Source: Lentilactobacillus diolivorans DSM 14421 (GTDB lineage: Bacteria; Bacillota; Bacilli; Lactobacillales; Lactobacillaceae). Taken from it: a stretch of 64,000 nt of DNA. Positions 1 to 64,000 of this stretch are shown in pieces. Where the stretch lies: NCBI RefSeq assembly GCF_001434255.1, contig NZ_AZEY01000075.1:1-64000 (forward strand), written 5' to 3'. The notes beneath the pieces are model-generated. The model did not search any database. It was not told where the DNA came from and saw only the letters and a program-made list of their open reading frames with translations. The position numbers and the translations under genes are program-made. Each line of letters starts with the position of its first letter. The first letter of the stretch is position 1.

Positions 1-116
1 GCGGCTTGAAACTTGGCCGCTATGCTTGAATGTTTCATAACTAGCACAACGCGTTATTTAATAAGTAAATGCTATTTGAGTTTTCTTATGTGTGCCTGTG
101 ATATTCCGCTTGGGTG
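1..116. other. Left edge, no supported gene
   Basis: I see no convincing gene here. A short open frame runs rightward from position 13, but it has no ribosome site and overlaps the end of the opposite-strand gene at 117-716. Confidence 0.4.
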
Positions 117-716
117 TTATGCGTCATATTTGCGACTAAACAAAAAGCGGCGTGATAATTCTACCAAAATAGGGGTCATTGGCGTCGATAGATCTCGGTA
201 ATTTCGTTCGACAAACGGCTGAAATTTGCTAAGGGCACCTTCCTCGAGTTTTTTACTATCAGTGAGTAAATGTCTTAAATCAATTGTGAATTCCTGCAAT
301 GTAACTTTATCGGCCTCGGTCTGCATTTTATTTTTGCAAGCGATGAGTTGCGTGAGGTAACCATCATAGGCTGTCTCTGACCCGCTTGCTTTTCTGGGAG
401 CGAAATTTGAATGGATCGATTGGCTTTCTTTAAGTTTCAAACTTTGAAGATATTTTTGTCCCTTGGCTGTTAGCCAGCTGGTCGCTTTATTGTTAAAGAG
501 ATTAACACCGTCCACAAAATCTAAAACAAAGGTTGCTGTTAAAATTCTTTCGTGTTTCTGGTCCATGATCGTTAATTCATTGAGGAGATCGGGAGCTGAA
601 TAATCATTGTTTTTTCCAAATTCGATTAATTGGCGAACCGTTTTTAAGTTGACCTGATTCAGTTGTGTTTCCAGGTAACTTAAGATGAATTCACGTTTCT
701 TGTCGTCAGTTTTCAT
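117..716 (-). CDS. Hypothetical 199-aa protein, arabinoside locus
   Basis: I do not recognise the family. The protein is hydrophilic, mostly helical in character and rich in Lys and Glu, with no signal peptide or membrane segment, so it is probably cytoplasmic. It starts at ATG 716 behind an AGGTGG ribosome site. It lies 31 bp downstream of the ArsR-type regulator gene on the same strand and is probably co-transcribed with it. That suggests a link to the regulator or to the divergent arabinosidase module, but no catalytic motif supports a function. Confidence 0.6.
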   Translation of the reverse strand: MKTDDKKREFILSYLETQLNQVNLKTVRQLIEFGKNNDYSAPDLLNELTIMDQKHERILTATFVLDFVDGVNLFNNKATSWLTAKGQKYLQSLKLKESQSIHSNFAPRKASGSETAYDGYLTQLIACKNKMQTEADKVTLQEFTIDLRHLLTDSKKLEEGALSKFQPFVERNYRDLSTPMTPILVELSRRFLFSRKYDA

Positions 717-747
717 GATCTTATTACCACCTTATTAATTTTATTGA

Positions 748-1638
748 TTAACTGTGGAATAGCTTCATCTTGATATCCTGGTCATAATTACCAAATCCCT
801 GGCCAAAAATCGTACAGCCACCTTTATGCTTGGCATCTTTTTTAATCGCAAACCGAACAGTGAAAGTGGGCTGGCGCCAATCAATGTCGTCAACCGAGAC
901 ATCGGTAAAGGGTTGACCATCCAAATAACTGCCATGATCCGTAATTCGGACGATCTTTAATTGGCCGTACTGGTTAACGTTATCTGGGACCCAGTCAGGC
1001 GTGTATTTGCCACGAATATCTGAGAAGTCGCCGGGGCTGGTCCATGTGCCAATCTCGACGTCATTAATGTAAAAGGTAATGTCTGACGGCCAAACGTTAT
1101 TTGAAAAGGGAAATTCTGATCCGAGCTCCATCGATAAATCCAACATTTCTAATTTATCTTTGTCTTCCAAGTAATTCGGAAATTGGTATTCGACAAAACC
1201 ATCGGTCCACCAAATCATCCCGGCTTTAATGCGGTCGGGGCTCATAAAGTAAGTCGGATTATCCACCTTACCAATATAGTCGTTTTTACCGGCTAATCCA
1301 CAAGAAGGCGTAACTGAGTAGTTTGTGAATTGACCCACGGGGACTTGGGTATCATAAACAGCGAATGCCGGATAGATTGTTTTAGGAAAATGAACGTTAA
1401 TGTTATCAACCTTAAGGTAAGAGATCTTTTTATGACCGTGACGTTCGAACCCAATGATGCCGGCTTCTGCCAACTTATTAAGATGCATTAGTACAATAGC
1501 ACTACTTAATTTTAATTTTTCTGATAATTCCTGGACACTCATCCGTTTTGCTGATAGCGCTTGAATAATATCAATTCTAACGGGACTTGCGAGCGCTTTA
1601 TAAACCTCTAATGAATCTTTGGAAATATCCAAATCCAT
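748..1638 (-). CDS. ArsR-type winged-helix regulator with large C-terminal domain
   Basis: Residues about 5-75 form an ArsR-like winged helix: an ALASPVRIDIIQAL helix followed by an MSVQELSEKLKLSSAIVLMH recognition region. The remaining roughly 210 residues are rich in Trp, Tyr, Pro and Gly and look beta-structured. ArsR proteins are usually about 100 aa and lack such a domain. There is no metal-binding CxC motif in the DNA-binding helix. The gene is divergent from the GH43 arabinofuranosidase, so it is probably the local regulator and the C-terminal domain may sense an arabinoside or sugar. The ligand is inferred from position only. Confidence 0.75.
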   Translation of the reverse strand: MDLDISKDSLEVYKALASPVRIDIIQALSAKRMSVQELSEKLKLSSAIVLMHLNKLAEAGIIGFERHGHKKISYLKVDNINVHFPKTIYPAFAVYDTQVPVGQFTNYSVTPSCGLAGKNDYIGKVDNPTYFMSPDRIKAGMIWWTDGFVEYQFPNYLEDKDKLEMLDLSMELGSEFPFSNNVWPSDITFYINDVEIGTWTSPGDFSDIRGKYTPDWVPDNVNQYGQLKIVRITDHGSYLDGQPFTDVSVDDIDWRQPTFTVRFAIKKDAKHKGGCTIFGQGFGNYDQDIKMKLFHS

Positions 1639-1690
1639 AAGGCATCACCTTTCATCTTCTATATTAAGTTATTTTTTGGTTGATTCATAT

Positions 1691-1743
1691 ATTTATAAGG
1701 TGTTAAGTCGAATTTCACAATTAAGATTCACCTTTATATAAAT
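1691..1743. promoter_or_regulatory. Candidate operator between regulator and GH43 gene
   Basis: An inverted pair, TATAAGGTG near 1694-1702 and CACCTTTATA near 1729-1738, sits in the divergent intergenic region beside the regulator start. A further CACCTTT lies next to the regulator ATG. This is a plausible binding site for the ArsR-type protein. I judged it by eye only. Confidence 0.35.
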
Positions 1744-1752
1744 CTTTTTGAA

Positions 1753-1766
1753 TGTAACCGCTTAAA
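1753..1766 (+). promoter_or_regulatory. Candidate cre site (CcpA)
   Basis: TGTAACCGCTTAAA matches the cre consensus TGWAANCGNTNWCA with one mismatch. It lies upstream of the arabinofuranosidase gene, as expected for carbon catabolite repression. Confidence 0.45.
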
Positions 1767-1832
1767 ACAGCTTTTATATTAGCAAAAACCTAGTTTGAAG
1801 TCAAAAGACTACTTAAAGTTTATAAAATCCAT

Positions 1833-1846
1833 TGTAATCGTTTTCT
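1833..1846 (+). promoter_or_regulatory. Candidate cre site (CcpA)
   Basis: TGTAATCGTTTTCT matches the cre consensus except at the last base. It lies 67 bp before the TTG start of the GH43 gene, so glucose repression of the arabinosidase is likely. Confidence 0.5.
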
Positions 1847-1913
1847 GAGGGCCATATGATAAAAGCGTGCACAGGAATGATAAATATCATGTGGTAGAAA
1901 AGGAGAATTTAAA

Positions 1914-2879
1914 TTGATTGAATACACAAGCCCCTTGATTGTTCAAAGAGCCGATCCATACATTTATAAACATACCGATGGTTATTACTATTTTACTGCC
2001 TCAGTTCCAGCTTATAATCTGATTGAGATTCGTCGGGCTAGAACCTTGGAAGGGTTGGCTCATGCAGCACCGCGAACAATTTGGCGAAAACATGAAAGCG
2101 GTCCCATGAGCCAATTGATTTGGGCGCCTGAAATTCATTATATTGATGGCAAGTGGTTTATCTATTTTGCAGCGGCTGAAACAACGGCGCTGGATAAATT
2201 AGGAATGTTCCAACATCGGATGTTCTGTATTGAATGTGATGCTGAAAATCCAATGGGCAGTGAGGATGATTGGTTCGAACATGGTCAAGTAAAAACTGGA
2301 ATGGACACTTTCTCATTAGACGCAACTGTTTTCGAACATCAAAACAAGTTGTACTATGTTTGGGCTCAAAAGGACAACAACATCAAAGGTAATTCCAATT
2401 TATACATTGCCGAAATGTCAAATCCATGGACGCTAAAAACTAATCCGGTAATGCTGTCTAAGCCGGAATATGACTGGGAAATTCGCGGCTTCTGGGTCAA
2501 CGAAGGCCCCGCTGTTATTCATCGAAATGGCCGTTTCTTCTTAACCTATTCTGCAAGTGCGACGGATGAAAATTATGCAATGGGAATGTTAACTGTTGCT
2601 GATGATGTTGATTTACTTGATGCATCCAACTGGTCGAAGTCAAAGGATCCTGTTTTTCAAAGTGATTTAGCAACTCATCAATATGGACCGGGCCACAATT
2701 CATTTACGGTGGCCGAAGACGATAAAACAGACTTGATGGTTTACCATTGCCGTAATTATACCGAAATTAAAGGTGATCCACTGTATGATCCTAACCGCCA
2801 CACAAAGGTTCAACCATTCACATGGAATGAAGATGGCACACCAAACTTTGGCAAGCCAACACCTTATAACTATAAATAA
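1914..2879 (+). CDS. GH43 alpha-L-arabinofuranosidase-like enzyme
   Basis: This intracellular glycoside hydrolase is predicted to release arabinose from short arabinosides. It has no signal peptide. The 321-aa length fits a single GH43 five-bladed propeller. The three family acids are visible: D14 in RADPYIY (base), D136 in SLDATVF (pKa-modulating) and E197 in VNEGPAV (acid). Translation starts at TTG 1914 with AAGGAG 9 nt upstream. Two candidate cre sites precede it. A LacY-type permease gene follows after 188 bp, so import and hydrolysis are probably coupled. Other GH43 activities (xylosidase, arabinanase) cannot be excluded. Confidence 0.85.
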   Translation: MIEYTSPLIVQRADPYIYKHTDGYYYFTASVPAYNLIEIRRARTLEGLAHAAPRTIWRKHESGPMSQLIWAPEIHYIDGKWFIYFAAAETTALDKLGMFQHRMFCIECDAENPMGSEDDWFEHGQVKTGMDTFSLDATVFEHQNKLYYVWAQKDNNIKGNSNLYIAEMSNPWTLKTNPVMLSKPEYDWEIRGFWVNEGPAVIHRNGRFFLTYSASATDENYAMGMLTVADDVDLLDASNWSKSKDPVFQSDLATHQYGPGHNSFTVAEDDKTDLMVYHCRNYTEIKGDPLYDPNRHTKVQPFTWNEDGTPNFGKPTPYNYK

Positions 2880-3067
2880 AAACTTGGATGTGGATCAAAG
2901 TTAGAAGTACTAGGTTAATCAGATTACGGTAACGGAGATATTAAATAATAGTTTTGAATATTTCATACTATATTTAGACAGTGGGCTAGACTACTGTCGG
3001 GAAAACACGTGAATTATATCACAAATTCGAACCTTAAAATTGAATAAAATATAGGAGGCATCTTGTT

Positions 3068-4339
3068 ATGCAAAACAATGCAAGTGCACCACAAAAAAAG
3101 GAAAGTAAGCACTTCTGGGGATTTCCGTTTACCCACTTTACTTATTTCTTCATGTGGCAAATTATTTTTGGGTATCTAACCCTTTGGATGGAACAAGTTG
3201 GGCATATGAACGGAGCCGAAGCCGGAGTTGTATTCTCAGCCATGGCTGGATTATCGCTATTATTCCAACCGGCGTTCGGTGTTATTTCAGATAAATTACT
3301 CTTTAAAAAGAATCTGCTATTTACAATTTCAATCGCTGCAATGTTAATCGGTCCATACTTTCAGTGGGTCTTTCTACCATTGATGCACATTAATTCAATG
3401 TTAGTTGCGATCGTGACCGGGATTTATCTTTGCTTCATCTTTAATGGTGGGGTTTCAGTTATTGAGCAATACGTTCAACGTGCCAGCTTAGCTAACGGCT
3501 TTGAATATGGTCACTCACGAATGGGTGGTTCATTAGCCGGGATGACAGCATCGTTTGTTGGTGGTCAAATCTTCCTTTGGCAACCAAACTCAATCTTTTG
3601 GGCATGTACAATTTCAGCAACTATCTTAACAGGTTTGCTGTTGTTCAGTGATAAAGTTGATATGGATAATGCATCTGCTGCTGGTGATACTTCCAACTCA
3701 CTAGATTTAAAGCAGATTGGTAAGATCTTCAAGCTTAAGAATTTCTGGTACTTATCTATTTTCTACATTGGTACTTCAGCTATTTATGATGTTTTTGATC
3801 AACAATTCATCATTTTCTTCAAGTCATTCTTTAACTCAGCCGCGGCCGGAACTCAAGCTTACAGTTACATGACAACTGCACAAATTGGTCTTGAATTCTT
3901 ATTGATGTTCCCAATGCCTTGGATCATTAACCGAATTGGATCACGAAATGGTTTGATCGCTTATGGTGTTATCTTAGCTGTTCGTATTATTGGATCCGCT
4001 TTATCACCAAGCTTGGGTTGGGTCATCTTCTTACGGTTGTTAGCCGGATTTGAAATGCCTTTGGTACTGGTTTCAATTATGAAATACATTGCCGGTGCCT
4101 TCGATGTTCGTGTTTACGCGACGGTTTACGCGTTAGCTTCGAACTTTGCTAAACAAATATCTGTCTTCATCTTCTCAGCTGTTGCAGGTAGTATGTATGA
4201 TTCAATCGGCTTCCACCACACATACTTAATTCTTGGTGCGATCGTTGCAGTTGTGACATTCTTTGCTGCCTTTGTATTAAAGAAGGAAGATCCGGTTCAA
4301 GCTGGTGAAGAAGATGAGCACGGTAATGCAAAAGCTTAA
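3068..4339 (+). CDS. MFS oligosaccharide:H+ symporter, LacY-like
   Basis: This is a 423-aa, 12-helix transporter of the oligosaccharide:H+ symporter family. A region near residues 135-160 (FEYGHSRMGGS) recalls the Glu/Arg-bearing segment of LacY. An ATAGGAGG ribosome site precedes ATG 3068. Its place after the GH43 gene suggests uptake of arabino-oligosaccharides or arabinosides. The substrate is inferred from context, and family members also carry lactose, sucrose or raffinose. Confidence 0.8.
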   Translation: MQNNASAPQKKESKHFWGFPFTHFTYFFMWQIIFGYLTLWMEQVGHMNGAEAGVVFSAMAGLSLLFQPAFGVISDKLLFKKNLLFTISIAAMLIGPYFQWVFLPLMHINSMLVAIVTGIYLCFIFNGGVSVIEQYVQRASLANGFEYGHSRMGGSLAGMTASFVGGQIFLWQPNSIFWACTISATILTGLLLFSDKVDMDNASAAGDTSNSLDLKQIGKIFKLKNFWYLSIFYIGTSAIYDVFDQQFIIFFKSFFNSAAAGTQAYSYMTTAQIGLEFLLMFPMPWIINRIGSRNGLIAYGVILAVRIIGSALSPSLGWVIFLRLLAGFEMPLVLVSIMKYIAGAFDVRVYATVYALASNFAKQISVFIFSAVAGSMYDSIGFHHTYLILGAIVAVVTFFAAFVLKKEDPVQAGEEDEHGNAKA

Positions 4340-4450
4340 TTAATCGTTTTATCGAAAGAATTGCTGCCATAAAGTAATGGTAACAGTTCTTTTTTTTCTT
4401 AAAAGATTAGCAGGTTGACTAACATCATATTCCTATTACACTAAAGACTA

Positions 4451-4882
4451 ATGACTTTAATGGAGGCGATGCGCATTTATCAATCTAAGCAAAAACATCA
4501 TAGAAAATGGGTCGTCATTGCTTCCTTGACCCTAGTTTTAATGATTATCGGCTTGTGGTTGGGAAATATGGGCTATGTTAAATTGGCGCTACGATGGGAA
4601 TTGGATCAGGCGTTGGCGACCAAATCCGCTAAGAACCTGCACTTGTTAAAAAAAGTATCAGTTGATCCTCAAACCTATCACTATTTGAAAACTGCAACCG
4701 GTTCGAAAATTAGGCGACTGAGCGATTTTCAAGGTGGCGATCAAACGCATGGCTACTATGCTGGCTTAGTTAAAGGCAAAGGGATTAGTGTTTGGATGGT
4801 TGATAAGGATCATTCAGCAGGGTCGTGGACAGTGTTGGCTAATCCTGAGTGGCGAATCGAATCATTACAGGTGCGTAGATAA
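4451..4882 (+). CDS. Hypothetical membrane-anchored protein
   Basis: A 143-aa protein with a short basic N-terminus, one hydrophobic helix (about residues 20-39, VVIASLTLVLMIIGLWLG) and an extracytoplasmic tail of about 100 residues. There is no lipobox or LPXTG motif, so it is probably a signal-anchored surface protein. I recognise no family. An alternative start is the internal ATG at residue 7. A strong bidirectional terminator follows. Confidence 0.55.
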   Translation: MTLMEAMRIYQSKQKHHRKWVVIASLTLVLMIIGLWLGNMGYVKLALRWELDQALATKSAKNLHLLKKVSVDPQTYHYLKTATGSKIRRLSDFQGGDQTHGYYAGLVKGKGISVWMVDKDHSAGSWTVLANPEWRIESLQVRR

Positions 4883-4897
4883 TCTTATTCCAATAAC

Positions 4898-4943
4898 AAA
4901 AAGCAGCGATTCATCAATGCTAAGTTGATAGATCGCTGCTTTT
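4898..4943. terminator. Bidirectional intrinsic terminator
   Basis: The stem AAAAGCAGCGAT / ATCGCTGCTTTT is followed by T-rich sequence on both strands. It lies between the convergent hypothetical gene and brnQ. Confidence 0.85.
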
Positions 4944-5031
4944 GATATGTGTGGCGCTTTTTTGGCCGGTAGATGTTCTATGATAAATAATTGATGACTC
5001 AGTTATTTTGGATAATCAGGTTACAACTGAA

Positions 5032-6417
5032 TTATTTGGTTGTTGAACCTTCTGAAGCAGGCATAGGGGCTTTAGCAAACTTGGAAATTGCCCAGCTACC
5101 CAAGAGACCGATTAACATAAATGGTAAGAAGTCCAGTCCAATGCTGTACAGTGGAATTGTGCTTGAAGCCCAGGCATCGATACTTGAAAAGAGTGGCATC
5201 TTGGCAAAAATCGGGGGTAAATTATGAATTAGATCAAGGATGGCAGGAATCATTGTTAATGAAATCGTGCTTCGATAGATTAACTTGCGACGGCCGATTA
5301 ATGGGTTCATGATGCCTAAGATAATCAACGCAATTGCTAATGGATATAGGAAGCTCAAAATTGGTGAGGAGTAAAGAATAATTTGATCCAAACCAAAGTT
5401 GGCAATTGAGAACGAAATAATTGTCGCAAAGATTAGGAATTTATGGTAACTGATCTTTGGAAAACGACGGCTCCAATCTTGAGAAAGGGATGTTAACAAG
5501 CCAATTGATGTGGTTAGGCAGGCTAGTAAGGTTAAGGCCGCTAAGATTGAAGCCCCAGCCATTCCGGTATAGTGTTGCATAATTGTCGTAAAAGCAGTTC
5601 CACCATCAGCACTTAATTTAGTGTAGGACAAGCTTGAAGCACCCAACGCAATCAAGAAGATGTAGATTAAGGCTTCAAATCCCATTGTCAAAGCACCAAT
5701 TTTAGCAACTGACTTTGACCGTTCACGATTATCTTTTTGACCGAATAATTTGAGAGCGGCAACAACCGTAACCCCGAATCCTAACCCAGCTAGGGCATCC
5801 ATTGTATTGTAACCTTGTAAGAAGCCATTGATCAGAGATCCGGTGCCCTTGCCAGCTGCTGGTAGCAGATTCATACTGCGCATATCGCTCCCCTTAAGGA
5901 AAAAGGCAACGAAGAACAGGAATGCGAGCAGTAAAACCAAGAGGGGATTCAAAATTTTACCAACGTTTCGGGTAATTTTGTTTTGGTTGTAAGCGAGTGC
6001 TAACGTTGCCCCGAAGAACAAGAGTGAAAAGATAAGCAGACTCATTTGTGTCCAAGCTTTTGGAATGAACGGTTGAATGCCCATTGAGAATGTAACGGTT
6101 GCGGTACGAGGTGACGCAATTAATAGTCCGAGAGAAGCATGAGTCAAAATCAAAAATGCCAAGGCAAAGATTCGACCAGCTGGTAATGCCAAATCATACA
6201 TACTGTTACTTTCGGTCATACTAATTGAAAGGATCGAAAGTAAGGGTAAACAAATGGCAGAAACTAAGAAGCCAATTGCGGCAGGCAGCCAGTTGGGGCC
6301 TGCCATTTGGCCCAAGTGAATTGGAAAAATCAAGTTGCCGGCACCAAAGAACATCCCGAATAGTAAAGACGCAGTGATAATATATTGCTTACGCGTTAAA
6401 ATAATCTTTTTGTCCAT
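5032..6417 (-). CDS. brnQ: Branched-chain amino acid transporter BrnQ (LIVCS family)
   Basis: A 461-aa cation-coupled importer of leucine, isoleucine and valine in the cytoplasmic membrane. The N-terminal signature LLFGMFFGAGNLIFP (about residues 18-32) is diagnostic of LIVCS carriers, and about 12 hydrophobic segments follow. A strong CAGGAGG site precedes ATG 6417. A T-box leader and a consensus promoter lie upstream, so expression should rise when the matching tRNA is uncharged. The gene is probably monocistronic. Confidence 0.93.
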   Translation of the reverse strand: MDKKIILTRKQYIITASLLFGMFFGAGNLIFPIHLGQMAGPNWLPAAIGFLVSAICLPLLSILSISMTESNSMYDLALPAGRIFALAFLILTHASLGLLIASPRTATVTFSMGIQPFIPKAWTQMSLLIFSLLFFGATLALAYNQNKITRNVGKILNPLLVLLLAFLFFVAFFLKGSDMRSMNLLPAAGKGTGSLINGFLQGYNTMDALAGLGFGVTVVAALKLFGQKDNRERSKSVAKIGALTMGFEALIYIFLIALGASSLSYTKLSADGGTAFTTIMQHYTGMAGASILAALTLLACLTTSIGLLTSLSQDWSRRFPKISYHKFLIFATIISFSIANFGLDQIILYSSPILSFLYPLAIALIILGIMNPLIGRRKLIYRSTISLTMIPAILDLIHNLPPIFAKMPLFSSIDAWASSTIPLYSIGLDFLPFMLIGLLGSWAISKFAKAPMPASEGSTTK

Positions 6418-6484
6418 TTGCCATTCCTCCTGTGATTAATAAATCTGAATAGATAGCTGAAACATTGAAATCCTCGACAACGAA

Positions 6485-6791
6485 AAAACGTCCTTAACTG
6501 TTTTTTACAACAGCTAAGGACGTTTACACGTGTTACCACCTTGATTTCCAATTATCTCACAATAATCAGCTCGAAAAGTACGGCTCAAGAAGACCGGTCT
6601 AGCTTGAGTGATACTCCATTGCGGTAATGGGCGCATTCCCAGTAACTACTACATTGAAAATCATAGTTACAACTTGTAGACTACTTTCACTTACATTCCG
6701 ACTGCCCCATCGCACCAAACTGAGGCTCTCTTCAAATCGGCATCCAAGCTACTCTTCTACGCATCGTTTTTTGAATATCTCGTTGTCATTG
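6485..6791 (-). promoter_or_regulatory. T-box riboswitch leader of brnQ
   Basis: Read on the minus strand, the conserved T-box AAGGTGGTAACACG (about 6542-6529) is followed directly by an intrinsic terminator, ACGTCCTTAGCTGTT paired with AACAGTTAAGGACGT plus a T run (6523-6485). Upstream, GTAGA (near 6760) can pair with TCTAC (near 6680) to close Stem I, with an AGAGTAG loop-E-like motif on its 5' side. The opposite side, GTGAAAGTAG, would place GTA (6684-6682, Val) as specifier. TGGT in the T-box suits a tRNA with discriminator A. The T-box call is firm. The valine assignment is tentative. Confidence 0.9.
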
Positions 6792-6797
6792 ACTAAG

Positions 6798-6826
6798 ATT
6801 CTATTTGCTTAACATGAGAATGTCAA
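6798..6826 (-). promoter_or_regulatory. Promoter of the brnQ T-box leader
   Basis: On the minus strand TTGACA (6826-6821) and TAGAAT (6803-6798) are separated by 17 nt, close to the sigma-A consensus. Transcription would start just before the T-box Stem I. Confidence 0.8.
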
Positions 6827-6882
6827 GGCTTGATTCTTACAAAATGTGAAATATCCTTATCAAAGCCAGCGATATCAAATGC

Positions 6883-7461
6883 TTAAAGATTTTTCAATGA
6901 TTTTTCAACGCGTTGATACGGCACAATCCACAGCATCATCACAATAAAGGTGCCGATCATCCCAAACTGGTGCCAGGCAAATGAAACAAAGAAGACAATA
7001 ACAAAGGCGGCCAGCGTGTAAATACTCTTGGGCTCACGTTTTAACGCCTTGACTAATACTGGTGAATTTTTATTTGCACGAACTAAACTAATTCGTAAGA
7101 AGTTCCAAGAAAGGTTCATGAGGATAAAAATAATGGTGTAAAGTTGCGAACCAAATAAACTATCTGGATCATCGTTCACAATTTTAGTGGCAAACGGGAT
7201 AAATGACAGCCAGAAAACTAAAATTGAATTTGCCCAAATCACCATACCATCGATTTGTTTAACAACTTGGAACATATGATGATGGTTCCCCCAGACAATT
7301 GCGAGTAAGAAAAACGAAATTGCATAGGCAAATAGTTCTCGTCGTAAATCCCACAAACCTTGCCAGGAGTAACTTTTTGGCATTCCAAGTTCCAAAACAA
7401 GAACGGTCATGATAATTGGAATTAACGCGTCGGTGAATGCTTCCAAACGATTTTTCTTCAT
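6883..7461 (-). CDS. TMEM175-type (DUF1211) potassium channel-like protein
   Basis: A 192-aa integral membrane protein. The N-terminal RLEAFTDALIPIIMTVLVLE matches the RxxxFTDA first-helix signature of bacterial TMEM175 channels, and about six hydrophobic segments follow. Bacterial members are leak-type K+ channels. I chose ATG 7461 because AGGGGG stands at the right distance before it, while the in-frame TTG at 7482 overlaps that site. It is transcribed towards the brnQ leader. No partner gene is evident. Confidence 0.8.
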   Translation of the reverse strand: MKKNRLEAFTDALIPIIMTVLVLELGMPKSYSWQGLWDLRRELFAYAISFFLLAIVWGNHHHMFQVVKQIDGMVIWANSILVFWLSFIPFATKIVNDDPDSLFGSQLYTIIFILMNLSWNFLRISLVRANKNSPVLVKALKREPKSIYTLAAFVIVFFVSFAWHQFGMIGTFIVMMLWIVPYQRVEKSLKNL

Positions 7462-7685
7462 AATTGAAAATTTCCCCCTCAAAATAATCGTAAGCCTTTA
7501 TATACAGAATACAGCATTCCGGCAAAAAGGTTTGAAATCTTGTTCTGTGGGTGAGAATTTGGTGATTTATGTGTACTAAAACGGTTACATTTGGGTTGGG
7601 TAATTGACTTTGATGATTGAGAAAAGTTAAAATAGATTAATAATTCTAATCAATGGTTAATATTCCATTTGGAGGGTACATCATT

Positions 7686-9077
7686 ATGTCATTAGGTTCA
7701 AGAATTTTTCGGCGGGAGCGATTGGATCGCTACTTGGAAACAGATAAGAATTTCATTAAGACGATGTCGGCGTTTGATTTGATTTCACTTGGAATCGGTG
7801 CTGTTATCGGAACTGGTATTTTTATTCTTCCCGGAACGGTTGCCGCTACCAAAGCTGGTCCTGGTATTATTCTTTCATTCGTTTTAGCAGCAATTGTTTG
7901 TTCCACCTCGGCGATGTGTTATGCCGAGTTTGCGTCTGCGTTACCGGTTGCCGGTAGTGCTTATTCATATGGAAACTTGGTTTTTGGTGAAATTATTGGT
8001 TGGATTCTTGGTTGGGCATTGATCTTGGAATATGTTTTGGCGGTTGCCGCCGTTTCCAGTGCTTGGGGCGCTTATTTCCAATCATTATTGGCAGGCTTTC
8101 ATTTGAGTATTCCAAAGGCGATTTCAGGTCCATTTAACCCGTCTCAAGGAACATACGGAAACCTGATTGCGATTTTAATTGTTATTTTTATTTCATGGAT
8201 GTTAAATCACGGCATGCGGTCGTCGGTTCGATTGAATAATTTGATTGTGGCCGTTAAGATCGGAATTATCGTGCTGTTTATTATTGTGGGTGCCTTCTAT
8301 GTAAAACCTACTAATTGGCAACCAATGTTACCATTTGGCTCAAAGGGAGTATTGAGTGGCGCCGCAGCTGTCTTCTTTGCTTATTTAGGATTTGACGCGG
8401 TTTCCAGTTCGGCAGCCGAAGTTAAAAATCCCAAAAAGAATATGCCAATTGGGATTATTGGAACATTGATTGTGGCAACCATTTTGTACGTTGGTGTTTC
8501 AATTATCTTAACTGGAATGGTTTCATACACAAAATTGGATGTTGCTGATCCAGTTGCCTTTGCACTTCAGGTGGTTCATCAAAATTGGGTTGCCGGCATC
8601 ATTTCATTAGGTGCACTGGCCGGAATGTTTACGATGATGGTCACGATGATTTACAGTTCTTCACGATTAATTTACTCGATTGGTCGAGACGGTCTATTAC
8701 CACATTTCCTAGGCAAGTTGGCACCTAACGGTAGTCCTCGAAACAGTATGATTACAATTACGATTGTCATTGCGATTATGGGCGGTTTTGTGCCGCTGGA
8801 CCAATTGACCAACTTGGTTAATATTGGGACTTTAATTGCGTTCTTGTTTGTGTCATTTGGTATTATTCCATTACGCCATAACAAGGAGATTCAAAATAAT
8901 CACGGATATCAAGTGCCTTGGTACCCGGTCCTGCCAGTTGTGTCCGGCCTGCTGTGCATGTTGATGCTGTCACAGCTTCAAGCGGAAACCTGGATTGCAT
9001 CCGGAATCTGGTTTGCGTTTGGTCTGATCTTGTACTTTAGTTACGGAATGAGACATAGCCGACTGAATCGATCATGA
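7686..9077 (+). CDS. APC-superfamily amino acid permease (YfnA/CAT type)
   Basis: A 463-aa, 12-helix amino acid permease. The N-terminal region carries the APC signature FDLISLGIGAVIGTGIFILP (helix 1 with its unwound GIG segment) and CYAEFASALPVAGSAYSY in helix 3. The start is set at ATG 7686 with GGAGGG 9 nt upstream. An earlier in-frame ATG at 7653 lacks a site. The closest known group is the cationic/branched amino acid transporters of Firmicutes. The substrate cannot be fixed from sequence. A terminator follows. Confidence 0.88.
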   Translation: MSLGSRIFRRERLDRYLETDKNFIKTMSAFDLISLGIGAVIGTGIFILPGTVAATKAGPGIILSFVLAAIVCSTSAMCYAEFASALPVAGSAYSYGNLVFGEIIGWILGWALILEYVLAVAAVSSAWGAYFQSLLAGFHLSIPKAISGPFNPSQGTYGNLIAILIVIFISWMLNHGMRSSVRLNNLIVAVKIGIIVLFIIVGAFYVKPTNWQPMLPFGSKGVLSGAAAVFFAYLGFDAVSSSAAEVKNPKKNMPIGIIGTLIVATILYVGVSIILTGMVSYTKLDVADPVAFALQVVHQNWVAGIISLGALAGMFTMMVTMIYSSSRLIYSIGRDGLLPHFLGKLAPNGSPRNSMITITIVIAIMGGFVPLDQLTNLVNIGTLIAFLFVSFGIIPLRHNKEIQNNHGYQVPWYPVLPVVSGLLCMLMLSQLQAETWIASGIWFAFGLILYFSYGMRHSRLNRS

Positions 9078-9122
9078 TGATTGACGAATTATTGAAAGCA
9101 CATTAAGATAACGCTTCATATT

Positions 9123-9155
9123 GGGTATCTCTAAACTGGGGATATCCATTTTTTT
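9123..9155 (+). terminator. Intrinsic terminator after the APC permease
   Basis: GGGTATCTC can pair with GGGATATCC (two G-U pairs) around a 7-nt loop, followed by seven T residues. Confidence 0.6.
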
Positions 9156-9173
9156 ATTGCCTACATTTTGGTA

Positions 9174-10511
9174 TTAATGACCATTTGGCTGGCCCGTGTT
9201 AAAGCGGTCATCTATCTTAATATCATTAAGAATTAATTTCAGAAATCCCAGAACATAGGCAAACATGATAATACCACTGGTTGCAATGATTAGGGCACCG
9301 TTAAGTTGGCTTTGAAACAGGGCCGTGTAAATAAGTGCGCCGATCGGCATAATTGCTGTGACCGAAGTATTTAAAGTCGAACTAACTCGGCCCAAAATGT
9401 GAGTTGGGACGGTGGTTTGCAGTCGGATGCTAAATGAGATATTCATAACGGCATTGGTTAATCCAGCTACCAGCATGATGAGTGAACCGGCGAGGCTCAG
9501 TTGGAACGGTTGATGGACAATGGCGAGCAGTAGACCAAGGAATGTCATGCAAAGGCCCAGAATGATAATTGGTGGTATAACTCTTAATGCAAAGTATTTT
9601 TCATTTGGGATCAAAGACATTAGCAGGCTGCCGATAAATAATCCGACTGAAAAGCCGGTTTCGATATAACCAATTGGACCATTGCCAGCGTGTAGCTGAT
9701 TGGTAATGACGTATGGGACACCAATATTAATAGCGGTAAACAAGAAATTGACCATTATGGCCATTAAAATAACATCACGGATTAGAGATCGTTGTTGAAT
9801 GTATTGTAGCCCGGCTTTGAAACTTGCCAGCTGTGATGCAAGTGTTTGGTGGTGTGGCTGTTTGGTTGTTGCAGTTGTTTGATAATGGAAACGCATGGAA
9901 AAAAGAATTAGCAGCGCACATGATGTCGCAATAGTTTCTACGATAATAAAAGCTTCAAACCCGATCATTGCATATAATGCGACACCGAGTGCCGGTGAAA
10001 GAATTGTGGAAAGAGATGAGGCAGCCTGCGTCAGAGAACTCAGTGTTTTAATTTTTTGAGTATTAACCAGTTCATGGACGGATGCTGAGTAAGCAGTTGT
10101 ATTGAAATTGGTTGAGATTGCCGCAATTACGACGAAACAGGTAACTGGAATGAATTCAGATAGACCACTAAACAAGGGAAACGTTAAGGCAAAGAGAATC
10201 AGTCCTAATAACCGAATCGCTAAACTGGATATTAAAATCATTTTATGATGGTATTGGTCCACAATGTTACCCACTGGAATTAAAAAGAGAATTCCGATAA
10301 TTGGGACAACGGCTGTTTCCAGTCCAAAACTTAAGGGCGAATGAGTGTCGTGAAGTAACATTAATCCCATTGCAAGTGAAAACATGCCACCGCTTAGAGA
10401 ACTGATGAGGTTACTAGCAATGTCCTTTAAGATTTGCTGATTTGATTGTTGATTTGTAATGGTAACTGTCTGATTATCAGTGGCCGATTTAAGCGATTGA
10501 TTTTCAACCAT
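9174..10511 (-). CDS. MFS exporter (MFS_3, MefA/enterobactin-exporter type)
   Basis: A 445-aa transporter with 12 predicted helices. The layout, with an LFLIPVGNIVDQYHHKMILI loop-2/3 motif and a long central loop with Gln/His/Thr, fits the MFS_3 drug or metabolite exporters. ATG 10511 is preferred because GAGG lies 9 nt upstream; an earlier in-frame start at 10559 has no site. It is divergent from an HTH regulator with a shared palindromic control region, so the exporter is probably regulated by that neighbour. The substrate is unknown. Confidence 0.8.
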   Translation of the reverse strand: MVENQSLKSATDNQTVTITNQQSNQQILKDIASNLISSLSGGMFSLAMGLMLLHDTHSPLSFGLETAVVPIIGILFLIPVGNIVDQYHHKMILISSLAIRLLGLILFALTFPLFSGLSEFIPVTCFVVIAAISTNFNTTAYSASVHELVNTQKIKTLSSLTQAASSLSTILSPALGVALYAMIGFEAFIIVETIATSCALLILFSMRFHYQTTATTKQPHHQTLASQLASFKAGLQYIQQRSLIRDVILMAIMVNFLFTAINIGVPYVITNQLHAGNGPIGYIETGFSVGLFIGSLLMSLIPNEKYFALRVIPPIIILGLCMTFLGLLLAIVHQPFQLSLAGSLIMLVAGLTNAVMNISFSIRLQTTVPTHILGRVSSTLNTSVTAIMPIGALIYTALFQSQLNGALIIATSGIIMFAYVLGFLKLILNDIKIDDRFNTGQPNGH

Positions 10512-10599
10512 ATTGTAAGCCTCGATTTCGAATTGGCATGGCGAGTAAGTCGATTTCAAAATAAAACTATTTTATCTATTAAATAAATTTAGTCGATAA

Positions 10600-10630
10600 A
10601 CAAAATATAGTCAGTTGAAACTATTTTGTC
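10600..10630. promoter_or_regulatory. Candidate operator in divergent exporter/regulator region
   Basis: ACAAAATATAGT and AACTATTTTGT form an inverted repeat with a 7-bp centre. A related AACTATTTTATC half lies closer to the exporter (about 10566-10577). The likely ligand is the HTH protein encoded at 10662. Confidence 0.5.
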
Positions 10631-10661
10631 AAGCCGTTATGATAAATATGAGGTGAAAAAT

Positions 10662-11282
10662 ATGGCGAAAAACGCGGTTTCCAAACTAGCGAAACTCATG
10701 GCGGATGAGAAAGTTATTGCGATCTTAAAGGCAACTAAAGATAAGGACGGACTCACTTCAAAAGAAATTTCGAAGCGGGTTAACATTCCAACCAATCAGC
10801 TGTACTATACGGTAAAAAAGATGACCGATGAAGGGTTGCTGGAAGTCACTCAAAAAAAGAATATTAAGAATTTTCAGGAGTTCTATTATTCAAGCTATCA
10901 AATGACCCATTCTGATCCACAACTTGGTCTCGATGATTCCGAGATCGAAAAGCTGGGCGTAAACATTTCAGCAGAATGGGTTGAAAAACATAGCCAAGAA
11001 GTTGCACAGATGATTCTATTTCAAACTCAACAATTTCTTGAAGCGATGCAAGCAGAACTTAAAGATTATGCTAAATCCCCTAATAATAATCAGATTCATT
11101 CGGGCTCAATTCACAGCACGTGGAAATTGACACCGGAAAATGAAAAGAAACTGTGGCAAAAAATAATTAAGCTGATTAGCGAAACTGAGGAGGAAAGTAA
11201 GGGACAGGAGACTCGTAATGTTAATGTCTTAATAGAAAGATGGGTTCAGAATCCCGATGAAAATCTACATGATAACAAATGA
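10662..11282 (+). CDS. Winged-helix transcriptional regulator
   Basis: A 206-aa protein whose N-terminal 80 residues form an ArsR/HTH_20-like winged helix (GLTSKEISKRVNIPTNQLYY recognition region, then a TQKKNIKNFQEFYY wing). The rest is helical and could mediate dimer formation or sensing. ATG 10662 has GAGGTG just upstream and is preferred over an in-frame start at 10626, which would lie in the operator region. It is divergent from the MFS_3 exporter and probably represses it. The inducer is unknown. Confidence 0.75.
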   Translation: MAKNAVSKLAKLMADEKVIAILKATKDKDGLTSKEISKRVNIPTNQLYYTVKKMTDEGLLEVTQKKNIKNFQEFYYSSYQMTHSDPQLGLDDSEIEKLGVNISAEWVEKHSQEVAQMILFQTQQFLEAMQAELKDYAKSPNNNQIHSGSIHSTWKLTPENEKKLWQKIIKLISETEEESKGQETRNVNVLIERWVQNPDENLHDNK

Positions 11283-11343
11283 GCAGTTCAAATAATGGCG
11301 ATCTATTTTTTTGAAGTGTTGGTAAATCATAGGCGTAAAAATG

Positions 11344-11400
11344 AGGAAGTTGCCTTTTGGCGCACGTTTTCTCTCGGTAATAATCGTGATTACACAAACA
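11344..11400 (+). repeat. Truncated 3' module of the intergenic hairpin-repeat family
   Basis: GGAAGTTGCCTTTTGGCG, then CTCGGTAATAATCGTG and ATTACACAA, repeats almost exactly the sequence near 49990-50048. In the 50-kb copy the module runs straight into a GGGGCTGGGACAAA hairpin. Here that hairpin is displaced to 13063 by the IS110 element. Confidence 0.75.
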
Positions 11401-11410
11401 ATCTAAGATT

Positions 11411-11640
11411 AGATCCAGTTAGAAACTGATTAATTTCAGCTTCTAGCCGGATCTTTTTCGTTACACTGGAGATGAAGCTAGAGATCGAACATAGCCTCAG
11501 GGACTTCGAGTCCGTAATACAAAAGGATCGCCATCATCTCCACAGCTTTAAGCTGGTTTAAGATTGAGGACCTACGAGGCCGGGTATAGGAAATGAGTTT
11601 AGCTGAAGGGGTGATGAATAAGGCTTCAAAAAAATAATGA
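11411..11640 (+). ncRNA. Candidate IS110 bridge RNA
   Basis: The region upstream of the transposase is non-coding and highly structured. A 5' hairpin (11411-11454) has 19-bp arms with two A-C mismatches. A second stem, TGGAGATGA (11467-11475) with TCATCTCCA (11534-11542), encloses a 58-nt internal region that contains GGACT-TCG-AGTCC (11501-11513). Then comes CAGCT-TTA-AGCTG (11543-11555). Bridge RNAs of IS110-group elements lie upstream of the recombinase and have a 5' stem-loop followed by two internal loops that pair with target and donor DNA. This layout fits. The 3' limit is uncertain. Confidence 0.6.
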
Positions 11641-11655
11641 TTAGGAAGCGATAAA

Positions 11656-12864
11656 TTGTCTGATGTGATTGCTTTAGATGTTTCCGAAGGTCACAGTTAT
11701 GTCGTTTGGTATGCCAATGGTATTTGTCAAAATGAATTTCAAGTTTTACATACCCAATCCGGGTTTGCGAAGTTACTTAAACTAACGTTGCGAGCCAAGC
11801 ACCCCGTTGTGTACTTTGAAGCAACTGGGGTTTATTCGCGTCCGGTGGAGCACTTTTGCTGTGAGAATCAATTACCATATTGTCGCTTAAATCCGTTGGA
11901 TTTAAAATTAAAGACCAATGGCCTTCGACGACTTAAAACTGATTCCAAGGATGCCCATCGGATTGCCAGAGCTGCTTTGAGTAATCATTTTCGAATTACG
12001 CAACCCCGAACTTTAATTTACGCGAAAATGTGCGAATTAACCCGATTTCTTGACCGGATTCAAGCGGATATGCACGTTAAACATGTTCAGCTCCATGCCC
12101 AACTCCAACAAACTTTTCCAGAACTGGAACAGCTTTTTACCAGTCGAGTTTCCAAGCTGGCGTTAAAGGTTGTCAGTCTCTTTCCCCATCCTGATCTGGT
12201 CAGTGGGTTCTCACGGACGGTTCTAAAAAACCGCCTTATGCATAGCACCGAAAAGAAGCTGTCCAAGGTAAAGGGCCTGAAGTACGCTGAGAAGCTTCAA
12301 AAATTAGCTAAAGATAGTTATCCAGCAGTTAGTTCGGACAGTGTTCAAGTTCAAGCGGTTCGCTATTACTGCCACGCCCTGATTGACTTAACGGTTAAAA
12401 AAGAACATTTGATTAAGCAACTCGTGACACTGGCTCATAACCTGCCTGAGTTCGATGTTTTAACTTCAATACCTGGAATTGGCGCACAAAGTGCAGCCGA
12501 GTTAATTGGGGAACTTGGTAATATTCGGCGATTCGATAATGCTAATCAACTCAACGCCTTTGTTGGCATTGATATTAATCGATATCAATCCGGTGAATAT
12601 CTTCGACAGGACCATATTAATAAACGAGGTGATCCGAGAGCCCGCATGATTCTTTATCTAATCGTTAAGAATATGATTCGAGCCCAACGGCTTGCACCAA
12701 ACCACATTGTTGACTATTACTACCGACTAAAAAACGGCCCCACTCCTAAACGGAATAAGGTCGCTCTTGTTGCTTGTATGAACAAAACACTTTATTGCCT
12801 TTTCTCAATGGTCCAAGCTAACCAAAAGTATGATTACACATACCACGGACTCGTAGTCCCATAA
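11656..12864 (+). CDS. IS110-family transposase (DEDD recombinase)
   Basis: The 402-aa protein has an N-terminal RuvC-like domain with D8 (IALDVSEG), E55 (YFEATGVY), D96 and D99 (KTDSKDAHRIA). Its C-terminal IS116/IS110/IS902 domain contains SIPGIGAQSAAELIGELG and the GDPRARMILY region. It starts at TTG 11656 behind AGGAAG. The frame is intact, so the element may be active. The structured leader directly before it supports the IS110 rather than the IS1111 subgroup, where the guide RNA lies downstream. Confidence 0.95.
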   Translation: MSDVIALDVSEGHSYVVWYANGICQNEFQVLHTQSGFAKLLKLTLRAKHPVVYFEATGVYSRPVEHFCCENQLPYCRLNPLDLKLKTNGLRRLKTDSKDAHRIARAALSNHFRITQPRTLIYAKMCELTRFLDRIQADMHVKHVQLHAQLQQTFPELEQLFTSRVSKLALKVVSLFPHPDLVSGFSRTVLKNRLMHSTEKKLSKVKGLKYAEKLQKLAKDSYPAVSSDSVQVQAVRYYCHALIDLTVKKEHLIKQLVTLAHNLPEFDVLTSIPGIGAQSAAELIGELGNIRRFDNANQLNAFVGIDINRYQSGEYLRQDHINKRGDPRARMILYLIVKNMIRAQRLAPNHIVDYYYRLKNGPTPKRNKVALVACMNKTLYCLFSMVQANQKYDYTYHGLVVP

Positions 12865-13060
12865 GATCCCAAGATCTTATAACTTGAGTATATACCGCAC
12901 TGATCCATTTTTAAACCGGATTTTAGTGAGGTTTGTTAAGTATACCCAAAAATCTATTAATGCTGGCTATGCTTGTCCAAACCAGAATTTATGTTACTAC
13001 TTCCTTATGACCAATTAGGGGCTGCTCTTTTTTTATTAAGCACTTGACTAATCGTAGGAA
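12865..13060 (+). other. 3' flank of the IS110 element, no gene
   Basis: Non-coding sequence between the transposase stop and the interrupted repeat. It holds an inverted pair ATAAGATC/GATCTTAT (12861-12880) just past the stop codon and TTGACT (13044-13049) near the right end, which is a possible -35 for a circular-junction promoter. Confidence 0.5.
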
Positions 13061-13062
13061 AT

Positions 13063-13096
13063 GGGGCTGGGACAAAATTACTTTTGTCCCAGCCCC
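13063..13096. terminator. GGGGCTGGGACAAAA hairpin terminator
   Basis: A perfect 15-bp stem, GGGGCTGGGACAAAA with its complement, closes a 4-nt loop. The same hairpin recurs at 50050-50087 and, diverged, at 27417-27458 and 36928-36970. It is the displaced 3' part of the repeat interrupted by the IS110 element. Confidence 0.75.
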
Positions 13097-13166
13097 TCAT
13101 TTTGGATTTAGTGGTGTTGTCTGTTTTTAAGAACGGATAGTTGGTAGGCAATCGTTTGAACGATCT

Positions 13167-14360
13167 TTAACGGTAAATGATTAACTTGGCTTGCAGTAAT
13201 TGCCAGACTAACGCAACTGACAGTAATACCAGGAAAATGGCGACAGATGCAATTACAAATAACGATGTGTAGGAAACGGCTTCGATAATAATGCCACCGA
13301 ATAATGGCCCCAATGCCCGACCAGCCGCTGCCCAGGAACTGATCAACCCTTGATAGAGTCCCTTTGCCTCGACTGGTGTTAATGAGTTAACCAGTGCCGG
13401 GATTGTTGGGAAGGCAGTGGCCTCGCCAATGGTTAACGTGATCATTGAAACGACAAAGTAAAGATAGCTTTTGGCAAAAATGAGTGTGACAAATGAAATG
13501 GCAACCATAAAAATGCCAAATAAAATTTGAATGATTAAATTTTCATGGTAGTGATCAACCCAGTTGACAATGAGTTGAATGACAACAATCAATCCGGCAT
13601 TAATTGTCCAAAGAAAACTATAATCACGGAGCGGAATGCCAAGTGTGGTCATATAAACGGACAAATTAGAGTCCCATTGCTGGTACATCGTCCAGATAAT
13701 CAGTAGTGAAACGAACAATGTTGTTAAAAGCAAGGCGTTAGGTTGGGGTAATTGTTTCTTATCGTATTTTGAGATGCTGCCATCATCGGCTCTTTTCCGA
13801 GTGACGTTGGCCGCTGGTCGATATTTGAAAATAACGACAATCAAGAAGAACAAGAATAAGCAGGTTGCGATGACAAACAAGAGTGTCACGCTAATACTGT
13901 ACACGAAGCCAACTAATGATGTTCCGATTACGACCCCAAGGTTTTGGGCAAAGTACAGCATATTGAAAACGTAGCGACTGTCTTGAGATTTGATGCTGGT
14001 TCCAATTGAATTAACGATGGTGAGGTTCCAACCTCCCGCGATCCCGTTGAAGAAGAGGATAATCCCAAAAGCCGGCCATTCATGAAAGAAAATCAAGATA
14101 ATCAAGGTGATGATCGCCCCAATTACGCCACCCATTAGTAGATGATACGGATTTTTGCGATCATACAGGTAACCACCTAAATAGCTGCCCAAGACACTTG
14201 CCAAAGAATTAAATAGTAAAACAATGCCAATCATAGTTAGCGAGATGCCTAATCGATTGTGGAGATAAACACTGGTTAGCGGCCAAATGAAGCTCATGCC
14301 AATACTGCTTAATAGGGCGCCGGTAACCAACCACCATAACTTCATTTCGTTCTTTGCCAT
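13167..14360 (-). CDS. MFS transporter (probable multidrug/solute exporter)
   Basis: A 397-aa, 12-helix protein. GSYLGGYLYDRKNPYHLLMGG (about residues 58-78) carries the loop 2-3 MFS motif, and GIAGGWNLTIVNSIGT lies in the helix-4/5 region. The translation start is ATG 14360 behind AAGGG. The closest groups are small drug and metabolite exporters of Bacillales and Lactobacillales, but the sequence does not fix the substrate. It is probably monocistronic and divergent from the Ohr gene. Confidence 0.8.
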   Translation of the reverse strand: MAKNEMKLWWLVTGALLSSIGMSFIWPLTSVYLHNRLGISLTMIGIVLLFNSLASVLGSYLGGYLYDRKNPYHLLMGGVIGAIITLIILIFFHEWPAFGIILFFNGIAGGWNLTIVNSIGTSIKSQDSRYVFNMLYFAQNLGVVIGTSLVGFVYSISVTLLFVIATCLFLFFLIVVIFKYRPAANVTRKRADDGSISKYDKKQLPQPNALLLTTLFVSLLIIWTMYQQWDSNLSVYMTTLGIPLRDYSFLWTINAGLIVVIQLIVNWVDHYHENLIIQILFGIFMVAISFVTLIFAKSYLYFVVSMITLTIGEATAFPTIPALVNSLTPVEAKGLYQGLISSWAAAGRALGPLFGGIIIEAVSYTSLFVIASVAIFLVLLSVALVWQLLQAKLIIYR

Positions 14361-14568
14361 TTGGGGATCACCCTTTCCTTATTAAAATTATCTGTGAAGA
14401 CACTAAAGATTAGTTTAGCAAAAAGCGTCTTGAAATAGCCAGCATTTATTTTAATGGTAAGCGCTATCATTTAACGGTGCTGTTTGATGGACTTCGCTTT
14501 CTAAATAACATATCATGAAGGCGTTAAGGTAATATCGTATTTTTATTTTACTAGGAGGGACGTTTAAT

Positions 14569-14994
14569 ATGGCTGTTGATGGATCACTTTATCATACAGA
14601 AGTTGTTAATGAACATGGTCTGACCGGTGAAAGTTACGTTCGTGGTAACGAAGGTCTGGCTTTAGGGGTAAGTAGCTCGTTGATGCAAAGTCCTGGTACT
14701 AACCCAGAACAATTTATTGGCTTTGCACTGAGTACATGTTTCAATGCAACTATTGGCATTGTTGAACAACAACATCGTATCAAGCCTGATAGTATTATTC
14801 ACACTGCCGTTGATATTGCTAAGGATACCAAAGGCTATAAATTCATTGTAAGGTGTCAGATTCTCTTTCATGATATTGACAATGAAAAGGGTCGCCAGAT
14901 GGTGGATGAAGCCCTAGATCAATGCCCAGTTGCTAAATTGCTAAAGGCTAATGAAAACGTCACTTTTGAAGTGGTTGATCAATTCAAATTTTAA
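14569..14994 (+). CDS. OsmC/Ohr-family organic hydroperoxide reductase
   Basis: A 141-aa cytosolic thiol peroxidase of the OsmC/Ohr fold that reduces organic hydroperoxides. The two catalytic cysteines are C57 (LSTCFNA) and C119 (DQCPVAKLL), spaced as in the family; C96 is extra. E48 in NPEQFIGFA corresponds to the conserved helix before the first Cys. An AGGAGGG site precedes ATG 14569. Whether it is Ohr or an OsmC-like paralogue cannot be decided by eye. A bidirectional terminator follows. Confidence 0.85.
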   Translation: MAVDGSLYHTEVVNEHGLTGESYVRGNEGLALGVSSSLMQSPGTNPEQFIGFALSTCFNATIGIVEQQHRIKPDSIIHTAVDIAKDTKGYKFIVRCQILFHDIDNEKGRQMVDEALDQCPVAKLLKANENVTFEVVDQFKF

Positions 14995-15031
14995 TCTTCT
15001 TTGAGTGACAAACTGATCACATTGGGTCATT

Positions 15032-15080
15032 AAAAAACGCGGTTAAAACAAACCTGAATCTGCTTTAACCGCGTTTTTTT
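15032..15080. terminator. Bidirectional intrinsic terminator
   Basis: CGCGGTTAAA pairs with TTTAACCGCG around a 16-nt loop, flanked by A6 and T7. It serves the convergent Ohr and NlpC/P60 genes. Confidence 0.85.
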
Positions 15081-15088
15081 ATTTTTAA

Positions 15089-15583
15089 TTAATCAAAGGT
15101 TAATGTTGCTGGTCGTGAGAAGCCGACAACGTGCCACCAGGGAGCATAAACGTTTTCCGTTACCACACCGCGGTTTTGTGAGTCGATCATCTTGCCATTA
15201 CCGATGTACATCCCAACGTGGGAGATACTGCTTTTACTGCCACCAAAATATACCAAATCACCTTTTTGCACATTCTTTTTTGAAACTTTCTTAGTTCCGT
15301 TGTATTGCGCTTGAGCAGTTCGTGGAATCTTCTTGCTAACTGACTTCTTGTAAACATACTGAGTGAAGCCGGAGCAATCAAAGTTGGTTGGGCCAACTGC
15401 GCCAAATACGTAACGTGAACCCAGATGTTTCTTTGCTTCGTTATAAACTGCGGAATAGTGGGCATCTGAATCGCTATCGGCACTCGCATTGATAGTGGTT
15501 GAAAGTGTTGTTATTCCGAAAGTAAGTAAAGCAATAACTAATAAGAATGGTTTTAAGATTGTTTTTGATATATTGTGTGACAA
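15089..15583 (-). CDS. Secreted NlpC/P60 peptidoglycan endopeptidase
   Basis: A 164-aa secreted cysteine peptidase that cleaves peptide stems of peptidoglycan. A signal peptide spans about residues 1-35 (hydrophobic core FLLVIALLTFGITT, ending near ASA). The NlpC/P60 domain covers residues 42-156, with catalytic C70 in FDCSGF and H122 in SHVGMYIG. H151 or a nearby polar residue may complete the triad. It lacks LysM or SH3 wall-binding repeats. The GH25 lysozyme gene lies just upstream on the same strand, so the two may act together in wall turnover. Confidence 0.9.
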   Translation of the reverse strand: MSHNISKTILKPFLLVIALLTFGITTLSTTINASADSDSDAHYSAVYNEAKKHLGSRYVFGAVGPTNFDCSGFTQYVYKKSVSKKIPRTAQAQYNGTKKVSKKNVQKGDLVYFGGSKSSISHVGMYIGNGKMIDSQNRGVVTENVYAPWWHVVGFSRPATLTFD

Positions 15584-15616
15584 AAGATGTTCTCCCCTTA
15601 TAAACGACTTTTTTTA

Positions 15617-16522
15617 TTAATTTGATACATAAGCTTTGTTAGCGGTAATGTAGTTGCCATCGGCTAGTTGAAATCTGTAAGTGCCATGACTGGATTTGGC
15701 CATGTTTTTAACTGCTAATTTTTTACCGGCTGTGATCTTTGAAATTCGATTTTTGAAGTTGACGTCTTGATACTGATAGATCGTTCGACTTGCAGTCACC
15801 GTCTTGGATGATGTTAATTTAGTGAAATAAGTTGGGACGGCTGCTTTAGCTGAACTGGTTTTCAACCAAGAATTAACGGCACTACTGTTAACAACCTTGC
15901 TTAAGTCAACGTTGCCGCTGATTCCGCTAAGTCGGCCTTTGGAAGTATACTGCCAAAGATCTGATTGAATTTTGGGCTTGGCACCATAATTGGCAATCCA
16001 AGAACCATCGAAATTAGAATAGTTGATCTTATGTGTTGCGACATAATTTTCGTAAGTGTAATAAATTAATGGTTTATTGGTCAGTTTACGCATTTGGCTT
16101 AACCAGGCATTGACATAAGCCTGTTCAGAACCGCTACCTTTGCGATGCTCGTTATCCAGGACATAAAATCTGGCATTTGAACTGGCACGCTTATAAAAAT
16201 CACGAGCTTCTTTCTTAGCATCGGCAACGCTGCTGAATTCAGCGTAGCCATAATTGCCAAATGGGACATTATATTTAGTTGCACCATTTGCATTTACATT
16301 TCTCTTTGAATCAATTTGGAAATCGGCATCCCCCGTATCACCATGTTGAACCCGGATGATTGCGAATTTCAGTTGTTTTGAAGCCTTGCTCCAATTGATG
16401 TTTCCCTGCCACTGCGAGACATCAGCAATTTTAGTTTTGCTAGCAGAAACACTAGTGCTGATGGTAAACGCAGCCAGAGCACCCATAAATAGGCCGGCTA
16501 TCTTTTTAAAATTAAGTGTCAT
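15617..16522 (-). CDS. Secreted GH25 lysozyme with C-terminal SH3-like domain
   Basis: A 301-aa muramidase. A signal peptide ends near residue 28 (STSVSAS). The GH25 domain (about 30-215) contains DVSQWQGNINW, NYGYAEF and the catalytic acid region VLDNE. A C-terminal segment of about 70 residues (TYRFQLADGNYITANKAYV) resembles the small SH3-like/DUF5776 wall-binding repeats of lactobacilli. It starts at ATG 16522 with GAGGAGG upstream. The NlpC/P60 gene follows after 33 bp. It is probably housekeeping wall remodelling, although prophage lysins share this domain. Confidence 0.9.
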   Translation of the reverse strand: MTLNFKKIAGLFMGALAAFTISTSVSASKTKIADVSQWQGNINWSKASKQLKFAIIRVQHGDTGDADFQIDSKRNVNANGATKYNVPFGNYGYAEFSSVADAKKEARDFYKRASSNARFYVLDNEHRKGSGSEQAYVNAWLSQMRKLTNKPLIYYTYENYVATHKINYSNFDGSWIANYGAKPKIQSDLWQYTSKGRLSGISGNVDLSKVVNSSAVNSWLKTSSAKAAVPTYFTKLTSSKTVTASRTIYQYQDVNFKNRISKITAGKKLAVKNMAKSSHGTYRFQLADGNYITANKAYVSN

Positions 16523-16921
16523 TCAATAGTCCTCCTCTAAAAAGCTACAAGAAGAATTATAGTAGTTCTATGCTACCAAACGGTCTCAAGAGTGTTTCAC
16601 GAATGTTAAAATTAATTTCACAAAATTTATAATCGCTGATGGTTACTAGTCTGACGCGAACCAGACGCTTTCAAAAGTTTTCATTTTTCTCAAAAAAGTT
16701 GATTTAATCAATCATTTTAAAATAAAAGGCCTTAATTAAACCGCAAACCTGCCGTAAAAGTTTCCGTTTGTTACAAGTTAATGGGGTCAAACGTAATATT
16801 GGGATCACAAAATGATAATTCTTGTTAAAAGGTTTTTCGTTTTGATATGAACAGACTAGCCAGTGAGATATACTCAAGGTGAAACTTGTTTGACACACTT
16901 TATGTGGAAGGTTGAGATTTC
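16523..16921. other. Intergenic region without a gene
   Basis: About 400 bp between divergent genes. It must hold the promoters for the GH25 lysozyme and the YfhO gene. TATAAT-like hexamers occur near 16557 (minus) but I found no well-spaced -35. No coding or repeat signal was seen. Confidence 0.4.
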
Positions 16922-19525
16922 ATGTTATCGACAAAAAATAAATGGGCACCAAAGTATTATTGGGGTGCAGTAATTGTTACGCCAATATTGATCGTCAGTG
17001 TGCTGTTTATCCTAATGAATATCGCACCATTTGGCGTTAATAATCTTTTGGTCAGCGATTTATCAACACAATATTTACAATTTTTTACGGAGTTAAGAAG
17101 ACAATTGCTGCATCTTTCGTTTTCAAGCTATTCGTTTTTAATTTCAATTGGCGATAGTCTGGTGCCTATCTATGCGTATTATTTGCTCAGCCCATTAAAT
17201 TTAATCATCGTTTTCTTTAGCAATGCTCATTTGCCGATTGCGATTGACTTGATTATTTGGGCAAAAATAATTCTTTGTAATATCACAATGAGCACCTTTT
17301 TGGCAAAAAAATACCAGCGCTATGATTTTATGACGATTTGTGGTGGTCTGGCATACGGATTATGTGGATTCGTTGCGATGTATTTTTATGATCTTATGTG
17401 GTTGGATGCACTAATTTGGCTGCCGGTGATGATTTATGGCCTAGAGAAGTTATTTTATCAAAATCGGGTGTGGTTGTACGTGTTTGGCCTGGTTATGATT
17501 ATTGTGACTAACTATTATATGGGGTATATCATCTGTGGATTTAGCGTGATGTATTTTGTCTACCTATTGAAAAAGAATCAGCCGGTCCACTTAAAATTTT
17601 GGCAGGCGATCCATCAACAGCGGAGAAAAGTTGGTCGCTTTATCTGGTATTCGGTGATTTCAGGGATGCTAACGGCGATTGTTCTCGTCCCAACTGCGCT
17701 TTCAATGTTATCGACCGGCAAGAAAAATATTTTACCCCGGAATTTCGCTTTTAAGGGCACATTTGGTCCAAGCTTCACTGTGAATTTAGGTGTCGGGGGT
17801 AATGATTTTGCTGGTCGGCTTGTCCATAATCCAAGTTTATTCACGGGATCACTGTTTATCATTGCGGCAATTGCCTACTTTTTTTCTAATCAAATTAGCA
17901 AACGGGATAAACAGGCATCAGGATTATTGTTGGGGGTTATTCTGTTTGGTATGTGGTTATTACCCTTAAATACAATTTGGCATATGATGCAACGGCCGGC
18001 TGGATTTCCATTCCGGATGGTCTTCTTATTTAGTTTTGTACTGATTATGGTTGCCTATGAAGGCTACATAAAGGGAGTCTTTAAGGATCAAAGACTAATT
18101 ATCTATTCGGCAGTGGGTTTGGGGACTGCGATTTTTATCGGTTATGTTTGGGCGACTATCTTTGGGCAGAAGCTGTTGCCGTACCAGTTTAAAATTTCCC
18201 AGCTTTCAGTAAATAATTTTGTCTTCCTATTGGTGGTTGGCTTAATTGGGATCACAGCATTTGAGATGATTCAAATTAGCGCCCACGCCCCTGGTAGTAA
18301 GGTCATCATGGTGCTGATCCTGGCATTTGAGATGTGCTTAAATTTTCTAATTGCAACAAGAAACGCGCCCTTTATTAATCAACACGATCTTGAGCGCTCA
18401 TATCAGCATGCTTCACAGTTAATCGGTAAAGTTGAACAGCGCGAACAGAATAAGAACCGATTTTACCGAATGGTCGTCATCGATCAGCCGTTTCGAGAGG
18501 TTTTTAATCGCCCCAATATGCCATATAGCGGATATAACGATGCACTTATTTTTCATAATCGGGGGGTTAGCTCTTATAGTTCAACATTAAACTCAAATAC
18601 CCATCATGTCTTAGCAAGCTTGGGTTTTTCAAGCCGAAATATTCGTCGGATTGATATGCTTGGAGGATCCGTAATCACCAACCATTTATTTGGGATCAGG
18701 TACTATTACTTAATCGGAAAACACCAGAATCGATTAATTGTTAGGAAAAATGCAGCTCAACTGGGATTTATGGTGAACGATCGGATGCAGCATTTGAAAT
18801 TTAAACGTGGTCAGGTTTTCGACAACCTGAATCGTTTTGTTCAAGCTGAGGCAGGGGATTCTGGTCACTATTTGGAGCAGCCTCAAGTTACCAGTTATCA
18901 ACAAAAAACGTTTAGAGATTTTTATCAATATAAAATGAAAATTCAAGCAACGACTTCGGGGCCTCATTACCTGTATATCCCTCGTGTGCGGTTGCATGGC
19001 GTTAAAATAATTGTTAATGGTGCAGTCCTATCTTCTTTATATAGTGGGTTAGGAACTGAAATGATTCCGTTGGGATATTTACAAAAGCATCAGGTGGCAA
19101 CCATTACATTGCAGTCTGTAAAGCAGTTAAGAAAACCGACGGAGGATGTTGCCGGGATTAATATCGCTAAATTTGAAAGAGTGGTTCAATTGACAGACCA
19201 GCATCAATTTAAGTTAGACGATGTGAATCGATTAAATGAACATGGCGGTCATTTTCGGGGCGTTGTTCATGTTGGCAAACGCAACCGAACACTTTTGCTG
19301 AGTATCCCATACGATCAAGGCTGGCAGGTACGTGTTGATGGCAAGCGACATCCAATCAAGAAAGTTGCCTCAGGTCTGATTGGTACTCAGCTAACACCCG
19401 GCAAGCATCGTCTGGCCTTTAATTATCATATTCGGGGCTTATTAGCGGGGGTATTCTTGTCATCCTGTGGATTAGTTTTAATGCTCGGATCAATTATTTT
19501 GAGAATGAAGCGTCATAATTTGTAA
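16922..19525 (+). CDS. YfhO-family membrane protein (GT-C type)
   Basis: The 867-aa protein has about 13 membrane helices in its N-terminal 550 residues and a large extracytoplasmic beta-rich region near the C-terminus, followed by a final helix (about 840-860). VSDLSTQYLQFFTELR near residue 44 includes the acidic first-loop motif of YfhO/GT-C proteins. Homologues in Bacillus and Listeria are linked to glycosylation of teichoic acids. The exact sugar and acceptor are unknown. It starts at ATG 16922 with GGAAGG upstream. It stands alone. Confidence 0.85.
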   Translation: MLSTKNKWAPKYYWGAVIVTPILIVSVLFILMNIAPFGVNNLLVSDLSTQYLQFFTELRRQLLHLSFSSYSFLISIGDSLVPIYAYYLLSPLNLIIVFFSNAHLPIAIDLIIWAKIILCNITMSTFLAKKYQRYDFMTICGGLAYGLCGFVAMYFYDLMWLDALIWLPVMIYGLEKLFYQNRVWLYVFGLVMIIVTNYYMGYIICGFSVMYFVYLLKKNQPVHLKFWQAIHQQRRKVGRFIWYSVISGMLTAIVLVPTALSMLSTGKKNILPRNFAFKGTFGPSFTVNLGVGGNDFAGRLVHNPSLFTGSLFIIAAIAYFFSNQISKRDKQASGLLLGVILFGMWLLPLNTIWHMMQRPAGFPFRMVFLFSFVLIMVAYEGYIKGVFKDQRLIIYSAVGLGTAIFIGYVWATIFGQKLLPYQFKISQLSVNNFVFLLVVGLIGITAFEMIQISAHAPGSKVIMVLILAFEMCLNFLIATRNAPFINQHDLERSYQHASQLIGKVEQREQNKNRFYRMVVIDQPFREVFNRPNMPYSGYNDALIFHNRGVSSYSSTLNSNTHHVLASLGFSSRNIRRIDMLGGSVITNHLFGIRYYYLIGKHQNRLIVRKNAAQLGFMVNDRMQHLKFKRGQVFDNLNRFVQAEAGDSGHYLEQPQVTSYQQKTFRDFYQYKMKIQATTSGPHYLYIPRVRLHGVKIIVNGAVLSSLYSGLGTEMIPLGYLQKHQVATITLQSVKQLRKPTEDVAGINIAKFERVVQLTDQHQFKLDDVNRLNEHGGHFRGVVHVGKRNRTLLLSIPYDQGWQVRVDGKRHPIKKVASGLIGTQLTPGKHRLAFNYHIRGLLAGVFLSSCGLVLMLGSIILRMKRHNL

Positions 19526-19722
19526 AACATTTTCACGGAATAACTAATTGGTTATTCAAAGTCATCATAAGAATCACAAATGTAATCACCTGACAAAATG
19601 GGAACCATAAGCGTATTTAGTATGTAATTTCACAATTACAAAAAACATGAAATAAATTTACACATATCACTTGCGAAAATTCTTTTCAAAATATATAATA
19701 TCTAAGTAAGGTTGAGTAGGAA

Positions 19723-19736
19723 ACTAGTATATAAGA
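19723..19736. promoter_or_regulatory. Candidate glucuronate-regulon operator before gnd
   Basis: ACTAGTATATAAGA matches the site before the 2-hydroxyacid dehydrogenase gene at 12 of 14 positions. It lies 21 bp before the gnd start, where a repressor would block transcription. Confidence 0.5.
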
Positions 19737-19756
19737 TGAAAGAGGTATGATTACTT

Positions 19757-20659
19757 ATGCAAATTGGTATGATTGGTCTTGGAAAAATGGGTCTTAACTT
19801 GGTTAAGAACATGATTCGTAACGGAAATGAAGTTGTTGCATTTGATTTAAACGCAGATAATGTTAAGTTAGCTCAAGAAGCCGGCGCAACGCCTGCCTCG
19901 AGTAACGCTGACCTGGTAAGTAAATTAAGCGCACCACGCACTGTTTGGATTATGGTTCCAGCCGGCAAGCCAACCGATTCAACGGTTCAAGAACTCGTTG
20001 GACTTCTTTCAAAAGATGATTATTTGATTGATGGTGGTAACTCGTTCTACCAAGATTCAATTCGTCATAGTAAGATTGCCGAAGAAAAAGGCGTTAACTT
20101 CTTTGATTGCGGGACTTCAGGCGGTAAGGACGGTGCCCTTAATGGCGGTAACTTTATGATCGGTGGTCCAAGTGCTGAAAAATTCGAACACTTAGTGCCA
20201 TTATTTAACGGCATTTCATTAGAAGACGGCTATCTTTATACCGGTAAGCCAGGCTCAGGCCATTATTTAAAGATGGTTCATAATGGTATCGAATATGGAA
20301 TGATGGAAGCTATTGGTGAAGGCTTTGACGTTTTGGATCACAGTCCATATGACTATGATAATGAAGGAGTTGCTAAAGTTTGGGTTCATGGTTCAGTTAT
20401 TCGCGGCTGGCTCATGGAATTAGCCCAAGAAGCTTTTGCCAAGGATGCTAACTTGGATCAAATTACCGGTCGGATGTTTTCGTCAGGTGAAGGTAAATGG
20501 ACGGTTCAAGAAGCTCTCAAGCAAGGAATTCCGGTTCCCGTTATTACTGATTCGCTGTATGCACGTTTGCGTTCCGAAGAAGAAGATACGTTTACTGGTA
20601 AAGTTGTCTCAGCGCTGCGTCACGGATTTGGCGGCCATGCGATGGATATGAAGAAGTAA
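19757..20659 (+). CDS. gnd: 6-phosphogluconate dehydrogenase, short NAD-type
   Basis: Catalyses oxidative decarboxylation of 6-phosphogluconate to ribulose 5-phosphate. The 300-aa length marks the short (YqeC/GndA-like) class, not the usual roughly 470-aa enzyme. The Rossmann motif GMIGLGKMG is at residues 4-12. An Asp ends the second strand (VVAFDLN), which favours NAD+ over NADP+. The substrate motif GGNSFYQDS and the catalytic Lys/His region (GSGHYLKMVHNGIEY) are present. A candidate regulon operator lies in the promoter region. In a heterofermenter this would be a second, specialised enzyme working with the gluconokinase at 37 kb. Confidence 0.92.
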   Translation: MQIGMIGLGKMGLNLVKNMIRNGNEVVAFDLNADNVKLAQEAGATPASSNADLVSKLSAPRTVWIMVPAGKPTDSTVQELVGLLSKDDYLIDGGNSFYQDSIRHSKIAEEKGVNFFDCGTSGGKDGALNGGNFMIGGPSAEKFEHLVPLFNGISLEDGYLYTGKPGSGHYLKMVHNGIEYGMMEAIGEGFDVLDHSPYDYDNEGVAKVWVHGSVIRGWLMELAQEAFAKDANLDQITGRMFSSGEGKWTVQEALKQGIPVPVITDSLYARLRSEEEDTFTGKVVSALRHGFGGHAMDMKK

Positions 20660-20685
20660 ACAGAAAAGCATCTTGATTCCAGAAT

Positions 20686-20741
20686 AAAAGTAAACAACCC
20701 GGGTATCTCTAATTTTAGAGGTGCCCGGGTTGTTTACTTTT
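20686..20741. terminator. Intrinsic terminator after gnd
   Basis: AAAAGTAAACAACCCGGG pairs with its exact complement across an AT-rich middle that can also pair (TCTCTAATTTTAGAG), ending in T4. Confidence 0.9.
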
Positions 20742-20944
20742 ATTTGATTTTGGAAGAAATACTTGTATAACAGATTATTCGATATGGTGACGAAATTTTC
20801 ACGACATCGGTAAAAAGTAAAATGAATGCAATCTATAAAGTGGATAAAGTCATTTTTGATAAAAGTATGTGGCCCCCTTATAAGCAAAGTAAAGCACGGA
20901 TAAATTACATGTGATTATGGAAAAACATTATTTACTGACGGTGT

Positions 20945-20994
20945 TGAAAGCGCTACCTTTTTGTGCTATATTTCTTGTATACTGATGTATTAGT
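20945..20994 (+). promoter_or_regulatory. cre-like site and glucuronate-regulon operator before uidA
   Basis: TGAAAGCGCTACCT (20945-20958) is cre-like with two mismatches. ACTGATGTATTAGT (20981-20994) matches the 14-bp GntR-type operator shared across the island. Both lie 125-175 bp before the beta-glucuronidase start. The rest of the 458-bp gap holds the gnd terminator and no gene. Confidence 0.55.
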
Positions 20995-21117
20995 TTTAGC
21001 TGCTGAAATACCATGTTTAAATTCATCGATTTTTGGCATTGCTCAGATAAAAGTACTAGTCGCAGATAATTTGAAGTCAACACACTTTTGAAATAAACAT
21101 ATAGGGGGAACAAAAAC

Positions 21118-22932
21118 ATGTTATATCCAATTACAACTGATAGTCGAACCGTTCTTAACTTGGATGGTACTTGGAAATTTATGATTGATCATGAAACAAC
21201 ACCAATTGATCCTGGTAAACCTTTACCAACCGAGACCGTGATGGCGGTACCGGCATCGTTTAACGATCAAACTGCTGATGCCGAAGTCCGTGAACACAGC
21301 GGCTTTTTCTGGTATCAGCGTCATTTTACGATTCCTAAGACTTTAAAAGACCAACGACTGGTTTTACGGTTCGGATCTGCGACTCATGAAGCTTGGGTTT
21401 ATTTAAACGGTGAAGAAATTACCCATCACAAAGGCGGTTTTACACCCTTTGAAGTTGAAATTAATGATCATTTAATCGATGGTGATAATTTGTTAGCCGT
21501 TCGGTTAAGCAATATTCTTGACTTCACGACATTACCTGTTGGTAATTATAGTGAAGAAAAGGACGCTGACGGCCACACTGTACGCAAAGTCGACGAAAAT
21601 TTTGACTTTTATAACTACGCTGGATTAAATCGACCAATTAAAATTTATTCAACACCGCGAGCCCACATTGATGATATTACCGTTGTTCCTAATGTTGATC
21701 TAAAAAAGGGAACGGCTGACGTTCACTTAGAAGTCAAAACGGGCGGCGAAAAGTTTGACGAAATTAGAACGACAATTCTGGATGAATCTGGGCAATCGGT
21801 TGCTGAAGCGACTGGTGCCGATGCCCACGCATTGATTAGCAATGTGCATCTCTGGCAGCCTTTGAAAGCATATCTTTATACGGCCAAAGTGGTTGGTGTG
21901 ACTAATGGTGAAATCGTGGATGTTTACGAAGAGCCGTTTGGCGTGCGGACCGTTGAAGTTAAAGCTGGTAAATTTTTGATTAACGGGCAACCATTTTACT
22001 TTAAAGGATTTGGGAAGCACGAAGATACTTATGTCAACGGAAAAGGGTTAAATGAGGCCGTTAACGTTCTTGATATTAATTTAATGAAGAAAATGGGTGC
22101 CAATTCATTTAGGACATCTCATTATCCATACTCGGATGAAATGATTCGTTTATGTGATCGCGAAGGAATTGTGGTCATTGAAGAAACGCCAGCAGTTGGC
22201 TTGATGCTGTCGTTTACGTTCAACGTTTCTGAGGTAACAAAGGATGGCTATCAGGATGATACTTGGGAAAAATTAAAGACCGCCGAAGCGCATAAACAAG
22301 TGATTCGTGAAATGATTGATCGTGATAAGAATCATGCTTGTGTGGTGATGTGGTCAATTGCCAATGAAGCTGCTAATTATTCTCAAGGCGCCCACGAATA
22401 TTTCGAACCATTATTTAAGGAAGCCCGTAAGCTTGATCCTCAAAAACGACCACTAACCTACGTTGCGATCATGTGGACAAGTCCTAAATCCGATAAGTGT
22501 ACAGATTTGGTCGATGTGATTGCTTTGAATCGATATTACGGTTGGTATATTGATAATGGTGATTTGAAGATTTCGGAGCAGAAAACTAGAGATGAGTTGA
22601 AGGAATGGCAAGCTAAGTATCCTGATAAACCAATCATGTATACAGAATATGGTGCTGATACGATGCCTGGGTTGCATAGTAATTATGATGAGCCATGGTC
22701 AGAAGAATATCAGGAAGATTATTATCGAATGAACAGCAAGGTCTTTGATGAGATTCCGAACTTTGTTGGCGAACAGTTATGGAACTTTGCAGACTTTCAG
22801 ACAAAATTTGGAATCAACCGTGTTCAGGGTAACAAGAAAGGAATCTTCACCCGCGGTAGAGAACCTAAAGCAGTTGTCCGATATCTAAGTAAACGTTGGA
22901 ATTCAATTCCAGACTTTGGCTATAAAAAATAA
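21118..22932 (+). CDS. uidA: Beta-glucuronidase (GH2)
   Basis: Hydrolyses beta-D-glucuronides to free glucuronate in the cytoplasm. The 604-aa protein has the GH2 sandwich (1-180), Ig-like (180-280) and TIM-barrel (280-604) domains. The acid/base E417 is in SIANEA and the nucleophile E510 in MYTEYGAD. The N-x-K motif that binds the glucuronate carboxylate is present as N572 and K574, separating it from beta-galactosidases. An AGGGGG site precedes the ATG. The GH31 gene follows after 14 bp. Its promoter carries the regulon operator, fitting induction by glucuronate or a derivative. Confidence 0.95.
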   Translation: MLYPITTDSRTVLNLDGTWKFMIDHETTPIDPGKPLPTETVMAVPASFNDQTADAEVREHSGFFWYQRHFTIPKTLKDQRLVLRFGSATHEAWVYLNGEEITHHKGGFTPFEVEINDHLIDGDNLLAVRLSNILDFTTLPVGNYSEEKDADGHTVRKVDENFDFYNYAGLNRPIKIYSTPRAHIDDITVVPNVDLKKGTADVHLEVKTGGEKFDEIRTTILDESGQSVAEATGADAHALISNVHLWQPLKAYLYTAKVVGVTNGEIVDVYEEPFGVRTVEVKAGKFLINGQPFYFKGFGKHEDTYVNGKGLNEAVNVLDINLMKKMGANSFRTSHYPYSDEMIRLCDREGIVVIEETPAVGLMLSFTFNVSEVTKDGYQDDTWEKLKTAEAHKQVIREMIDRDKNHACVVMWSIANEAANYSQGAHEYFEPLFKEARKLDPQKRPLTYVAIMWTSPKSDKCTDLVDVIALNRYYGWYIDNGDLKISEQKTRDELKEWQAKYPDKPIMYTEYGADTMPGLHSNYDEPWSEEYQEDYYRMNSKVFDEIPNFVGEQLWNFADFQTKFGINRVQGNKKGIFTRGREPKAVVRYLSKRWNSIPDFGYKK

Positions 22933-22946
22933 TTGGAGGGTAAGTC

Positions 22947-25442
22947 ATGAAATCTAGTCGAAAAATAGTTAGAATTAAGCCTAATCAAGGCTATTTAACC
23001 GTTCAGACGGACGGTGCCCAGTTTCAAATTTATTTGATAGATGATAATATTATTCGAATTCGTGGGACGTTTGCTAAAAGTTTTGCACCGGAAGCCTCTT
23101 ATGCACTTGTTAAAACGGCATGGAATGATCAGCTTGACGATCTGTTTAAGGATGAGCGCGAACAGGTCACACCACTTCCAATCCAGTTGACTGAAAATGA
23201 TGACGAGTATCTTGTCCCTGGCCCTAAGTACGACCTGCATATTGAAAAGAACCCGTTTGGATTTAAAATTACGGATAAATCCGGCAACGTTGTTCATGAA
23301 GACCTGCCTAAACGCTCATTTCTACAAGATGATAATGGCCGATCATTTCATTATTCACGGATGGGAGATCATAATTACTTCTACGGCTTTGGTGAAAAGT
23401 CTGGGAAACTCAATAAGTTTAAACGTCGGATGCGAATGCACAATACCGATTCGTTGGGCTGGAACGCGGCCAAGTCCGATCCGTTATATAAAATGATTCC
23501 GTTCTATATTGATTTAGATTCGCAGCAGAACATGGCATCCGGAATCTTTTATAACAATGCCTATGATTCAGTGTTTGATATGGATTGCGAACACAGTAAT
23601 TATTGGCAGCGCTATAGCTATTTCGAATGTGATGGTGGTGACATTGACTTATTCTTCATCGGTGGCCCAACGGTCAAGGATGTTGTTGAACACTATACTG
23701 ATTTAACTGGTAAAAGTGCGTTGGCGCCCCTTGCATCGTTTGGCTATATGGGATCAACAATGTACTACACTGAATTGGATCAACACTCGGATGAAGCAAT
23801 TTTAGATTTTGTTGATACCTGCAAGAAAAATGGCATTCCTTGTGATGGGTTCTTTTTATCCTCTGGTTATACATCTGGTAAGGATGGCAAGCGGTATGTC
23901 TTCAACTGGAACAAACAACGCTTCCCTAATCCCGATGATTTTGTTAAGGAACTTAAAAAGCGTGGCGTTTTACTTGCTCCGAATATTAAACCGGGTTTGT
24001 TGCTAACCCACCCGTTTATGGATGAATTTGAAAAGGGCAATGCGTTTGTCAAAACTTCTGATGAAAAAGGATTTGAAACGGATCAGTATTGGGGTGGCGA
24101 TGCGCATTTTATTGATTTCACCAGTGAAAATGGTCGGAATACGTGGAATCGATTTATGACAAAAGCATTATTGTCCAAAGGGATTACGTCGATTTGGAAT
24201 GATAATAACGAGTATGAAATTAGTAATGGGGATGCGGTGGTTGACGCGGATGGCTTGAAGAAGCCGATTAAAAGTTTGAAACCAATCATGCCAACCATGA
24301 TGGCTAAATCAGCTAAGAAGGCGATTCATGATTATGATCCAAATATTCGTCCTTACTTGATTAACCGAGCTGGATTTGCCGGTATTCAACGTTATGCCCA
24401 GACCTGGGCTGGCGATAACCGAACGAGTTGGACCAATGTGAAATATAACGTACCAACTGTTTTGGGAATGGGATTATCAGGCGTTGCCAACCAGGGGTGT
24501 GACATTGGCGGATTTGATGGTCCGGCACCAGAGCCGGAATTGTTTGTCCGATGGGTTCAGAATGGTATTTTCCAACCAAGGTTCTCAATTCATTCTTCAA
24601 ACACGGATAATACAGTTACTGAGCCTTGGATGTATCCAGAGTATACGTCGTATATTCGAGATGCAATTCAATTAAGGTATCGGCTGGTTCCGTATTTCTA
24701 CTCACTTTTATTTGAAGCATCAACGAAGGGATCGCCAATTATGAGACCGCTGGTTTATGAGTTTCAGGATGATCCAAAAGTGTTGGAGGAAAGCTTCGAA
24801 TTCATGCTGGGGCCTTCGTTACTGATTGCCAATGTTCTTGACAAAGGTCAAACAATGAAAAAAGTCTACCTTCCTAAAGGGGCGGACTGGGTCAACTTAG
24901 CTGACAGTCAATATTATGAGGGCGGTCAAACGATTGAGTTGCCGGTTGATCTGCATAGTATTCCAATGTTTTTAAGAACCGGTGGCATTGTCCCAACGGC
25001 GCCTCATTTGATGAATCTTCATAACCAGTCAATTGAACAGTTAAATCTGCTGATTGAACCGTCAGTTGAGGCATCCTTCATGTTGTATGAGGATGATGGT
25101 AAGACAAATGATTATCAAAAGGGCGATTATTTGACGACAAAATTTGCAGTTTCAAGTTCTGATGACGGGGTTGTTGTGGATGTTACCAATAACGGCACGT
25201 ACAAGACAAGTGTTCAGAAACTGCAGCTGGAAGTAATGTGCCCGGATGTGGCGCCGGCGCAAGTGTCGGTTGCTGGAACTGAAATTCAGCAATTCTTGAA
25301 TCATGAAAAATTTGAGAAAGCGGATCAAGGATGGTTCTTTAATGGCGAAAACCGACGAGTGATTGTAAAATTGTCGCGACCAGAAGAGAAAAAGTATCAA
25401 ATTCATTTGAACTTCGCGGTGAAGGATTTGATTTCTATTTAA
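22947..25442 (+). CDS. GH31 alpha-glucosidase-like enzyme
   Basis: An 831-aa cytoplasmic retaining alpha-glycosidase. The catalytic barrel carries the nucleophile motif SIWNDNNEYE (WNDxNE type, as in alpha-glucosidases; alpha-xylosidases of the YicI type differ here) and the acid/base region TWAGDNRTSW. N- and C-terminal beta-sandwich domains flank it. It is co-transcribed with beta-glucuronidase, 14 bp away with a GGAGGG site, so it probably acts on a plant glycoside or a mixed glucosyl-glucuronide. Exact linkage is unknown. Confidence 0.88.
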   Translation: MKSSRKIVRIKPNQGYLTVQTDGAQFQIYLIDDNIIRIRGTFAKSFAPEASYALVKTAWNDQLDDLFKDEREQVTPLPIQLTENDDEYLVPGPKYDLHIEKNPFGFKITDKSGNVVHEDLPKRSFLQDDNGRSFHYSRMGDHNYFYGFGEKSGKLNKFKRRMRMHNTDSLGWNAAKSDPLYKMIPFYIDLDSQQNMASGIFYNNAYDSVFDMDCEHSNYWQRYSYFECDGGDIDLFFIGGPTVKDVVEHYTDLTGKSALAPLASFGYMGSTMYYTELDQHSDEAILDFVDTCKKNGIPCDGFFLSSGYTSGKDGKRYVFNWNKQRFPNPDDFVKELKKRGVLLAPNIKPGLLLTHPFMDEFEKGNAFVKTSDEKGFETDQYWGGDAHFIDFTSENGRNTWNRFMTKALLSKGITSIWNDNNEYEISNGDAVVDADGLKKPIKSLKPIMPTMMAKSAKKAIHDYDPNIRPYLINRAGFAGIQRYAQTWAGDNRTSWTNVKYNVPTVLGMGLSGVANQGCDIGGFDGPAPEPELFVRWVQNGIFQPRFSIHSSNTDNTVTEPWMYPEYTSYIRDAIQLRYRLVPYFYSLLFEASTKGSPIMRPLVYEFQDDPKVLEESFEFMLGPSLLIANVLDKGQTMKKVYLPKGADWVNLADSQYYEGGQTIELPVDLHSIPMFLRTGGIVPTAPHLMNLHNQSIEQLNLLIEPSVEASFMLYEDDGKTNDYQKGDYLTTKFAVSSSDDGVVVDVTNNGTYKTSVQKLQLEVMCPDVAPAQVSVAGTEIQQFLNHEKFEKADQGWFFNGENRRVIVKLSRPEEKKYQIHLNFAVKDLISI

Positions 25443-25445
25443 AAA

Positions 25446-25940
25446 GAGTGGGCTAAAGAGCGCTTAGGCTCCAGAATATAAGCCAAGTAACGCCATATTC
25501 CCGAACCTGGAATGTGGCGTTACTTGGCTTATATGGCCGGAGCCTGCTCTTTAGACCACGTTTCAGCCAAATAACAGGCGAGGAAACCCATATTCCCGAA
25601 CCTGGAATGTGGCGTTGACTGGCTTATATGGCCGGGAGCTGCTTCTTAGACCACGTTTCAGCCAAATAACAACCGAGGGGACCCATATTCCCGAACCTGG
25701 AATGTGGCGTTGACTGGCTTATATGGCCGGAGCCTGCTCTTTAGACCACGTTTCAGCCAAATAACAGCTGAGGACCCATATTCCCGAACCTGGAATGTGG
25801 CGTTGACCGGCTTATATGGCCGGGAGCTGCTTCTTAGACCACGTTTCAGCCAAATAACAGCCGAGGACCCATATTCCCGAACCTGGAATGTGGCGTTACT
25901 TGGCTTAAATAGCCGGAGCCTGCTCTTTAGCCAATAACAC
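25446..25940 (+). repeat. Intergenic hairpin repeat with four tandem partial copies
   Basis: A full unit (hairpin 25448-25559) starts 5 nt after the GH31 stop codon. Its outer arms GTGGGCTAAAGAGC and GCTCTTTAGACCAC and its inner arms CCAAGTAACGCC and GGCGTTACTTGG are complementary. Four further units of about 105-110 bp follow, each with ATATTCCCGAACCTGGAAT, GTGGCGTT, GGCTTATATGGCCGG and ACGTTTCAGCCAAATAACA. They alternate between GGAGCCTGCTCTTTAG and GGGAGCTGCTTCTTAG variants. There is no gene here. Confidence 0.9.
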
Positions 25941-26026
25941 TCGAAATAACTGACCAGGCCTACTTTTCAAACTGATTGTTTCGACCCAATGATATGTGCA
26001 CATAATTAAACGGGAGGGTGATTATC

Positions 26027-27355
26027 ATGTCAGTTCCAAAAATTGAAAAAATGATGGTATATCCAGTTGCCGGATATGACAGCATGTTGCTAAACCTTAG
26101 TGGGGCTCATGGCCCATTCTTTACCCGAAATATTGTTATTTTAGTGACAACTGAAGGGCAGATGGGAGTCGGTGAGGTTCCTGGGGGCGAAAAGATTACA
26201 GATGTTTTGAAGCGGTCAACCCCATTGGTAATTGGCAGTTCAATTGGCGACTTCAAACGGGTATTGCAAACAGTTGAGAACAAATTTCAAGCGTTAGATG
26301 CAGGTGGTCGGGGTAACCAAACGTTTGACCAGCGGATCACGATTCATGCAGTTACTGCGATTGAAACCGCCTTTCTTGATCTATTAGGCAAATATCTTCA
26401 TGTGCCGGTGGCGGCATTATTGGGAGATGGTCAAGTTAGAGAAAAGATAGATGTTTTAGGGTATCTATTTTATGTTGGTGATCGATCGAAAACGGACTTG
26501 CCGTATATTCAAGATGATGATCAGACCGATGACTGGGGACGCATTCGCCGTGGACCGGCGTTAACGCCTGAAGCAATCGTTCGTCAGGCTCAAGCAGCTT
26601 ATGACCGCTATGGTTTTCGCACCTTTAAATTAAAGGGTGGTGTTTTTAACGGAGAGCAAGAAGTTGCCACTATCAAGGCATTGCATCAGGCGTTTCCAGA
26701 TGCTCGACTGGATCTGGATCCTAACGGCGCCTGGTCGCTTGACGAAGCAATTCAATATGCCGACCAACTTAAACCGTTTTTGACATATATTGAGGATCCT
26801 TGTGGTGCCGAGAATGGTTTTTCGGGACGAGAAATTTTGTCGGAATATCAAAAGGCAACCTTTATGCCAACAGCAACAAATATGGTGGATACTGACTGGC
26901 GTCAAATGCGACATGCAATTGCCTTGAACAGTGTTTCAATCCCATTAGCTGATCCTCATTTTTGGACAATGGCGGGATCTGTTCGAGTTGCCCAATTGTG
27001 CCATGAATTTGGCCTTCATTGGGGAATTCATTCCAATAATCATTTTGATATTTCATTAGCAATGGCCGCCAACGCTGCTGCAGCGGCACCGGGTGAGATA
27101 TATGCAATTGATACGCATTGGATTTGGCAAGATGGCCAGTATCTAACGAAAAATCCATATCAGATCACAAATGGTCAGTTGACGGTTTCTAAACATAACG
27201 AAGGACTGGGGATTCAGGTTGATTTAGATGCGATAAAACGGGCTCACCAGCTTTATGTTAATCAGCATCTTGGTGCGCGGGATGATGCTAAAGCAATGCA
27301 GGCGTTAATTCCGGGTTGGCAATTTGATCCAAAGCGTCCGGCTATGGTTCGGTGA
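26027..27355 (+). CDS. gudD: Glucarate dehydratase
   Basis: Enolase-superfamily enzyme that dehydrates D-glucarate (and often L-idarate) to 5-keto-4-deoxyglucarate. The 442-aa sequence resembles E. coli GudD as I recall it, along its whole length. Visible catalytic residues are the K201-x-K203 pair (KLKGG), metal ligands D231, E256 and N285, and H335 in [12 protein letters not shown] 26027 follows CGGGAGGG. No ketodeoxyglucarate aldolase or tartronate semialdehyde reductase lies nearby, so the product must be handled elsewhere. No copy of the regulon operator was seen before it. Confidence 0.93.
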
Positions 27356-27416
27356 GAAACAGTTTAACTGATCCAGTAACGAATCTTTATTATTTAAAGT
27401 AAGATATTAGAGATCA

Positions 27417-27458
27417 AACGGGGCTGAGGCAAAAGTAATTTTGTCCAGTCCCGTTTTT
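27417..27458. terminator. Intrinsic terminator after gudD
   Basis: ACGGGGCTGAGGCAAAA pairs imperfectly with TTTTGTCCAGTCCCGT and is followed by T6. It is a diverged member of the GGGGCTGGGACAAAA hairpin family. Confidence 0.8.
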
Positions 27459-27498
27459 TGCCTAACTCTTCTTTTTGATTAGAGAAAACGCCAAGACG

Positions 27499-28842
27499 TT
27501 AAATAGCTAGGCCGTCCTTGTCTTGTTTAAAGAGTTTCCAAGTCATGATCACGCAATAAACTAAAGAAATTGCCCAAGCCAATGGGTTTGAATAGCAAAT
27601 AGCAGTGTACCCGGCGGCACCTAATGCAAAAAGGCTGCCAATTGATCTTCCAAGTAATTCACCAAATCCAGAGACAATGGCATATAGGCTGTGCCCCCAT
27701 CCCTGAAGGGTGTTTCTAAAAATCATGAGCAATCCATGAACTGGAAAGAAAAATGAAATGATTGTGAGATATTCGTTGGCTTTAGTAACTGTTTGCATAG
27801 AACCGGTTCCCAAGACAGCAGTTACTAATGAGGTCTTTGTTAAATTAATAATCACAAAAGCTGCTACTGAGTAAATAATTTGAATCATCACCCCATTTGA
27901 AATCCCCTGTTTAATTCTTTTAGCGTTTTTGGCACCAAAGTTTTGAGCCTGATAAGTTGCCATCGCTGCCCCGACACTTTCCATTGGCAAGGTAAACAAT
28001 TGGCGGATTTTGTCAGCGGCAGATTGGGCAGCCATGATATTTGAGCCCAGCCGATTAATCGCGTCCTGCATGATAATGGCACCGATTGCTGAAATCGAAT
28101 ATTCAAATCCCATCGGAATCCCAATTGCAGTCATTTTACGAATTGCCTTGGGAGCTGGGCGCCAACTTTGACGGTCAATAGTTAGCCGGTGTTTCCCAAA
28201 CAAAAAGAGCGTTAAGTTAAGAATACCGCCGATGAACTCACTAATAACGGTTGCCCACGCAGCGCCGGCGATTCCCAAATGAAAATTGATAATAAAAATA
28301 AGATCAAGAATGACATTAATAACTAATGAAATAACTAAAAAATGGAGCGGATGAATCGCGTCACCAAATGCGCGCAAAGCCGCCGCCGAATAGTTGTAGA
28401 GAATGTTAGCTGGAATTCCTAAAAAAGAAATGACGGTGAATGTGACTGCTGCTTTGAAAACATTACTGGGGGTATTTAGAAGCTTCAGAGCACCAGAGGC
28501 GCCGATTATCATAATCGGTGTTAATAAGATTGCCATCGCTAAACAAATCCAAATTGCATTTGTAAAAAAGGTTTTGGTAGCTTGCTGATCTTTAGCACCG
28601 ACACTTTGCGATAGTGGGATGCTGAAACCAATGCAGCTGCCTTGAATGAAGCCGAGGACTAAAAAGCTTAGGGGATAATAGGCACCAACTGCTGCGACCG
28701 CGTCAATACCAATTAGTCGGCCAACGATTAAAGTGTCGATAAAATTATATAGTTGTTGGAAGAGGGAACCGCCAACTAATGGTAAGGAAAAAAGAATTAG
28801 TCTGGTTAATGGATTTCCCTTTGTCAAATCAATTTGATTCAT
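27499..28842 (-). CDS. MATE-family efflux transporter
   Basis: A 447-aa, 12-helix cation-coupled exporter. The N-terminal half has LPLVGGSLFQQLYNFIDTLI and VGAYYPLSFLVLGFIQG, typical of the DinF/NorM-like MATE branch in Firmicutes, and the C-terminal half repeats the fold. ATG 28842 has GGAG about 11 nt upstream. It is divergent from the GPH symporter. An operator-like ACTGGTATATTAAA (28925-28938) lies near its promoter, but whether it belongs to the glucuronate regulon is unclear. The substrate is unknown. Confidence 0.85.
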   Translation of the reverse strand: MNQIDLTKGNPLTRLILFSLPLVGGSLFQQLYNFIDTLIVGRLIGIDAVAAVGAYYPLSFLVLGFIQGSCIGFSIPLSQSVGAKDQQATKTFFTNAIWICLAMAILLTPIMIIGASGALKLLNTPSNVFKAAVTFTVISFLGIPANILYNYSAAALRAFGDAIHPLHFLVISLVINVILDLIFIINFHLGIAGAAWATVISEFIGGILNLTLFLFGKHRLTIDRQSWRPAPKAIRKMTAIGIPMGFEYSISAIGAIIMQDAINRLGSNIMAAQSAADKIRQLFTLPMESVGAAMATYQAQNFGAKNAKRIKQGISNGVMIQIIYSVAAFVIINLTKTSLVTAVLGTGSMQTVTKANEYLTIISFFFPVHGLLMIFRNTLQGWGHSLYAIVSGFGELLGRSIGSLFALGAAGYTAICYSNPLAWAISLVYCVIMTWKLFKQDKDGLAI

Positions 28843-28969
28843 GCGGATTTTTCTCCATTTATTTTTAAATAATAGAAAACGATTACAAAGCCTATATTAC
28901 GGGAGATGTTTTGAACCGTCAAGAACTGGTATATTAAAAATGTTAAAACGTTCGATATTTTTAGTAAAA

Positions 28970-28997
28970 ATACACTAAAAAGCAGTGTATCTTTTTT
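28970..28997 (+). terminator. Hairpin with T-run in the MATE/GPH intergenic region
   Basis: ATACACT and AGTGTAT form a 7-bp stem around a 7-nt loop followed by CTTTTTT. It lies more than 430 bp before the GPH symporter. It could end a short upstream transcript or simply be part of an operator cluster. Function unknown. Confidence 0.3.
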
Positions 28998-29055
28998 CAT
29001 TACTAACTTTTAACAGTGACATATTAGGATTTCTTCTAATCGAAGTCATTAAGCA

Positions 29056-29091
29056 ACTGATATATTCGGAATACATAATAGATATACTAGA
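29056..29091. promoter_or_regulatory. Distal operator-like sites of the GPH symporter
   Basis: ACTGATATATTCGG (29056-29069) keeps the left half and centre of the 14-bp regulon operator. AGATATACTAGA (29080-29091) is a weaker match. They may be auxiliary repressor sites for the symporter promoter. Confidence 0.4.
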
Positions 29092-29249
29092 TTTGACGGA
29101 TTTCCCTATTAATTGTTGCTTTTAAGCAAGAATTATTTTTTGGGAAAAATAAACAATATTTAATCATATACTGCTGATATTGCCGATTTACAGCTTTCCT
29201 AAAGCATAAATGAATGTGAAAAAAGTCAAAAACTATTTTTGGAGAGGTC

Positions 29250-29299
29250 TTGTAAACGCAATCATTTGGTGTTATTCTTTTAGTAACTTATGTATCAGT
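29250..29299 (+). promoter_or_regulatory. Promoter, cre and operator before the leader peptide and GPH symporter
   Basis: TTGTAA (29250-29255) and TATTCT (29273-29278) are spaced 17 nt. A cre-like TGTAAACGCAATCA (29251-29264, one mismatch) overlaps the -35. ACTTATGTATCAGT (29286-29299) matches the regulon operator at 12 of 14 positions and would cover the start of transcription. Confidence 0.5.
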
Positions 29300-29313
29300 T
29301 TGAAGGAGGGCTA

Positions 29314-29370
29314 ATGTCAACTGGTCATTTGGAATGTAATTCTGAGTGTTTATTAAATTTATTTTTGTAA
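29314..29370 (+). CDS. Possible 18-aa leader peptide
   Basis: ATG 29314 sits 6 nt after a strong GAAGGAGGG ribosome site and opens an 18-codon frame, MSTGHLECNSECLLNLFL, that ends within a cre-like palindrome (TGTAAGCGCTTAAG, 29366-29379). It lies 63 bp before the GPH symporter. The ribosome site is better than many real genes have. The peptide could be a translated leader controlling the downstream gene, a short free peptide, or chance. Confidence 0.4.
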   Translation: MSTGHLECNSECLLNLFL

Positions 29371-29379
29371 GCGCTTAAG
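29366..29379 (+). promoter_or_regulatory. cre-like palindrome before the GPH symporter
   Basis: TGTAAGCGCTTAAG contains a perfect TAAGCGCTTA palindrome and matches the cre consensus with two mismatches at the 3' end. If CcpA binds here it would act as a roadblock 55 bp before the start codon. Confidence 0.45.
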
Positions 29380-29433
29380 CTGTTGATGTGGATTTGCAAT
29401 ATTTTTTATAATTTTTAGAGGAAGTGGCATACA

Positions 29434-30852
29434 TTGGATAAAACACAAAAGACAATTATTACGTCTGACAAGCCTTTTAATATTAAAGATAAAATTGGTT
29501 ACATGTTTGGAGACATTGGGAACAACTTTTCATTTAACGTTGTTAACTCGTTCTTAATGATTTTTTACACCAACGTTTTGGGATTAACGGGAGCCCAAGT
29601 CGGAATCCTGTTCATTATTGCGCGATTCGTTGATGCCTTTGCTGATATTACTGTTGGTCGATTGGTTGATAATAGTAAGCTTCATAAGATTGGTCGATTC
29701 AAGCCATGGATTAACAGGATGAAGTACCCATTATTAATTTCACTGGTTCTGCTATTTGTCCCAATCGTTAAAGATTGGTCATTAACTTATCGTTTGATTT
29801 ATGTGTTCATCACATATCTTGCATGGGGAATCTTCTATTCATCTGTCAATATTCCTTATGGTTCAATGGCTTCAGCTATTAGTAGTAGCCCTAACGACAA
29901 AACATCTTTATCAACGTTCCGTGCTATGGGTTCTGCATTAGGTAGTGCAATTACTAGTTACATCATTCCAATGTTCATGTACGTTGGCGCTTCACAAAAG
30001 ATCTCCGGTAACCGTTTCTTCTGGGTGGTTGTCGTTTGTGCAATTTTAGGTTATGTTTGCTACCAGTTGACGACTCATCTAACAACCGAACGGGTTCGAA
30101 CTGAAAAAAGTGAAAAAGTACCGATGGGTCGGTTAGTTAAAGGAATGCTTGAAAACCGGGCATTGATCATCTTAGTTGTCGTTGATTTGATTTTGGTTGT
30201 TAACCAGAACCTTTCAGGAACTTTAATCTCATATCTGTTTAATGATTATTTCCAAAACAAAGCCGCAATGTCATTAGCCTTGATTATTAACTTTGCAACT
30301 GTTTTGTTACTTGCACCATTTAGTAACTGGATGACTCAAAAATTTGGTCGAAAAGAATGTACGGTCACAGCTTTGATCTTTGGTGCCATTGTTTATGGTA
30401 TTCTGATGGTCACTCATACGCATAGTGCTGCGTTCTACTTGATTATGTTAGTCCTTGGTTCACTTGGTGCCGGTGTCTTTAACCTGATGGTTTGGGCATT
30501 CATTACTGACGTGATTGATAACCACGAAGTTTTAACTGGTGTTCGTGAAGATGGTATTGTTTACGGTGTTAACTCATTTGCTCGTAAGGTTGCCCAAGCA
30601 ATTGCCGGTGGTTTTGGTGGTTTCATGTTGACGGCGATTGGTTATATTTCATCAACTTCCGGTGGTGTTCAACAAACGACCCAAGTTGTTGATCGAATTT
30701 ACTATTTAGCAACGGGTGTGCCAACCGTTTGTCTTGCATTGGCTGCCATTGTGTTAATTTTTCTTTATCCACTAAACAAGAAGCGGGTTCTTGCCAACGC
30801 AAGCAAGCTTGAAAAGATTCATGAGGAAAACACTGAGGATGAAGAGAAATAA
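29434..30852 (+). CDS. GPH-family glucuronide/glucuronate:cation symporter
   Basis: A 472-aa, 12-helix glycoside-pentoside-hexuronide symporter. The N-terminal IGYMFGDIGNNFSFNVVNSF is the GPH signature, and FVDAFADITVGRLVDNS is the conserved loop 2-3 motif. It starts at TTG 29434 with GAGGAAG upstream. It lacks the C-terminal EIIA-like domain of lactose transporters such as LacS. Its regulon operator and its place between beta-glucuronidase and hexuronate genes point to uptake of beta-glucuronides or glucuronate. Confidence 0.88.
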   Translation: MDKTQKTIITSDKPFNIKDKIGYMFGDIGNNFSFNVVNSFLMIFYTNVLGLTGAQVGILFIIARFVDAFADITVGRLVDNSKLHKIGRFKPWINRMKYPLLISLVLLFVPIVKDWSLTYRLIYVFITYLAWGIFYSSVNIPYGSMASAISSSPNDKTSLSTFRAMGSALGSAITSYIIPMFMYVGASQKISGNRFFWVVVVCAILGYVCYQLTTHLTTERVRTEKSEKVPMGRLVKGMLENRALIILVVVDLILVVNQNLSGTLISYLFNDYFQNKAAMSLALIINFATVLLLAPFSNWMTQKFGRKECTVTALIFGAIVYGILMVTHTHSAAFYLIMLVLGSLGAGVFNLMVWAFITDVIDNHEVLTGVREDGIVYGVNSFARKVAQAIAGGFGGFMLTAIGYISSTSGGVQQTTQVVDRIYYLATGVPTVCLALAAIVLIFLYPLNKKRVLANASKLEKIHEENTEDEEK

Positions 30853-30888
30853 CTTTCTTTAAAAAATAGGTTAAAAAAGTTTTTAAAA

Positions 30889-30941
30889 TAAAATGAGGTT
30901 CAAAATCAATCAAATCGATTGATTTTGAACCTCATTTTTTT
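30889..30941. terminator. Bidirectional intrinsic terminator
   Basis: AAATGAGGTTCAAAATCAAT pairs with its exact complement, flanked by A and T runs. It separates the convergent symporter and GntR regulator genes. Confidence 0.92.
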
Positions 30942-30959
30942 AATGACATATAATGGTAA

Positions 30960-31631
30960 TTAATCTTGCTCATAATTTTGGAAATAATCGGAGTAAGCAT
31001 CAAGCACCTTTTTACTTTCGATTAACATTAGATGAAGATGCTCGTTCACTAGGTATTCAAGATCATCAATGTCTTTATCAACAACGGCATCAAAAATCTT
31101 CTTATGCTGATTGTAAATGGTGCTCCAATTTAGTTCCATTTCTTTAAGTCGTAATCGGCGGAATCGGTTGAGTTGGGTATTATTAATTTGCAGCCACTGC
31201 CAGACAGTTTCTTTATTAACGACCTTGTAAAATTCATGGTGAAAATCCTGATCCAAATCAAAAAAGTTGTCGGGTTGGATTTTATCAGCCGTTTGGGCCT
31301 GTGAATGAAGATTGGCCTTTAAGGTATCCAGTGACTCGTCAGAAATGTTAACGGCGGCATTGATCATAATTTTTGGTTCGATACATTCCCGGACAAATCG
31401 ACCATCTTTGGCATCTGCCATATCAATTTTGGTTATATAGGTCCCACTCTGAGGTATCACTTCAATTAGGCCTTCACGTTCAATTCTGATGATTGCTTCT
31501 CTGACAGGTGTTCGACCAAGGCCTAACTGTTCAGAAATTAACTTTTCAGATATCTTTTGTCCCGGTATGTAATCGAAGTGGATAATTTTGTATTTTATTT
31601 CGTTATAGGCGTCACTACGCATATTATCCAT
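30960..31631 (-). CDS. GntR/FadR-subfamily regulator (UxuR-like)
   Basis: The 223-aa protein has an N-terminal GntR winged helix (about 5-70; ISEKLISEQLGLGRTPVREA recognition region) and a C-terminal all-helical FCD domain (about 85-215). The FCD metal and ligand region shows DQDFHHEF and later His residues (QHKKIF, NEHLHLM). Divergent from fructuronate reductase, it is the obvious candidate to bind the 14-bp palindrome found before at least six transcription units. UxuR and ExuR proteins respond to hexuronates or aldonates. The effector here is not known. Confidence 0.9.
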   Translation of the reverse strand: MDNMRSDAYNEIKYKIIHFDYIPGQKISEKLISEQLGLGRTPVREAIIRIEREGLIEVIPQSGTYITKIDMADAKDGRFVRECIEPKIMINAAVNISDESLDTLKANLHSQAQTADKIQPDNFFDLDQDFHHEFYKVVNKETVWQWLQINNTQLNRFRRLRLKEMELNWSTIYNQHKKIFDAVVDKDIDDLEYLVNEHLHLMLIESKKVLDAYSDYFQNYEQD

Positions 31632-31714
31632 ATCATAATCTCCTTTAATTATTCCTACAGTTTATCATACGATTATCCAAAAGTTAATGCAATTTTACTT
31701 AACGTTAAAAGGTG

Positions 31715-31779
31715 TTGACAATCTGATATATCAGAATATAATGGTATTGAAAGCGGATACAGGTTACTAGTGTATCAGT
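31715..31779 (+). promoter_or_regulatory. Promoter with two regulon operators and a cre site
   Basis: TTGACA (31715-31720) and TATAAT (31737-31742) flank a 16-nt spacer that contains the perfect palindrome TCTGATATATCAGA (31722-31735), so repressor and polymerase would compete directly. TGAAAGCGGATACA (31748-31761) matches the cre consensus with one mismatch. A second operator, ACTAGTGTATCAGT, follows at 31766-31779. This is the best operator arrangement in the window. Confidence 0.8.
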
Positions 31780-31837
31780 TTTTGTAAAAGGATGCAGATT
31801 GGATTTTAACGACCAGTTGCACTAGGAGGGTATGTTA

Positions 31838-33463
31838 ATGGTAAAAATTACTGATAACTATTTAACTGATAAGAAAGCATTTACAGACGCAGGAATCAAG
31901 GTTCCAAGCTATGATATTAAACAAAAAACAGGGGCTACTCGCTGGGTTCATTTCGGCGGTGGTAACTTGTTCCGGGCGTTCCACGCCGCAATTGCGGATC
32001 GATTACTAGAATCTGGTGATCTGGATGCCGGAATTGTTGTTGGTGAAACCCATGACCCCGATGTTGTTAAAGGTGTTTATAAACAATATGACAATCGAAT
32101 TTTGCGGGTGATTACCCACGAAGATGGTAAGTTTGAAAAGGAACTGTTTGCTTCCGTTGCGGATGCTGACTTCTTTGATCAGGGCAACCCCGACGGCTGG
32201 AAGAAAATGTTTGCAATTTTTGAAAATCCAGCCCTTCAATTAGCAACCTTTTCAATTACTGAAAAGGGATATAACCTTTGGGACAGCCAGGGGAATCTAA
32301 TTCCTGTCGTTCAAGAAGATATCAAAAATGGTCCGGAAGCACCGAAGAATAATATGGCCAGTTTAACAGCACTAATGTTTGCTCGTTTCAAAGCCGGCAA
32401 GTATCCAATGGCACTTTTGAGTACTGATAACTTCTCGCAAAATGGTGAACGGCTTGAAAAGAGCGTTCTGACAATTGCTGAGGGTTGGGAAAAGAACGGC
32501 TTAGTTCCTACAGAATTTGTTGATTACTTAAAAGATGACAAAACTATCAGCTTCCCACTTTCGATGATTGATCGAATTACGCCTAACCCTTCTGATACAG
32601 TTTCAGAGCAGTTAAGCAAAGATGGTTTTGAAGATTATAAGATTCTGCATACACCAGGCCATACGAATATTGCAGCATTTACTAATACCGAAGAGGTTCA
32701 TTACTTAGTTGTTGAAGACGATTTTCCAAATGGTCGTCCGGCTCTTGAAAAGGCCGGTGTCATTTTAACTGATCGTGACACAGTCAATGATGCTGATGAA
32801 ATGAAAGTGACAACTTGCCTGAATCCGTTGCATACGGCTTTGGCAGTTAACGGTAGCCTACTTGGTTTTAATTCGATTGCTAAAGAAGTCAGTGATCCTG
32901 ACATGCTGAATTTAATCAAGCAAATTGGTTACATTGAAGGACTGCCAGTCGTTAAAGATCCTAAAGTTATTAACCCAAAGGAATTTATCGACCAGTTGGT
33001 TAACAAACGATTGCCAAATCCTTACATTCCCGATATGCCGCAACGAATTGCTTCAGATACCTCACAGAAGTTGGCGGTTCGCTACGGGGTTACGATTTCA
33101 CATTATGTCAACGATCCTAAGCGTAACCCAGCTGACTTGAACTTCATTCCACTAGTTTTAGCAACTTGGTGCCGTTATCTGATGGCTATCGATGATCAGG
33201 GCAAGCCATTTACACCAAGTCCAGATCCATTGTTATCTGAACTCCAACCTAAAGTCAGTGACATTAAGCTGGGTGAAAAGACTGATGTTCATGCGCATTT
33301 GAAGGATATCCTTTCAAATAAGTCAATCTTTGGTCATGATCTTTATGAAGTTGGCCTTGGCGAAAAGGTTGAGAATTATTTTGCCTCACAAATCAGCGGG
33401 GTAGGAGCTGTTCGCAAGACCCTTGAAGATACTTTATCAAAATACGCAAAGCAAATTAATTAA
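31838..33463 (+). CDS. uxuB: Fructuronate reductase (mannitol dehydrogenase family)
   Basis: NAD(H)-dependent reductase that converts D-fructuronate to D-mannonate. The 541-aa size is that of the long lactobacillus UxuB type. The N-terminal nucleotide-binding region holds RWVHFGGGNLFRAFHA and the C-terminal domain the mannitol dehydrogenase catalytic KxxxxN/H region around TCLNPLHTALAV. I start at ATG 31838, 8 nt after AGGAGG; the ATG at 31832 is too close to that site. uxaC follows after 16 bp. The promoter has two operators and a cre. Tagaturonate reductase (UxaB) is the alternative, but the glucuronidase context favours UxuB. Confidence 0.88.
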   Translation: MVKITDNYLTDKKAFTDAGIKVPSYDIKQKTGATRWVHFGGGNLFRAFHAAIADRLLESGDLDAGIVVGETHDPDVVKGVYKQYDNRILRVITHEDGKFEKELFASVADADFFDQGNPDGWKKMFAIFENPALQLATFSITEKGYNLWDSQGNLIPVVQEDIKNGPEAPKNNMASLTALMFARFKAGKYPMALLSTDNFSQNGERLEKSVLTIAEGWEKNGLVPTEFVDYLKDDKTISFPLSMIDRITPNPSDTVSEQLSKDGFEDYKILHTPGHTNIAAFTNTEEVHYLVVEDDFPNGRPALEKAGVILTDRDTVNDADEMKVTTCLNPLHTALAVNGSLLGFNSIAKEVSDPDMLNLIKQIGYIEGLPVVKDPKVINPKEFIDQLVNKRLPNPYIPDMPQRIASDTSQKLAVRYGVTISHYVNDPKRNPADLNFIPLVLATWCRYLMAIDDQGKPFTPSPDPLLSELQPKVSDIKLGEKTDVHAHLKDILSNKSIFGHDLYEVGLGEKVENYFASQISGVGAVRKTLEDTLSKYAKQIN

Positions 33464-33479
33464 AGGGGAAAGATAAACG

Positions 33480-34904
33480 ATGACATTATTAAACGATGAC
33501 TTCTTATTAACCACACCAATGGCCAAAAAGCTGTTCCATGATCATGCTTCTAAAATGCCAATTATTGATTATCATTGTCATTTGGATCCAAAAGAGATTT
33601 ACGAAAACCGAAACTATAAGAACATTACCCGAATTTGGGTTAATGATGGTAGTGTCGGCGACCATTATAAATGGCGATTAATGCGAGCCAATGGCGTTCC
33701 TGAAAAGCTGATTACTGGTGACGGTGATGATTATGATAAATTTATTGCTTGGGCCGGCACCATTGAGAAGTCACTGGGTAATCCGTTGTATGAATGGACT
33801 CACCTTGAATTGAAACGTTTCTTTGGAATTGATGATATCTTTAATAAAAAGTCAGCACCGGCAATTTGGGAAAAGGCAAACAAGCTACTTCAAACTGACG
33901 ATTTTAAGCCTCGTAATTTAATCAAACGATCAAACGTCAAGGCACTCTGCACGACTGACGATCCGGCTTCTGATCTTAAGTATCATAAGTTATTAAAAGA
34001 AGAGGAAGACCAAAACGGTTTTAAAGTATTGCCTGCAATGCGGCCGGATAAGGCACTTCATTTAACCGATGACACTTATGGTGAGTACCTTGATCAATTG
34101 TCAGACGTTTCGGGCGTTAAGATTTCATCATTCAAGACATTGATGAGTGCTATGCGTCAACGATTTGAATATTTCTCAAGCATGGGCGGTAAGTTATCGG
34201 ATCATGGGCTTAACTTCTTCCGATTTGCCAAAGCGACTGACGCTGAACTTGATCGCATTGTTGAGAAAGCCCGCAGCAATAAAGCTTTAACCGACCACGA
34301 AATCGATCAATATCAAACGATGTTGATTGAAAGCCTCATGAAATTGAATAAAGAATTTAATTGGACGATGCAGTTCCATATGAATGTCATTCGGAACGCC
34401 AACAAGCCAATGTTTAAACAATTTGGTGCTGATGGCGGTTTTGATTCAATGGGGACGCAACCGGATATTGCCCAAGAATTCATGAAGTTATTGATCGATA
34501 TGCAAACTGAAAATGAGATTCCACGAGCAATCTTCTATTCATTAAATCAAAATGATTGGTTGCAATTAGCAACTGGAATGGGTGATTTCCAACAAGATGG
34601 CGTTCAAAAGCTTCAATTAGGCTGTGCATGGTGGTTTAACGATACATTTGACGGCATGAAGAAACAGTTAACGATGATGGCTGAGCAAAGTCTATTGCCT
34701 AACTTTGTTGGGATGTTGACGGACTCACGAAGCTTCTTATCTTATCCACGTCATGAGTACTTCAGAAGAGTTTTGTGCAACGTGATTGGTGAATGGGTCC
34801 AAAGAGGCCAGGCGCCTGATGACGAGGACTATCTCGGTCAAATCGTTGAAGACATTGCCTACAACAATGCTTATCATCAATTCCATTTCTTTGATAAGGA
34901 CTAA
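33480..34904 (+). CDS. uxaC: Glucuronate isomerase
   Basis: Uronate isomerase of the amidohydrolase superfamily; converts D-glucuronate to D-fructuronate (and D-galacturonate to D-tagaturonate). The 474-aa length is normal. [17 protein letters not shown] near residue 29 gives the HxH metal motif, and [19 protein letters not shown] near residue 413 is the diagnostic C-terminal signature. AAAGGGGAAAG precedes ATG 33480. It is in one operon with uxuB and the epimerase-like gene. Confidence 0.96.
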
Positions 34905-34929
34905 GGATTCTCAGAGGAGGATAAAAACA

Positions 34930-35811
34930 ATGCAAAAAATCAGTAATGATCGGTTCTCTGCTGAGATTGATGAGCACGGTGCCCAGTTAACCCATTTGAT
35001 TAATAAGCAAGGCGGTTTTGACTACATTTGGAATAATGATATTTGGGAGAAACATGCGCCTATTCTGTTTCCGGCAATTGGTCGTTCAAATGACGATGCT
35101 TATTTAATCAATGGCAAAAAATATGAGATGCCACAGCATGGTTTTGTCGCCGACTTTGATTTTGTGGTTGCCGAAAAGACTGACAGCGCCGTCTCACTAC
35201 TATTAAAGTCCAGTGATGCCACTAAGAAGTATTATCCCTTTGATTTTGATTTCAAAGTATCGTTTAGTCTTTCTGAGAATGGTCTGGCCGTTAAATTTGA
35301 CATTAAAAATGACGATGATCAGAATTTGTCATATTCACTCGGTTATCATCCAGCATTTAACGTGCCAATTAATGGTGAAGGAATATTTGATGACTATCGA
35401 CTGGATATTGAACCTAAAACCGACTCCTTAGAGACTTATGAGATCGTCAAGAAGCCCAATCCTTATCGAAGCGGGAAGATTGAACAGTTGCCAAACTACG
35501 AGAATGGGACGGTTAAGCTTGATCACGCCATGTTTGAAAAGGGATTATTGATCATTGAGAATACTGGGATTAAGTCAGTCAAGCTTTATTCTAAGGAAAC
35601 TAAGCATGCTGTAACTGTTGACGTATCCGACTTTGATCATATTACTTTGTGGACAAAGGAAGGTGCTAATGCGCCATTCTTATGTATTGAAGGATTTAAC
35701 GGCTTACCGGATGTCTATGGCGACCTTGTTGAGCTTGGATCAAAGGAAGGCAACCATCATCTTGATGCCAAAGCTACCAGAAGCTATGAATGTGACATTA
35801 AACTTGATTAA
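34930..35811 (+). CDS. Aldose 1-epimerase family protein (LacX-like)
   Basis: A 293-aa galactose-mutarotase-fold protein. FPAIGRSNDDAYLINGKKY and GFVADFDF in the first half and SLGYHPAFNVP in the second hold the conserved basic and His residues. The start is ATG 34930 behind AGAGGAGG; a longer frame upstream overlaps uxaC and is not used. As third gene of the uxuB-uxaC operon it probably interconverts anomers of hexuronates, giving the open or alpha form UxaC needs. It is distinct from the galM at 55.9 kb. Confidence 0.85.
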   Translation: MQKISNDRFSAEIDEHGAQLTHLINKQGGFDYIWNNDIWEKHAPILFPAIGRSNDDAYLINGKKYEMPQHGFVADFDFVVAEKTDSAVSLLLKSSDATKKYYPFDFDFKVSFSLSENGLAVKFDIKNDDDQNLSYSLGYHPAFNVPINGEGIFDDYRLDIEPKTDSLETYEIVKKPNPYRSGKIEQLPNYENGTVKLDHAMFEKGLLIIENTGIKSVKLYSKETKHAVTVDVSDFDHITLWTKEGANAPFLCIEGFNGLPDVYGDLVELGSKEGNHHLDAKATRSYECDIKLD

Positions 35812-35818
35812 AAAGACT

Positions 35819-35853
35819 TTGACAATGGTTCGACAAAGAACTAGTATATCAGT
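35819..35853 (+). promoter_or_regulatory. Promoter and regulon operator before the 2-hydroxyacid dehydrogenase
   Basis: TTGACA (35819-35824) and TAGTAT (35842-35847) are 17 nt apart. The operator ACTAGTATATCAGT (35840-35853) overlaps the -10, so the gene has its own repressible promoter although it follows the uxuB operon. Confidence 0.7.
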
Positions 35854-35886
35854 ATAAACAATTAATCATCTAAAGGAGAGTTTGAG

Positions 35887-36876
35887 ATGGAATATAACAT
35901 TGCTGTTGTTAACTCAAGCAGTTTTGGACAAATTTTCACAGAGCATTGGCAGGAATTAGAAAAGATTGGTAGCGTTAAGCGGTTTATGCTGCCAACCGAC
36001 ATTGATGGCAAGTCTTTAGCTGAGAAGCTTCATGGCTACAACATTATTATTGCCAGTGTGACCCCATTCTTTAACAAAGAATTTTTCGATAACATGGATG
36101 ACCTATTATTGATTTCCCGTCACGGAATTGGGTTTAACAACGTTGACATTAAAGCGGCTAAAGAACACGGCGTCCAAGTTGCTATTGTGCCGCAACACGT
36201 TGAACGAAACTCGGTTGCTGAAAATGAATTAGCTAATTTGATGGCATTGGTCCGTCGAGTTGTTCCGTCATCAGAACGTGAACGTGCCGGCCGTTATCAG
36301 GATCGGGCTCAATTTATGGGTAACGAGTTCAGTGGTAAGACATTTGGTGTGATTGGCTGTGGAAATATTGGTAGCCGAGTTGCTGAATTGTTCAGCATTT
36401 TTGGTGGTCCTGTGCTGGTTAATGATCCGGATCCTCATGTTTCGGGTGAATGGCTAACTAATCATAACGTGGAACAGGTTGATCTGGAAACTTTATTAAA
36501 GCGTTGTGACTACATCTCATTGAATGCTTCTTTAAATGATGGTAACTATCACTTGATTAATTCTGAAACAATCAAGAACCTCAAAAAGGGTGCTTATATT
36601 TGTAACAATGCCCGTGGTGCTTTGGTTGAAGAAAAGGCGATCAGTGATGCGATTGAAAGTGGCCAGCTTTCTGGTTACGCAGCAGATGCAATGGAAGTTG
36701 AGCCGGTTCCGGCTGATCATCCATTCTTAAAGAACGATCGCGTTATCTTGACACCGCATACCTCCGCATACACGTATGAGTGTTTACATGGTATGGGTGA
36801 GAAGTGTGTTAGCGACGTTCGAAACATTGTTGCCGGCAAGCGACCGGTTCGGGAACTTACTCACACGATTGATTAA
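35887..36876 (+). CDS. D-isomer-specific 2-hydroxyacid dehydrogenase
   Basis: A 329-aa NAD-dependent enzyme of the phosphoglycerate/2-ketogluconate reductase superfamily. The Rossmann motif GVIGCGNIGSR is near residue 154, and the Asp in VLVNDPDP favours NAD(H). Catalytic residues are Arg in NNARGAL, Glu in DAMEVEP and His in LTPHTSAY. An AAAGGAGAG site precedes the ATG. Regulation with uxuB/uxaC and gntK suggests it works on an aldonate, for example reducing 2-keto-gluconate to gluconate. Glyoxylate/hydroxypyruvate reduction is a family alternative. Confidence 0.85.
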   Translation: MEYNIAVVNSSSFGQIFTEHWQELEKIGSVKRFMLPTDIDGKSLAEKLHGYNIIIASVTPFFNKEFFDNMDDLLLISRHGIGFNNVDIKAAKEHGVQVAIVPQHVERNSVAENELANLMALVRRVVPSSERERAGRYQDRAQFMGNEFSGKTFGVIGCGNIGSRVAELFSIFGGPVLVNDPDPHVSGEWLTNHNVEQVDLETLLKRCDYISLNASLNDGNYHLINSETIKNLKKGAYICNNARGALVEEKAISDAIESGQLSGYAADAMEVEPVPADHPFLKNDRVILTPHTSAYTYECLHGMGEKCVSDVRNIVAGKRPVRELTHTID

Positions 36877-36927
36877 ACAATCTGAATTATTTTTTGAACG
36901 ATCTTTAATTGGATGAGAACGATTGCT

Positions 36928-36970
36928 AAAAGGGACCGAGGCAAAATTTACTTTTGTCCCAGTCCCTTTT
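36928..36970. terminator. Intrinsic terminator after the 2-hydroxyacid dehydrogenase
   Basis: AAAAGGGACCGAGGCAAAA and TTTTGTCCCAGTCCCTTTT form a long hairpin with few mismatches, related to the GGGGCTGGGACAAAA family. Confidence 0.8.
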
Positions 36971-37011
36971 GCTGTAGATTGAAGGCAAACTGATCCTTGA
37001 ATTAATAACAA

Positions 37012-37065
37012 TGAAAGCGCTATTGACAATCTGGTATATCTGATTTAATATTCTGGTATACTAGT
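37012..37065 (+). promoter_or_regulatory. gntK promoter with two regulon operators and a cre-like site
   Basis: TTGACA (37023-37028) and TAATAT (37046-37051) are 17 nt apart. TCTGGTATATCTGA (37030-37043) fills the spacer and TCTGGTATACTAGT (37052-37065) follows the -10. The cre-like TGAAAGCGCTATTG (37012-37025, two mismatches) overlaps the -35. Confidence 0.7.
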
Positions 37066-37090
37066 TATTGTAAGAACGGAGATTAACATT

Positions 37091-38626
37091 ATGAATTATA
37101 TTATTGGAATTGATGTGGGAACCACCAGTACAAAGGCGCTTCTCTATGATACCGATGGCAAAATTTATGCAAAGGCCAATAAAGGCTACACCCTATATCA
37201 AGACACTCCTGATATGGCAGAAGAAGATCCGGATGAGATTTTTAACGCGACTCTTTCAGCTATTCAAGAGGTAGTGGCAAAAGCACAATTAACTGACGGC
37301 AAAGTAATTGCGATTTCCTGGTCAGCCCAGCAACACAGTCTGATCGCATTAAATAAAGATTTTAAACCGTTAACCAGAACGCTGACCTGGGCAGATAACC
37401 GATCGGAAAAGTATGCCCGTGAATATAAAGAAAATGGTCGTGGGATGGCAATGTATCAACGGACTGGATTACCAATTCATCCGATGGGACCCTTCTACAA
37501 GCTGCTGTACTTTAAGAATGAACAGCCTGATTTATTTAAGCGAACGGCTTATTGGGTTGGCATTAAAGAATACATTATCTGGAAATATACCGGGGTTCTC
37601 AAAGAGGAAATTTCAATGGCAGCAGCCAGTGGTTTGCTTAATATGAAGACTTGTGATTGGGATCCAGAGGCACTTAAAGAAACTGGTATCACGAAAGATC
37701 AGCTTCCCGAGCTCGTTGATTTAACTGATAAGTTCCAAGGGATTAAATCAGAATATGCTAAAGTCATGGGAATTGACGAGGATGTCTATTTTGTAATGGG
37801 GGCAACTGATGGGGCGTTATCGACGATTGGCGTTGGCGCCATTGATAGCGGTGTCTTAGCTATTAATATCGGAACATCGGCCGCAGTGAGGACCTTTGTT
37901 GATAAGCCAAGGATTGATCCCAAAGCGCGGCTATATTGTTACCCAATCATGAAAGGGAAATACCTGGTTGGCGGTCCGATTAATAATGGTGGGATTGTCC
38001 TTAGCTGGGCGCATGACGCGTTATTTGCTTCAGAAGAGCAGGCAGCTAAATTACTTGGGATGGATTCATATGATATGTTGTCAAAAATTGCAGCAACTGT
38101 CCCGGCTGGTTCTGACGGCCTGATCTTCCATCCTTACTTGGGTGGTGAACGGGCACCGTTGTGGGATGCGAATGCTCGTGGTTCGTTCTTCGGACTTAAT
38201 CGAAAGCATACCAAAGCACATATGATCCGAGCTGTGATGGAAGGCATTATGTACAACCTTTATTCGGTTACTTTAGCCCTTAAGGAAGTTACCGGCGATC
38301 CCAAAGCCATTTTAGCAGCCGGTGGCTTTGCCCAATCCAAACTCTGGACACAAATGATGGCCGATATATTTGAGAATGATATTATTATCCCTGAATCCTA
38401 TGAAAGCGGCAGTCTGGCTGCGATGTTCCTGGCTAAGATGGCGTTGGGGATGGAGGATAAGCTTGAAGATATTAAGAAGTATTTAGGTAAGGAAAACAAA
38501 TATCAACCAAATGAAGAAACATTTGCGAGATATCGGAAACTGGTTCCGATTTACCTGCGATTGAGTCGTGAATTCTCAACGGAGTACAAGGCGATCGCGG
38601 ATTATCAACGAGAGTTTCCGGGATAG
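37091..38626 (+). CDS. gntK: Gluconokinase (FGGY family)
   Basis: Phosphorylates D-gluconate to 6-phosphogluconate. The 511-aa sequence closely follows Bacillus GntK as I recall it: IGIDVGTTSTKALLYD (phosphate 1), TWADNRSEKYA, TGLPIHPMGPFYKL (substrate region), IGTSAAVRTF (phosphate 2) and LAAGGFAQSKLW (adenosine). A relationship to xylulokinase exists, but the TGxPIHPM segment favours gluconate. It has its own promoter with two copies of the glucuronate-regulon operator. The product would feed gnd and the phosphoketolase pathway. No gluconate permease lies next to it. Confidence 0.92.
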   Translation: MNYIIGIDVGTTSTKALLYDTDGKIYAKANKGYTLYQDTPDMAEEDPDEIFNATLSAIQEVVAKAQLTDGKVIAISWSAQQHSLIALNKDFKPLTRTLTWADNRSEKYAREYKENGRGMAMYQRTGLPIHPMGPFYKLLYFKNEQPDLFKRTAYWVGIKEYIIWKYTGVLKEEISMAAASGLLNMKTCDWDPEALKETGITKDQLPELVDLTDKFQGIKSEYAKVMGIDEDVYFVMGATDGALSTIGVGAIDSGVLAINIGTSAAVRTFVDKPRIDPKARLYCYPIMKGKYLVGGPINNGGIVLSWAHDALFASEEQAAKLLGMDSYDMLSKIAATVPAGSDGLIFHPYLGGERAPLWDANARGSFFGLNRKHTKAHMIRAVMEGIMYNLYSVTLALKEVTGDPKAILAAGGFAQSKLWTQMMADIFENDIIIPESYESGSLAAMFLAKMALGMEDKLEDIKKYLGKENKYQPNEETFARYRKLVPIYLRLSREFSTEYKAIADYQREFPG

Positions 38627-38633
38627 GAAACAA

Positions 38634-38757
38634 AGTGGGGTAAAAGGCGGTTAGCTCCCAGAATATAAGTAACTCAGCTAGATATTCGGGGTTTGAATAT
38701 TTGACTGAGTTACTTATATGGCCGGGAGCTGGCTTTTGAACCACGTTTCCACTTGGT
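38634..38757 (+). repeat. Intergenic hairpin repeat after gntK
   Basis: A single full unit starts 8 nt after the stop codon (hairpin 38635-38744). The conserved frame is GTGGGG..GGCGGTTAG, CCCAGAATATAAG, ATATTCGGGGTTTGAATAT, CTTATATGGCCGGGAG and CCACGTTTCC. The private arms are GTAACTCAG / CTGAGTTAC and AAAAGGC / GCTTTT. Confidence 0.88.
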
Positions 38758-38807
38758 AATAATTAAAAGAGACTGAGATAAATGAGTCCCTTTATCGAGT
38801 TTGTTTT

Positions 38808-38821
38808 TGTAACCGCTTTAT
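38808..38821 (+). promoter_or_regulatory. cre-like site before the GH30 gene
   Basis: TGTAACCGCTTTAT matches the cre consensus except for the last two bases and lies 31 bp before the TTG start. Confidence 0.4.
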
Positions 38822-38851
38822 CATATCATTTATGAATGGGAAGATGATTTT

Positions 38852-40402
38852 TTGACAACTAATAATGAATCAAGTGAATTTTCAACAGAATTTTGGACTT
38901 CAACGGCAGGCGATCTTTCACAGAAGCGTGAGCAAATTGCCACACCCAAATTTGGTGATGCCGATCAAGCAGCAGCTAAAATCGTGATTGATCCTTCTGA
39001 AAAGCATCAGGATTGGTTGGGACAAGGTGCCGCAATTACTGATTCAGCAGCTTCGTTGATTTGGGGCGTTTTAAACAAAGATCAACGGGATTCTCTGCTT
39101 CATGAATTATTTGATCCGACTCAGGGTGGTTTTTCAACTGTTCGGGTACCCCTTGGATCGTGTGATTTTTCAAGTCAGGATTACTACACTTACGATGATG
39201 TACCGTTTGGCGAACATGATTTTAAGCTTGAAAAATTTTCCGTTGGTGAGGGTAAGCCGGGGGCACCTGATGCAACTAAAGATTTGAAGTACATCGTACC
39301 GGTTCTCCAAGAAATTTTAAAAATTAATCCAGCTGTTAAAATCATTGCATCACCGTGGTCGGCACCAGCGTGGATGAAGAATACGGGTCACTTAACCTTT
39401 GGTGGTCATTTACGATTTGGTGAGTTTACGGGAAACGGCTATGGTAAAGCCCACACGTTTGATGCCGTTTATGCCCGCTACTTTGTCCGTTATATCGAGG
39501 CCTACCAAAAGTTGGGGATTCCAATCTATGGTGTGACAATTCAAAATGAACCGTCTAATGCAGCTCACTGGCCGGCAATGATTTGGACACCAAATCAAAT
39601 CGCTGAATTTGGGTACGAGTATCTTCGACCAGCTCTGAATTCGACGTTCCCGGCAACTAAAATTTACTTCTTGGATGATAGTTTTCATGCGTTGGATCAG
39701 CCGATTACCAACAATGTCACGCCTGTCCAAGCAAGTGCCTTTGACGGGTTAGCGGTTCATACTTACACAGGACCTTATCCATACCTGTTTAACGCTAACC
39801 GGGCTTTTCCAAATTGGCAGGTTATTATGACTGAACGGCGTTGCATGATGGAAGAAACGCCTGAAGATGCTGCCCACATTATGTTTGGCATTATTGCCAA
39901 CTGGTTGGTTCGAAATGGTCTGAATATGATTAATCTCTGGAATATTGCTTTGGACGAACGGGGGTTGCCAAACGCAGCGGATTCAACAGGTCGCCGCGGC
40001 GTTGTCACCATTGACCATACAACCGGTAAAGTTCAGCGTAATCTTGAATATTATATGCTCCGCAACTTTGGTCAGGATGTTCCAGTTGGCTCAATTGTCA
40101 TCGGATCATCCAATTATACGCCGGATGGGTTTACAGGTGGCTTGGGATCAGTAGCGTTCTTAGCTCCTGATGGTTCAATCTCAGCCCATCTCTATAATCC
40201 GACTGGTCAGCCATTGAAAGCAGCCGTTACAATTAACGGGTATGCGGTTAATTGGCAGAACGTGACGGTCCCGGCTTGGGGAACGGTAACCTTGCATAAA
40301 GCCAATCATGCAGTGAATGAATCAAAGGTTCCTGCTGATGATCACTTTAAGCTCAACCCAACACCGGCTAATACTGATGATGTCGCACCGGGAAGAAAGT
40401 AG
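38852..40402 (+). CDS. GH30-family glycoside hydrolase
   Basis: A 516-aa intracellular enzyme with no signal peptide. The TIM barrel contains VIDPSEKHQDWLGQGAAITD at the N-terminus, the acid/base glutamate in TIQNEPSN and the nucleophile in VIMTERRC. A C-terminal beta-sandwich (about 410-516) follows. GH30 members include beta-glucosylceramidase, beta-xylosidase, beta-fucosidase and glucuronoxylanase; in this island an enzyme acting on glucosides, xylosides or glucurono-oligosaccharides is plausible. It starts at TTG 38852 with a weak GGGAAG site. A terminator follows. Confidence 0.85.
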   Translation: MTTNNESSEFSTEFWTSTAGDLSQKREQIATPKFGDADQAAAKIVIDPSEKHQDWLGQGAAITDSAASLIWGVLNKDQRDSLLHELFDPTQGGFSTVRVPLGSCDFSSQDYYTYDDVPFGEHDFKLEKFSVGEGKPGAPDATKDLKYIVPVLQEILKINPAVKIIASPWSAPAWMKNTGHLTFGGHLRFGEFTGNGYGKAHTFDAVYARYFVRYIEAYQKLGIPIYGVTIQNEPSNAAHWPAMIWTPNQIAEFGYEYLRPALNSTFPATKIYFLDDSFHALDQPITNNVTPVQASAFDGLAVHTYTGPYPYLFNANRAFPNWQVIMTERRCMMEETPEDAAHIMFGIIANWLVRNGLNMINLWNIALDERGLPNAADSTGRRGVVTIDHTTGKVQRNLEYYMLRNFGQDVPVGSIVIGSSNYTPDGFTGGLGSVAFLAPDGSISAHLYNPTGQPLKAAVTINGYAVNWQNVTVPAWGTVTLHKANHAVNESKVPADDHFKLNPTPANTDDVAPGRK

Positions 40403-40435
40403 AAAATCAATCTCCATTATCATTAAATTGAAAGT

Positions 40436-40491
40436 AAATCCAGTTGACAAATTACGTGAAACGCGGAGGTTTGTTGACTGGATTTATTTTT
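40436..40491 (+). terminator. Intrinsic terminator after the GH30 gene
   Basis: AAATCCAGTTGACAAA pairs with TTTGTTGACTGGATTT apart from a 2-bp mismatch and is followed by ATTTTT. Confidence 0.8.
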
Positions 40492-40654
40492 GTGGGGAAG
40501 ACTGTTTTTAACAAATGTCTTTGATGGCATAAATAAGTTAACTCGGCTTTGCCTTAAAATTTGAAAAGTTTGTTTGATAAATTTTTCTGGTGTCCTCAAA
40601 GAAAGGTGAGCTTATTTTATAATAATTGGCAGGTTTATTGCGATTTAAATTTTT

Positions 40655-40662
40655 GCTATAAT
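40655..40662 (+). promoter_or_regulatory. Extended -10 promoter of the TAC-like operon
   Basis: TG-C-TATAAT forms an extended -10 element 34 bp before the first start codon. No strong -35 is visible, which is common for extended -10 promoters. Confidence 0.55.
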
Positions 40663-40695
40663 ACTCTATATGTTAACGCTGAAAGGAATGACTAA

Positions 40696-41340
40696 TTGAA
40701 TATGAAATGCATCCCTTTTCGTCAGCAGGGAGTACGACTTTCTATTACTGATATGTTGCATAATTTATTACATGATTATGAAACTATTGAAGATGAAATT
40801 AACGCTCGGAAAGCTTATAGATATTATCTGCTAATCACTAAATGTTTAGCAGTCAGTAGTAACTTTGATGTTAGCGATTTTATGGCATTGTTGAAAAATA
40901 AACGTCCATCCTTGAAATCCGGTCCGTTCTTAATTTATGATGATGTTAGTGATGAAGATGTTGAAATTAAAAGTTTTGAGCTTATCAAAAATATTAAAGG
41001 GAAAGGAAAAGAGATTGGACCTTCTTTACATCAATATATTATTCAAGCGCCTATCTTTGAACTAAGGATAAATAGTGAAGGTTTTGGGTTTCGATCAATT
41101 CTTTTTTTGTCTTCTAAAGAATTTAATGATGAATTTGATCAATTCCAATGTTACTGTGATTGTTTTAGAAAAGAAAAATATGATACATCAGTGGCAAGGC
41201 ATCGTGGCCATAGGAAAACGAATCAAGCAATATTATCGACGACATCGGTTTATCAGTTGTTTAGAAGTAACGAATCCTTATTTGAATCTTTTTTTGCAAG
41301 TACACAAATTATTGCGATGGAAGGGGAGGTGTTTGTATGA
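40696..41340 (+). CDS. Putative HigB/RelE-like toxin of a TAC-like system
   Basis: A 214-aa protein with no clear family match. Residues about 118-162 (APIFELRINSEGFGFRSILF, then a CDCFRKEK segment) recall the core of Gp49/HigB-type RelE toxins: ELRI, GxxxR, LYF, then F-KK. The first 110 residues are helical and extra compared with the usual roughly 100-aa toxins. It starts at TTG 40696 behind AAGGA and overlaps the next gene by 4 bp (ATGA). The operon is AT-rich compared with its neighbours, suggesting transfer. The toxin role is inferred from operon order and this weak motif. Confidence 0.5.
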   Translation: MNMKCIPFRQQGVRLSITDMLHNLLHDYETIEDEINARKAYRYYLLITKCLAVSSNFDVSDFMALLKNKRPSLKSGPFLIYDDVSDEDVEIKSFELIKNIKGKGKEIGPSLHQYIIQAPIFELRINSEGFGFRSILFLSSKEFNDEFDQFQCYCDCFRKEKYDTSVARHRGHRKTNQAILSTTSVYQLFRSNESLFESFFASTQIIAMEGEVFV

Positions 41341-41819
41341 AACGTATCCGAGATATCAGAAAACATGCTAGAAACGTTACAAGCCAAGATAATTATTTAA
41401 AACACACAGAACTTATGTCGGCCATGTTAAAGTACAATCTCTACATGGGGCACGACTTGGCCTGGGATCAGATGGCAAAGGATAATAACCTGGTGGTTGA
41501 AGATTTACGGGGATTTTTAAGCGGTCGAAGCCATGATATTGGTATGTATAATCAATTAATTACGTATGTTCAGGGACGATATTCTTTGAGATCGTTGGAT
41601 GTTCAGGCAGACTATCGGTTTGCAGATCACATGCCGCTCATGCGTAAGTCTAATTTAGATGATCATTCATCCAATATTACTTCCCTGACCGGAATCTCTA
41701 TTAATGATTATAATCCCCAGTACCAATACCAATTGCCCGAATTGTCAGATGGGATAAGTAAACAAAGTGTTCAACATATTACTACACTCAATAGTAGCGT
41801 AAAGACGATCACAGTATAA
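41337..41819 (+). CDS. Putative antitoxin with aromatic C-terminal tail
   Basis: A 160-aa basic protein. Residues about 22-80 contain helices that could form a DNA-binding unit (LAWDQMAKDNNLVVEDLRGF, LSGRSHDIGMYNQLITYVQG). The C-terminal 50 residues look disordered and contain DYNPQYQYQLPEL, an aromatic and hydrophobic stretch of the kind that chaperone-addiction tails use to bind SecB. A strong GGGGAGGTG site precedes ATG 41337, which overlaps the upstream stop. In toxin-antitoxin-chaperone systems the order is toxin, antitoxin, SecB-like chaperone, as here. I recognise no named antitoxin family. Confidence 0.5.
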   Translation: MKRIRDIRKHARNVTSQDNYLKHTELMSAMLKYNLYMGHDLAWDQMAKDNNLVVEDLRGFLSGRSHDIGMYNQLITYVQGRYSLRSLDVQADYRFADHMPLMRKSNLDDHSSNITSLTGISINDYNPQYQYQLPELSDGISKQSVQHITTLNSSVKTITV

Positions 41820-41836
41820 AGAAGTAGGTGAAGTAG

Positions 41837-42370
41837 TTGCTCAAGAATGATATAAAATCGAATAATAAAAAGCATGTTGATGTGCATTTAGAGAGCGTAA
41901 AAGTACAAAAGGCTTTTTTAACAGATTCAAAAGAAATGGATCAGTATATACAAGATCATCACTATTTGAATTCGAGTCAAGTTCATTTTGGAACAGGCCA
42001 AACAAGTATGACAATTAATTTTATACCTCGCAATCTTGATAAAAATAACGGGTCTCAACATTCTGATAAACAGTACAAAAGTGAAGATTTAATACTGTCT
42101 ACACAAGCACAAGTTTTATATAATACAAATGAACATTCAGCTCTTGTGATTGCCGAATCGTTGATGTCACTTCATGGAACAGCAGAATGGAATGAAAAAG
42201 AAATCCAAAGCTTTTTAAATCAAGGCGCCACTCGAATAATGACACCAGTATTAAAAAAGATAACATTTTTAATGTATGCTCTTTTTGATTCTTCGGAGAT
42301 TGTTGGAATAATTCCTGATTTCTTGGAACTTGCTGCTAATAAGCTTAAAACTCCAGAACAGAAGAAATGA
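41837..42370 (+). CDS. SecB-like chaperone domain protein
   Basis: The 177-aa protein has an N-terminal beta-rich half (VDVHLESVKVQKAF, TSMTINFIPRNL, LILSTQAQVLY) with amphipathic strands. A C-terminal helical part (FLNQGATRIMTPVLKKITFL, then IIPDFLELA) matches the SecB pattern of a helix with Pro before the aromatic/basic segment and a final P-x-F/NF-x-L strand. Lactobacilli normally lack the secretory SecB, so a SecB-like protein in an operon with two small genes is most simply the chaperone of a TAC system. It starts at TTG 41837 behind TAGGTGA. The assignment is by eye. Confidence 0.55.
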   Translation: MLKNDIKSNNKKHVDVHLESVKVQKAFLTDSKEMDQYIQDHHYLNSSQVHFGTGQTSMTINFIPRNLDKNNGSQHSDKQYKSEDLILSTQAQVLYNTNEHSALVIAESLMSLHGTAEWNEKEIQSFLNQGATRIMTPVLKKITFLMYALFDSSEIVGIIPDFLELAANKLKTPEQKK

Positions 42371-42396
42371 TTAAAGGCTTGAGTGCGAGGATTATA

Positions 42397-42702
42397 TTGA
42401 ATAAAATTTACGGTTTGACCCTTGATTCAGCAGGCCGATGTCAACACTATCATACGAAAGTCGATATTGTTGCGTTGAAATGTGCCAAGTGTCAGCAATA
42501 TTACGCGTGCTATCAATGCCATGACAAACTGGTTGGTCATCATTTTATCCCGGTTAAAACGGATGGCCCAGCGCCGGCCTTATGCGGTGTTTGCCGAAAC
42601 ACATTAACGTATTGACAATATTCGCTTGGTCATTGTCCATATTGCGGCCATGCATTTAATCCTAAGTGTCAATTGCATCATGATATCTATTTTCGATCAT
42701 AA
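42397..42702 (+). pseudogene. CHY zinc-finger protein interrupted by in-frame TGA
   Basis: TTG 42397 behind GCGAGG begins NKIYGLTLDSAGRCQHYH, a CHY zinc-finger protein with Cys/His motifs CQHYHT, CAKCQ, CYQCH and CGVCRN. The frame stops at TGA 42613-42615. The same frame then continues with QYSLGHCPYCGHAFNPKCQL and ends at TAA 42700-42702. The last CPYCGH motif is expected in intact proteins of about 100 aa. So a single base change has split the gene, unless TGA is read through. It overlaps the TAC-like operon end only by an upstream in-frame extension that I do not use. Confidence 0.8.
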
Positions 42703-42723
42703 ATGTAAGGTTCTTCAATCATT

Positions 42724-42774
42724 AAATAGCGTCTTAAAAATTATCCAACATCGGTAATTTTTAAGACGCTATTT
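42724..42774. terminator. Bidirectional intrinsic terminator
   Basis: AAATAGCGTCTTAAAAATTA pairs with its exact complement around an 11-nt loop, between the CHY remnant and ribB, which converge. Confidence 0.9.
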
Positions 42775-42809
42775 GATTTGATTAATTTTTCGGTAAGCTG
42801 GTTAATATC

Positions 42810-43451
42810 TTAAACGCTTGCAGCCACCAATTTTTCATGCATATAGGTTTTAATTTGGTCAATGGTGATTAACGGCAAGCCCCATTCTTTAGCGTCTTGA
42901 GCTAAATCATCGCGACGAGCCATATGACCATCTGACTTAATCACTTCAATAATTGCAGCAACAGGTGCTTTACCACATAGTTTGGCAAGGTCAACTGAGG
43001 CCTCAGTGTGACCGTCACGAGAAAGCAGGCCGGATTCTTTGGCGATCAATGGGAAAACATGGCCGGGATGGTTAAAATCGGTTGGCTTGGCATCTGCAGT
43101 TGCCAAATGTTTAATTGTGGCAGCCCGATCAAATGCAGAAACGCCGGTTGTCACACCAGTTGCGTGATATTCACCATCGGTCGAAATGGTAAATGGGGTC
43201 TGATTGGGATCAGTGCTATGTTCCACCATCATTCGAAAGCCGAGTTTTTCAGCAACTTTTGGACTCATCGGGGCACATAGAAGTCCTTTTGCGTGACCAA
43301 TCATGAAATTGACAGTCTCGGGGGTAATCGTTTCGCCCAAAGTGACGATGTCACCCTCATTTTCACGGTTTTCATTGTCGGCTAAGATAATCATACCGCC
43401 ATTTTTCAAAGTTTCTAGCGCCTTATTAATATCTGAAAAAATGCTTGCCAA
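42810..43451 (-). CDS. ribB: 3,4-dihydroxy-2-butanone 4-phosphate synthase
   Basis: Makes the four-carbon precursor of riboflavin from ribulose 5-phosphate. The 213-aa length is that of a stand-alone RibB without the GTP cyclohydrolase II domain. Signature motifs are ILADNENRENEGDIV (acid loop), GLLCAPMS, TTGVSAFDRA and FNHPGHVFPL. The start is taken as TTG 43451 with AGGAG 11 nt upstream; GTG 43463 overlaps that site. No ribA, ribD, ribE or ribH lies nearby and no FMN riboswitch was seen. Confidence 0.93.
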   Translation of the reverse strand: MASIFSDINKALETLKNGGMIILADNENRENEGDIVTLGETITPETVNFMIGHAKGLLCAPMSPKVAEKLGFRMMVEHSTDPNQTPFTISTDGEYHATGVTTGVSAFDRAATIKHLATADAKPTDFNHPGHVFPLIAKESGLLSRDGHTEASVDLAKLCGKAPVAAIIEVIKSDGHMARRDDLAQDAKEWGLPLITIDQIKTYMHEKLVAASV

Positions 43452-43703
43452 AAGAATCCACACTCCTAATTTTATTTATAAGGAAGATGGCCATCGTTCA
43501 CCTACAACTATTAAAATACATACATTTTCATGAAAAGTCAATGAAAATCAAAAATAAAACGAACTATATAACGACAATTCCACTTAATCGTTCGTATAGG
43601 TTTCAAAAACTAAAGGCAGTTTACCTAATTTTTCAACAATAAAATATCTTAATTATGTGGACTAGTGAGCTGAAACGTGGCTTAAACAATGTTAAACTGG
43701 TAT

Positions 43704-43717
43704 TGGATACGTTTTCA
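43704..43717 (+). promoter_or_regulatory. Candidate cre site before ackA
   Basis: TGGATACGTTTTCA matches the cre consensus with two mismatches. CcpA activates ackA in Bacillus from an upstream cre, so this may be a control site. The remaining gap to ribB holds no gene. Confidence 0.4.
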
Positions 43718-43752
43718 TAAGGAAAAATTCATTTACATGGAGGTACCACGCT

Positions 43753-44928
43753 ATGTCCAAAGTACTGATTGTTAACGCAGGAAGTTCATCACTTAAATTC
43801 AAACTGTTTGATATGCCAAAGGAAGATGTGCTTGCTGACGGTGAAATCGAACGATTAAATATGCCGGGATCAATTGTGAAGGTTAAATACGGCGATGGTC
43901 AGGTATACAAAACTGTTGAAGATAATATTGATTATGAACGTTCGGCCGCAATTATGCTGAACGGGTTAAAAGATTTGGGAATCATTGATCATCTACATGA
44001 AGTCAGCGCCGTTGGTAATCGAGTTGTTGCAGGCAGCACGCACTTTGATAAGGTTGCCAAGATTGATGACGAGGCTTTGAACTGGATTGTTCAACTAGGT
44101 GAAATTGCCCCAATCCATAATCCGGTTGAAGCTGAATACATCAAGATTATTCAGCGAATTTTGCCGGATACCGATCAATATGCCATTTTTGACAGTGCCT
44201 TCTTTAAAGATGTGCCAGAGGTGAATGCCATTTATGGGATTCCATATGAGCTGACACAAAAGTACACAATCCGGCGCTACGGTGAGCACGGAATCAATCA
44301 TGGCTATATTACCCAACAGGCTCAAAAACTGTTGGGGTATGACAGCGCGAAACTAGTGACACTGCATTTGGGATCCGGGGCATCAGTTGCCGCTGAAAAG
44401 GATGGTAAATGTGTCGATACCTCAATGGGCTTTACCCCGATGAACGGGTTAGTCATGGGAACTCGCTCCGGCGATCTTGACCCGGCTTTGGTCCCATTTT
44501 TCATGAAACGAATGGGCGCCAGTGCCGATGAAGTGATGGATATGTTTAACCATCGATCAGGGTTACTTGGCGTTTCGGGTGTTTCTTCTGATATGCGTGA
44601 CCTCGAAAGCTCCGATGATGACCGGGCTAAATTAGCGTTGGAAATGTTTGTCAACCGGACGGTAAAATACGCTGCCGGCTACATTACCGAACTGGGAGGC
44701 GTTGATGCTATTGTCTTTTCCGGTGGCATTGGCGAGCATGATCAGTGGGTCCGTGACCAGGTTTGCAAGAAGTTGGAAATCTTTGGGATTAAACTTGATG
44801 ATCAGTTAAATAAAGAACAACAGCCAGGTGATTTGAGTACGAAAGAGTCATCGGCTCGAATCTTCTTAATTCCTGCCAATGAAGAGTTGGCGATGGTCAG
44901 GGATGTTGATCAGAGCATTCAGAAATAG
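43753..44928 (+). CDS. ackA: Acetate kinase
   Basis: Converts acetyl phosphate and ADP to acetate and ATP, the energy-yielding step after phosphoketolase. The 391-aa sequence has the ASKHA signatures VLIVNAGSSSLKFKLFD (1-19), YGEHGINHGYITQQA, LVTLHLGSGASVAA and FSGGIGEH. TGGAGG precedes ATG 43753. It is probably monocistronic, closed by the intergenic hairpin that starts at its stop codon. Confidence 0.97.
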   Translation: MSKVLIVNAGSSSLKFKLFDMPKEDVLADGEIERLNMPGSIVKVKYGDGQVYKTVEDNIDYERSAAIMLNGLKDLGIIDHLHEVSAVGNRVVAGSTHFDKVAKIDDEALNWIVQLGEIAPIHNPVEAEYIKIIQRILPDTDQYAIFDSAFFKDVPEVNAIYGIPYELTQKYTIRRYGEHGINHGYITQQAQKLLGYDSAKLVTLHLGSGASVAAEKDGKCVDTSMGFTPMNGLVMGTRSGDLDPALVPFFMKRMGASADEVMDMFNHRSGLLGVSGVSSDMRDLESSDDDRAKLALEMFVNRTVKYAAGYITELGGVDAIVFSGGIGEHDQWVRDQVCKKLEIFGIKLDDQLNKEQQPGDLSTKESSARIFLIPANEELAMVRDVDQSIQK

Positions 44929-45190
44929 AGTGGGCCAGCAAGCGGTTAGACCCCAGAATATAAGCCCCCTGACTTGATATTCCCGATTTTGGAATATTAA
45001 GTCAGGGGGCTTATATGGCCGGGGTCTGCTTGCTGGCCCACGTTTCGGCAAAGGACAAAGTTCAACGAGATATTTCCGGTTTGAATATTTGGACAATTCG
45101 CTTACACGGTCGGAAGTTGCCTTTTGTTCGTTTTACTCGGTAATAATTGTGTTTACACTAACAGAAACTGGACAAAACAATTATTATCCC
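44929..45190 (+). repeat. Intergenic hairpin repeat after ackA plus degenerate second unit
   Basis: The full unit (hairpin 44930-45041) begins 1 nt after the ackA stop. Its outer arms GTGGGCCAGCAAGC and GCTTGCTGGCCCAC are perfectly complementary, as are the inner arms GCCCCCTGACTT and AAGTCAGGGGGC. A degenerate second unit with GGAAGTTGCCTTTTG, CTCGGTAATAATTGTG and a decayed GACAAAAC hairpin follows to about 45190. Confidence 0.9.
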
Positions 45191-45212
45191 AGCCTCTAGT
45201 GTTCAGTGATAA

Positions 45213-45908
45213 TTAGACTGATTCAAATTGTTTTAATTCGTGACCAACCGCTTTTTTAACGAGTTCGTTTTGAAGTCGTTTTAATTGCTTAGGCTGTTTT
45301 AGCAGCTTGGGATCTTGTTTGATTTTAGCTGTCAGTTTGGTTTTGACCTGAGCTTGCATTCTAGCTTGAAATGATTTTGATTTTAGTTTGGTGGCCGCAG
45401 ATTTTAGTTGCTGTTTGCTCAGGACAGCCCAATCTTGGTTAAGCTGATAAGTCACAACCTGCCTTTTTAACTGCCCTTGGCTAGTAACACCGGTAAAAAG
45501 AAATTTCACCAATGAATTATCATAATGATACTGGGTGTTGGTGGTTAGCAGCTGGCTGGGATTGTCGGCACTTTTTTGGATCACAACCTTTTTGTCTTTA
45601 TTTAAGATTAAGCTGAGCTTGGAACTACCTGGCTTCTTAGTTGCGAACGCTTTGTAGTGAGTCTTTCCCTGCTTGATCGTTTTGATGATCATAATGTGAT
45701 TGGCATGAATGCTGGCAATAGGTTTGATTTGTGATATTTGGGTATGTTTGTCGGTTGTTGTTCCAAAATGAGATTGTGAATCCAGCAGTAAGCCCCCTTG
45801 AACTAACAGAAGTGCAAAAGTTGCTATGATGCCAATTTGTTGATGCTTTTTGTAAAAGCTGACTCCAATGATAACAACCAATAGTATTGTGATTAAAAGT
45901 AACATCAT
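45213..45908 (-). CDS. DUF4811 membrane-anchored protein
   Basis: A 231-aa protein with two N-terminal hydrophobic helices (about 2-19 and 26-43) and a basic extracytoplasmic domain, ending in a Lys/Gln-rich helical tail. It resembles the DUF4811 proteins that accompany DHA2-type drug pumps in lactobacilli. Its ATG overlaps the end of the transporter gene by 4 bp, so translation is coupled. It may be an accessory subunit of the pump. The function of the family is unknown. Confidence 0.8.
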   Translation of the reverse strand: MMLLLITILLVVIIGVSFYKKHQQIGIIATFALLLVQGGLLLDSQSHFGTTTDKHTQISQIKPIASIHANHIMIIKTIKQGKTHYKAFATKKPGSSKLSLILNKDKKVVIQKSADNPSQLLTTNTQYHYDNSLVKFLFTGVTSQGQLKRQVVTYQLNQDWAVLSKQQLKSAATKLKSKSFQARMQAQVKTKLTAKIKQDPKLLKQPKQLKRLQNELVKKAVGHELKQFESV

Positions 45909-47323
45909 TTAGCCTTCTTTCCGATCCGGTTGGTAAGAAACATGGCTGGGATGACACCTAACAAAGTACCGATGCTTGTCCAGATAAAGGCGACTTGATA
46001 GGCGTTGCTCATCATCCCGGTTGTGGCAATGTTATTACCAACAATGCTTTGGATGACACCAGCTAGAACTGCGGTAGCAATTGAACCGCCGATATTTTGG
46101 GCCATTCGAGTGACAACGGTTGCTTGAGGGATGAGTTTGGGTGCCAAACCGGTGTATGCATCCGACATCACTGGGATTGTCACCCCACTGCGGGTTAACC
46201 CCATTAGGAACAGGGTCAACAAGACCAGCCATTCAGAAGTTTTTGCCGTGAAAAAGACGAACGGCAGCGTCGTAACCGCACCGCCCAGCATTGAAACGAC
46301 CACAACCCATCGGGCGCCCAATTGATCGGTTAAACGACCAGCAATGGTTCTTGTGACCAACATACCGGCACCTTGGGCGATTAAATAAATTCCTGTCCAG
46401 ATGACACTTAAGTGGCGAATGTTCTGAAGGTAAAGTGGGAGGACAAACATAACACCATTGACCATTAAGCCGGATAGGAAAAGTAATAAGGTTGAAGCGG
46501 AGAAAGTCGTACTATGAAATAAATTAGTGGGAATTAGAACTTTTTTTGGCCGTTTAAAGGCATAAATGATATAAGCCAGTAGGCAGTCGATGCCAATAAA
46601 AATTGGGAACAGTACTGACAATTTGCCAAAGATGTTATCAGCGCTGTAATTAGTAATTCCGACAATGATGCCGGCAAATGTACCGGCAATTAACCCAAAC
46701 CCCAGAAAATCAAAGGATGCTCCCTTGTGGGTGGGGATGAACTTCGGCAAGCTGATTGATGACAGCATTAGGGCAATGATGACAATGGGAACGTTAATGT
46801 AAAATAACCAGTGCCAGTTTAAATACTTAATCAGTGCGCCGCCCACAGTCGGGCCGAGAATGGGTGCGAAGATAATCGGCAGGCCAATAACAGACATTAG
46901 ACTGCCAAGATTTTGTCCTTTGGCCGCCCGAATTGCTAATGCGCTAACCCCGGTGATGATGACGCCGGCTGCAGCACCTTGGATGATTCGACCGATAACA
47001 AGCGCCGACACTGAGGTGGCCATTCCGGATACAATTGACCCGATCATAAAGATGATAAGCGAGATTTCCTGAAGCAACTTTCCAGACATTTGGTCAAGCA
47101 GCCAGCCGGCTAGTGGGACCGCTAACCCTAAGGCCAGGACGTAGGCAGTTGCGACCCACTGCATTGTATTGACAGTTGAACTTAAGTCTTTCAAAATAGT
47201 ATTGATACCAACGTTGGTCATAGTTGTGTCAAGCATTGGCGCCAGGGCACCTATAACCAAAATGAGTCCAACTCTTGCGACAGAAGGGCTGCTTGATGTT
47301 TCGTTAATGGTTTCTTCTTTCAA
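45905..47323 (-). CDS. DHA2-family multidrug MFS transporter (LmrB/EmrB-like)
   Basis: A 472-aa, 14-helix drug:H+ antiporter. It shows APMLDTTMTNVGI (motif D1), MQWVATAYVLALGLAVPLAG (helix 2, loop 2-3) and VSALVIGRIIQGAAAGVI (helix 4). It starts at TTG 47323 with AAAGGAG upstream. It is coupled to DUF4811 and divergent from a TetR gene with a palindromic operator between them, so it is probably induced by its substrates. The substrates are unknown. Confidence 0.9.
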   Translation of the reverse strand: MKEETINETSSSPSVARVGLILVIGALAPMLDTTMTNVGINTILKDLSSTVNTMQWVATAYVLALGLAVPLAGWLLDQMSGKLLQEISLIIFMIGSIVSGMATSVSALVIGRIIQGAAAGVIITGVSALAIRAAKGQNLGSLMSVIGLPIIFAPILGPTVGGALIKYLNWHWLFYINVPIVIIALMLSSISLPKFIPTHKGASFDFLGFGLIAGTFAGIIVGITNYSADNIFGKLSVLFPIFIGIDCLLAYIIYAFKRPKKVLIPTNLFHSTTFSASTLLLFLSGLMVNGVMFVLPLYLQNIRHLSVIWTGIYLIAQGAGMLVTRTIAGRLTDQLGARWVVVVSMLGGAVTTLPFVFFTAKTSEWLVLLTLFLMGLTRSGVTIPVMSDAYTGLAPKLIPQATVVTRMAQNIGGSIATAVLAGVIQSIVGNNIATTGMMSNAYQVAFIWTSIGTLLGVIPAMFLTNRIGKKAK

Positions 47324-47340
47324 TTTGTTTCACTCCTTTA

Positions 47341-47356
47341 GGGTACTTTAAGTACG
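47341..47356. promoter_or_regulatory. TetR-type operator of the drug pump
   Basis: GGGTACTTTAAGTACG contains the near-perfect palindrome GTACTTTAAGTAC. The same sequence recurs inverted at 48241-48256 before the ABC transporter. Confidence 0.7.
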
Positions 47357-47410
47357 CTAAAAGATACTACTACCTTTTTTCAAGATGTCAACAGGAAGGG
47401 ATGAAAAATA

Positions 47411-48022
47411 GTGGCTGAAAATAAAGTGCATCGACGACGTGGTAAAGCACTTGAAGACGCGATCTTAGATGCAACCTGGCAGTTGATTCAAACAACCGGA
47501 TACTTAAATATGACAATGGATGATATTGCTAAAAGTGCTCACACGAATAAAAATGCGATTTATCGGCGGTGGAAGACAAAATTAGATGTTGGGATTGCGG
47601 CGATGAGAAAAAATGTCCCGTTTCAAAAATTTTATTTGCCGGATAATGGGAATCTAAGAGCTGATTTGATTGAATTACTTTCTGAATCAGTGCCAACCGT
47701 ACATTTAATCGGAATTAAAAACATTAAGGAAATTGCCCGAGATGCTTTTAAAACGATAAACGAACCCGGGGGGATTAATGTCAAGCAGTTCTCAACGACC
47801 CCTTCAGAAGGGAACTTCATTACCCAAAATCTGCTTAAAATTCTGAAAAGGTCGTTTGACCGAAATGAGATTGAAACCGATCCAGCGTCATTTGATCCAA
47901 CGGTTATGAATCTGCCACTTCTTTTGATGATGTCACGGATCATTGGGGAAGAAGCTTATAATTTAGAAACGGTCACTTTCTTTGTAGATAAAGTGCTGCT
48001 CCCTGTTTTTAAATCTCAGTAG
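47411..48022 (+). CDS. TetR/AcrR-family transcriptional regulator
   Basis: A 203-aa protein with an N-terminal TetR helix-turn-helix (GYLNMTMDDIAKSAHTNKNA, IYRRWKTK) and a helical ligand domain. It starts at GTG 47411 behind AAGGGATG. Divergence from the DHA2 pump and two copies of one palindrome, one before the pump and one before the downstream ABC transporter, make it the likely repressor of both efflux systems. Confidence 0.88.
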   Translation: MAENKVHRRRGKALEDAILDATWQLIQTTGYLNMTMDDIAKSAHTNKNAIYRRWKTKLDVGIAAMRKNVPFQKFYLPDNGNLRADLIELLSESVPTVHLIGIKNIKEIARDAFKTINEPGGINVKQFSTTPSEGNFITQNLLKILKRSFDRNEIETDPASFDPTVMNLPLLLMMSRIIGEEAYNLETVTFFVDKVLLPVFKSQ

Positions 48023-48059
48023 GACGTTGTTTTTTTAGAATAGACGGTTTGAATTCCAA

Positions 48060-48103
48060 AATATAAAAGCTCGCAAGCCATTTGGCTTGCGAGCTTTTAT
48101 ATT
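48060..48103. terminator. 20-bp perfect hairpin after the TetR gene
   Basis: AATATAAAAGCTCGCAAGCC and its exact complement flank a 4-nt loop. The upstream AGACGGTTTGAATTCC resembles the CGGTTAG..CTCC block of the hairpin-repeat family, so this is probably a diverged short member acting as terminator. Confidence 0.65.
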
Positions 48104-48240
48104 AATCACAATTTGTTCCTTAAATGTTATTTTTAACTGGGCAGATTTAAAAAGCGTGAGGGAGCTGTTTTCAAAAGTTAATGAATTTATTAAGCCCCTT
48201 GCTTTTACGATTTGTTGATGATAGGATATTGTCATCGTAA

Positions 48241-48256
48241 GGTACTTAAAGTACCC
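48241..48256. promoter_or_regulatory. Second copy of the TetR-type operator
   Basis: GGTACTTAAAGTACCC is the reverse complement of 47341-47356 at 15 of 16 positions. It lies 22 bp before the ABC ATPase start. Confidence 0.7.
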
Positions 48257-48278
48257 AAAAGTAATTGAGGTGTTCATA

Positions 48279-49208
48279 TTGAAAGTGATTGAAACTAAAG
48301 GATTATCAAAGCAATTTGGTAAGAAGCGCGTGATTACCAATGTTAATTTGAATGTTGACCAAGGAAGTATCTACGGATTTTTGGGGTTGAATGGTGCTGG
48401 AAAATCAACAACGATGCGGCTACTACTCAAGATGATTCGACCAACTTCCGGCACAATCTTTATTGAGGGCCGGGATGTCGCAACGTTACCGGCCGATTTT
48501 TGGAATCAGGTTGGTTATATGATTGAAACGCCGCATGCTTACCCGAATTTCACGGTAGCCGAAAATCTAATCATGTATGCTAAGCAGCGGTTAATTCCAC
48601 AAAAGCAGATAATGGAACGAATTAGTACGCTTAGCCGGCAATTATTGTTGACGCCATACTTGCATGCAAAGATTAAAGATTTATCTCTGGGGAATAATCA
48701 AAAAGTTGGCCTTGCCAAGACGCTAATTCATCAACCTAAAATTTTATTATTAGATGAACCGACTAATGGATTGGATCCAGAAAGCTTAGTTGCCGTGAGA
48801 AATACGCTAAAAGAATTGGCAGCTAACGGGACCACTATCTTTATCTCAAGCCATTTATTGGGGGAGATGGAAGAAATGGTTACTCAAATTGGCATTTTGG
48901 CTCATGGTCGGTTATTACGTGAACTTGATTTTGACCAGTTTAATCGAGAACGCAAAAGTAAATTAGCCATTCAGATTGATGCCAAACAAGTGGCATTGAC
49001 TAATTTCTTAACTGAAAAAGGATTAACTGTATCATCGACTGGTAAGCAATTACTGGTCTCCGGTGTAGCAACTGCTGACTATGCATCCTTACTAAATGCT
49101 ATTGAAAATCAAGACTTTCGGCCAACGACCTTTCAACCGATTCAAGAAGACTTGGAGTCGTTTTTCTTGCGACAGATTGGAGATGTCAACAATGTTAGCA
49201 ATGATTGA
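48279..49208 (+). CDS. ABC transporter ATPase (BcrA/bacitracin-type)
   Basis: A 309-aa ATPase with Walker A GLNGAGKSTT, signature LSLGNNQKVGLAKTL (an atypical LSLGN in place of LSGGQ), Walker B ILLLDEPTNGLDPES and the His switch SSHLL. A C-terminal extension of about 90 residues is typical of the BcrA type. TTG 48279 follows GAGGTG; a GTG at 48270 overlaps that site. The permease gene overlaps its end by 17 bp. It is probably a peptide-antibiotic or drug exporter controlled by the TetR protein. Confidence 0.87.
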   Translation: MKVIETKGLSKQFGKKRVITNVNLNVDQGSIYGFLGLNGAGKSTTMRLLLKMIRPTSGTIFIEGRDVATLPADFWNQVGYMIETPHAYPNFTVAENLIMYAKQRLIPQKQIMERISTLSRQLLLTPYLHAKIKDLSLGNNQKVGLAKTLIHQPKILLLDEPTNGLDPESLVAVRNTLKELAANGTTIFISSHLLGEMEEMVTQIGILAHGRLLRELDFDQFNRERKSKLAIQIDAKQVALTNFLTEKGLTVSSTGKQLLVSGVATADYASLLNAIENQDFRPTTFQPIQEDLESFFLRQIGDVNNVSND

Positions 49209-49884
49209 AATTGAATTAAAGAAAATTTGGCGCAGCAAAATGCCAATTTACCTGTTCCTAGCCTTTGCAATCTTACTGTTTTTCCATATTCAATCCCATA
49301 CATGGAATGACTTTATTAGTGAAAAGTTAAACTGGTTCACAATGGTGATGGGGATGATGGGGTTTGGAATCTTTAGCAGTTGGCAGTTTGGCCGGGAATA
49401 CCAGGATGAAACCTTTAAGGATTTACTTGCTCTGCCAGTCTCACGGAATAAAATCATTTGTGCAAAACTAGTTGCCCTGGCGGTTACGGAAGTGTTACTT
49501 TCAATCCTCTCAGTTGTTTGGATTTTTGCGGTTGGGTTATTTTTGCACTTGGGAACATTTCACTTGGCCGGAATTGGGACACAACTAGTTAACTTTGGGT
49601 TATCGATGGTTGCCGCAATCGGTTTAACATTTCTTTTCTCGTTAATTGCCAGCTTGTCACGGGGAATTCTCGCGCCGATTAGTGTCTCGTTTGCAACCCT
49701 ATTACTAGGGAAACTGGTAGCGGCTGACACGATTGGCCATTATTTTCCATGGTCGGTGCCAATGCTTCAAGCAGCGCAACCCAGTTCGATTAACGCGATT
49801 AGCTGGTTAGCCGTTGGTCTCATCGCTTGTATTGGCGTATTTGGAACGATGGTCTGGTGGACCTATGGTGATCATACTGATTAA
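49192..49884 (+). CDS. ABC-2 type permease
   Basis: A 230-aa, six-helix permease of the ABC-2/BcrB type. The N-terminal cytoplasmic segment IEIELKKIWRSKMP precedes helix 1, and GREYQDETFKDLLALPVSR is the conserved coupling loop seen in ABC-2 subunits. ATG 49192 is chosen because TTGGAG lies 9 nt upstream; ATG 49183 abuts that site. It overlaps the ATPase gene by 17 bp, so the two are translationally coupled. Confidence 0.85.
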   Translation: MLAMIEIELKKIWRSKMPIYLFLAFAILLFFHIQSHTWNDFISEKLNWFTMVMGMMGFGIFSSWQFGREYQDETFKDLLALPVSRNKIICAKLVALAVTEVLLSILSVVWIFAVGLFLHLGTFHLAGIGTQLVNFGLSMVAAIGLTFLFSLIASLSRGILAPISVSFATLLLGKLVAADTIGHYFPWSVPMLQAAQPSSINAISWLAVGLIACIGVFGTMVWWTYGDHTD

Positions 49885-49965
49885 AGGATCCGGAAGAAAA
49901 GACGCAGTGGGGTAGTATTTATCGCATTAGTTGCGTTAATGACAGCTGGATTAATAACAATAAAA

Positions 49966-50048
49966 AGAGTGGGACGAAAGCCCGGTTACGCGGCAGGAAG
50001 TTGCCTTTTGGCGTACGTTTCCACTCGGTAATAATCGTGATTACACAA
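49966..50048 (+). repeat. Short member of the intergenic repeat family
   Basis: GAGTGGGACGAAAGCCCGGTTA, in two blocks, then GGAAGTTGCCTTTTGGCG, TACGTTTCCACTC and GGTAATAATCGTGATTACAC. It keeps both ends of the family but lacks the long AATATAAG central hairpin. It runs directly into the GGGGCTGGGACAAA terminator. The tail matches 11344-11400. Confidence 0.8.
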
Positions 50049-50049
50049 C

Positions 50050-50087
50050 AACGGGGCTGGGACAAATAATTTTGTCCCAGCCCCGTT
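50050..50087. terminator. GGGGCTGGGACAAA hairpin terminator
   Basis: AACGGGGCTGGGACAAA pairs with its exact complement around a 4-nt AT loop. It closes the ABC operon and the convergent XRE gene and shows the intact form of the repeat cut by the IS110 element. Confidence 0.88.
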
Positions 50088-50130
50088 GTTTGTTATTGCG
50101 ATTGTTATTGAACAGCCGGCGCAACACGTA

Positions 50131-50502
50131 CTAGTTAAAAATAGCTTGTAACATTTGAATGATGAGCCAGCAGATTGGAAACAGCAGCCACCAAAAGCGG
50201 GCCAGAAAGTCCCAACCGTTCATTTGACCGTATCGACGCTTGTAGCGACCCTCGGTTGGGTCAAAGGCATATTGGGTTTCATCGATTTTGGATTTGGTTT
50301 CCTCAGTTCCAAGAACCAACGTGTCTAAACTGATCCCAAATATTTCAGCTAATTTCACTAAATTATTTAAGTCGGGGGTGGCATCACCCTTCTCCCATTT
50401 AGAAACTGCCTGGCGAGAGACGTAGAGTTTCTTGGCAATATCATCTTGAGATAGGTTTTGACCTGTTCGATATTTCTTGAGCTGAGCTGCGAATTGAAGC
50501 AT
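50131..50502 (-). CDS. XRE-family regulator with C-terminal membrane helix
   Basis: A 123-aa protein. Residues 8-62 form a Cro/C1 helix-turn-helix (NLSQDDIAKKLYVSRQAVSK, WEKGDATPDLNNLVKLAEIF). A linker with a GRYKRR basic patch leads to one C-terminal hydrophobic helix (about 98-121). Such membrane-tethered XRE proteins are common in Lactobacillales. It starts at ATG 50502 with AAAGGAG upstream. It is divergent from the ABC/two-component operon, but with 422 bp between them a link is uncertain. Confidence 0.82.
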   Translation of the reverse strand: MLQFAAQLKKYRTGQNLSQDDIAKKLYVSRQAVSKWEKGDATPDLNNLVKLAEIFGISLDTLVLGTEETKSKIDETQYAFDPTEGRYKRRYGQMNGWDFLARFWWLLFPICWLIIQMLQAIFN

Positions 50503-50829
50503 GATGATCGCTCCTTTCTGTTAACCTTATTCTGACGGATCATCGGCTCATTATCAAGAAAGCCGTGGTTGCAAACCTGCACTAATCTAATAAGAATTGC
50601 GCAACTTTTAGTAGAAATTAGTAAGACGATCATTGATATGAGTGTACTCTGACGGGTTGCGATCTATCGTTGAGCCTAATGGTTATGATCAGGATATAAG
50701 CAAAAACCGCAAACTGCAAACTTAAAAACTTGGATGATGGGCAAAAGCATCCGTAACTTGAAAAGTATTGAGTTGATCATCATAAAAGTAATGGGAAATG
50801 GTTCTTGCTTAAATTTCGTTTATCAAATC

Positions 50830-50894
50830 ATGACATTTGTCATATCAACTCATGACAGTCATGTCTGGTTTAAGACTGTTGGATTTCCTACAAT
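50830..50894 (+). promoter_or_regulatory. Promoter with two LuxR-type response-regulator sites
   Basis: ATGACATTTGTCAT (50830-50843) and CATGACAGTCATG (50851-50863) are palindromes centred about 21 bp apart, on the same face of the helix. They end just before a -35 (TGGTTT, 50866) and -10 (TACAAT, 50889). This is the layout for activation by a NarL-type regulator, most likely the one encoded by this operon. The rest of the 422-bp gap holds no gene. Confidence 0.6.
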
Positions 50895-50924
50895 TATCAG
50901 TGTAGAAAAGAGGAGGCGGTTGAC

Positions 50925-51818
50925 ATGACATCAGTCATTGAAGTCATGAACGTATCGAAAGAATTTGAGAAGAAGCAGGTCTTGTCTAATGTTAGTTTTA
51001 AAGTGCAACCGGGTGAAATTATTGGGTTGATTGGCCAAAATGGTGTTGGGAAGAGTACCTTGATTAAGCTATTGTTGGGACTAACCCAGCCCAGTTCTGG
51101 TCAGATTACTGTTTTTGGAACTCATCCAACGGATAAAGCAATCAAGGATCATGTTGGTGTTATGTTCCAAGACAGCTTCGGGATTAGTCGGATTAAAGGA
51201 AATGAATTAATTAAATTGGTTTGCAGCTACTATTCACATCCTTTATCGTTTAAAAATATGGTTGCACTTGCGGACTTGGGTAATGATTTAACGACCATGG
51301 TTTCCAAGCTTTCCGGTGGTCAGCGACGAAAATTGAATTTTGCACTTGCGATGGCCGGTAATCCTGATCTGCTATTTTTGGATGAGCCAACTGCCGGGAT
51401 GGATACTAATAGCCGTTACGATTTTTGGCAGCAGGTTCAATCCCTGGCCAAATCTGGGAAAACAATTATTGTGACCAGCCATTATTTAGCCGAAATTGAG
51501 GATGTTGCAACCAGAATTCTGTTCTTGAAGGATCATCACTTTATTTACGATGGCGCACTTAACGAACTCCAAAAAGAGTTTACCCGAATCATTGTTGAAT
51601 TTGACAGTGATTTATCGGAATCTGAGTTAATGAAGCAGTTACCATCCGGTGAGTTGGATTCACATTTGCAGGATCACTATGTCTTTTTAACCGATGATGA
51701 AGATCAGTTATTAACTGAACTATCACCACAGATGGCCAGAGTTAAAAATGTTCGGGTTACTCAGCGATCATTAGATCAAATCTTTAGAGAAGTGACGAAA
51801 GGAGTGGAAGTTCAATGA
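50925..51818 (+). CDS. ABC transporter ATPase
   Basis: A 297-aa DrrA/CcmA-type ATPase: Walker A GQNGVGKST, Q-loop MFQDS, signature SKLSGGQRRKL, Walker B LLFLDEPTAGMD and His switch VTSHY. AGGAGG precedes ATG 50925. It overlaps its permease by 4 bp and stands first in an ATPase-permease-kinase-regulator operon, a layout used for sensing and exporting cell-envelope-active compounds or lipids. Confidence 0.92.
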   Translation: MTSVIEVMNVSKEFEKKQVLSNVSFKVQPGEIIGLIGQNGVGKSTLIKLLLGLTQPSSGQITVFGTHPTDKAIKDHVGVMFQDSFGISRIKGNELIKLVCSYYSHPLSFKNMVALADLGNDLTTMVSKLSGGQRRKLNFALAMAGNPDLLFLDEPTAGMDTNSRYDFWQQVQSLAKSGKTIIVTSHYLAEIEDVATRILFLKDHHFIYDGALNELQKEFTRIIVEFDSDLSESELMKQLPSGELDSHLQDHYVFLTDDEDQLLTELSPQMARVKNVRVTQRSLDQIFREVTKGVEVQ

Positions 51819-52555
51819 GAACATTTATCATGCAGGTTAAAAATAATTTTATGAGGCTGATTGTCAGAAACCCACGTTTTTTCCTATTTGATGTTGCGAT
51901 ACCCGCTGGTTTCTACGTTCTATTTACCAAAGTGATGAATCAGGGAATGCCGGCTTCTTTTAACCAAACCTACCTCATTAGCATGGCAATTTATGCAACG
52001 ATTCTGTCGTCAATTATTACGGTTGCCAACAATATTTTTGCCGACCGTGAACAACAATATATGCGCTTTATTGATGTTTCACCAATTAGCCGTGGCAGTT
52101 ATTATACATCCATGGGAACTGTTTTGTTTCTGTTAACATTAATCGAGGTTGGCATTGTTGAAGCAGTGGCTAAATTTTATATCGGCGTTTCATTTCCTCT
52201 GACGACATGGCTGGCAATTTTGGTGTTGGCATCTCTGGGAAGTATCCCAATCATGATTTTGGGCGTGGCTTTGGCCTTTTGTGGGTCATCAGACCTAATT
52301 AGCATGATGACGTATATGCTCGTATTTCCACTTGCCATTTTAAGTGGCCTCTGGTGGCCGATGCAAATGATGCCAACCTGGGCTCAGCATATTGGCAAAC
52401 TCTTACCAACTTACCAGACTTCTGTTATTGTTAATGATGTGGTCAATCAAAAATCATGGTCGTTAACCGCGACGGGTGGCGAAGTGGCCTGGTTGGTGAT
52501 TGCGTTAGTGATTTTGATTAGCGTTCAAAAAATAAAAAGGGTTCAACAAGCGTAA
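51815..52555 (+). CDS. ABC-2 type permease
   Basis: A 246-aa permease with six hydrophobic segments. FADREQQYMRFIDVSPISRG is the ABC-2 coupling loop and MLVFPLAILSGLWWPMQMMP matches the conserved late signature. ATG 51815 overlaps the ATPase stop (ATGA type). The histidine kinase gene follows after 6 bp, so all four genes are probably one transcript. Confidence 0.9.
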   Translation: MRTFIMQVKNNFMRLIVRNPRFFLFDVAIPAGFYVLFTKVMNQGMPASFNQTYLISMAIYATILSSIITVANNIFADREQQYMRFIDVSPISRGSYYTSMGTVLFLLTLIEVGIVEAVAKFYIGVSFPLTTWLAILVLASLGSIPIMILGVALAFCGSSDLISMMTYMLVFPLAILSGLWWPMQMMPTWAQHIGKLLPTYQTSVIVNDVVNQKSWSLTATGGEVAWLVIALVILISVQKIKRVQQA

Positions 52556-52561
52556 AAGTTT

Positions 52562-53673
52562 ATGAAATTTTTGAAAAAGTATATTTTATTTCCAAAACGG
52601 TTTGGTATTTTTCCCTATATCTGGATGATTTGGATTATTTACCCAATTACGGATTTATGGCCGTTTAATCGGGTTGATACCATTATCCCAACAATCCTGC
52701 TGATTTGTTTTCTATGGTTTTACCGGAATGGCTACAGTGTCTCTAAAGCCCTGCCAATCTGGATATATGGCCAGTATGGCATTATCTTTGTCCTGACAAT
52801 AACCAATGAATGGATCTATCTCTTATTATTTTCAGCTTGGGAGATTTCTTCATTGCCGGTCAGTAAGCGGACATTTCATCAGTTCCTAGCGGGGTACTAC
52901 ATGACCTTGGTCGTCTGTATGGGGTTATTGATGGCCCTCGATGAGATGACGCCGTGGTCGTTTACCAATCAAATGAGCATTGTGATGGTATTGTTTTTGA
53001 TTTTATCGCCACTGGGTGGTAAATCGGTTGCAAATTCGTACCGGCGCTCGCAACAGTTAAGGCAGCAGAACTCTCGGTATGCAAATTTAATTAAACGTGG
53101 CGAACGTGAACGAATTGCCCGTGATTTGCATGATACGTTGGGCCAGTCATTTTCAATGATTACCATTAAATCTGAGTTGGCAGCTAAATTGCTTGATAAG
53201 AACCCGGATCAGGTTAAAAATGAATTAAAGGAAATTTCTGAGGCATCGCGCCAAAATTTACAGTTGGTCAGAAATATTGTAACCGGACTTAGGCAAACAT
53301 CGATTGCAGAGATTATGATTGAACTGGCTGATGAACTAAAACTCCAGCAGATTAGTCTAATGACTGATGGGGAAGGTCAAACCAACAAGTGGCCGCATGA
53401 CATTCAAAATATTTTAGCAGATATTTTGCGAGAGGCGATTACTAATGTAATGCGGTATAGCCGGGCAGATCAAGTTGAAGTTCACTTTACGCAAACCAAA
53501 GCTGCCTATCACTTAATGGTTGCTGATAACGGCAAGGGCTACAAAGCAGTTCGAAAAGATGCCATGGCATTAAAGGAATGGCAGAACGCCCCAAAATTGT
53601 CGGTGGAAAATTTGGCATTCAAACCAGCCGATCTGGGACAGTCATCAATGTGCAACTACCAAAGGAGGGATGA
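52562..53673 (+). pseudogene. DesK/NarX-type histidine kinase with 3' frameshift
   Basis: The first 340 residues are normal: about five membrane helices, then the HisKA_3 box ERERIARDLHDTLGQ and the ATPase N-box REAITNVMRYS, followed by DNGKGY. After RKD (about 53560) the reading frame continues into an unrelated tail to 53704. In the -1 frame the expected ending is intact: HGIKGMAERPKIVGGKFGIQ, then SGTVINVQLPKEG, stopping at TGA 53671-53673, just before the regulator start. A one-base change near 53550-53565 has therefore removed the G2 box. The kinase may be inactive, or the base may be a sequencing error. Confidence 0.85.
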
Positions 53674-53678
53674 TAGTC

Positions 53679-54287
53679 ATGGCAATCAAAATTATTTTAG
53701 CTGAGGATCAGAGTTTACTCAGTAGTGCTTTGGCACAATTACTCAACTTGGAGGATGACTTAGATGTTATTGGCACCTATGCGGATGGTCAGGCGGCTTG
53801 GCAGCATATTAAATATGATCATCCGGACGTTGCGATTCTTGACATTGAAATGCCTAAGCAGACTGGACTTCAAGTAGCTGAAACCATTCATTCCGAAAAA
53901 TTGCCTGTGAAGGTCATTATCTTAACAACTTTCGCTAACAAGCAATATTTTGAAACGGCGGTTCAAGCAAAAGTGAATGGTTATTTGTTAAAAGATATTC
54001 CAAGCGATGAGCTAATTCAGTCCATCCATGAAGTGATAGCGGGCAAAACGTTATATTCACCGGAACTGGTCACGTCAATTTTAGGGGATGTAACCAACCC
54101 ACTGTCACAAAAGGAAACCCAGATTTTAAAGGAAATTAGTCTCGGAAAATCAACTTCTGAAATTGCCAAAGCATTGTATTTATCAGGTGGAACGGTACGT
54201 AATTATATCTCGGCGATTCTCAGTAAATTGGGGGCCGTTAATAGAATTGAGGCGTTAAATATTGCGGAGAAGCATCGGTGGATGTGA
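53679..54287 (+). CDS. NarL/LuxR-family response regulator
   Basis: A 202-aa regulator. The receiver domain has the acidic pair in ILAEDQ, phosphoacceptor Asp in AILDIEMP and Lys in LLKDIP. The C-terminal LuxR helix-turn-helix is LSQKETQILKEISLGKSTSE to LGAVNRIEALNIA. ATG 53679 is chosen because AGGAGG lies 10 nt upstream; the earlier ATG at 53670 is too close. Its partner kinase is frameshifted. The probable binding sites are the paired palindromes at 50830-50863. Confidence 0.92.
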   Translation: MAIKIILAEDQSLLSSALAQLLNLEDDLDVIGTYADGQAAWQHIKYDHPDVAILDIEMPKQTGLQVAETIHSEKLPVKVIILTTFANKQYFETAVQAKVNGYLLKDIPSDELIQSIHEVIAGKTLYSPELVTSILGDVTNPLSQKETQILKEISLGKSTSEIAKALYLSGGTVRNYISAILSKLGAVNRIEALNIAEKHRWM

Positions 54288-54600
54288 GAGAGCGCAAAGA
54301 GAAGCGCTTAGGTTCCAGAATATAAGTCCCTTAACTCGATATTCCAGGTTTGGGAATATCGAGTTAAGGGACTTATATGGCCGGAGCCTGCTTCTCCTTT
54401 GCGCGTTTCAGCAAGGTAGCCGGCCCTCAAACACGTTGTTAATTTGAAGATACTAAGGTTAGAGGGGTTATATGGCCGGAGTCTGCTTCTCTTTGCGCGT
54501 TTTGACAAGGTAGCCGTCCCCAAACACATTGGTGATTTGAAGATGTTAAGGCTAAGGAGCTTATACAGTCGTTTTTTTAACTTTGATGGAGGCCCTAGAA
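54288..54600 (+). repeat. Intergenic hairpin repeat with two partial copies
   Basis: The full unit (hairpin 54292-54404) begins 5 nt after the regulator stop. Outer arms GCGCAAAGAGAAGC and GCTTCTCCTTTGCGC pair with one bulged base, and inner arms GTCCCTTAACTCGATATTCC and GGAATATCGAGTTAAGGGAC pair exactly. Two partial copies follow, with TTATATGGCCGGAGTCTGCT, TCTCTTTGCGCGTTTTGACA and AGGTAGCCGTCCCCAAACAC. Confidence 0.88.
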
Positions 54601-54709
54601 AAAATAGTCATCCGATTTATATATTAAAAAGGAGCTTGACAAAAATGCCAACCCCTTAATTTCTTGATAATTATTTTTATTTATATCACTTAAGCTTTAT
54701 TCTACTAAA

Positions 54710-55654
54710 CTACTTTGCCCGTTTATCAGCTTCACCCTGCAGCAGGCGGAGCTGTTTTTGGGTATTTTCATAAACCTGACTAAGTTGTTTGGAACGGTTG
54801 CGCGTCATTTCAATGCGTTCATCGAGTTCCTGATCGGTATAGTTTGATAATTGACGTTGGGTCTTTTCGGTTAATTCATAGGCATGGCGAACGACATAGT
54901 AGCTGATTCTGCCAACATTGACCAGTTGTTTGCCAGCGGTTCGAAAGCTTGGTGTTGAACTGAAATCAGTGATGCCCTGCATGACCTTTTCACTAACGTG
55001 GGTATCCCAGTAAGTAATTAGTGGACCGGTAAAGAATGCAACGATAATGGTTGCGAAACCAACATCGCCGCCAATGAAGAATGCGGCTACCATGAAAATA
55101 ATATCCTGTGTGATTCTTGCCCAGCGGTACTTCACGTGAGTCCGTTTTGAAATAATGGGGGCAATGGCATCATATGGTGCAACACCTAAACGAGCGCCCA
55201 TATAAAGAGATGATCCTAACGTAAATAGCAGTAAGCCAAATACTAGATTAGTCATAATCGTAAAAATGTTAACCGTGTTTGGCAATATTTGATGGTAAAT
55301 GATTGAGAACCATTGGATTTCGTAACCAACCAAGACCATGTTCATGATGGTTCCAATTCCGATCTTTTTGCGGTCAAGCAATAGTACCAATACGAAAATG
55401 ACTAAGTTGACCATTAATTGAACATTGCCAAGGCCAGCACCTAATTTACCCGCCAGTCCTGTGTTGGTGGCCGTAAATGGATCCAGTCCGACGTTGCCCT
55501 CACGAAGCAGGGTTGTTCCAGTTGAAAGAATGGCGATGCCAACGAACGCCATCAACGCTCGCAGGCCAACGTCAGCAAATTTATTCAGACTGACGTTGGG
55601 AGAGTCTTTTTCCTCACTTGCTTCTGGATTACTGTTTTGTGGGTTACTTGTCAT
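54710..55654 (-). CDS. YczE/YyaS/YitT-type integral membrane protein
   Basis: A 314-aa protein with five or six membrane helices in residues 25-215 and a long charged C-terminal helix (about 245-314) that could form a coiled coil. LSTGTTLLREGNVGLDPFTA and GARLGVAPYDAI are the repeated signature of the YczE family (COG2364). The function is unknown in general; some members affect antibiotic synthesis or transport. It stands alone. Confidence 0.78.
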   Translation of the reverse strand: MTSNPQNSNPEASEEKDSPNVSLNKFADVGLRALMAFVGIAILSTGTTLLREGNVGLDPFTATNTGLAGKLGAGLGNVQLMVNLVIFVLVLLLDRKKIGIGTIMNMVLVGYEIQWFSIIYHQILPNTVNIFTIMTNLVFGLLLFTLGSSLYMGARLGVAPYDAIAPIISKRTHVKYRWARITQDIIFMVAAFFIGGDVGFATIIVAFFTGPLITYWDTHVSEKVMQGITDFSSTPSFRTAGKQLVNVGRISYYVVRHAYELTEKTQRQLSNYTDQELDERIEMTRNRSKQLSQVYENTQKQLRLLQGEADKRAK

Positions 55655-55804
55655 CGAAAGCTTCCTTTCTCTTACTTGTAAAAGTCATCCTTACCTGTTC
55701 AATTACTATCTATTATAACATCTGAAATAAAATGTTCAACGATTGACATAAGTGATTGGCAAAGAAGCACCGGCCTTAATGGTAGAAACTGACACGTTAA
55801 AAGC

Positions 55805-55856
55805 AAAAATCTCATCCCGTCATTACATAAGTCACAATGATTGGGATGAGATTTTT
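55805..55856. terminator. Intrinsic terminator after galM
   Basis: AAAAATCTCATCCC pairs with GGGATGAGATTTTT around a 24-nt loop, with A/T runs on both sides. Confidence 0.85.
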
Positions 55857-55884
55857 AACGATTGAAAATGGTCTTTGATGTTAA

Positions 55885-56901
55885 TTAGAATTCGGCTTTA
55901 TATTTAATAGTGTAGGTTTTTTCTTCGCCAGCTGGAAGTAAAACACTGCCGAAACCTTCGTGATTTGGTGTATCTGGCAGGTTTTGAGCTTCCAAAGCAA
56001 TCCCCATGTGAGCAACGCCATCACCACGGGTGAACTTCACGCCGTTTAAATCATCTGGAGTAAAGACGACCAATGCGTTACGGGCTGATTTAATTGAAAC
56101 CTTACGGCCGGAATCAGGATCTGCCAACGTTGCAATCGGTTGATCGACAGAATGATCATTGATGACATAAACTTCGTCATACGTGTGACCAACGCTGGTC
56201 TTCATATCATCGATTCCCTTTTTAATGTTTAAGCCTGACCGGAAATCATAGGCAGTGTCGGCAACGTTAATCATCTTACCGCTTGGGGTCTTATCTTTGT
56301 TCAGTTCAAGATACCTGTCAGCATTGATTGTTAATGTTTGACCGTAGACGTTATCATGATCACTTAAATTGAAGTAAGCGTGTTGGGTTGGGTTAAATAA
56401 TGTATCGGCATCACTCTTTGCAGAATAAGTAATGGTAACTTCATTGTCATCACTCAACGCAAAGACAATTTTGACATCGATATTTCCTGGGAAGGAATCG
56501 TCCGTTGAATCAATATGTTTTTCAAAAACAATTTGGTTGTCTTCAAAGGAACCATTCCAGATTTGGGTGTTAAAGCCGTGAGGACCACCGTGTAAAGTGG
56601 TGGTGCCTTCGTTGGCATCAACGTGGTATTCTTTTCCCTTAATTGAAAAAGTACCCTTAGTGATTCGACCAGCAGTTCGGCCGATTGCTTGACAGAAATA
56701 TTGGTTTTTCATAATTTCTTTACTGTTGTCCATGCTTAGGAGAACATTAGCTTTTTTACCATTTTTGTCTGGAAATTCAAATGCGTTCCAAGTAGCACCT
56801 AATGAAATTGCTGAAATGGAAACACCGTTATCATTTGTTAGAGTAAACCGTTGAATATCTTGACCATTATACTTATCGAATAATTCTTTTTTGATTTGCA
56901 T
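55885..56901 (-). CDS. galM: Aldose 1-epimerase (galactose mutarotase)
   Basis: A 338-aa mutarotase. AIGRTAGRITKGTFSIKGKE holds the substrate-binding Arg region, HGGPHGFNTQIW and NPTQHAYFNLS hold the catalytic His residues, and the catalytic Glu is in ALEAQNLPDTPNH. ATG 56901 follows AAGGAG; a longer in-frame start at 56988 lies inside the promoter. The promoter carries AraR-like half sites, so this copy probably speeds arabinose anomer exchange for AraA. Confidence 0.93.
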   Translation of the reverse strand: MQIKKELFDKYNGQDIQRFTLTNDNGVSISAISLGATWNAFEFPDKNGKKANVLLSMDNSKEIMKNQYFCQAIGRTAGRITKGTFSIKGKEYHVDANEGTTTLHGGPHGFNTQIWNGSFEDNQIVFEKHIDSTDDSFPGNIDVKIVFALSDDNEVTITYSAKSDADTLFNPTQHAYFNLSDHDNVYGQTLTINADRYLELNKDKTPSGKMINVADTAYDFRSGLNIKKGIDDMKTSVGHTYDEVYVINDHSVDQPIATLADPDSGRKVSIKSARNALVVFTPDDLNGVKFTRGDGVAHMGIALEAQNLPDTPNHEGFGSVLLPAGEEKTYTIKYKAEF

Positions 56902-57260
56902 TGTTGTTATTCTCTCCTTAGAAATAATAAATTGCGGCTTGAAACCGCTTTTATATGTATTATAATATCTTTTTGTACGGTGTTGCAATACAAAATATTG
57001 TATTTATCCGTACAATTCTATATAAATTTTTCCAGAAGTATGATATTTTATTAGTGGAGCGTCCGATAACCACTAGTTGGTTTTGAAAAGTAGCTGTTTA
57101 AGCCAAAAACGAATTATCCAAGAGATTAAAGATATGGCGTTGGACGTTATTCACGCGTTGAGGGGCAGTTAATACTCAGTTTGCTTACATCCATTTCTTA
57201 GCTGAGTGACTGACTCTCATGCTTATCTGCTTTCGGGGGAAGAAATTCGAGGAGTTTATT
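56902..57260. promoter_or_regulatory. galM promoter with AraR-like sites
   Basis: TTGTACGG (56973-56980) and CCGTACAA (57008-57015) form an exact inverted pair around AATACAAAATATTGTATT, itself a near-palindrome (56988-57005). On the minus strand TTGCAA and TATAAT (18-nt spacing) flank the CCGTACAA site. GTAC-centred sites of this type are bound by AraR. The remainder, to 57260, shows no gene or repeat. Confidence 0.55.
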
Positions 57261-57452
57261 ATGAGCACTTTTTTGTACGTTTTATCCGGTATTTCTGATC
57301 TGTGTTTACTGGTCTTGATTTTTGCGTGGGGGTTTGATTATGCACGTAAAGACCGCAGTAAAATCAAGCATAAGCGCCACTATGGTTTATGGGCGCTGGT
57401 TTCGTTGGTTTTGACCGTTGTTTTGATGCTGATGGCTGGATCAGGACAATAA
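57261..57452 (+). CDS. Small two-helix membrane protein
   Basis: A 63-aa protein with hydrophobic segments at about 4-24 and 42-59 and a basic loop (RKDRSKIKHKRHYG) between them. ATG 57261 has CGAGGAG just upstream and is preferred to the ATG at 57219. The family is not recognised. It precedes araR by 159 bp on the same strand. Confidence 0.6.
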   Translation: MSTFLYVLSGISDLCLLVLIFAWGFDYARKDRSKIKHKRHYGLWALVSLVLTVVLMLMAGSGQ

Positions 57453-57611
57453 ATCAGTTTGCAGGGGTCATGATTGTCGTGTAAACCATGAAGTGGCGTT
57501 AAGAAAGGTTAAAATTTGTTTGATCTTTCTCCTTATTATACTAATGACAAGGAAGGATGAAGAGATTAAATAAGTCTTGACCCGATAATTTTTAAAACGG
57601 GGGATTCAGTA

Positions 57612-58691
57612 ATGGAAACGAAGTACGTTAAAGTTAAAAAGAGTATCAAAAGTAACATTATTAATGGTAAGTATAAAATCAACGAGAAAATTCCAACTGA
57701 ATCCGAATTAATGGCAATGTATTCGGTTAGTCGCTATACCATCCGACGAGCTGTTGGTGATCTTGAACACGAAGGTTACATATATCGTGTTCAGGGTGGC
57801 GGCATGTACGTTAATGATTGGATTAATAAGAAAGTATCTGCTGATCGTTCTAATCAAAGTGTTGGGGTTGTGACCACTCACATTGCCGATTACATTTTTC
57901 CAAATATTATTAGTGGCATTGATCAAGTTATCTCCGAACAGGGATTATCAATTTTAATTGGCAACACCCATGATGAATATGATAATGAACGACATAATTT
58001 ACTTAATATGCTGGACAATGACGTGGTGGGATTTATTATTGAACCAACGAGAAGCACCTTGGAAAATCCGAACTTGGACGTTTATCAAATGATTGTTGAA
58101 TCCGGCAAACCGGCTGTTTTCATCAATGCCCACTATCCACAACTTGATTTTCCCTATGTCGAGATTGACGATACAGAATGTGAAAAAAAACTTATGGATT
58201 ATTTATTGGATAATGGTCATGAACAGGTTCTGGGCGTTTTCCAAGTCGATGATCTTCAAGGTGTCAATCGGATGAATGGGTTTATTAAATCTTATCAAAC
58301 GCATCCACAGGTTTCCTCATCCGGGGATATTATGATGTATCGGTCGAGCGATGATATTAACAACGTTCTGGATAAAGTGAAAGATCGGGTCATCTCACCG
58401 GATGTGCGGCCAACTGCGATTGTCTGCTATAACGATCAATTGGCAATTGAGGTGATTGGAATGCTTAGTAAGGAAGGAATTTCGGTTCCAGATGATATTT
58501 CAGTTGCTGGATTTGATGATTATGAAATTTCTAAATATATTGATCCTGGATTAACAACGATGGTTCATCCAAAACGAGAAATGGGGACAACGGCAGCTAA
58601 GCTTCTATTAGATATGTTAAAAAAAGGAGATGGGTCCCCCAAAATCTTGGATTCGAAATTAATTATCAGAAATTCTACTAAAACAATCTAA
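57612..58691 (+). CDS. araR: Arabinose-responsive repressor AraR (GntR-LacI chimera)
   Basis: The 359-aa protein joins a GntR winged helix (1-70; EKIPTESELMAMYSVSRYTI) to a LacI/GalR-type periplasmic-binding domain (about 80-355), a combination characteristic of AraR. The effector domain contains ISGIDQVISEQGLSILIGNT and PDDISVAGFDDYEISKYIDP. L-arabinose is the expected inducer. Targets in the window are the galM promoter and the promoter of the arabinose transporter. Confidence 0.93.
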   Translation: METKYVKVKKSIKSNIINGKYKINEKIPTESELMAMYSVSRYTIRRAVGDLEHEGYIYRVQGGGMYVNDWINKKVSADRSNQSVGVVTTHIADYIFPNIISGIDQVISEQGLSILIGNTHDEYDNERHNLLNMLDNDVVGFIIEPTRSTLENPNLDVYQMIVESGKPAVFINAHYPQLDFPYVEIDDTECEKKLMDYLLDNGHEQVLGVFQVDDLQGVNRMNGFIKSYQTHPQVSSSGDIMMYRSSDDINNVLDKVKDRVISPDVRPTAIVCYNDQLAIEVIGMLSKEGISVPDDISVAGFDDYEISKYIDPGLTTMVHPKREMGTTAAKLLLDMLKKGDGSPKILDSKLIIRNSTKTI

Positions 58692-58810
58692 AAAATGAAA
58701 AAAGTTTTCTAAGATTTAATCACATGAAAGGTGGTGATGCGACGGCGAGCGCGCCCATTCTTCTTTTTTTATTCGTAAAATTTTTATGCTAACAAATCAA
58801 AAACAGGTTG

Positions 58811-58868
58811 ATTTATGCGTACAAATATTTTATACTCTTTTTGTAAGCGATGTCAGAAACCGTTTACA
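58811..58868 (+). promoter_or_regulatory. AraR box and tandem cre sites before the arabinose transporter
   Basis: ATTTATGCGTACAAAT (58811-58826) differs from the AraR box ATTTGTACGTACAAAT at two positions. TGTAAGCGATGTCA (58842-58855) matches the cre consensus fully, and AGAAACCGTTTACA (58855-58868) matches except for the first base. Confidence 0.7.
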
Positions 58869-58935
58869 GTGTGCGCACAATGTTTCAGCAATTTTTGTTT
58901 TTTGGTTATAAAAATAATCGAATGGGGTGCTCGTT

Positions 58936-60309
58936 TTGAAGAAAGTTTCAAACGGTTTTATCTATAGTTTTGGAGCACTAGGTGGTTTGCTCTTTGGTTA
59001 CGATATTGCGTCGGTTTCCGGTGCAATTCTGTTTATTTCAAAGCAACTTCACTTAGGACCATGGCAACAAGGTTGGGTTGTTAGTTCAGTATTGATTGGT
59101 GCCATTGCTGGTGCCCTTGCAACTAGTAAATTTTTGGATACGTATGGTCGTCGTAAGTTATTAATCTGGGCTTCCGTCATCTTCTTTGTTGGTGCGATTA
59201 CATCTGGTTTTGCACCTGATTTCTGGGTATTGTTATTTACCCGAGTTATCTTAGGAATTGGTGTTGGAATTACTTCTGCATTGATTCCGGCATACCTGCA
59301 TGAACTTGCACCCAAACGGATGCATGGTGCGGTTGCAACAATGTTCCAATTGATGGTTATGATTGGAATTCTGTTAGCTTACATTTTGAACTACACGTTC
59401 TCTCACATGTATACAGGCTGGCGTTGGATGTTGGGATTTGCCGCATTACCAGCTGCAATCCTATTCTTCGGTGCAATTTTTCTTCCTGAAAGCCCTCGAT
59501 TTTTGGTTAAGATCGGCAAGCTTGATGATGCACGTCAAGTTTTGCTAAACACCAACAAAGGTGATCAAGGCGCTGTTGATACTGCTTTGAAGGAAATTAA
59601 GGAAACCGCATCTGTTAAATCAGCTGGTTGGAAAGAATTATTTGGTAAGGCTGTTCGTCCAGCATTAATTACTGGACTTGGCGTTGCAATCTTCCAACAA
59701 GTTATTGGTTCAAACAGTGTTATCTTCTATGCGCCAACTATTTTTACCGATGTTGGTTGGGGAGTTTACGCTGCCTTACTTGCACATATCGGAATTGGTG
59801 TCGTTAACGTTGCCGTTACTGTGGTTGCAATGCTATTAATGGATAAAGTTGACCGTAAAAAGATGTTGGAGTTTGGTGCTACTGGAATGGGCTTGTCATT
59901 GCTTGTTATGTACATCATTCTTAAGTTCGATAATGGTTCACAAGCAGCCGCTATCGTTAGTGCCATTGCTTTAACAGTTTACATTGCTTTCTATGCAACA
60001 ACTTGGGCTCCTGTAACCTGGGTTCTAATTGGTGAAGTCTTCCCATTGAATATTCGTGGATTAGGAACATCATTATGTTCAGCAACTAATTGGTTAGCTG
60101 ATATGGTCGTTTCACTCACGTTCCCAATGATGCTTAGTTCATGGGGACTTGATAATGCATTCCTGTTTTACGCCGCAATTTGTGGGATTGCCATTTGGGT
60201 TACTCATACTAAGTTCCTTGAAACCCGTGGTAAGTCACTTGAAGAGATTGAACTTGATCTTCACAAGCGTGCCGTTGCTAATAAGGAGACTTCCAAGACT
60301 GCAAACTAA
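58936..60309 (+). CDS. Sugar-porter-family arabinose:H+ symporter (AraE-like)
   Basis: A 457-aa, 12-helix MFS sugar porter. GALGGLLFGYDIASVSGAIL (helix 1), DTYGRRKLL (loop 2-3), FLPESPRFL (end of helix 6) and QQVIGSNSVIFYAP (helix 7) are the sugar-porter signatures. TTG 58936 is preferred with GGGGTG 6 nt upstream; a GTG at 58927 overlaps that site. Position before araA and an AraR box mark arabinose as the likely substrate. Xylose or other pentoses may also be carried. Confidence 0.9.
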   Translation: MKKVSNGFIYSFGALGGLLFGYDIASVSGAILFISKQLHLGPWQQGWVVSSVLIGAIAGALATSKFLDTYGRRKLLIWASVIFFVGAITSGFAPDFWVLLFTRVILGIGVGITSALIPAYLHELAPKRMHGAVATMFQLMVMIGILLAYILNYTFSHMYTGWRWMLGFAALPAAILFFGAIFLPESPRFLVKIGKLDDARQVLLNTNKGDQGAVDTALKEIKETASVKSAGWKELFGKAVRPALITGLGVAIFQQVIGSNSVIFYAPTIFTDVGWGVYAALLAHIGIGVVNVAVTVVAMLLMDKVDRKKMLEFGATGMGLSLLVMYIILKFDNGSQAAAIVSAIALTVYIAFYATTWAPVTWVLIGEVFPLNIRGLGTSLCSATNWLADMVVSLTFPMMLSSWGLDNAFLFYAAICGIAIWVTHTKFLETRGKSLEEIELDLHKRAVANKETSKTAN

Positions 60310-60415
60310 GATTTGCAGGGCATAGTTTAGCTAAATAAAGGTATTAAAAAAGGCTGATCTGTTCAGAGGCCTTGTTTAAAACAAATATTATTAAACACAG
60401 AGGAGAGAAAACATT

Positions 60416-61843
60416 ATGTTACAAGTTCCTGATTATGAATTTTGGTTTGTTACTGGTAGTCAACACCTATATGGTGAAGAACAACTTAAATCAGTTGAAA
60501 AAGATGCCCGTGACATCGTTGACAAACTGAATGCTACTGGTACATTACCTTACCCAATCAAGTTTAAGATGGTTGCAACAACCGCTGACAGCATCACTCA
60601 ATTAATGAAAGATGTTAACTATAATGATAAGGTAGCCGGTGTCATTACTTGGATGCACACATTCTCACCTGCTAAGAACTGGATCAGAGGTACTAAGTTA
60701 CTTCAAAAGCCATTACTTCATTTAGCTACTCAATACTTGGATCATATTCCATATGACACCATTGATTTTGACTACATGAACTTAAACCAAAGTGCTCATG
60801 GTGACCGTGAATACGGCTTTATCAATGCGCGTCTTCAAAAACACAATAAGATTGTTTATGGCTACTGGGGCGATCCCGAAGTTCAACAAGAAATTGCTGA
60901 CTGGGAAGACGTTGCTGTTGCTTACGACGAAAGCTTTAAGATCAAAGTTGCCCGTTTTGGTGACAACATGCGTAATGTTGCTGTTACTGAAGGTGACAAA
61001 GTTGAAGCTCAAATTCAATTTGGCTGGACCGTTGATTACTATGCGTTAGGTGACTTGGTTGAAGCTGTTAACGCAGTTCCTGAAAGTGATATTGACGCTA
61101 AGTACAAGGAATTACAAGATAAGTACGAATTTGTTCAAGGCGATAACGACAAAGATAAATATGAACATTCAGTTCGTTACCAAATTCGTGAATACTTTGG
61201 TATCGAGAACTTCTTGGACAAAGGTAATTATTCAGCATTCACCACTAACTTTGAAGACCTTTATGGTTTGGAACAATTACCAGGTCTTGCAGCTCAATTG
61301 TTGATGGCTGAAGGTTATGGTTTCGGTGCTGAAGGTGACTGGAAGACAGCTGCTTTGGATCGTTTGACTAAGATTTTGACTCACAACCAAGCAACTGCAT
61401 TCATGGAAGACTACACCCTTGAATTGCAAAAGGGTAAGGAAGCTATCCTTGGATCACATATGCTTGAAGTTGACCCTGGTATTGCCAGTGACAAGCCTCG
61501 AGTTGAAGTTCACCCATTGGATATTGGCGGTAAAGCAGATCCTGCACGTTTGGTATTTACTGGTCGTGAAGGAGACGCAATGGACATCACAATTTCAGAC
61601 TTTGGTACTGAATACAAGATGATTGGTTATCCTGTTGAAGGACACAAAGCGCCAAAGCCAACGCCACATCTACCAGTTGCAAAACAAATGTGGACACCAA
61701 AGGTTGGTTTGAAGCATGGTGCTACTCAATGGATTCAAAATGGTGGTGGCCATCACACTGTTTTGACATTCGCTGCTACTGAGACTCAAATTCAAGATCT
61801 TGCAACAATGTTTGGTCTCCCATTTGCTGATATCAACGAATAA
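60416..61843 (+). CDS. araA: L-arabinose isomerase
   Basis: Converts L-arabinose to L-ribulose. The 475-aa sequence is typical from [17 protein letters not shown] at the N-terminus to the C-terminal domain with [16 protein letters not shown] and NGGGHHTVL (metal-binding His). Catalytic Glu residues lie in [23 protein letters not shown] precedes ATG 60416. araB and araD are not in the window. The transporter lies 106 bp upstream and is probably co-transcribed. Confidence 0.97.
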
Positions 61844-61880
61844 TTGTTGTTTATAAATCATATTTAAAGCACACAAAAGT

Positions 61881-61916
61881 AAGGTTGGGGCGGCTGCGGC
61901 TGTCGCAACCTTCTTT
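61881..61916 (+). terminator. Probable terminator after araA
   Basis: AAGGTTG pairs with CAACCTT around a GC-rich loop, followed by CTTTC. The T tract is weak. Confidence 0.5.
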
Positions 61917-61981
61917 CGTACATAAAATGAATCCGTTATCTTTGATATAATAAAGTAATCAAATGGTTGGAGGTTGCTTTT

Positions 61982-62542
61982 ATGGCAAAAACTGAAAAAG
62001 AAAAAATGCTGGCTGGCGAACGATATCTGAATACCGATCCGGAATTGGCTGATGAACGACGAACTAATCGCCGATTAATTAATCAGTTTAATGATGTTTC
62101 CAAAACCAATCCTGAAACGGGAATTGAAGTGATGCGTCAAATTCTTAATCGGGCTGGGAAAAACCTGGATATTCAACCCCCGTTTCAGTGTGATTATGGC
62201 TACAATATTAATGTTGGTGATAACTTTTTTGCCAATTATGGCTGTTGTTTTATCGACGTTGGGGCAATCACGTTTGGTGATAATTGTCTGTTGGGACCGA
62301 ACGTTCAAATTTACACGGTTAATCACGCCTTTGATGTCAAAGATCGTGACCGGGGTGTTGAAATTCCAGGTAACGTGACGATTGGCGATCATTTATGGGC
62401 TGGCGGTGGTGTTATCATTACGCCGGGTGTGACCCTTGGCAATAATGTTATAATTGCGGCAGGTGCCGTTGTGACTAAATCATTTGGTGACAATGTGCTG
62501 ATTGGTGGGAATCCTGCCAGAGTAATTAAAAAATTGAAATAA
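61982..62542 (+). CDS. Sugar O-acetyltransferase (maltose/galactoside acetyltransferase type)
   Basis: A 186-aa acetyl-CoA-dependent hexapeptide-repeat enzyme. An N-terminal Mac segment (KEKMLAGERYLNTDPEL) is followed by left-handed beta-helix repeats (about 60-180) with IYTVNHAFD (catalytic His) and IGDHLWAGGGVIITPGVTLG. ATG 61982 has GGAGG 9 nt upstream. The acceptor may be a non-metabolised sugar. The aldo-keto reductase gene follows after 16 bp, suggesting an operon. Confidence 0.9.
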   Translation: MAKTEKEKMLAGERYLNTDPELADERRTNRRLINQFNDVSKTNPETGIEVMRQILNRAGKNLDIQPPFQCDYGYNINVGDNFFANYGCCFIDVGAITFGDNCLLGPNVQIYTVNHAFDVKDRDRGVEIPGNVTIGDHLWAGGGVIITPGVTLGNNVIIAAGAVVTKSFGDNVLIGGNPARVIKKLK

Positions 62543-62558
62543 TATTGGAGGAATTAGT

Positions 62559-63416
62559 TTGGCTAAACATACGATTGGAACCACAGTTAAGTTAGCGGAT
62601 GGTAATGAAATGCCAATTGAAGGCCTTGGTGTTTATAAAATGACCAAGGAAGATGAGCTGATTAATTCTGTTAAAGTTGCCTACGATGCCGGATATCGGT
62701 TATTTGATACTGCTCAAATGTACGGCAACGAAGCAGCAGTTGGCAAAGCAATTAAAGATTTGAATGTTAATCGTGATGATATTTTTGTCACGACAAAGGT
62801 TGCCGAAGATAATCAAGGTTATGATAAGGTAATTGCTTCAGTGGAAGAATCACTTAAGAAACTTCAGCTGGACCATGTTGATTTGTTATTAGTTCATTGG
62901 CCAATCAACACTCACTTTTTCAAAACATGGCGAGCTTTTGAAAAGCTAAAGGAACAAGGCTTAACTAAGTCAATTGGAACAAGTAATTATGGGATGCTGC
63001 ACCTTCAGTACCTTGCAACCAAGGCAAATGAGATGCCAGTCGTTGATCAATTGGAGGTTCACCCATATTTATCGCAACAGGCGATGGTTACCTTTAATAA
63101 AGAAAACCATATTGTAACGCAGGCCTGGGCACCATTGGGCCGTGGCCGAATTTTTGAAGATCCGATTATTTTGAAAATTGGTAAGGCTCATGATAAATCG
63201 GCTGCGCAAGTTATCTTACGCTGGCATTTGCAACGGGGCGACTCGTTCATCCCAAAGTCAGTGCATCCGGAGCGAATTAAGCAAAATGCCGATATTTATG
63301 ACTTTGAGCTGAGTGATGAAGAAATGAAGCTGGTTGACAGTATCAATAAAAATACGAGAATCAGCCAGGAACCAGAAATGGTTTATGAGATCGGACATCA
63401 ATATCCGCATGGATAG
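62559..63416 (+). CDS. Aldo/keto reductase
   Basis: A 285-aa NADPH-dependent TIM-barrel reductase. The catalytic tetrad is visible as Asp in LFDTAQMYGNE, Tyr four residues later, Lys in FVTTKVAE and His in LLVHWPIN. PKSVHPERIKQN is the NADP-binding signature. It starts at TTG 62559 behind TGGAGG. It groups with the 2,5-diketo-gluconate/methylglyoxal reductase-like AKRs; the physiological carbonyl substrate is unknown. Confidence 0.92.
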   Translation: MAKHTIGTTVKLADGNEMPIEGLGVYKMTKEDELINSVKVAYDAGYRLFDTAQMYGNEAAVGKAIKDLNVNRDDIFVTTKVAEDNQGYDKVIASVEESLKKLQLDHVDLLLVHWPINTHFFKTWRAFEKLKEQGLTKSIGTSNYGMLHLQYLATKANEMPVVDQLEVHPYLSQQAMVTFNKENHIVTQAWAPLGRGRIFEDPIILKIGKAHDKSAAQVILRWHLQRGDSFIPKSVHPERIKQNADIYDFELSDEEMKLVDSINKNTRISQEPEMVYEIGHQYPHG

Positions 63417-63420
63417 AAAA

Positions 63421-63720
63421 CAGAGTGCGCCCAGAAGCGGTTAACTCCCAGAATATAAGCAACTTTAGCCAATATCCCGGTTTGAGGATATTGGCTAAAG
63501 TTGCTTATATTCTGGGAGTTGCTTCTGGGCGCACGTTTCGGCATGGTAGCCACCAGCCAATATCCCTGATTTGGGGATATTGGCTGAAGTTGTTTATATG
63601 GCCGGGAGTTGCTTGTCACAGCACGTTTCGGCATGGTAGCCACCAGCCAATATCCCCGGTTTGAGGATATTGGCTAAAGTTGCTTATATAGCCGTGAGCC
63701 ACTTGTTACACTGCGTTTTT
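63421..63720 (+). repeat. Intergenic hairpin repeat with two partial tandem copies
   Basis: The full unit (hairpin 63425-63534) begins 8 nt after the stop codon and is the most perfect in the window: GTGCGCCCAGAAGC / GCTTCTGGGCGCAC outside, ACTCCCAGAATATAAGCAAC and TTTAGCCAATATCC with exact complements inside. Two partial units of about 95 bp follow with CACCAGCCAATATCCC, TTTATATGGCCGGGAGTTGC and CACGTTTCGGCATGGTAGC. Confidence 0.9.
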
Positions 63721-63777
63721 ACCATAATAAGGAAAATTCAGACCACTCTTTGGTAAATAATGACGTAGGGGTATTTA

Positions 63778-64000
63778 CTAACCCAGTGCCACATCCAAAA
63801 CCATCATTAAGGTAAAACCGGCCATAATGCCAAAAATCGCCCAGTGAGATTCCGCAGTTGTTCGTGCGTGAGCCTCTGGAATCAATTCCTTACAGGCAAC
63901 GTAAATCATTGCACCGGCTGCGAATGCGAGCGCATACGGCAAAATCATGTTAACTGAAGCAACTAAGATGGCGCCTAAAATACCAGCAACGGGCTCAACC
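63778..64000 (-). CDS. ZIP-family metal transporter, C-terminal part
   Basis: The window ends inside this gene; the last 74 codons are visible up to TAG 63778. The translation VEPVAGILGAILVASVNMIL, then LAFAAGAMIYVACKELIPEA, matches the ZIP (ZupT) metal-binding helix region with its EP and E-LIPEAH residues, followed by a last hydrophobic helix. It probably imports zinc or other divalent metals. The N-terminal part lies outside the window. Confidence 0.85.
   Translation of the reverse strand, partial: VEPVAGILGAILVASVNMILPYALAFAAGAMIYVACKELIPEAHARTTAESHWAIFGIMAGFTLMMVLDVALG

What the first reader, a model, noticed from the sequence alone, without database searches (positions are those of the whole stretch)
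40696..42370. A toxin-antitoxin-chaperone (TAC)-like operon with a SecB-like protein
Seen: an AT-rich three-gene operon with its own extended -10 promoter. Genes 1 and 2 overlap by ATGA. Gene 3 has a SecB-like beta-rich half followed by a helical half with Pro/aromatic pattern. Gene 2 ends in a disordered tail with DYNPQYQYQLPEL. Known: TAC systems are ordered toxin, antitoxin with C-terminal chaperone-addiction tail, then SecB-like chaperone, and lactobacilli usually lack secretory SecB. Inferred: this is a TAC system whose 214-aa toxin has an N-terminal extension fused to a weak HigB/RelE core. Neither the toxin nor the antitoxin resembles a named family by eye, so it may be a new TAC subtype.
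Basis: partly seen in the sequence, partly recalled or inferred. Interest (0 to 1): 0.82.

Follow-up and report, generated by a model that had tools for sequence, protein, structure and literature searches.

The report
Orphan TAC-like operon, toxin frame suspect
A lactic acid bacterium carries a small gene cluster laid out like a poison-antidote-helper system, but none of its three proteins has a recognisable relative and the presumed poison gene looks garbled, so the idea stays an unproven though testable possibility.

Summary
The operon is real: three co-directional low-GC genes (40696-41340, 41337-41819, 41837-42370) with an ATGA overlap, an extended -10 promoter and hairpins on either side. 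A stop-broken CHY zinc-finger gene follows. The TAC reading is only partly supported. Genes 1-3 have no significant match in Pfam, NCBIfam, PADLOC or PHROGs, and no relative was found in the genomes, phages, plasmids and viral contigs searched, so synteny cannot be tested. Gene 2 is probably a helix-turn-helix protein with a long unstructured tail (low-confidence model). Gene 3 fits the SecB C-terminal order only weakly (16 of 1000 shuffles score as high; HMM E 0.77). Gene 1 shows no RelE match, and its frame is suspect: over about 41143-41238 the +1 frame looks coding and the annotated frame does not, unlike any of 140 comparison genes. The 'weak RelE core' lies across that break. Lactobacillaceae and their order do carry many SecB operons (53 of 62 loci have a TA-type partner), but this is not one of their two common kinds. 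Best reading, at about 0.35: a strongly diverged TAC-type module with a damaged or mis-sequenced toxin gene.

The parts
40431..40490 (+). Inverted repeat (21-nt arms, 86% complementary) followed by T-rich sequence: likely terminator of the upstream glycosidase-like gene
   Evidence: I3; sequence; not listed by the stricter terminator scan
40634..40662 (+). Extended -10 promoter: TTTATT, 17 nt, TATAAT with TG at 40654-40655
   Evidence: read; the consensus scan does not report it, its -35 having too few matches
40682..40687 (+). Shine-Dalgarno-like AAAGGA 8 nt before the TTG start (40696); an in-frame ATG is at 40702
   Evidence: read
40696..41340 (+). Gene 1, 214 aa, presumed toxin; no significant family match in the annotated frame
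41143..41238 (+). Stretch of gene 1 where the annotated frame scores as non-coding and the +1 frame (open 41075-41371) as coding: likely frame disruption or sequence error
41337..41819 (+). Gene 2, 160 aa, presumed antitoxin; starts within the stop codon of gene 1 (ATGA)
41382..41612 (+). Gene 2 residues 16-92: predicted helical HTH-like part
   Evidence: low-confidence model
41613..41816 (+). Gene 2 residues 93-160: nearly no predicted secondary structure, 38% N/Q/S/T, includes DYNPQYQYQLPEL; candidate chaperone-addiction tail
41837..42370 (+). Gene 3, 177 aa, presumed SecB-like chaperone
42191..42325 (+). Gene 3, about residues 119-163 (the start is approximate): stretch aligned to the SecB C-terminal helices
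42397..42615 (+). Gene 4, CHY zinc finger (PF05495), last gene of the unit, cut short by an in-frame stop; start chosen by eye (the ORF itself begins at 42367)
42721..42777 (.). Inverted repeat (23-nt arms, 96% complementary): likely terminator

Best explanation
Genes 1-3 are most likely a strongly diverged toxin-antitoxin-chaperone (TAC)-type module acquired horizontally. Gene 2 would be an HTH antitoxin and autorepressor whose unstructured tail makes its folding depend on gene 3. Gene 3 would be a SecB-like holdase that binds the tail and lets gene 2 fold and neutralise the product of gene 1. Gene 1 would be a growth-inhibiting toxin, perhaps of the RelE/HigB fold. In the sequence at hand gene 1 seems to change reading frame in its last third, so its toxin is probably damaged, or the assembly carries an error there. 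Shown: the operon, its boundaries, the ATGA overlap, the low GC, the lack of relatives in what was searched, the frame anomaly. Weakly supported: HTH plus tail for gene 2, SecB-like C-terminus for gene 3. Inferred: horizontal origin, every function, and the chaperone dependence.
For: Gene order, spacing and ATGA overlap. Single-sequence model of gene 2: five helices within residues 2-81 and only one four-residue helix after; by their titles 33 of the 50 PDB rows shown are DNA-binding regulators, many of the Xre/Cro/HipB kind, and VIA lists antitoxins HipB (Z 4.0) and HigA2 (Z 2.8). Gene 3 aligns in the expected register to the SecB helix region and is the top hit of 140 window ORFs to a 63-member SecB-like profile, though at E 0.77. 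C-terminal test: 16 of 1000 shuffles and 0 of 185 non-SecB locus ORFs of 110-330 aa reach its score. SecB genes with a TA-type partner are common in this family and order: 53 of 62 loci. A review counts 33 TAC chaperones absent from the SecB Pfam domain (PMC4257090, passages).
Against: No significant family match for genes 1-3 in four libraries. No SecB hit in the own genome at E <= 1. hhalign of gene 3 to SecB ranks ninth of 56, below 4 of 30 shuffles. Gene 3 is also the top window ORF for an unrelated profile (ART-like cluster, E 0.63), so its top rank at E 0.77 means little. Gene 2, which nobody takes for SecB, scores 9.6 on the SecB C-terminal test against 10.7 for gene 3, and 3 of 51 window ORFs of 110 aa or more (397, 475 and 604 aa) score higher. 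An earlier setting gave 3, 17 and 6 of 300 shuffles for three choices of the stretch, and 3, 9 and 3 of 51 ORFs. The gene 3 model has pLDDT 36 and matches nothing relevant. Gene 1 gives no RelE match. Gene 2's tyrosine count in its last 60 residues (3) is not distinctive.
Confidence: 0.35

Rival explanations
1. An orphan accessory or defence-type operon of unknown mechanism: an HTH regulator with two unrelated partner proteins, neither toxin nor SecB. The resemblances to TAC come from gene order and chance.
For: No significant profile, structural or homology match for any of the three; the SecB and RelE resemblances are reached by 16 of 1000 and 25 of 500 shuffles, and gene 2 scores nearly as well as gene 3 on the SecB stretch.
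Against: Order, overlap, an HTH-like protein with unstructured tail in second place and a SecB-like C-terminal register in third place all point the same way.
Confidence: 0.35
2. An ordinary two-gene toxin-antitoxin pair (genes 1 and 2, HTH antitoxin) with a third gene that is not a chaperone for it.
For: ATGA overlap and HTH-like gene 2; gene 3 starts 17 nt after gene 2 and is unmatched.
Against: Gene 1 matches no toxin family; a 68-residue unstructured tail is unneeded in a plain pair (inference).
Confidence: 0.2
3. On gene 1 alone, independent of the other rivals: it is real and intact in the annotated frame; the Cys/His-rich stretch (about residues 150-180) is genuine and the +1 frame signal is a fluke.
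For: The 214-aa frame stays open to the ATGA start of gene 2, and over 41236-41337 the annotated frame again scores better (2.2 against -3.4). With switching penalties of 7 and 9 the frame model keeps one frame throughout, and with 5 it leaves it only at 41323 for the frame of gene 2; at 3 it passes through both other frames. The 140 comparison genes have relatives in their training half, which favours their true frames.
Against: 0 of 17,195 windows in the 140 comparison genes had a better +1 frame (largest difference -0.005) against +5.8 here. With a model from the window's own ORFs, free of that bias, gene 1 has 11.0 and only one of 45 ORFs, which starts inside the preceding gene, scores higher. 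Two other genes in the window are also broken.
Confidence: 0.2
4. Gene 1 is distantly related to GrpE (co-chaperone) over residues 30-122 rather than to a toxin.
For: GrpE is the best, though insignificant, hit in three places: NCBIfam NF010738 E 0.011 (0.012 for the joined reading), PDB 4ani E 0.42 (joined reading), and 3 of the 6 weak genome matches, confirmed as GrpE (a fourth gave no family, two were not tested).
Against: No Pfam GrpE match at E <= 1 for gene 1 or at E <= 10 for the joined reading; GrpE is probably in every genome searched, so a few chance hits among 200 genomes are expected (inference).
Confidence: 0.05

Closest known systems
HigBA-type TAC (Mycobacterium HigB1-HigA1-SecB-TA)
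   Same: Three-gene order, presumed HTH antitoxin with a C-terminal extension, third gene of roughly SecB size (comparison from PMC4257090 and PMC5105189, passages, and recall)
   Different: No match to the SecB or Gp49 Pfam profiles; the mycobacterial proteins themselves were not compared; gene 1 frame-suspect; chaperone dependence untested
CmdTAC (PADLOC PD-T4-9; this equation is recalled) and lactobacillar relatives such as L004
   Same: Order toxin, antitoxin, SecB-like; frequent in the same family and order (28 of 62 SecB loci have an ART-like first gene; only L004 and L081 were checked with PADLOC, L004 at 9e-15, L081 weakly and to another model)
   Different: Genes 1-3 give no PADLOC hit, and genes 1 and 2 match none of the upstream-gene clusters; gene 2 is larger and HTH-like
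Lactobacillar SecB operons with a ~115-aa first gene and an HTH antitoxin (e.g. L008)
   Same: HTH antitoxin with a tail, then SecB, tight overlaps (25 of 62 loci, 23 with both genes)
   Different: Gene 2 lacks their N-terminal ~70 residues before the HTH (by eye); no sequence match of genes 1 and 2 to these clusters

Membership tests
TAC (toxin-antitoxin-chaperone) | Three co-directional genes in one transcription unit, of toxin-antitoxin-chaperone order and size | tested here: met
   Arrangement only; co-transcription is inferred
TAC (toxin-antitoxin-chaperone) | Third protein matches the SecB family profile (PF02556) | tested here: not met
   No hit at E <= 1; wider 63-member profile E 0.77
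TAC (toxin-antitoxin-chaperone) | Third protein has the SecB fold | tested here: inconclusive
   Model too poor, pLDDT 36; C-terminal register fits, 16 of 1000 shuffles as high
TAC (toxin-antitoxin-chaperone) | Antitoxin with a folded core plus an unstructured C-terminal extension | tested here: inconclusive
   Low-confidence model: HTH-like 16-92, 93-160 almost without structure
TAC (toxin-antitoxin-chaperone) | Extension recruits the chaperone; toxin neutralised only when the chaperone is present | not testable with these tools
   Needs co-expression assays
HigB/RelE toxins | Match to RelE/HigB (Gp49) profile or fold | tested here: inconclusive
   Pfam none. Own 31-sequence profile: annotated frame 119 of 500 shuffles as high, joined reading 25 of 500; HMM scores below the best shuffles; fold not modelled
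CmdTAC (PD-T4-9) | ADP-ribosyltransferase toxin matching PD-T4-9_A | tested here: not met
   No hit for genes 1-4 at E <= 1, while lactobacillar L004 hits at 9e-15 in the same library

The most novel reading that the evidence does not exclude
A chaperone-addicted TA module in which toxin, antitoxin and SecB-like chaperone have all diverged beyond sequence recognition, known so far from one species. The chaperone-addiction architecture would then extend well beyond what the SecB profile finds.
Probability: 0.28. Interest if true: 0.6.

Novelty: new variant of a known kind. Interest (0 to 1): 0.35.

Why it matters
If right, TAC modules are commoner than the SecB profile shows, and this would be a test case for how far a chaperone and its addiction tail can co-diverge. 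It also shows that the presumed toxin ORF of a short orphan operon should be checked for frame breaks before a new family is built on it.

Tried and rejected
Relatives: tblastn in plasmids and phages (gene 2, joined gene 1, gene 3), blastn of the operon in plasmids (30), viral contigs with each gene (13-15), genome contigs with gene 3 only (23), and whole-genome searches with gene 1 (397 family genomes; 200 of the class), gene 2 (397 family) and gene 3 (100 relatives; 199 of the phylum). These numbers include the own genome, and the draws are samples that overlap. The one extra gene 1 match (L003) lies in what I read by eye as a BglG-type antiterminator. One search gave six weak ones; three are GrpE. 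One search gave 32 other genomes at E <= 1 (best 0.005); most of the places are in long or stop-filled frames and none was followed. Gene 3 was not searched across the whole family draw.

Weak family hits not followed: phrog_21581 with gene 1 (E 0.049) and phrog_7384 with gene 3 (E 0.25), phrog_26459 with the C-terminal part of gene 3 (E 0.25).

HMM and hhalign tests of gene 3 against SecB and HMM tests of gene 1 against RelE are not significant. The first SecB profile held one wrong row (L025) and one partial one (L032); L032 was dropped and L025 replaced by its right ORF; one search widened that set. The profile alignment tests used two parameter sets for SecB and, for RelE, first the whole profile because my script missed the core motif (213 of 300 shuffles for the annotated frame, 63 of 300 for the joined reading), then the core (76). 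In one search, 2 of 51 window ORFs and 5 of 245 locus ORFs (one a true RelE) score at least as high as the joined reading, and the bare +1 ORF does no better than its shuffles (232 of 500). The AF2 models are low-confidence; Foldseek for gene 3 gave nothing usable. Absence of a family from the VIA list excludes nothing.

Labels: 'MqsR-like', used in my scripts for the short first genes, is recalled and unconfirmed (Pfam gives none); 'ART-like' for the 28 loci is by eye except for L004; 'GH30' or glycosidase for 38852-40402 is by eye.

Full report
What is there. GC over the operon is 30-38% in 500-nt windows, against mostly 40-50% in the flanks. A TATAAT with an extended TG ends 33 nt before the start; its -35 is weak and the consensus scan does not list it. 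An inverted repeat after the upstream glycosidase-like gene (40431-40490) and a strong hairpin at 42721-42777 bound the unit. A fourth gene follows 26 nt after gene 3 if its start is the TTG at 42397: a CHY zinc finger (PF05495, E 4e-10). It stops early: the same frame continues after a TGA with a second zinc half like that of the 99-aa protein of genome G003. In G004, a close relative by the gene upstream, the three upstream genes are 83-88% identical in protein, but none of this unit lies in the 13.5 kb fetched around them. Rfam finds nothing in 38000-45000.

Who carries it. Apart from the own genome, no credible relative of gene 1 was found in 397 family genomes or 200 of the class, of gene 2 in 397 family genomes, or of gene 3 in 100 relatives and 199 genomes of the phylum. 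Plasmids, phages, viral contigs and, for gene 3, genome contigs gave nothing. The draws are overlapping samples of larger groups. The family is taken as Lactobacillaceae because the RelE-type protein of family member G180 (L016) is identical to one from Lactobacillus sp. UCMA15818.

Gene 3. Pfam finds no SecB in it, nor in the own genome at E <= 1, while 37 of 301 family genomes have one over the cut-off. Of 63 loci fetched around PF02556 hits in family and order genomes, 62 hold a SecB-like protein by my profile (63 proteins, one gene being split). Of these 62 loci, 28 have an ART-like gene upstream, 25 an HTH antitoxin (23 of them with a short first gene), and 9 neither. PADLOC calls L004's first protein PD-T4-9_A and L008's SecB PD-T4-9_C; that PD-T4-9 is CmdTAC is recalled. 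Against the 63-member profile gene 3 is the best of 140 window ORFs, but at E 0.77, in a register that puts its residues 112-138 on the SecB helix region. That rank means little: gene 3 is also the best window ORF for an ART-like toxin cluster, E 0.63. An earlier profile gave E 1.7, third; hhalign ranks it ninth of 56. A whole-motif alignment of the C-terminal SecB stretch scores 10.7: 16 of 1000 shuffles, 3 of 51 window ORFs of 110 aa or more (397, 475, 604 aa) and 0 of 185 non-SecB locus ORFs of 110-330 aa reach it; gene 2 scores 9.6; SecB-like proteins have a median of 75.5, minimum -6.3. An earlier setting gave 3, 17 and 6 of 300 shuffles and 3, 9 and 3 of 51 ORFs for three choices of the stretch. 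The single-sequence model is of no use (pLDDT 36). So SecB is a fair guess, not a result. A review counts 33 TAC chaperones absent from PF02556 (PMC4257090, passages), so a Pfam miss does not exclude it.

Gene 2. No family match. The single-sequence model (pLDDT 40) has helices at 2-12, 18-36, 42-49, 54-61 and 68-81 and one four-residue helix after that. Its PDB matches are insignificant by E-value (best 0.64), but by their titles 33 of the 50 rows shown are DNA-binding regulators, many Xre/Cro-type: 434 Cro, SinR, C.Esp1396I, HipB. VIA gives Z 5.9 for the MuB N-domain, 5.2 for HNF-1A, 4.0 for HipB and 2.8 for HigA2, all in the range where a common arrangement suffices. Residues 93-160 are 38% N/Q/S/T. 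That fits an HTH antitoxin with an addiction tail of the kind described for TAC antitoxins (PMC5105189, passages), but its tyrosine content is not distinctive.

Gene 1. No significant family match; the best insignificant one is GrpE. A codon model trained on 107 AT-rich locus genes favours the annotated frame strongly up to 41115 (23.1 against -43.8), but over 41140-41235 the +1 frame (3.4 against -4.2), then over 41236-41337 again the annotated frame (2.2 against -3.4). Calibration: in 140 SecB-operon genes, each half scored with a model from the other half, none of 17,195 32-codon windows had the +1 frame ahead (maximum -0.005); gene 1 has +5.8 at 41143. For the +2 frame 9 of 17,195 windows reached 5.5. 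These genes have relatives in the other half, which favours their true frames. A model from the window's own ORFs has less of that bias: gene 1 ranks second of 45 (11.0); the first (16.1) and third (9.6) start inside the preceding gene; the fourth, 16922-19525 (7.2, +2 frame), is unexplained. The Viterbi path splits gene 1 only at the lowest switching penalty, 3, and then passes through both other frames; at 5 it changes only at 41323, into the frame of gene 2. One frame change, two, or a fluke remain possible. By eye the reading that changes frame looks like a RelE/HigB C-terminus, but the tests are weak: 25 of 500 shuffles for it, 119 of 500 for the annotated frame; whole profile 63 and 213 of 300; HMM 1.8 and 1.3 bits, both below the best shuffles. 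A sensor kinase about 11 kb away (52562-53704) also looks broken: HATPase_c matches only 4-51 of 111 and, by eye, the rest of the domain reads in another frame. With the stop in gene 4 this makes a sequencing problem or a decaying strain plausible; which, I cannot tell.

Function. The anatomy is what a TAC module predicts and each part is compatible with it, but none of the three identities is established, and one defining feature (SecB profile) was tested and not met. I therefore say that it may work like a TAC, not that it is one. The result most useful to others is the caution on gene 1.

Literature. Searches. TAC systems, CmdTAC homologues in Gram-positive species (PMC11618068, passages) and a SecB homologue in Lactobacillus casei (PMC6201924, passages) are in print. 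In these four listings I saw no title or abstract start on SecB operons of lactobacilli as TAC modules; only listings and the named passages were seen.

Noticed in passing
window 42397-42615 and following: CHY zinc-finger gene ended by an in-frame stop; the frame continues with a second zinc half like that of the G003 relative (L035:1414-1713, minus strand).
   Followed up: partly
window 52562-53704: Sensor kinase (HisKA_3, DesK_N) whose ATPase domain match is cut short; by eye the rest reads in another frame before the response regulator at 53670-54287.
   Followed up: partly
L004-L033, L056-L088: SecB-like genes of the family and order: 53 of 62 loci have an ART-like gene or an HTH antitoxin upstream, 9 have neither.
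   Followed up: partly
L013, L020, L026, L027, L030, L033: Six similar SecB-like proteins without a TA pair; five of the six have ABC-transporter-type genes upstream (by eye). They may be a conserved chromosomal SecB homologue.
   Followed up: no
window 16922-19525, about 17561: Large membrane-protein-like ORF with a 32-codon window in which the +2 frame scores 7.2 nats better; possibly composition only.
   Followed up: no
window 11656-12864: IS110-type transposase-like ORF (by eye).
   Followed up: no
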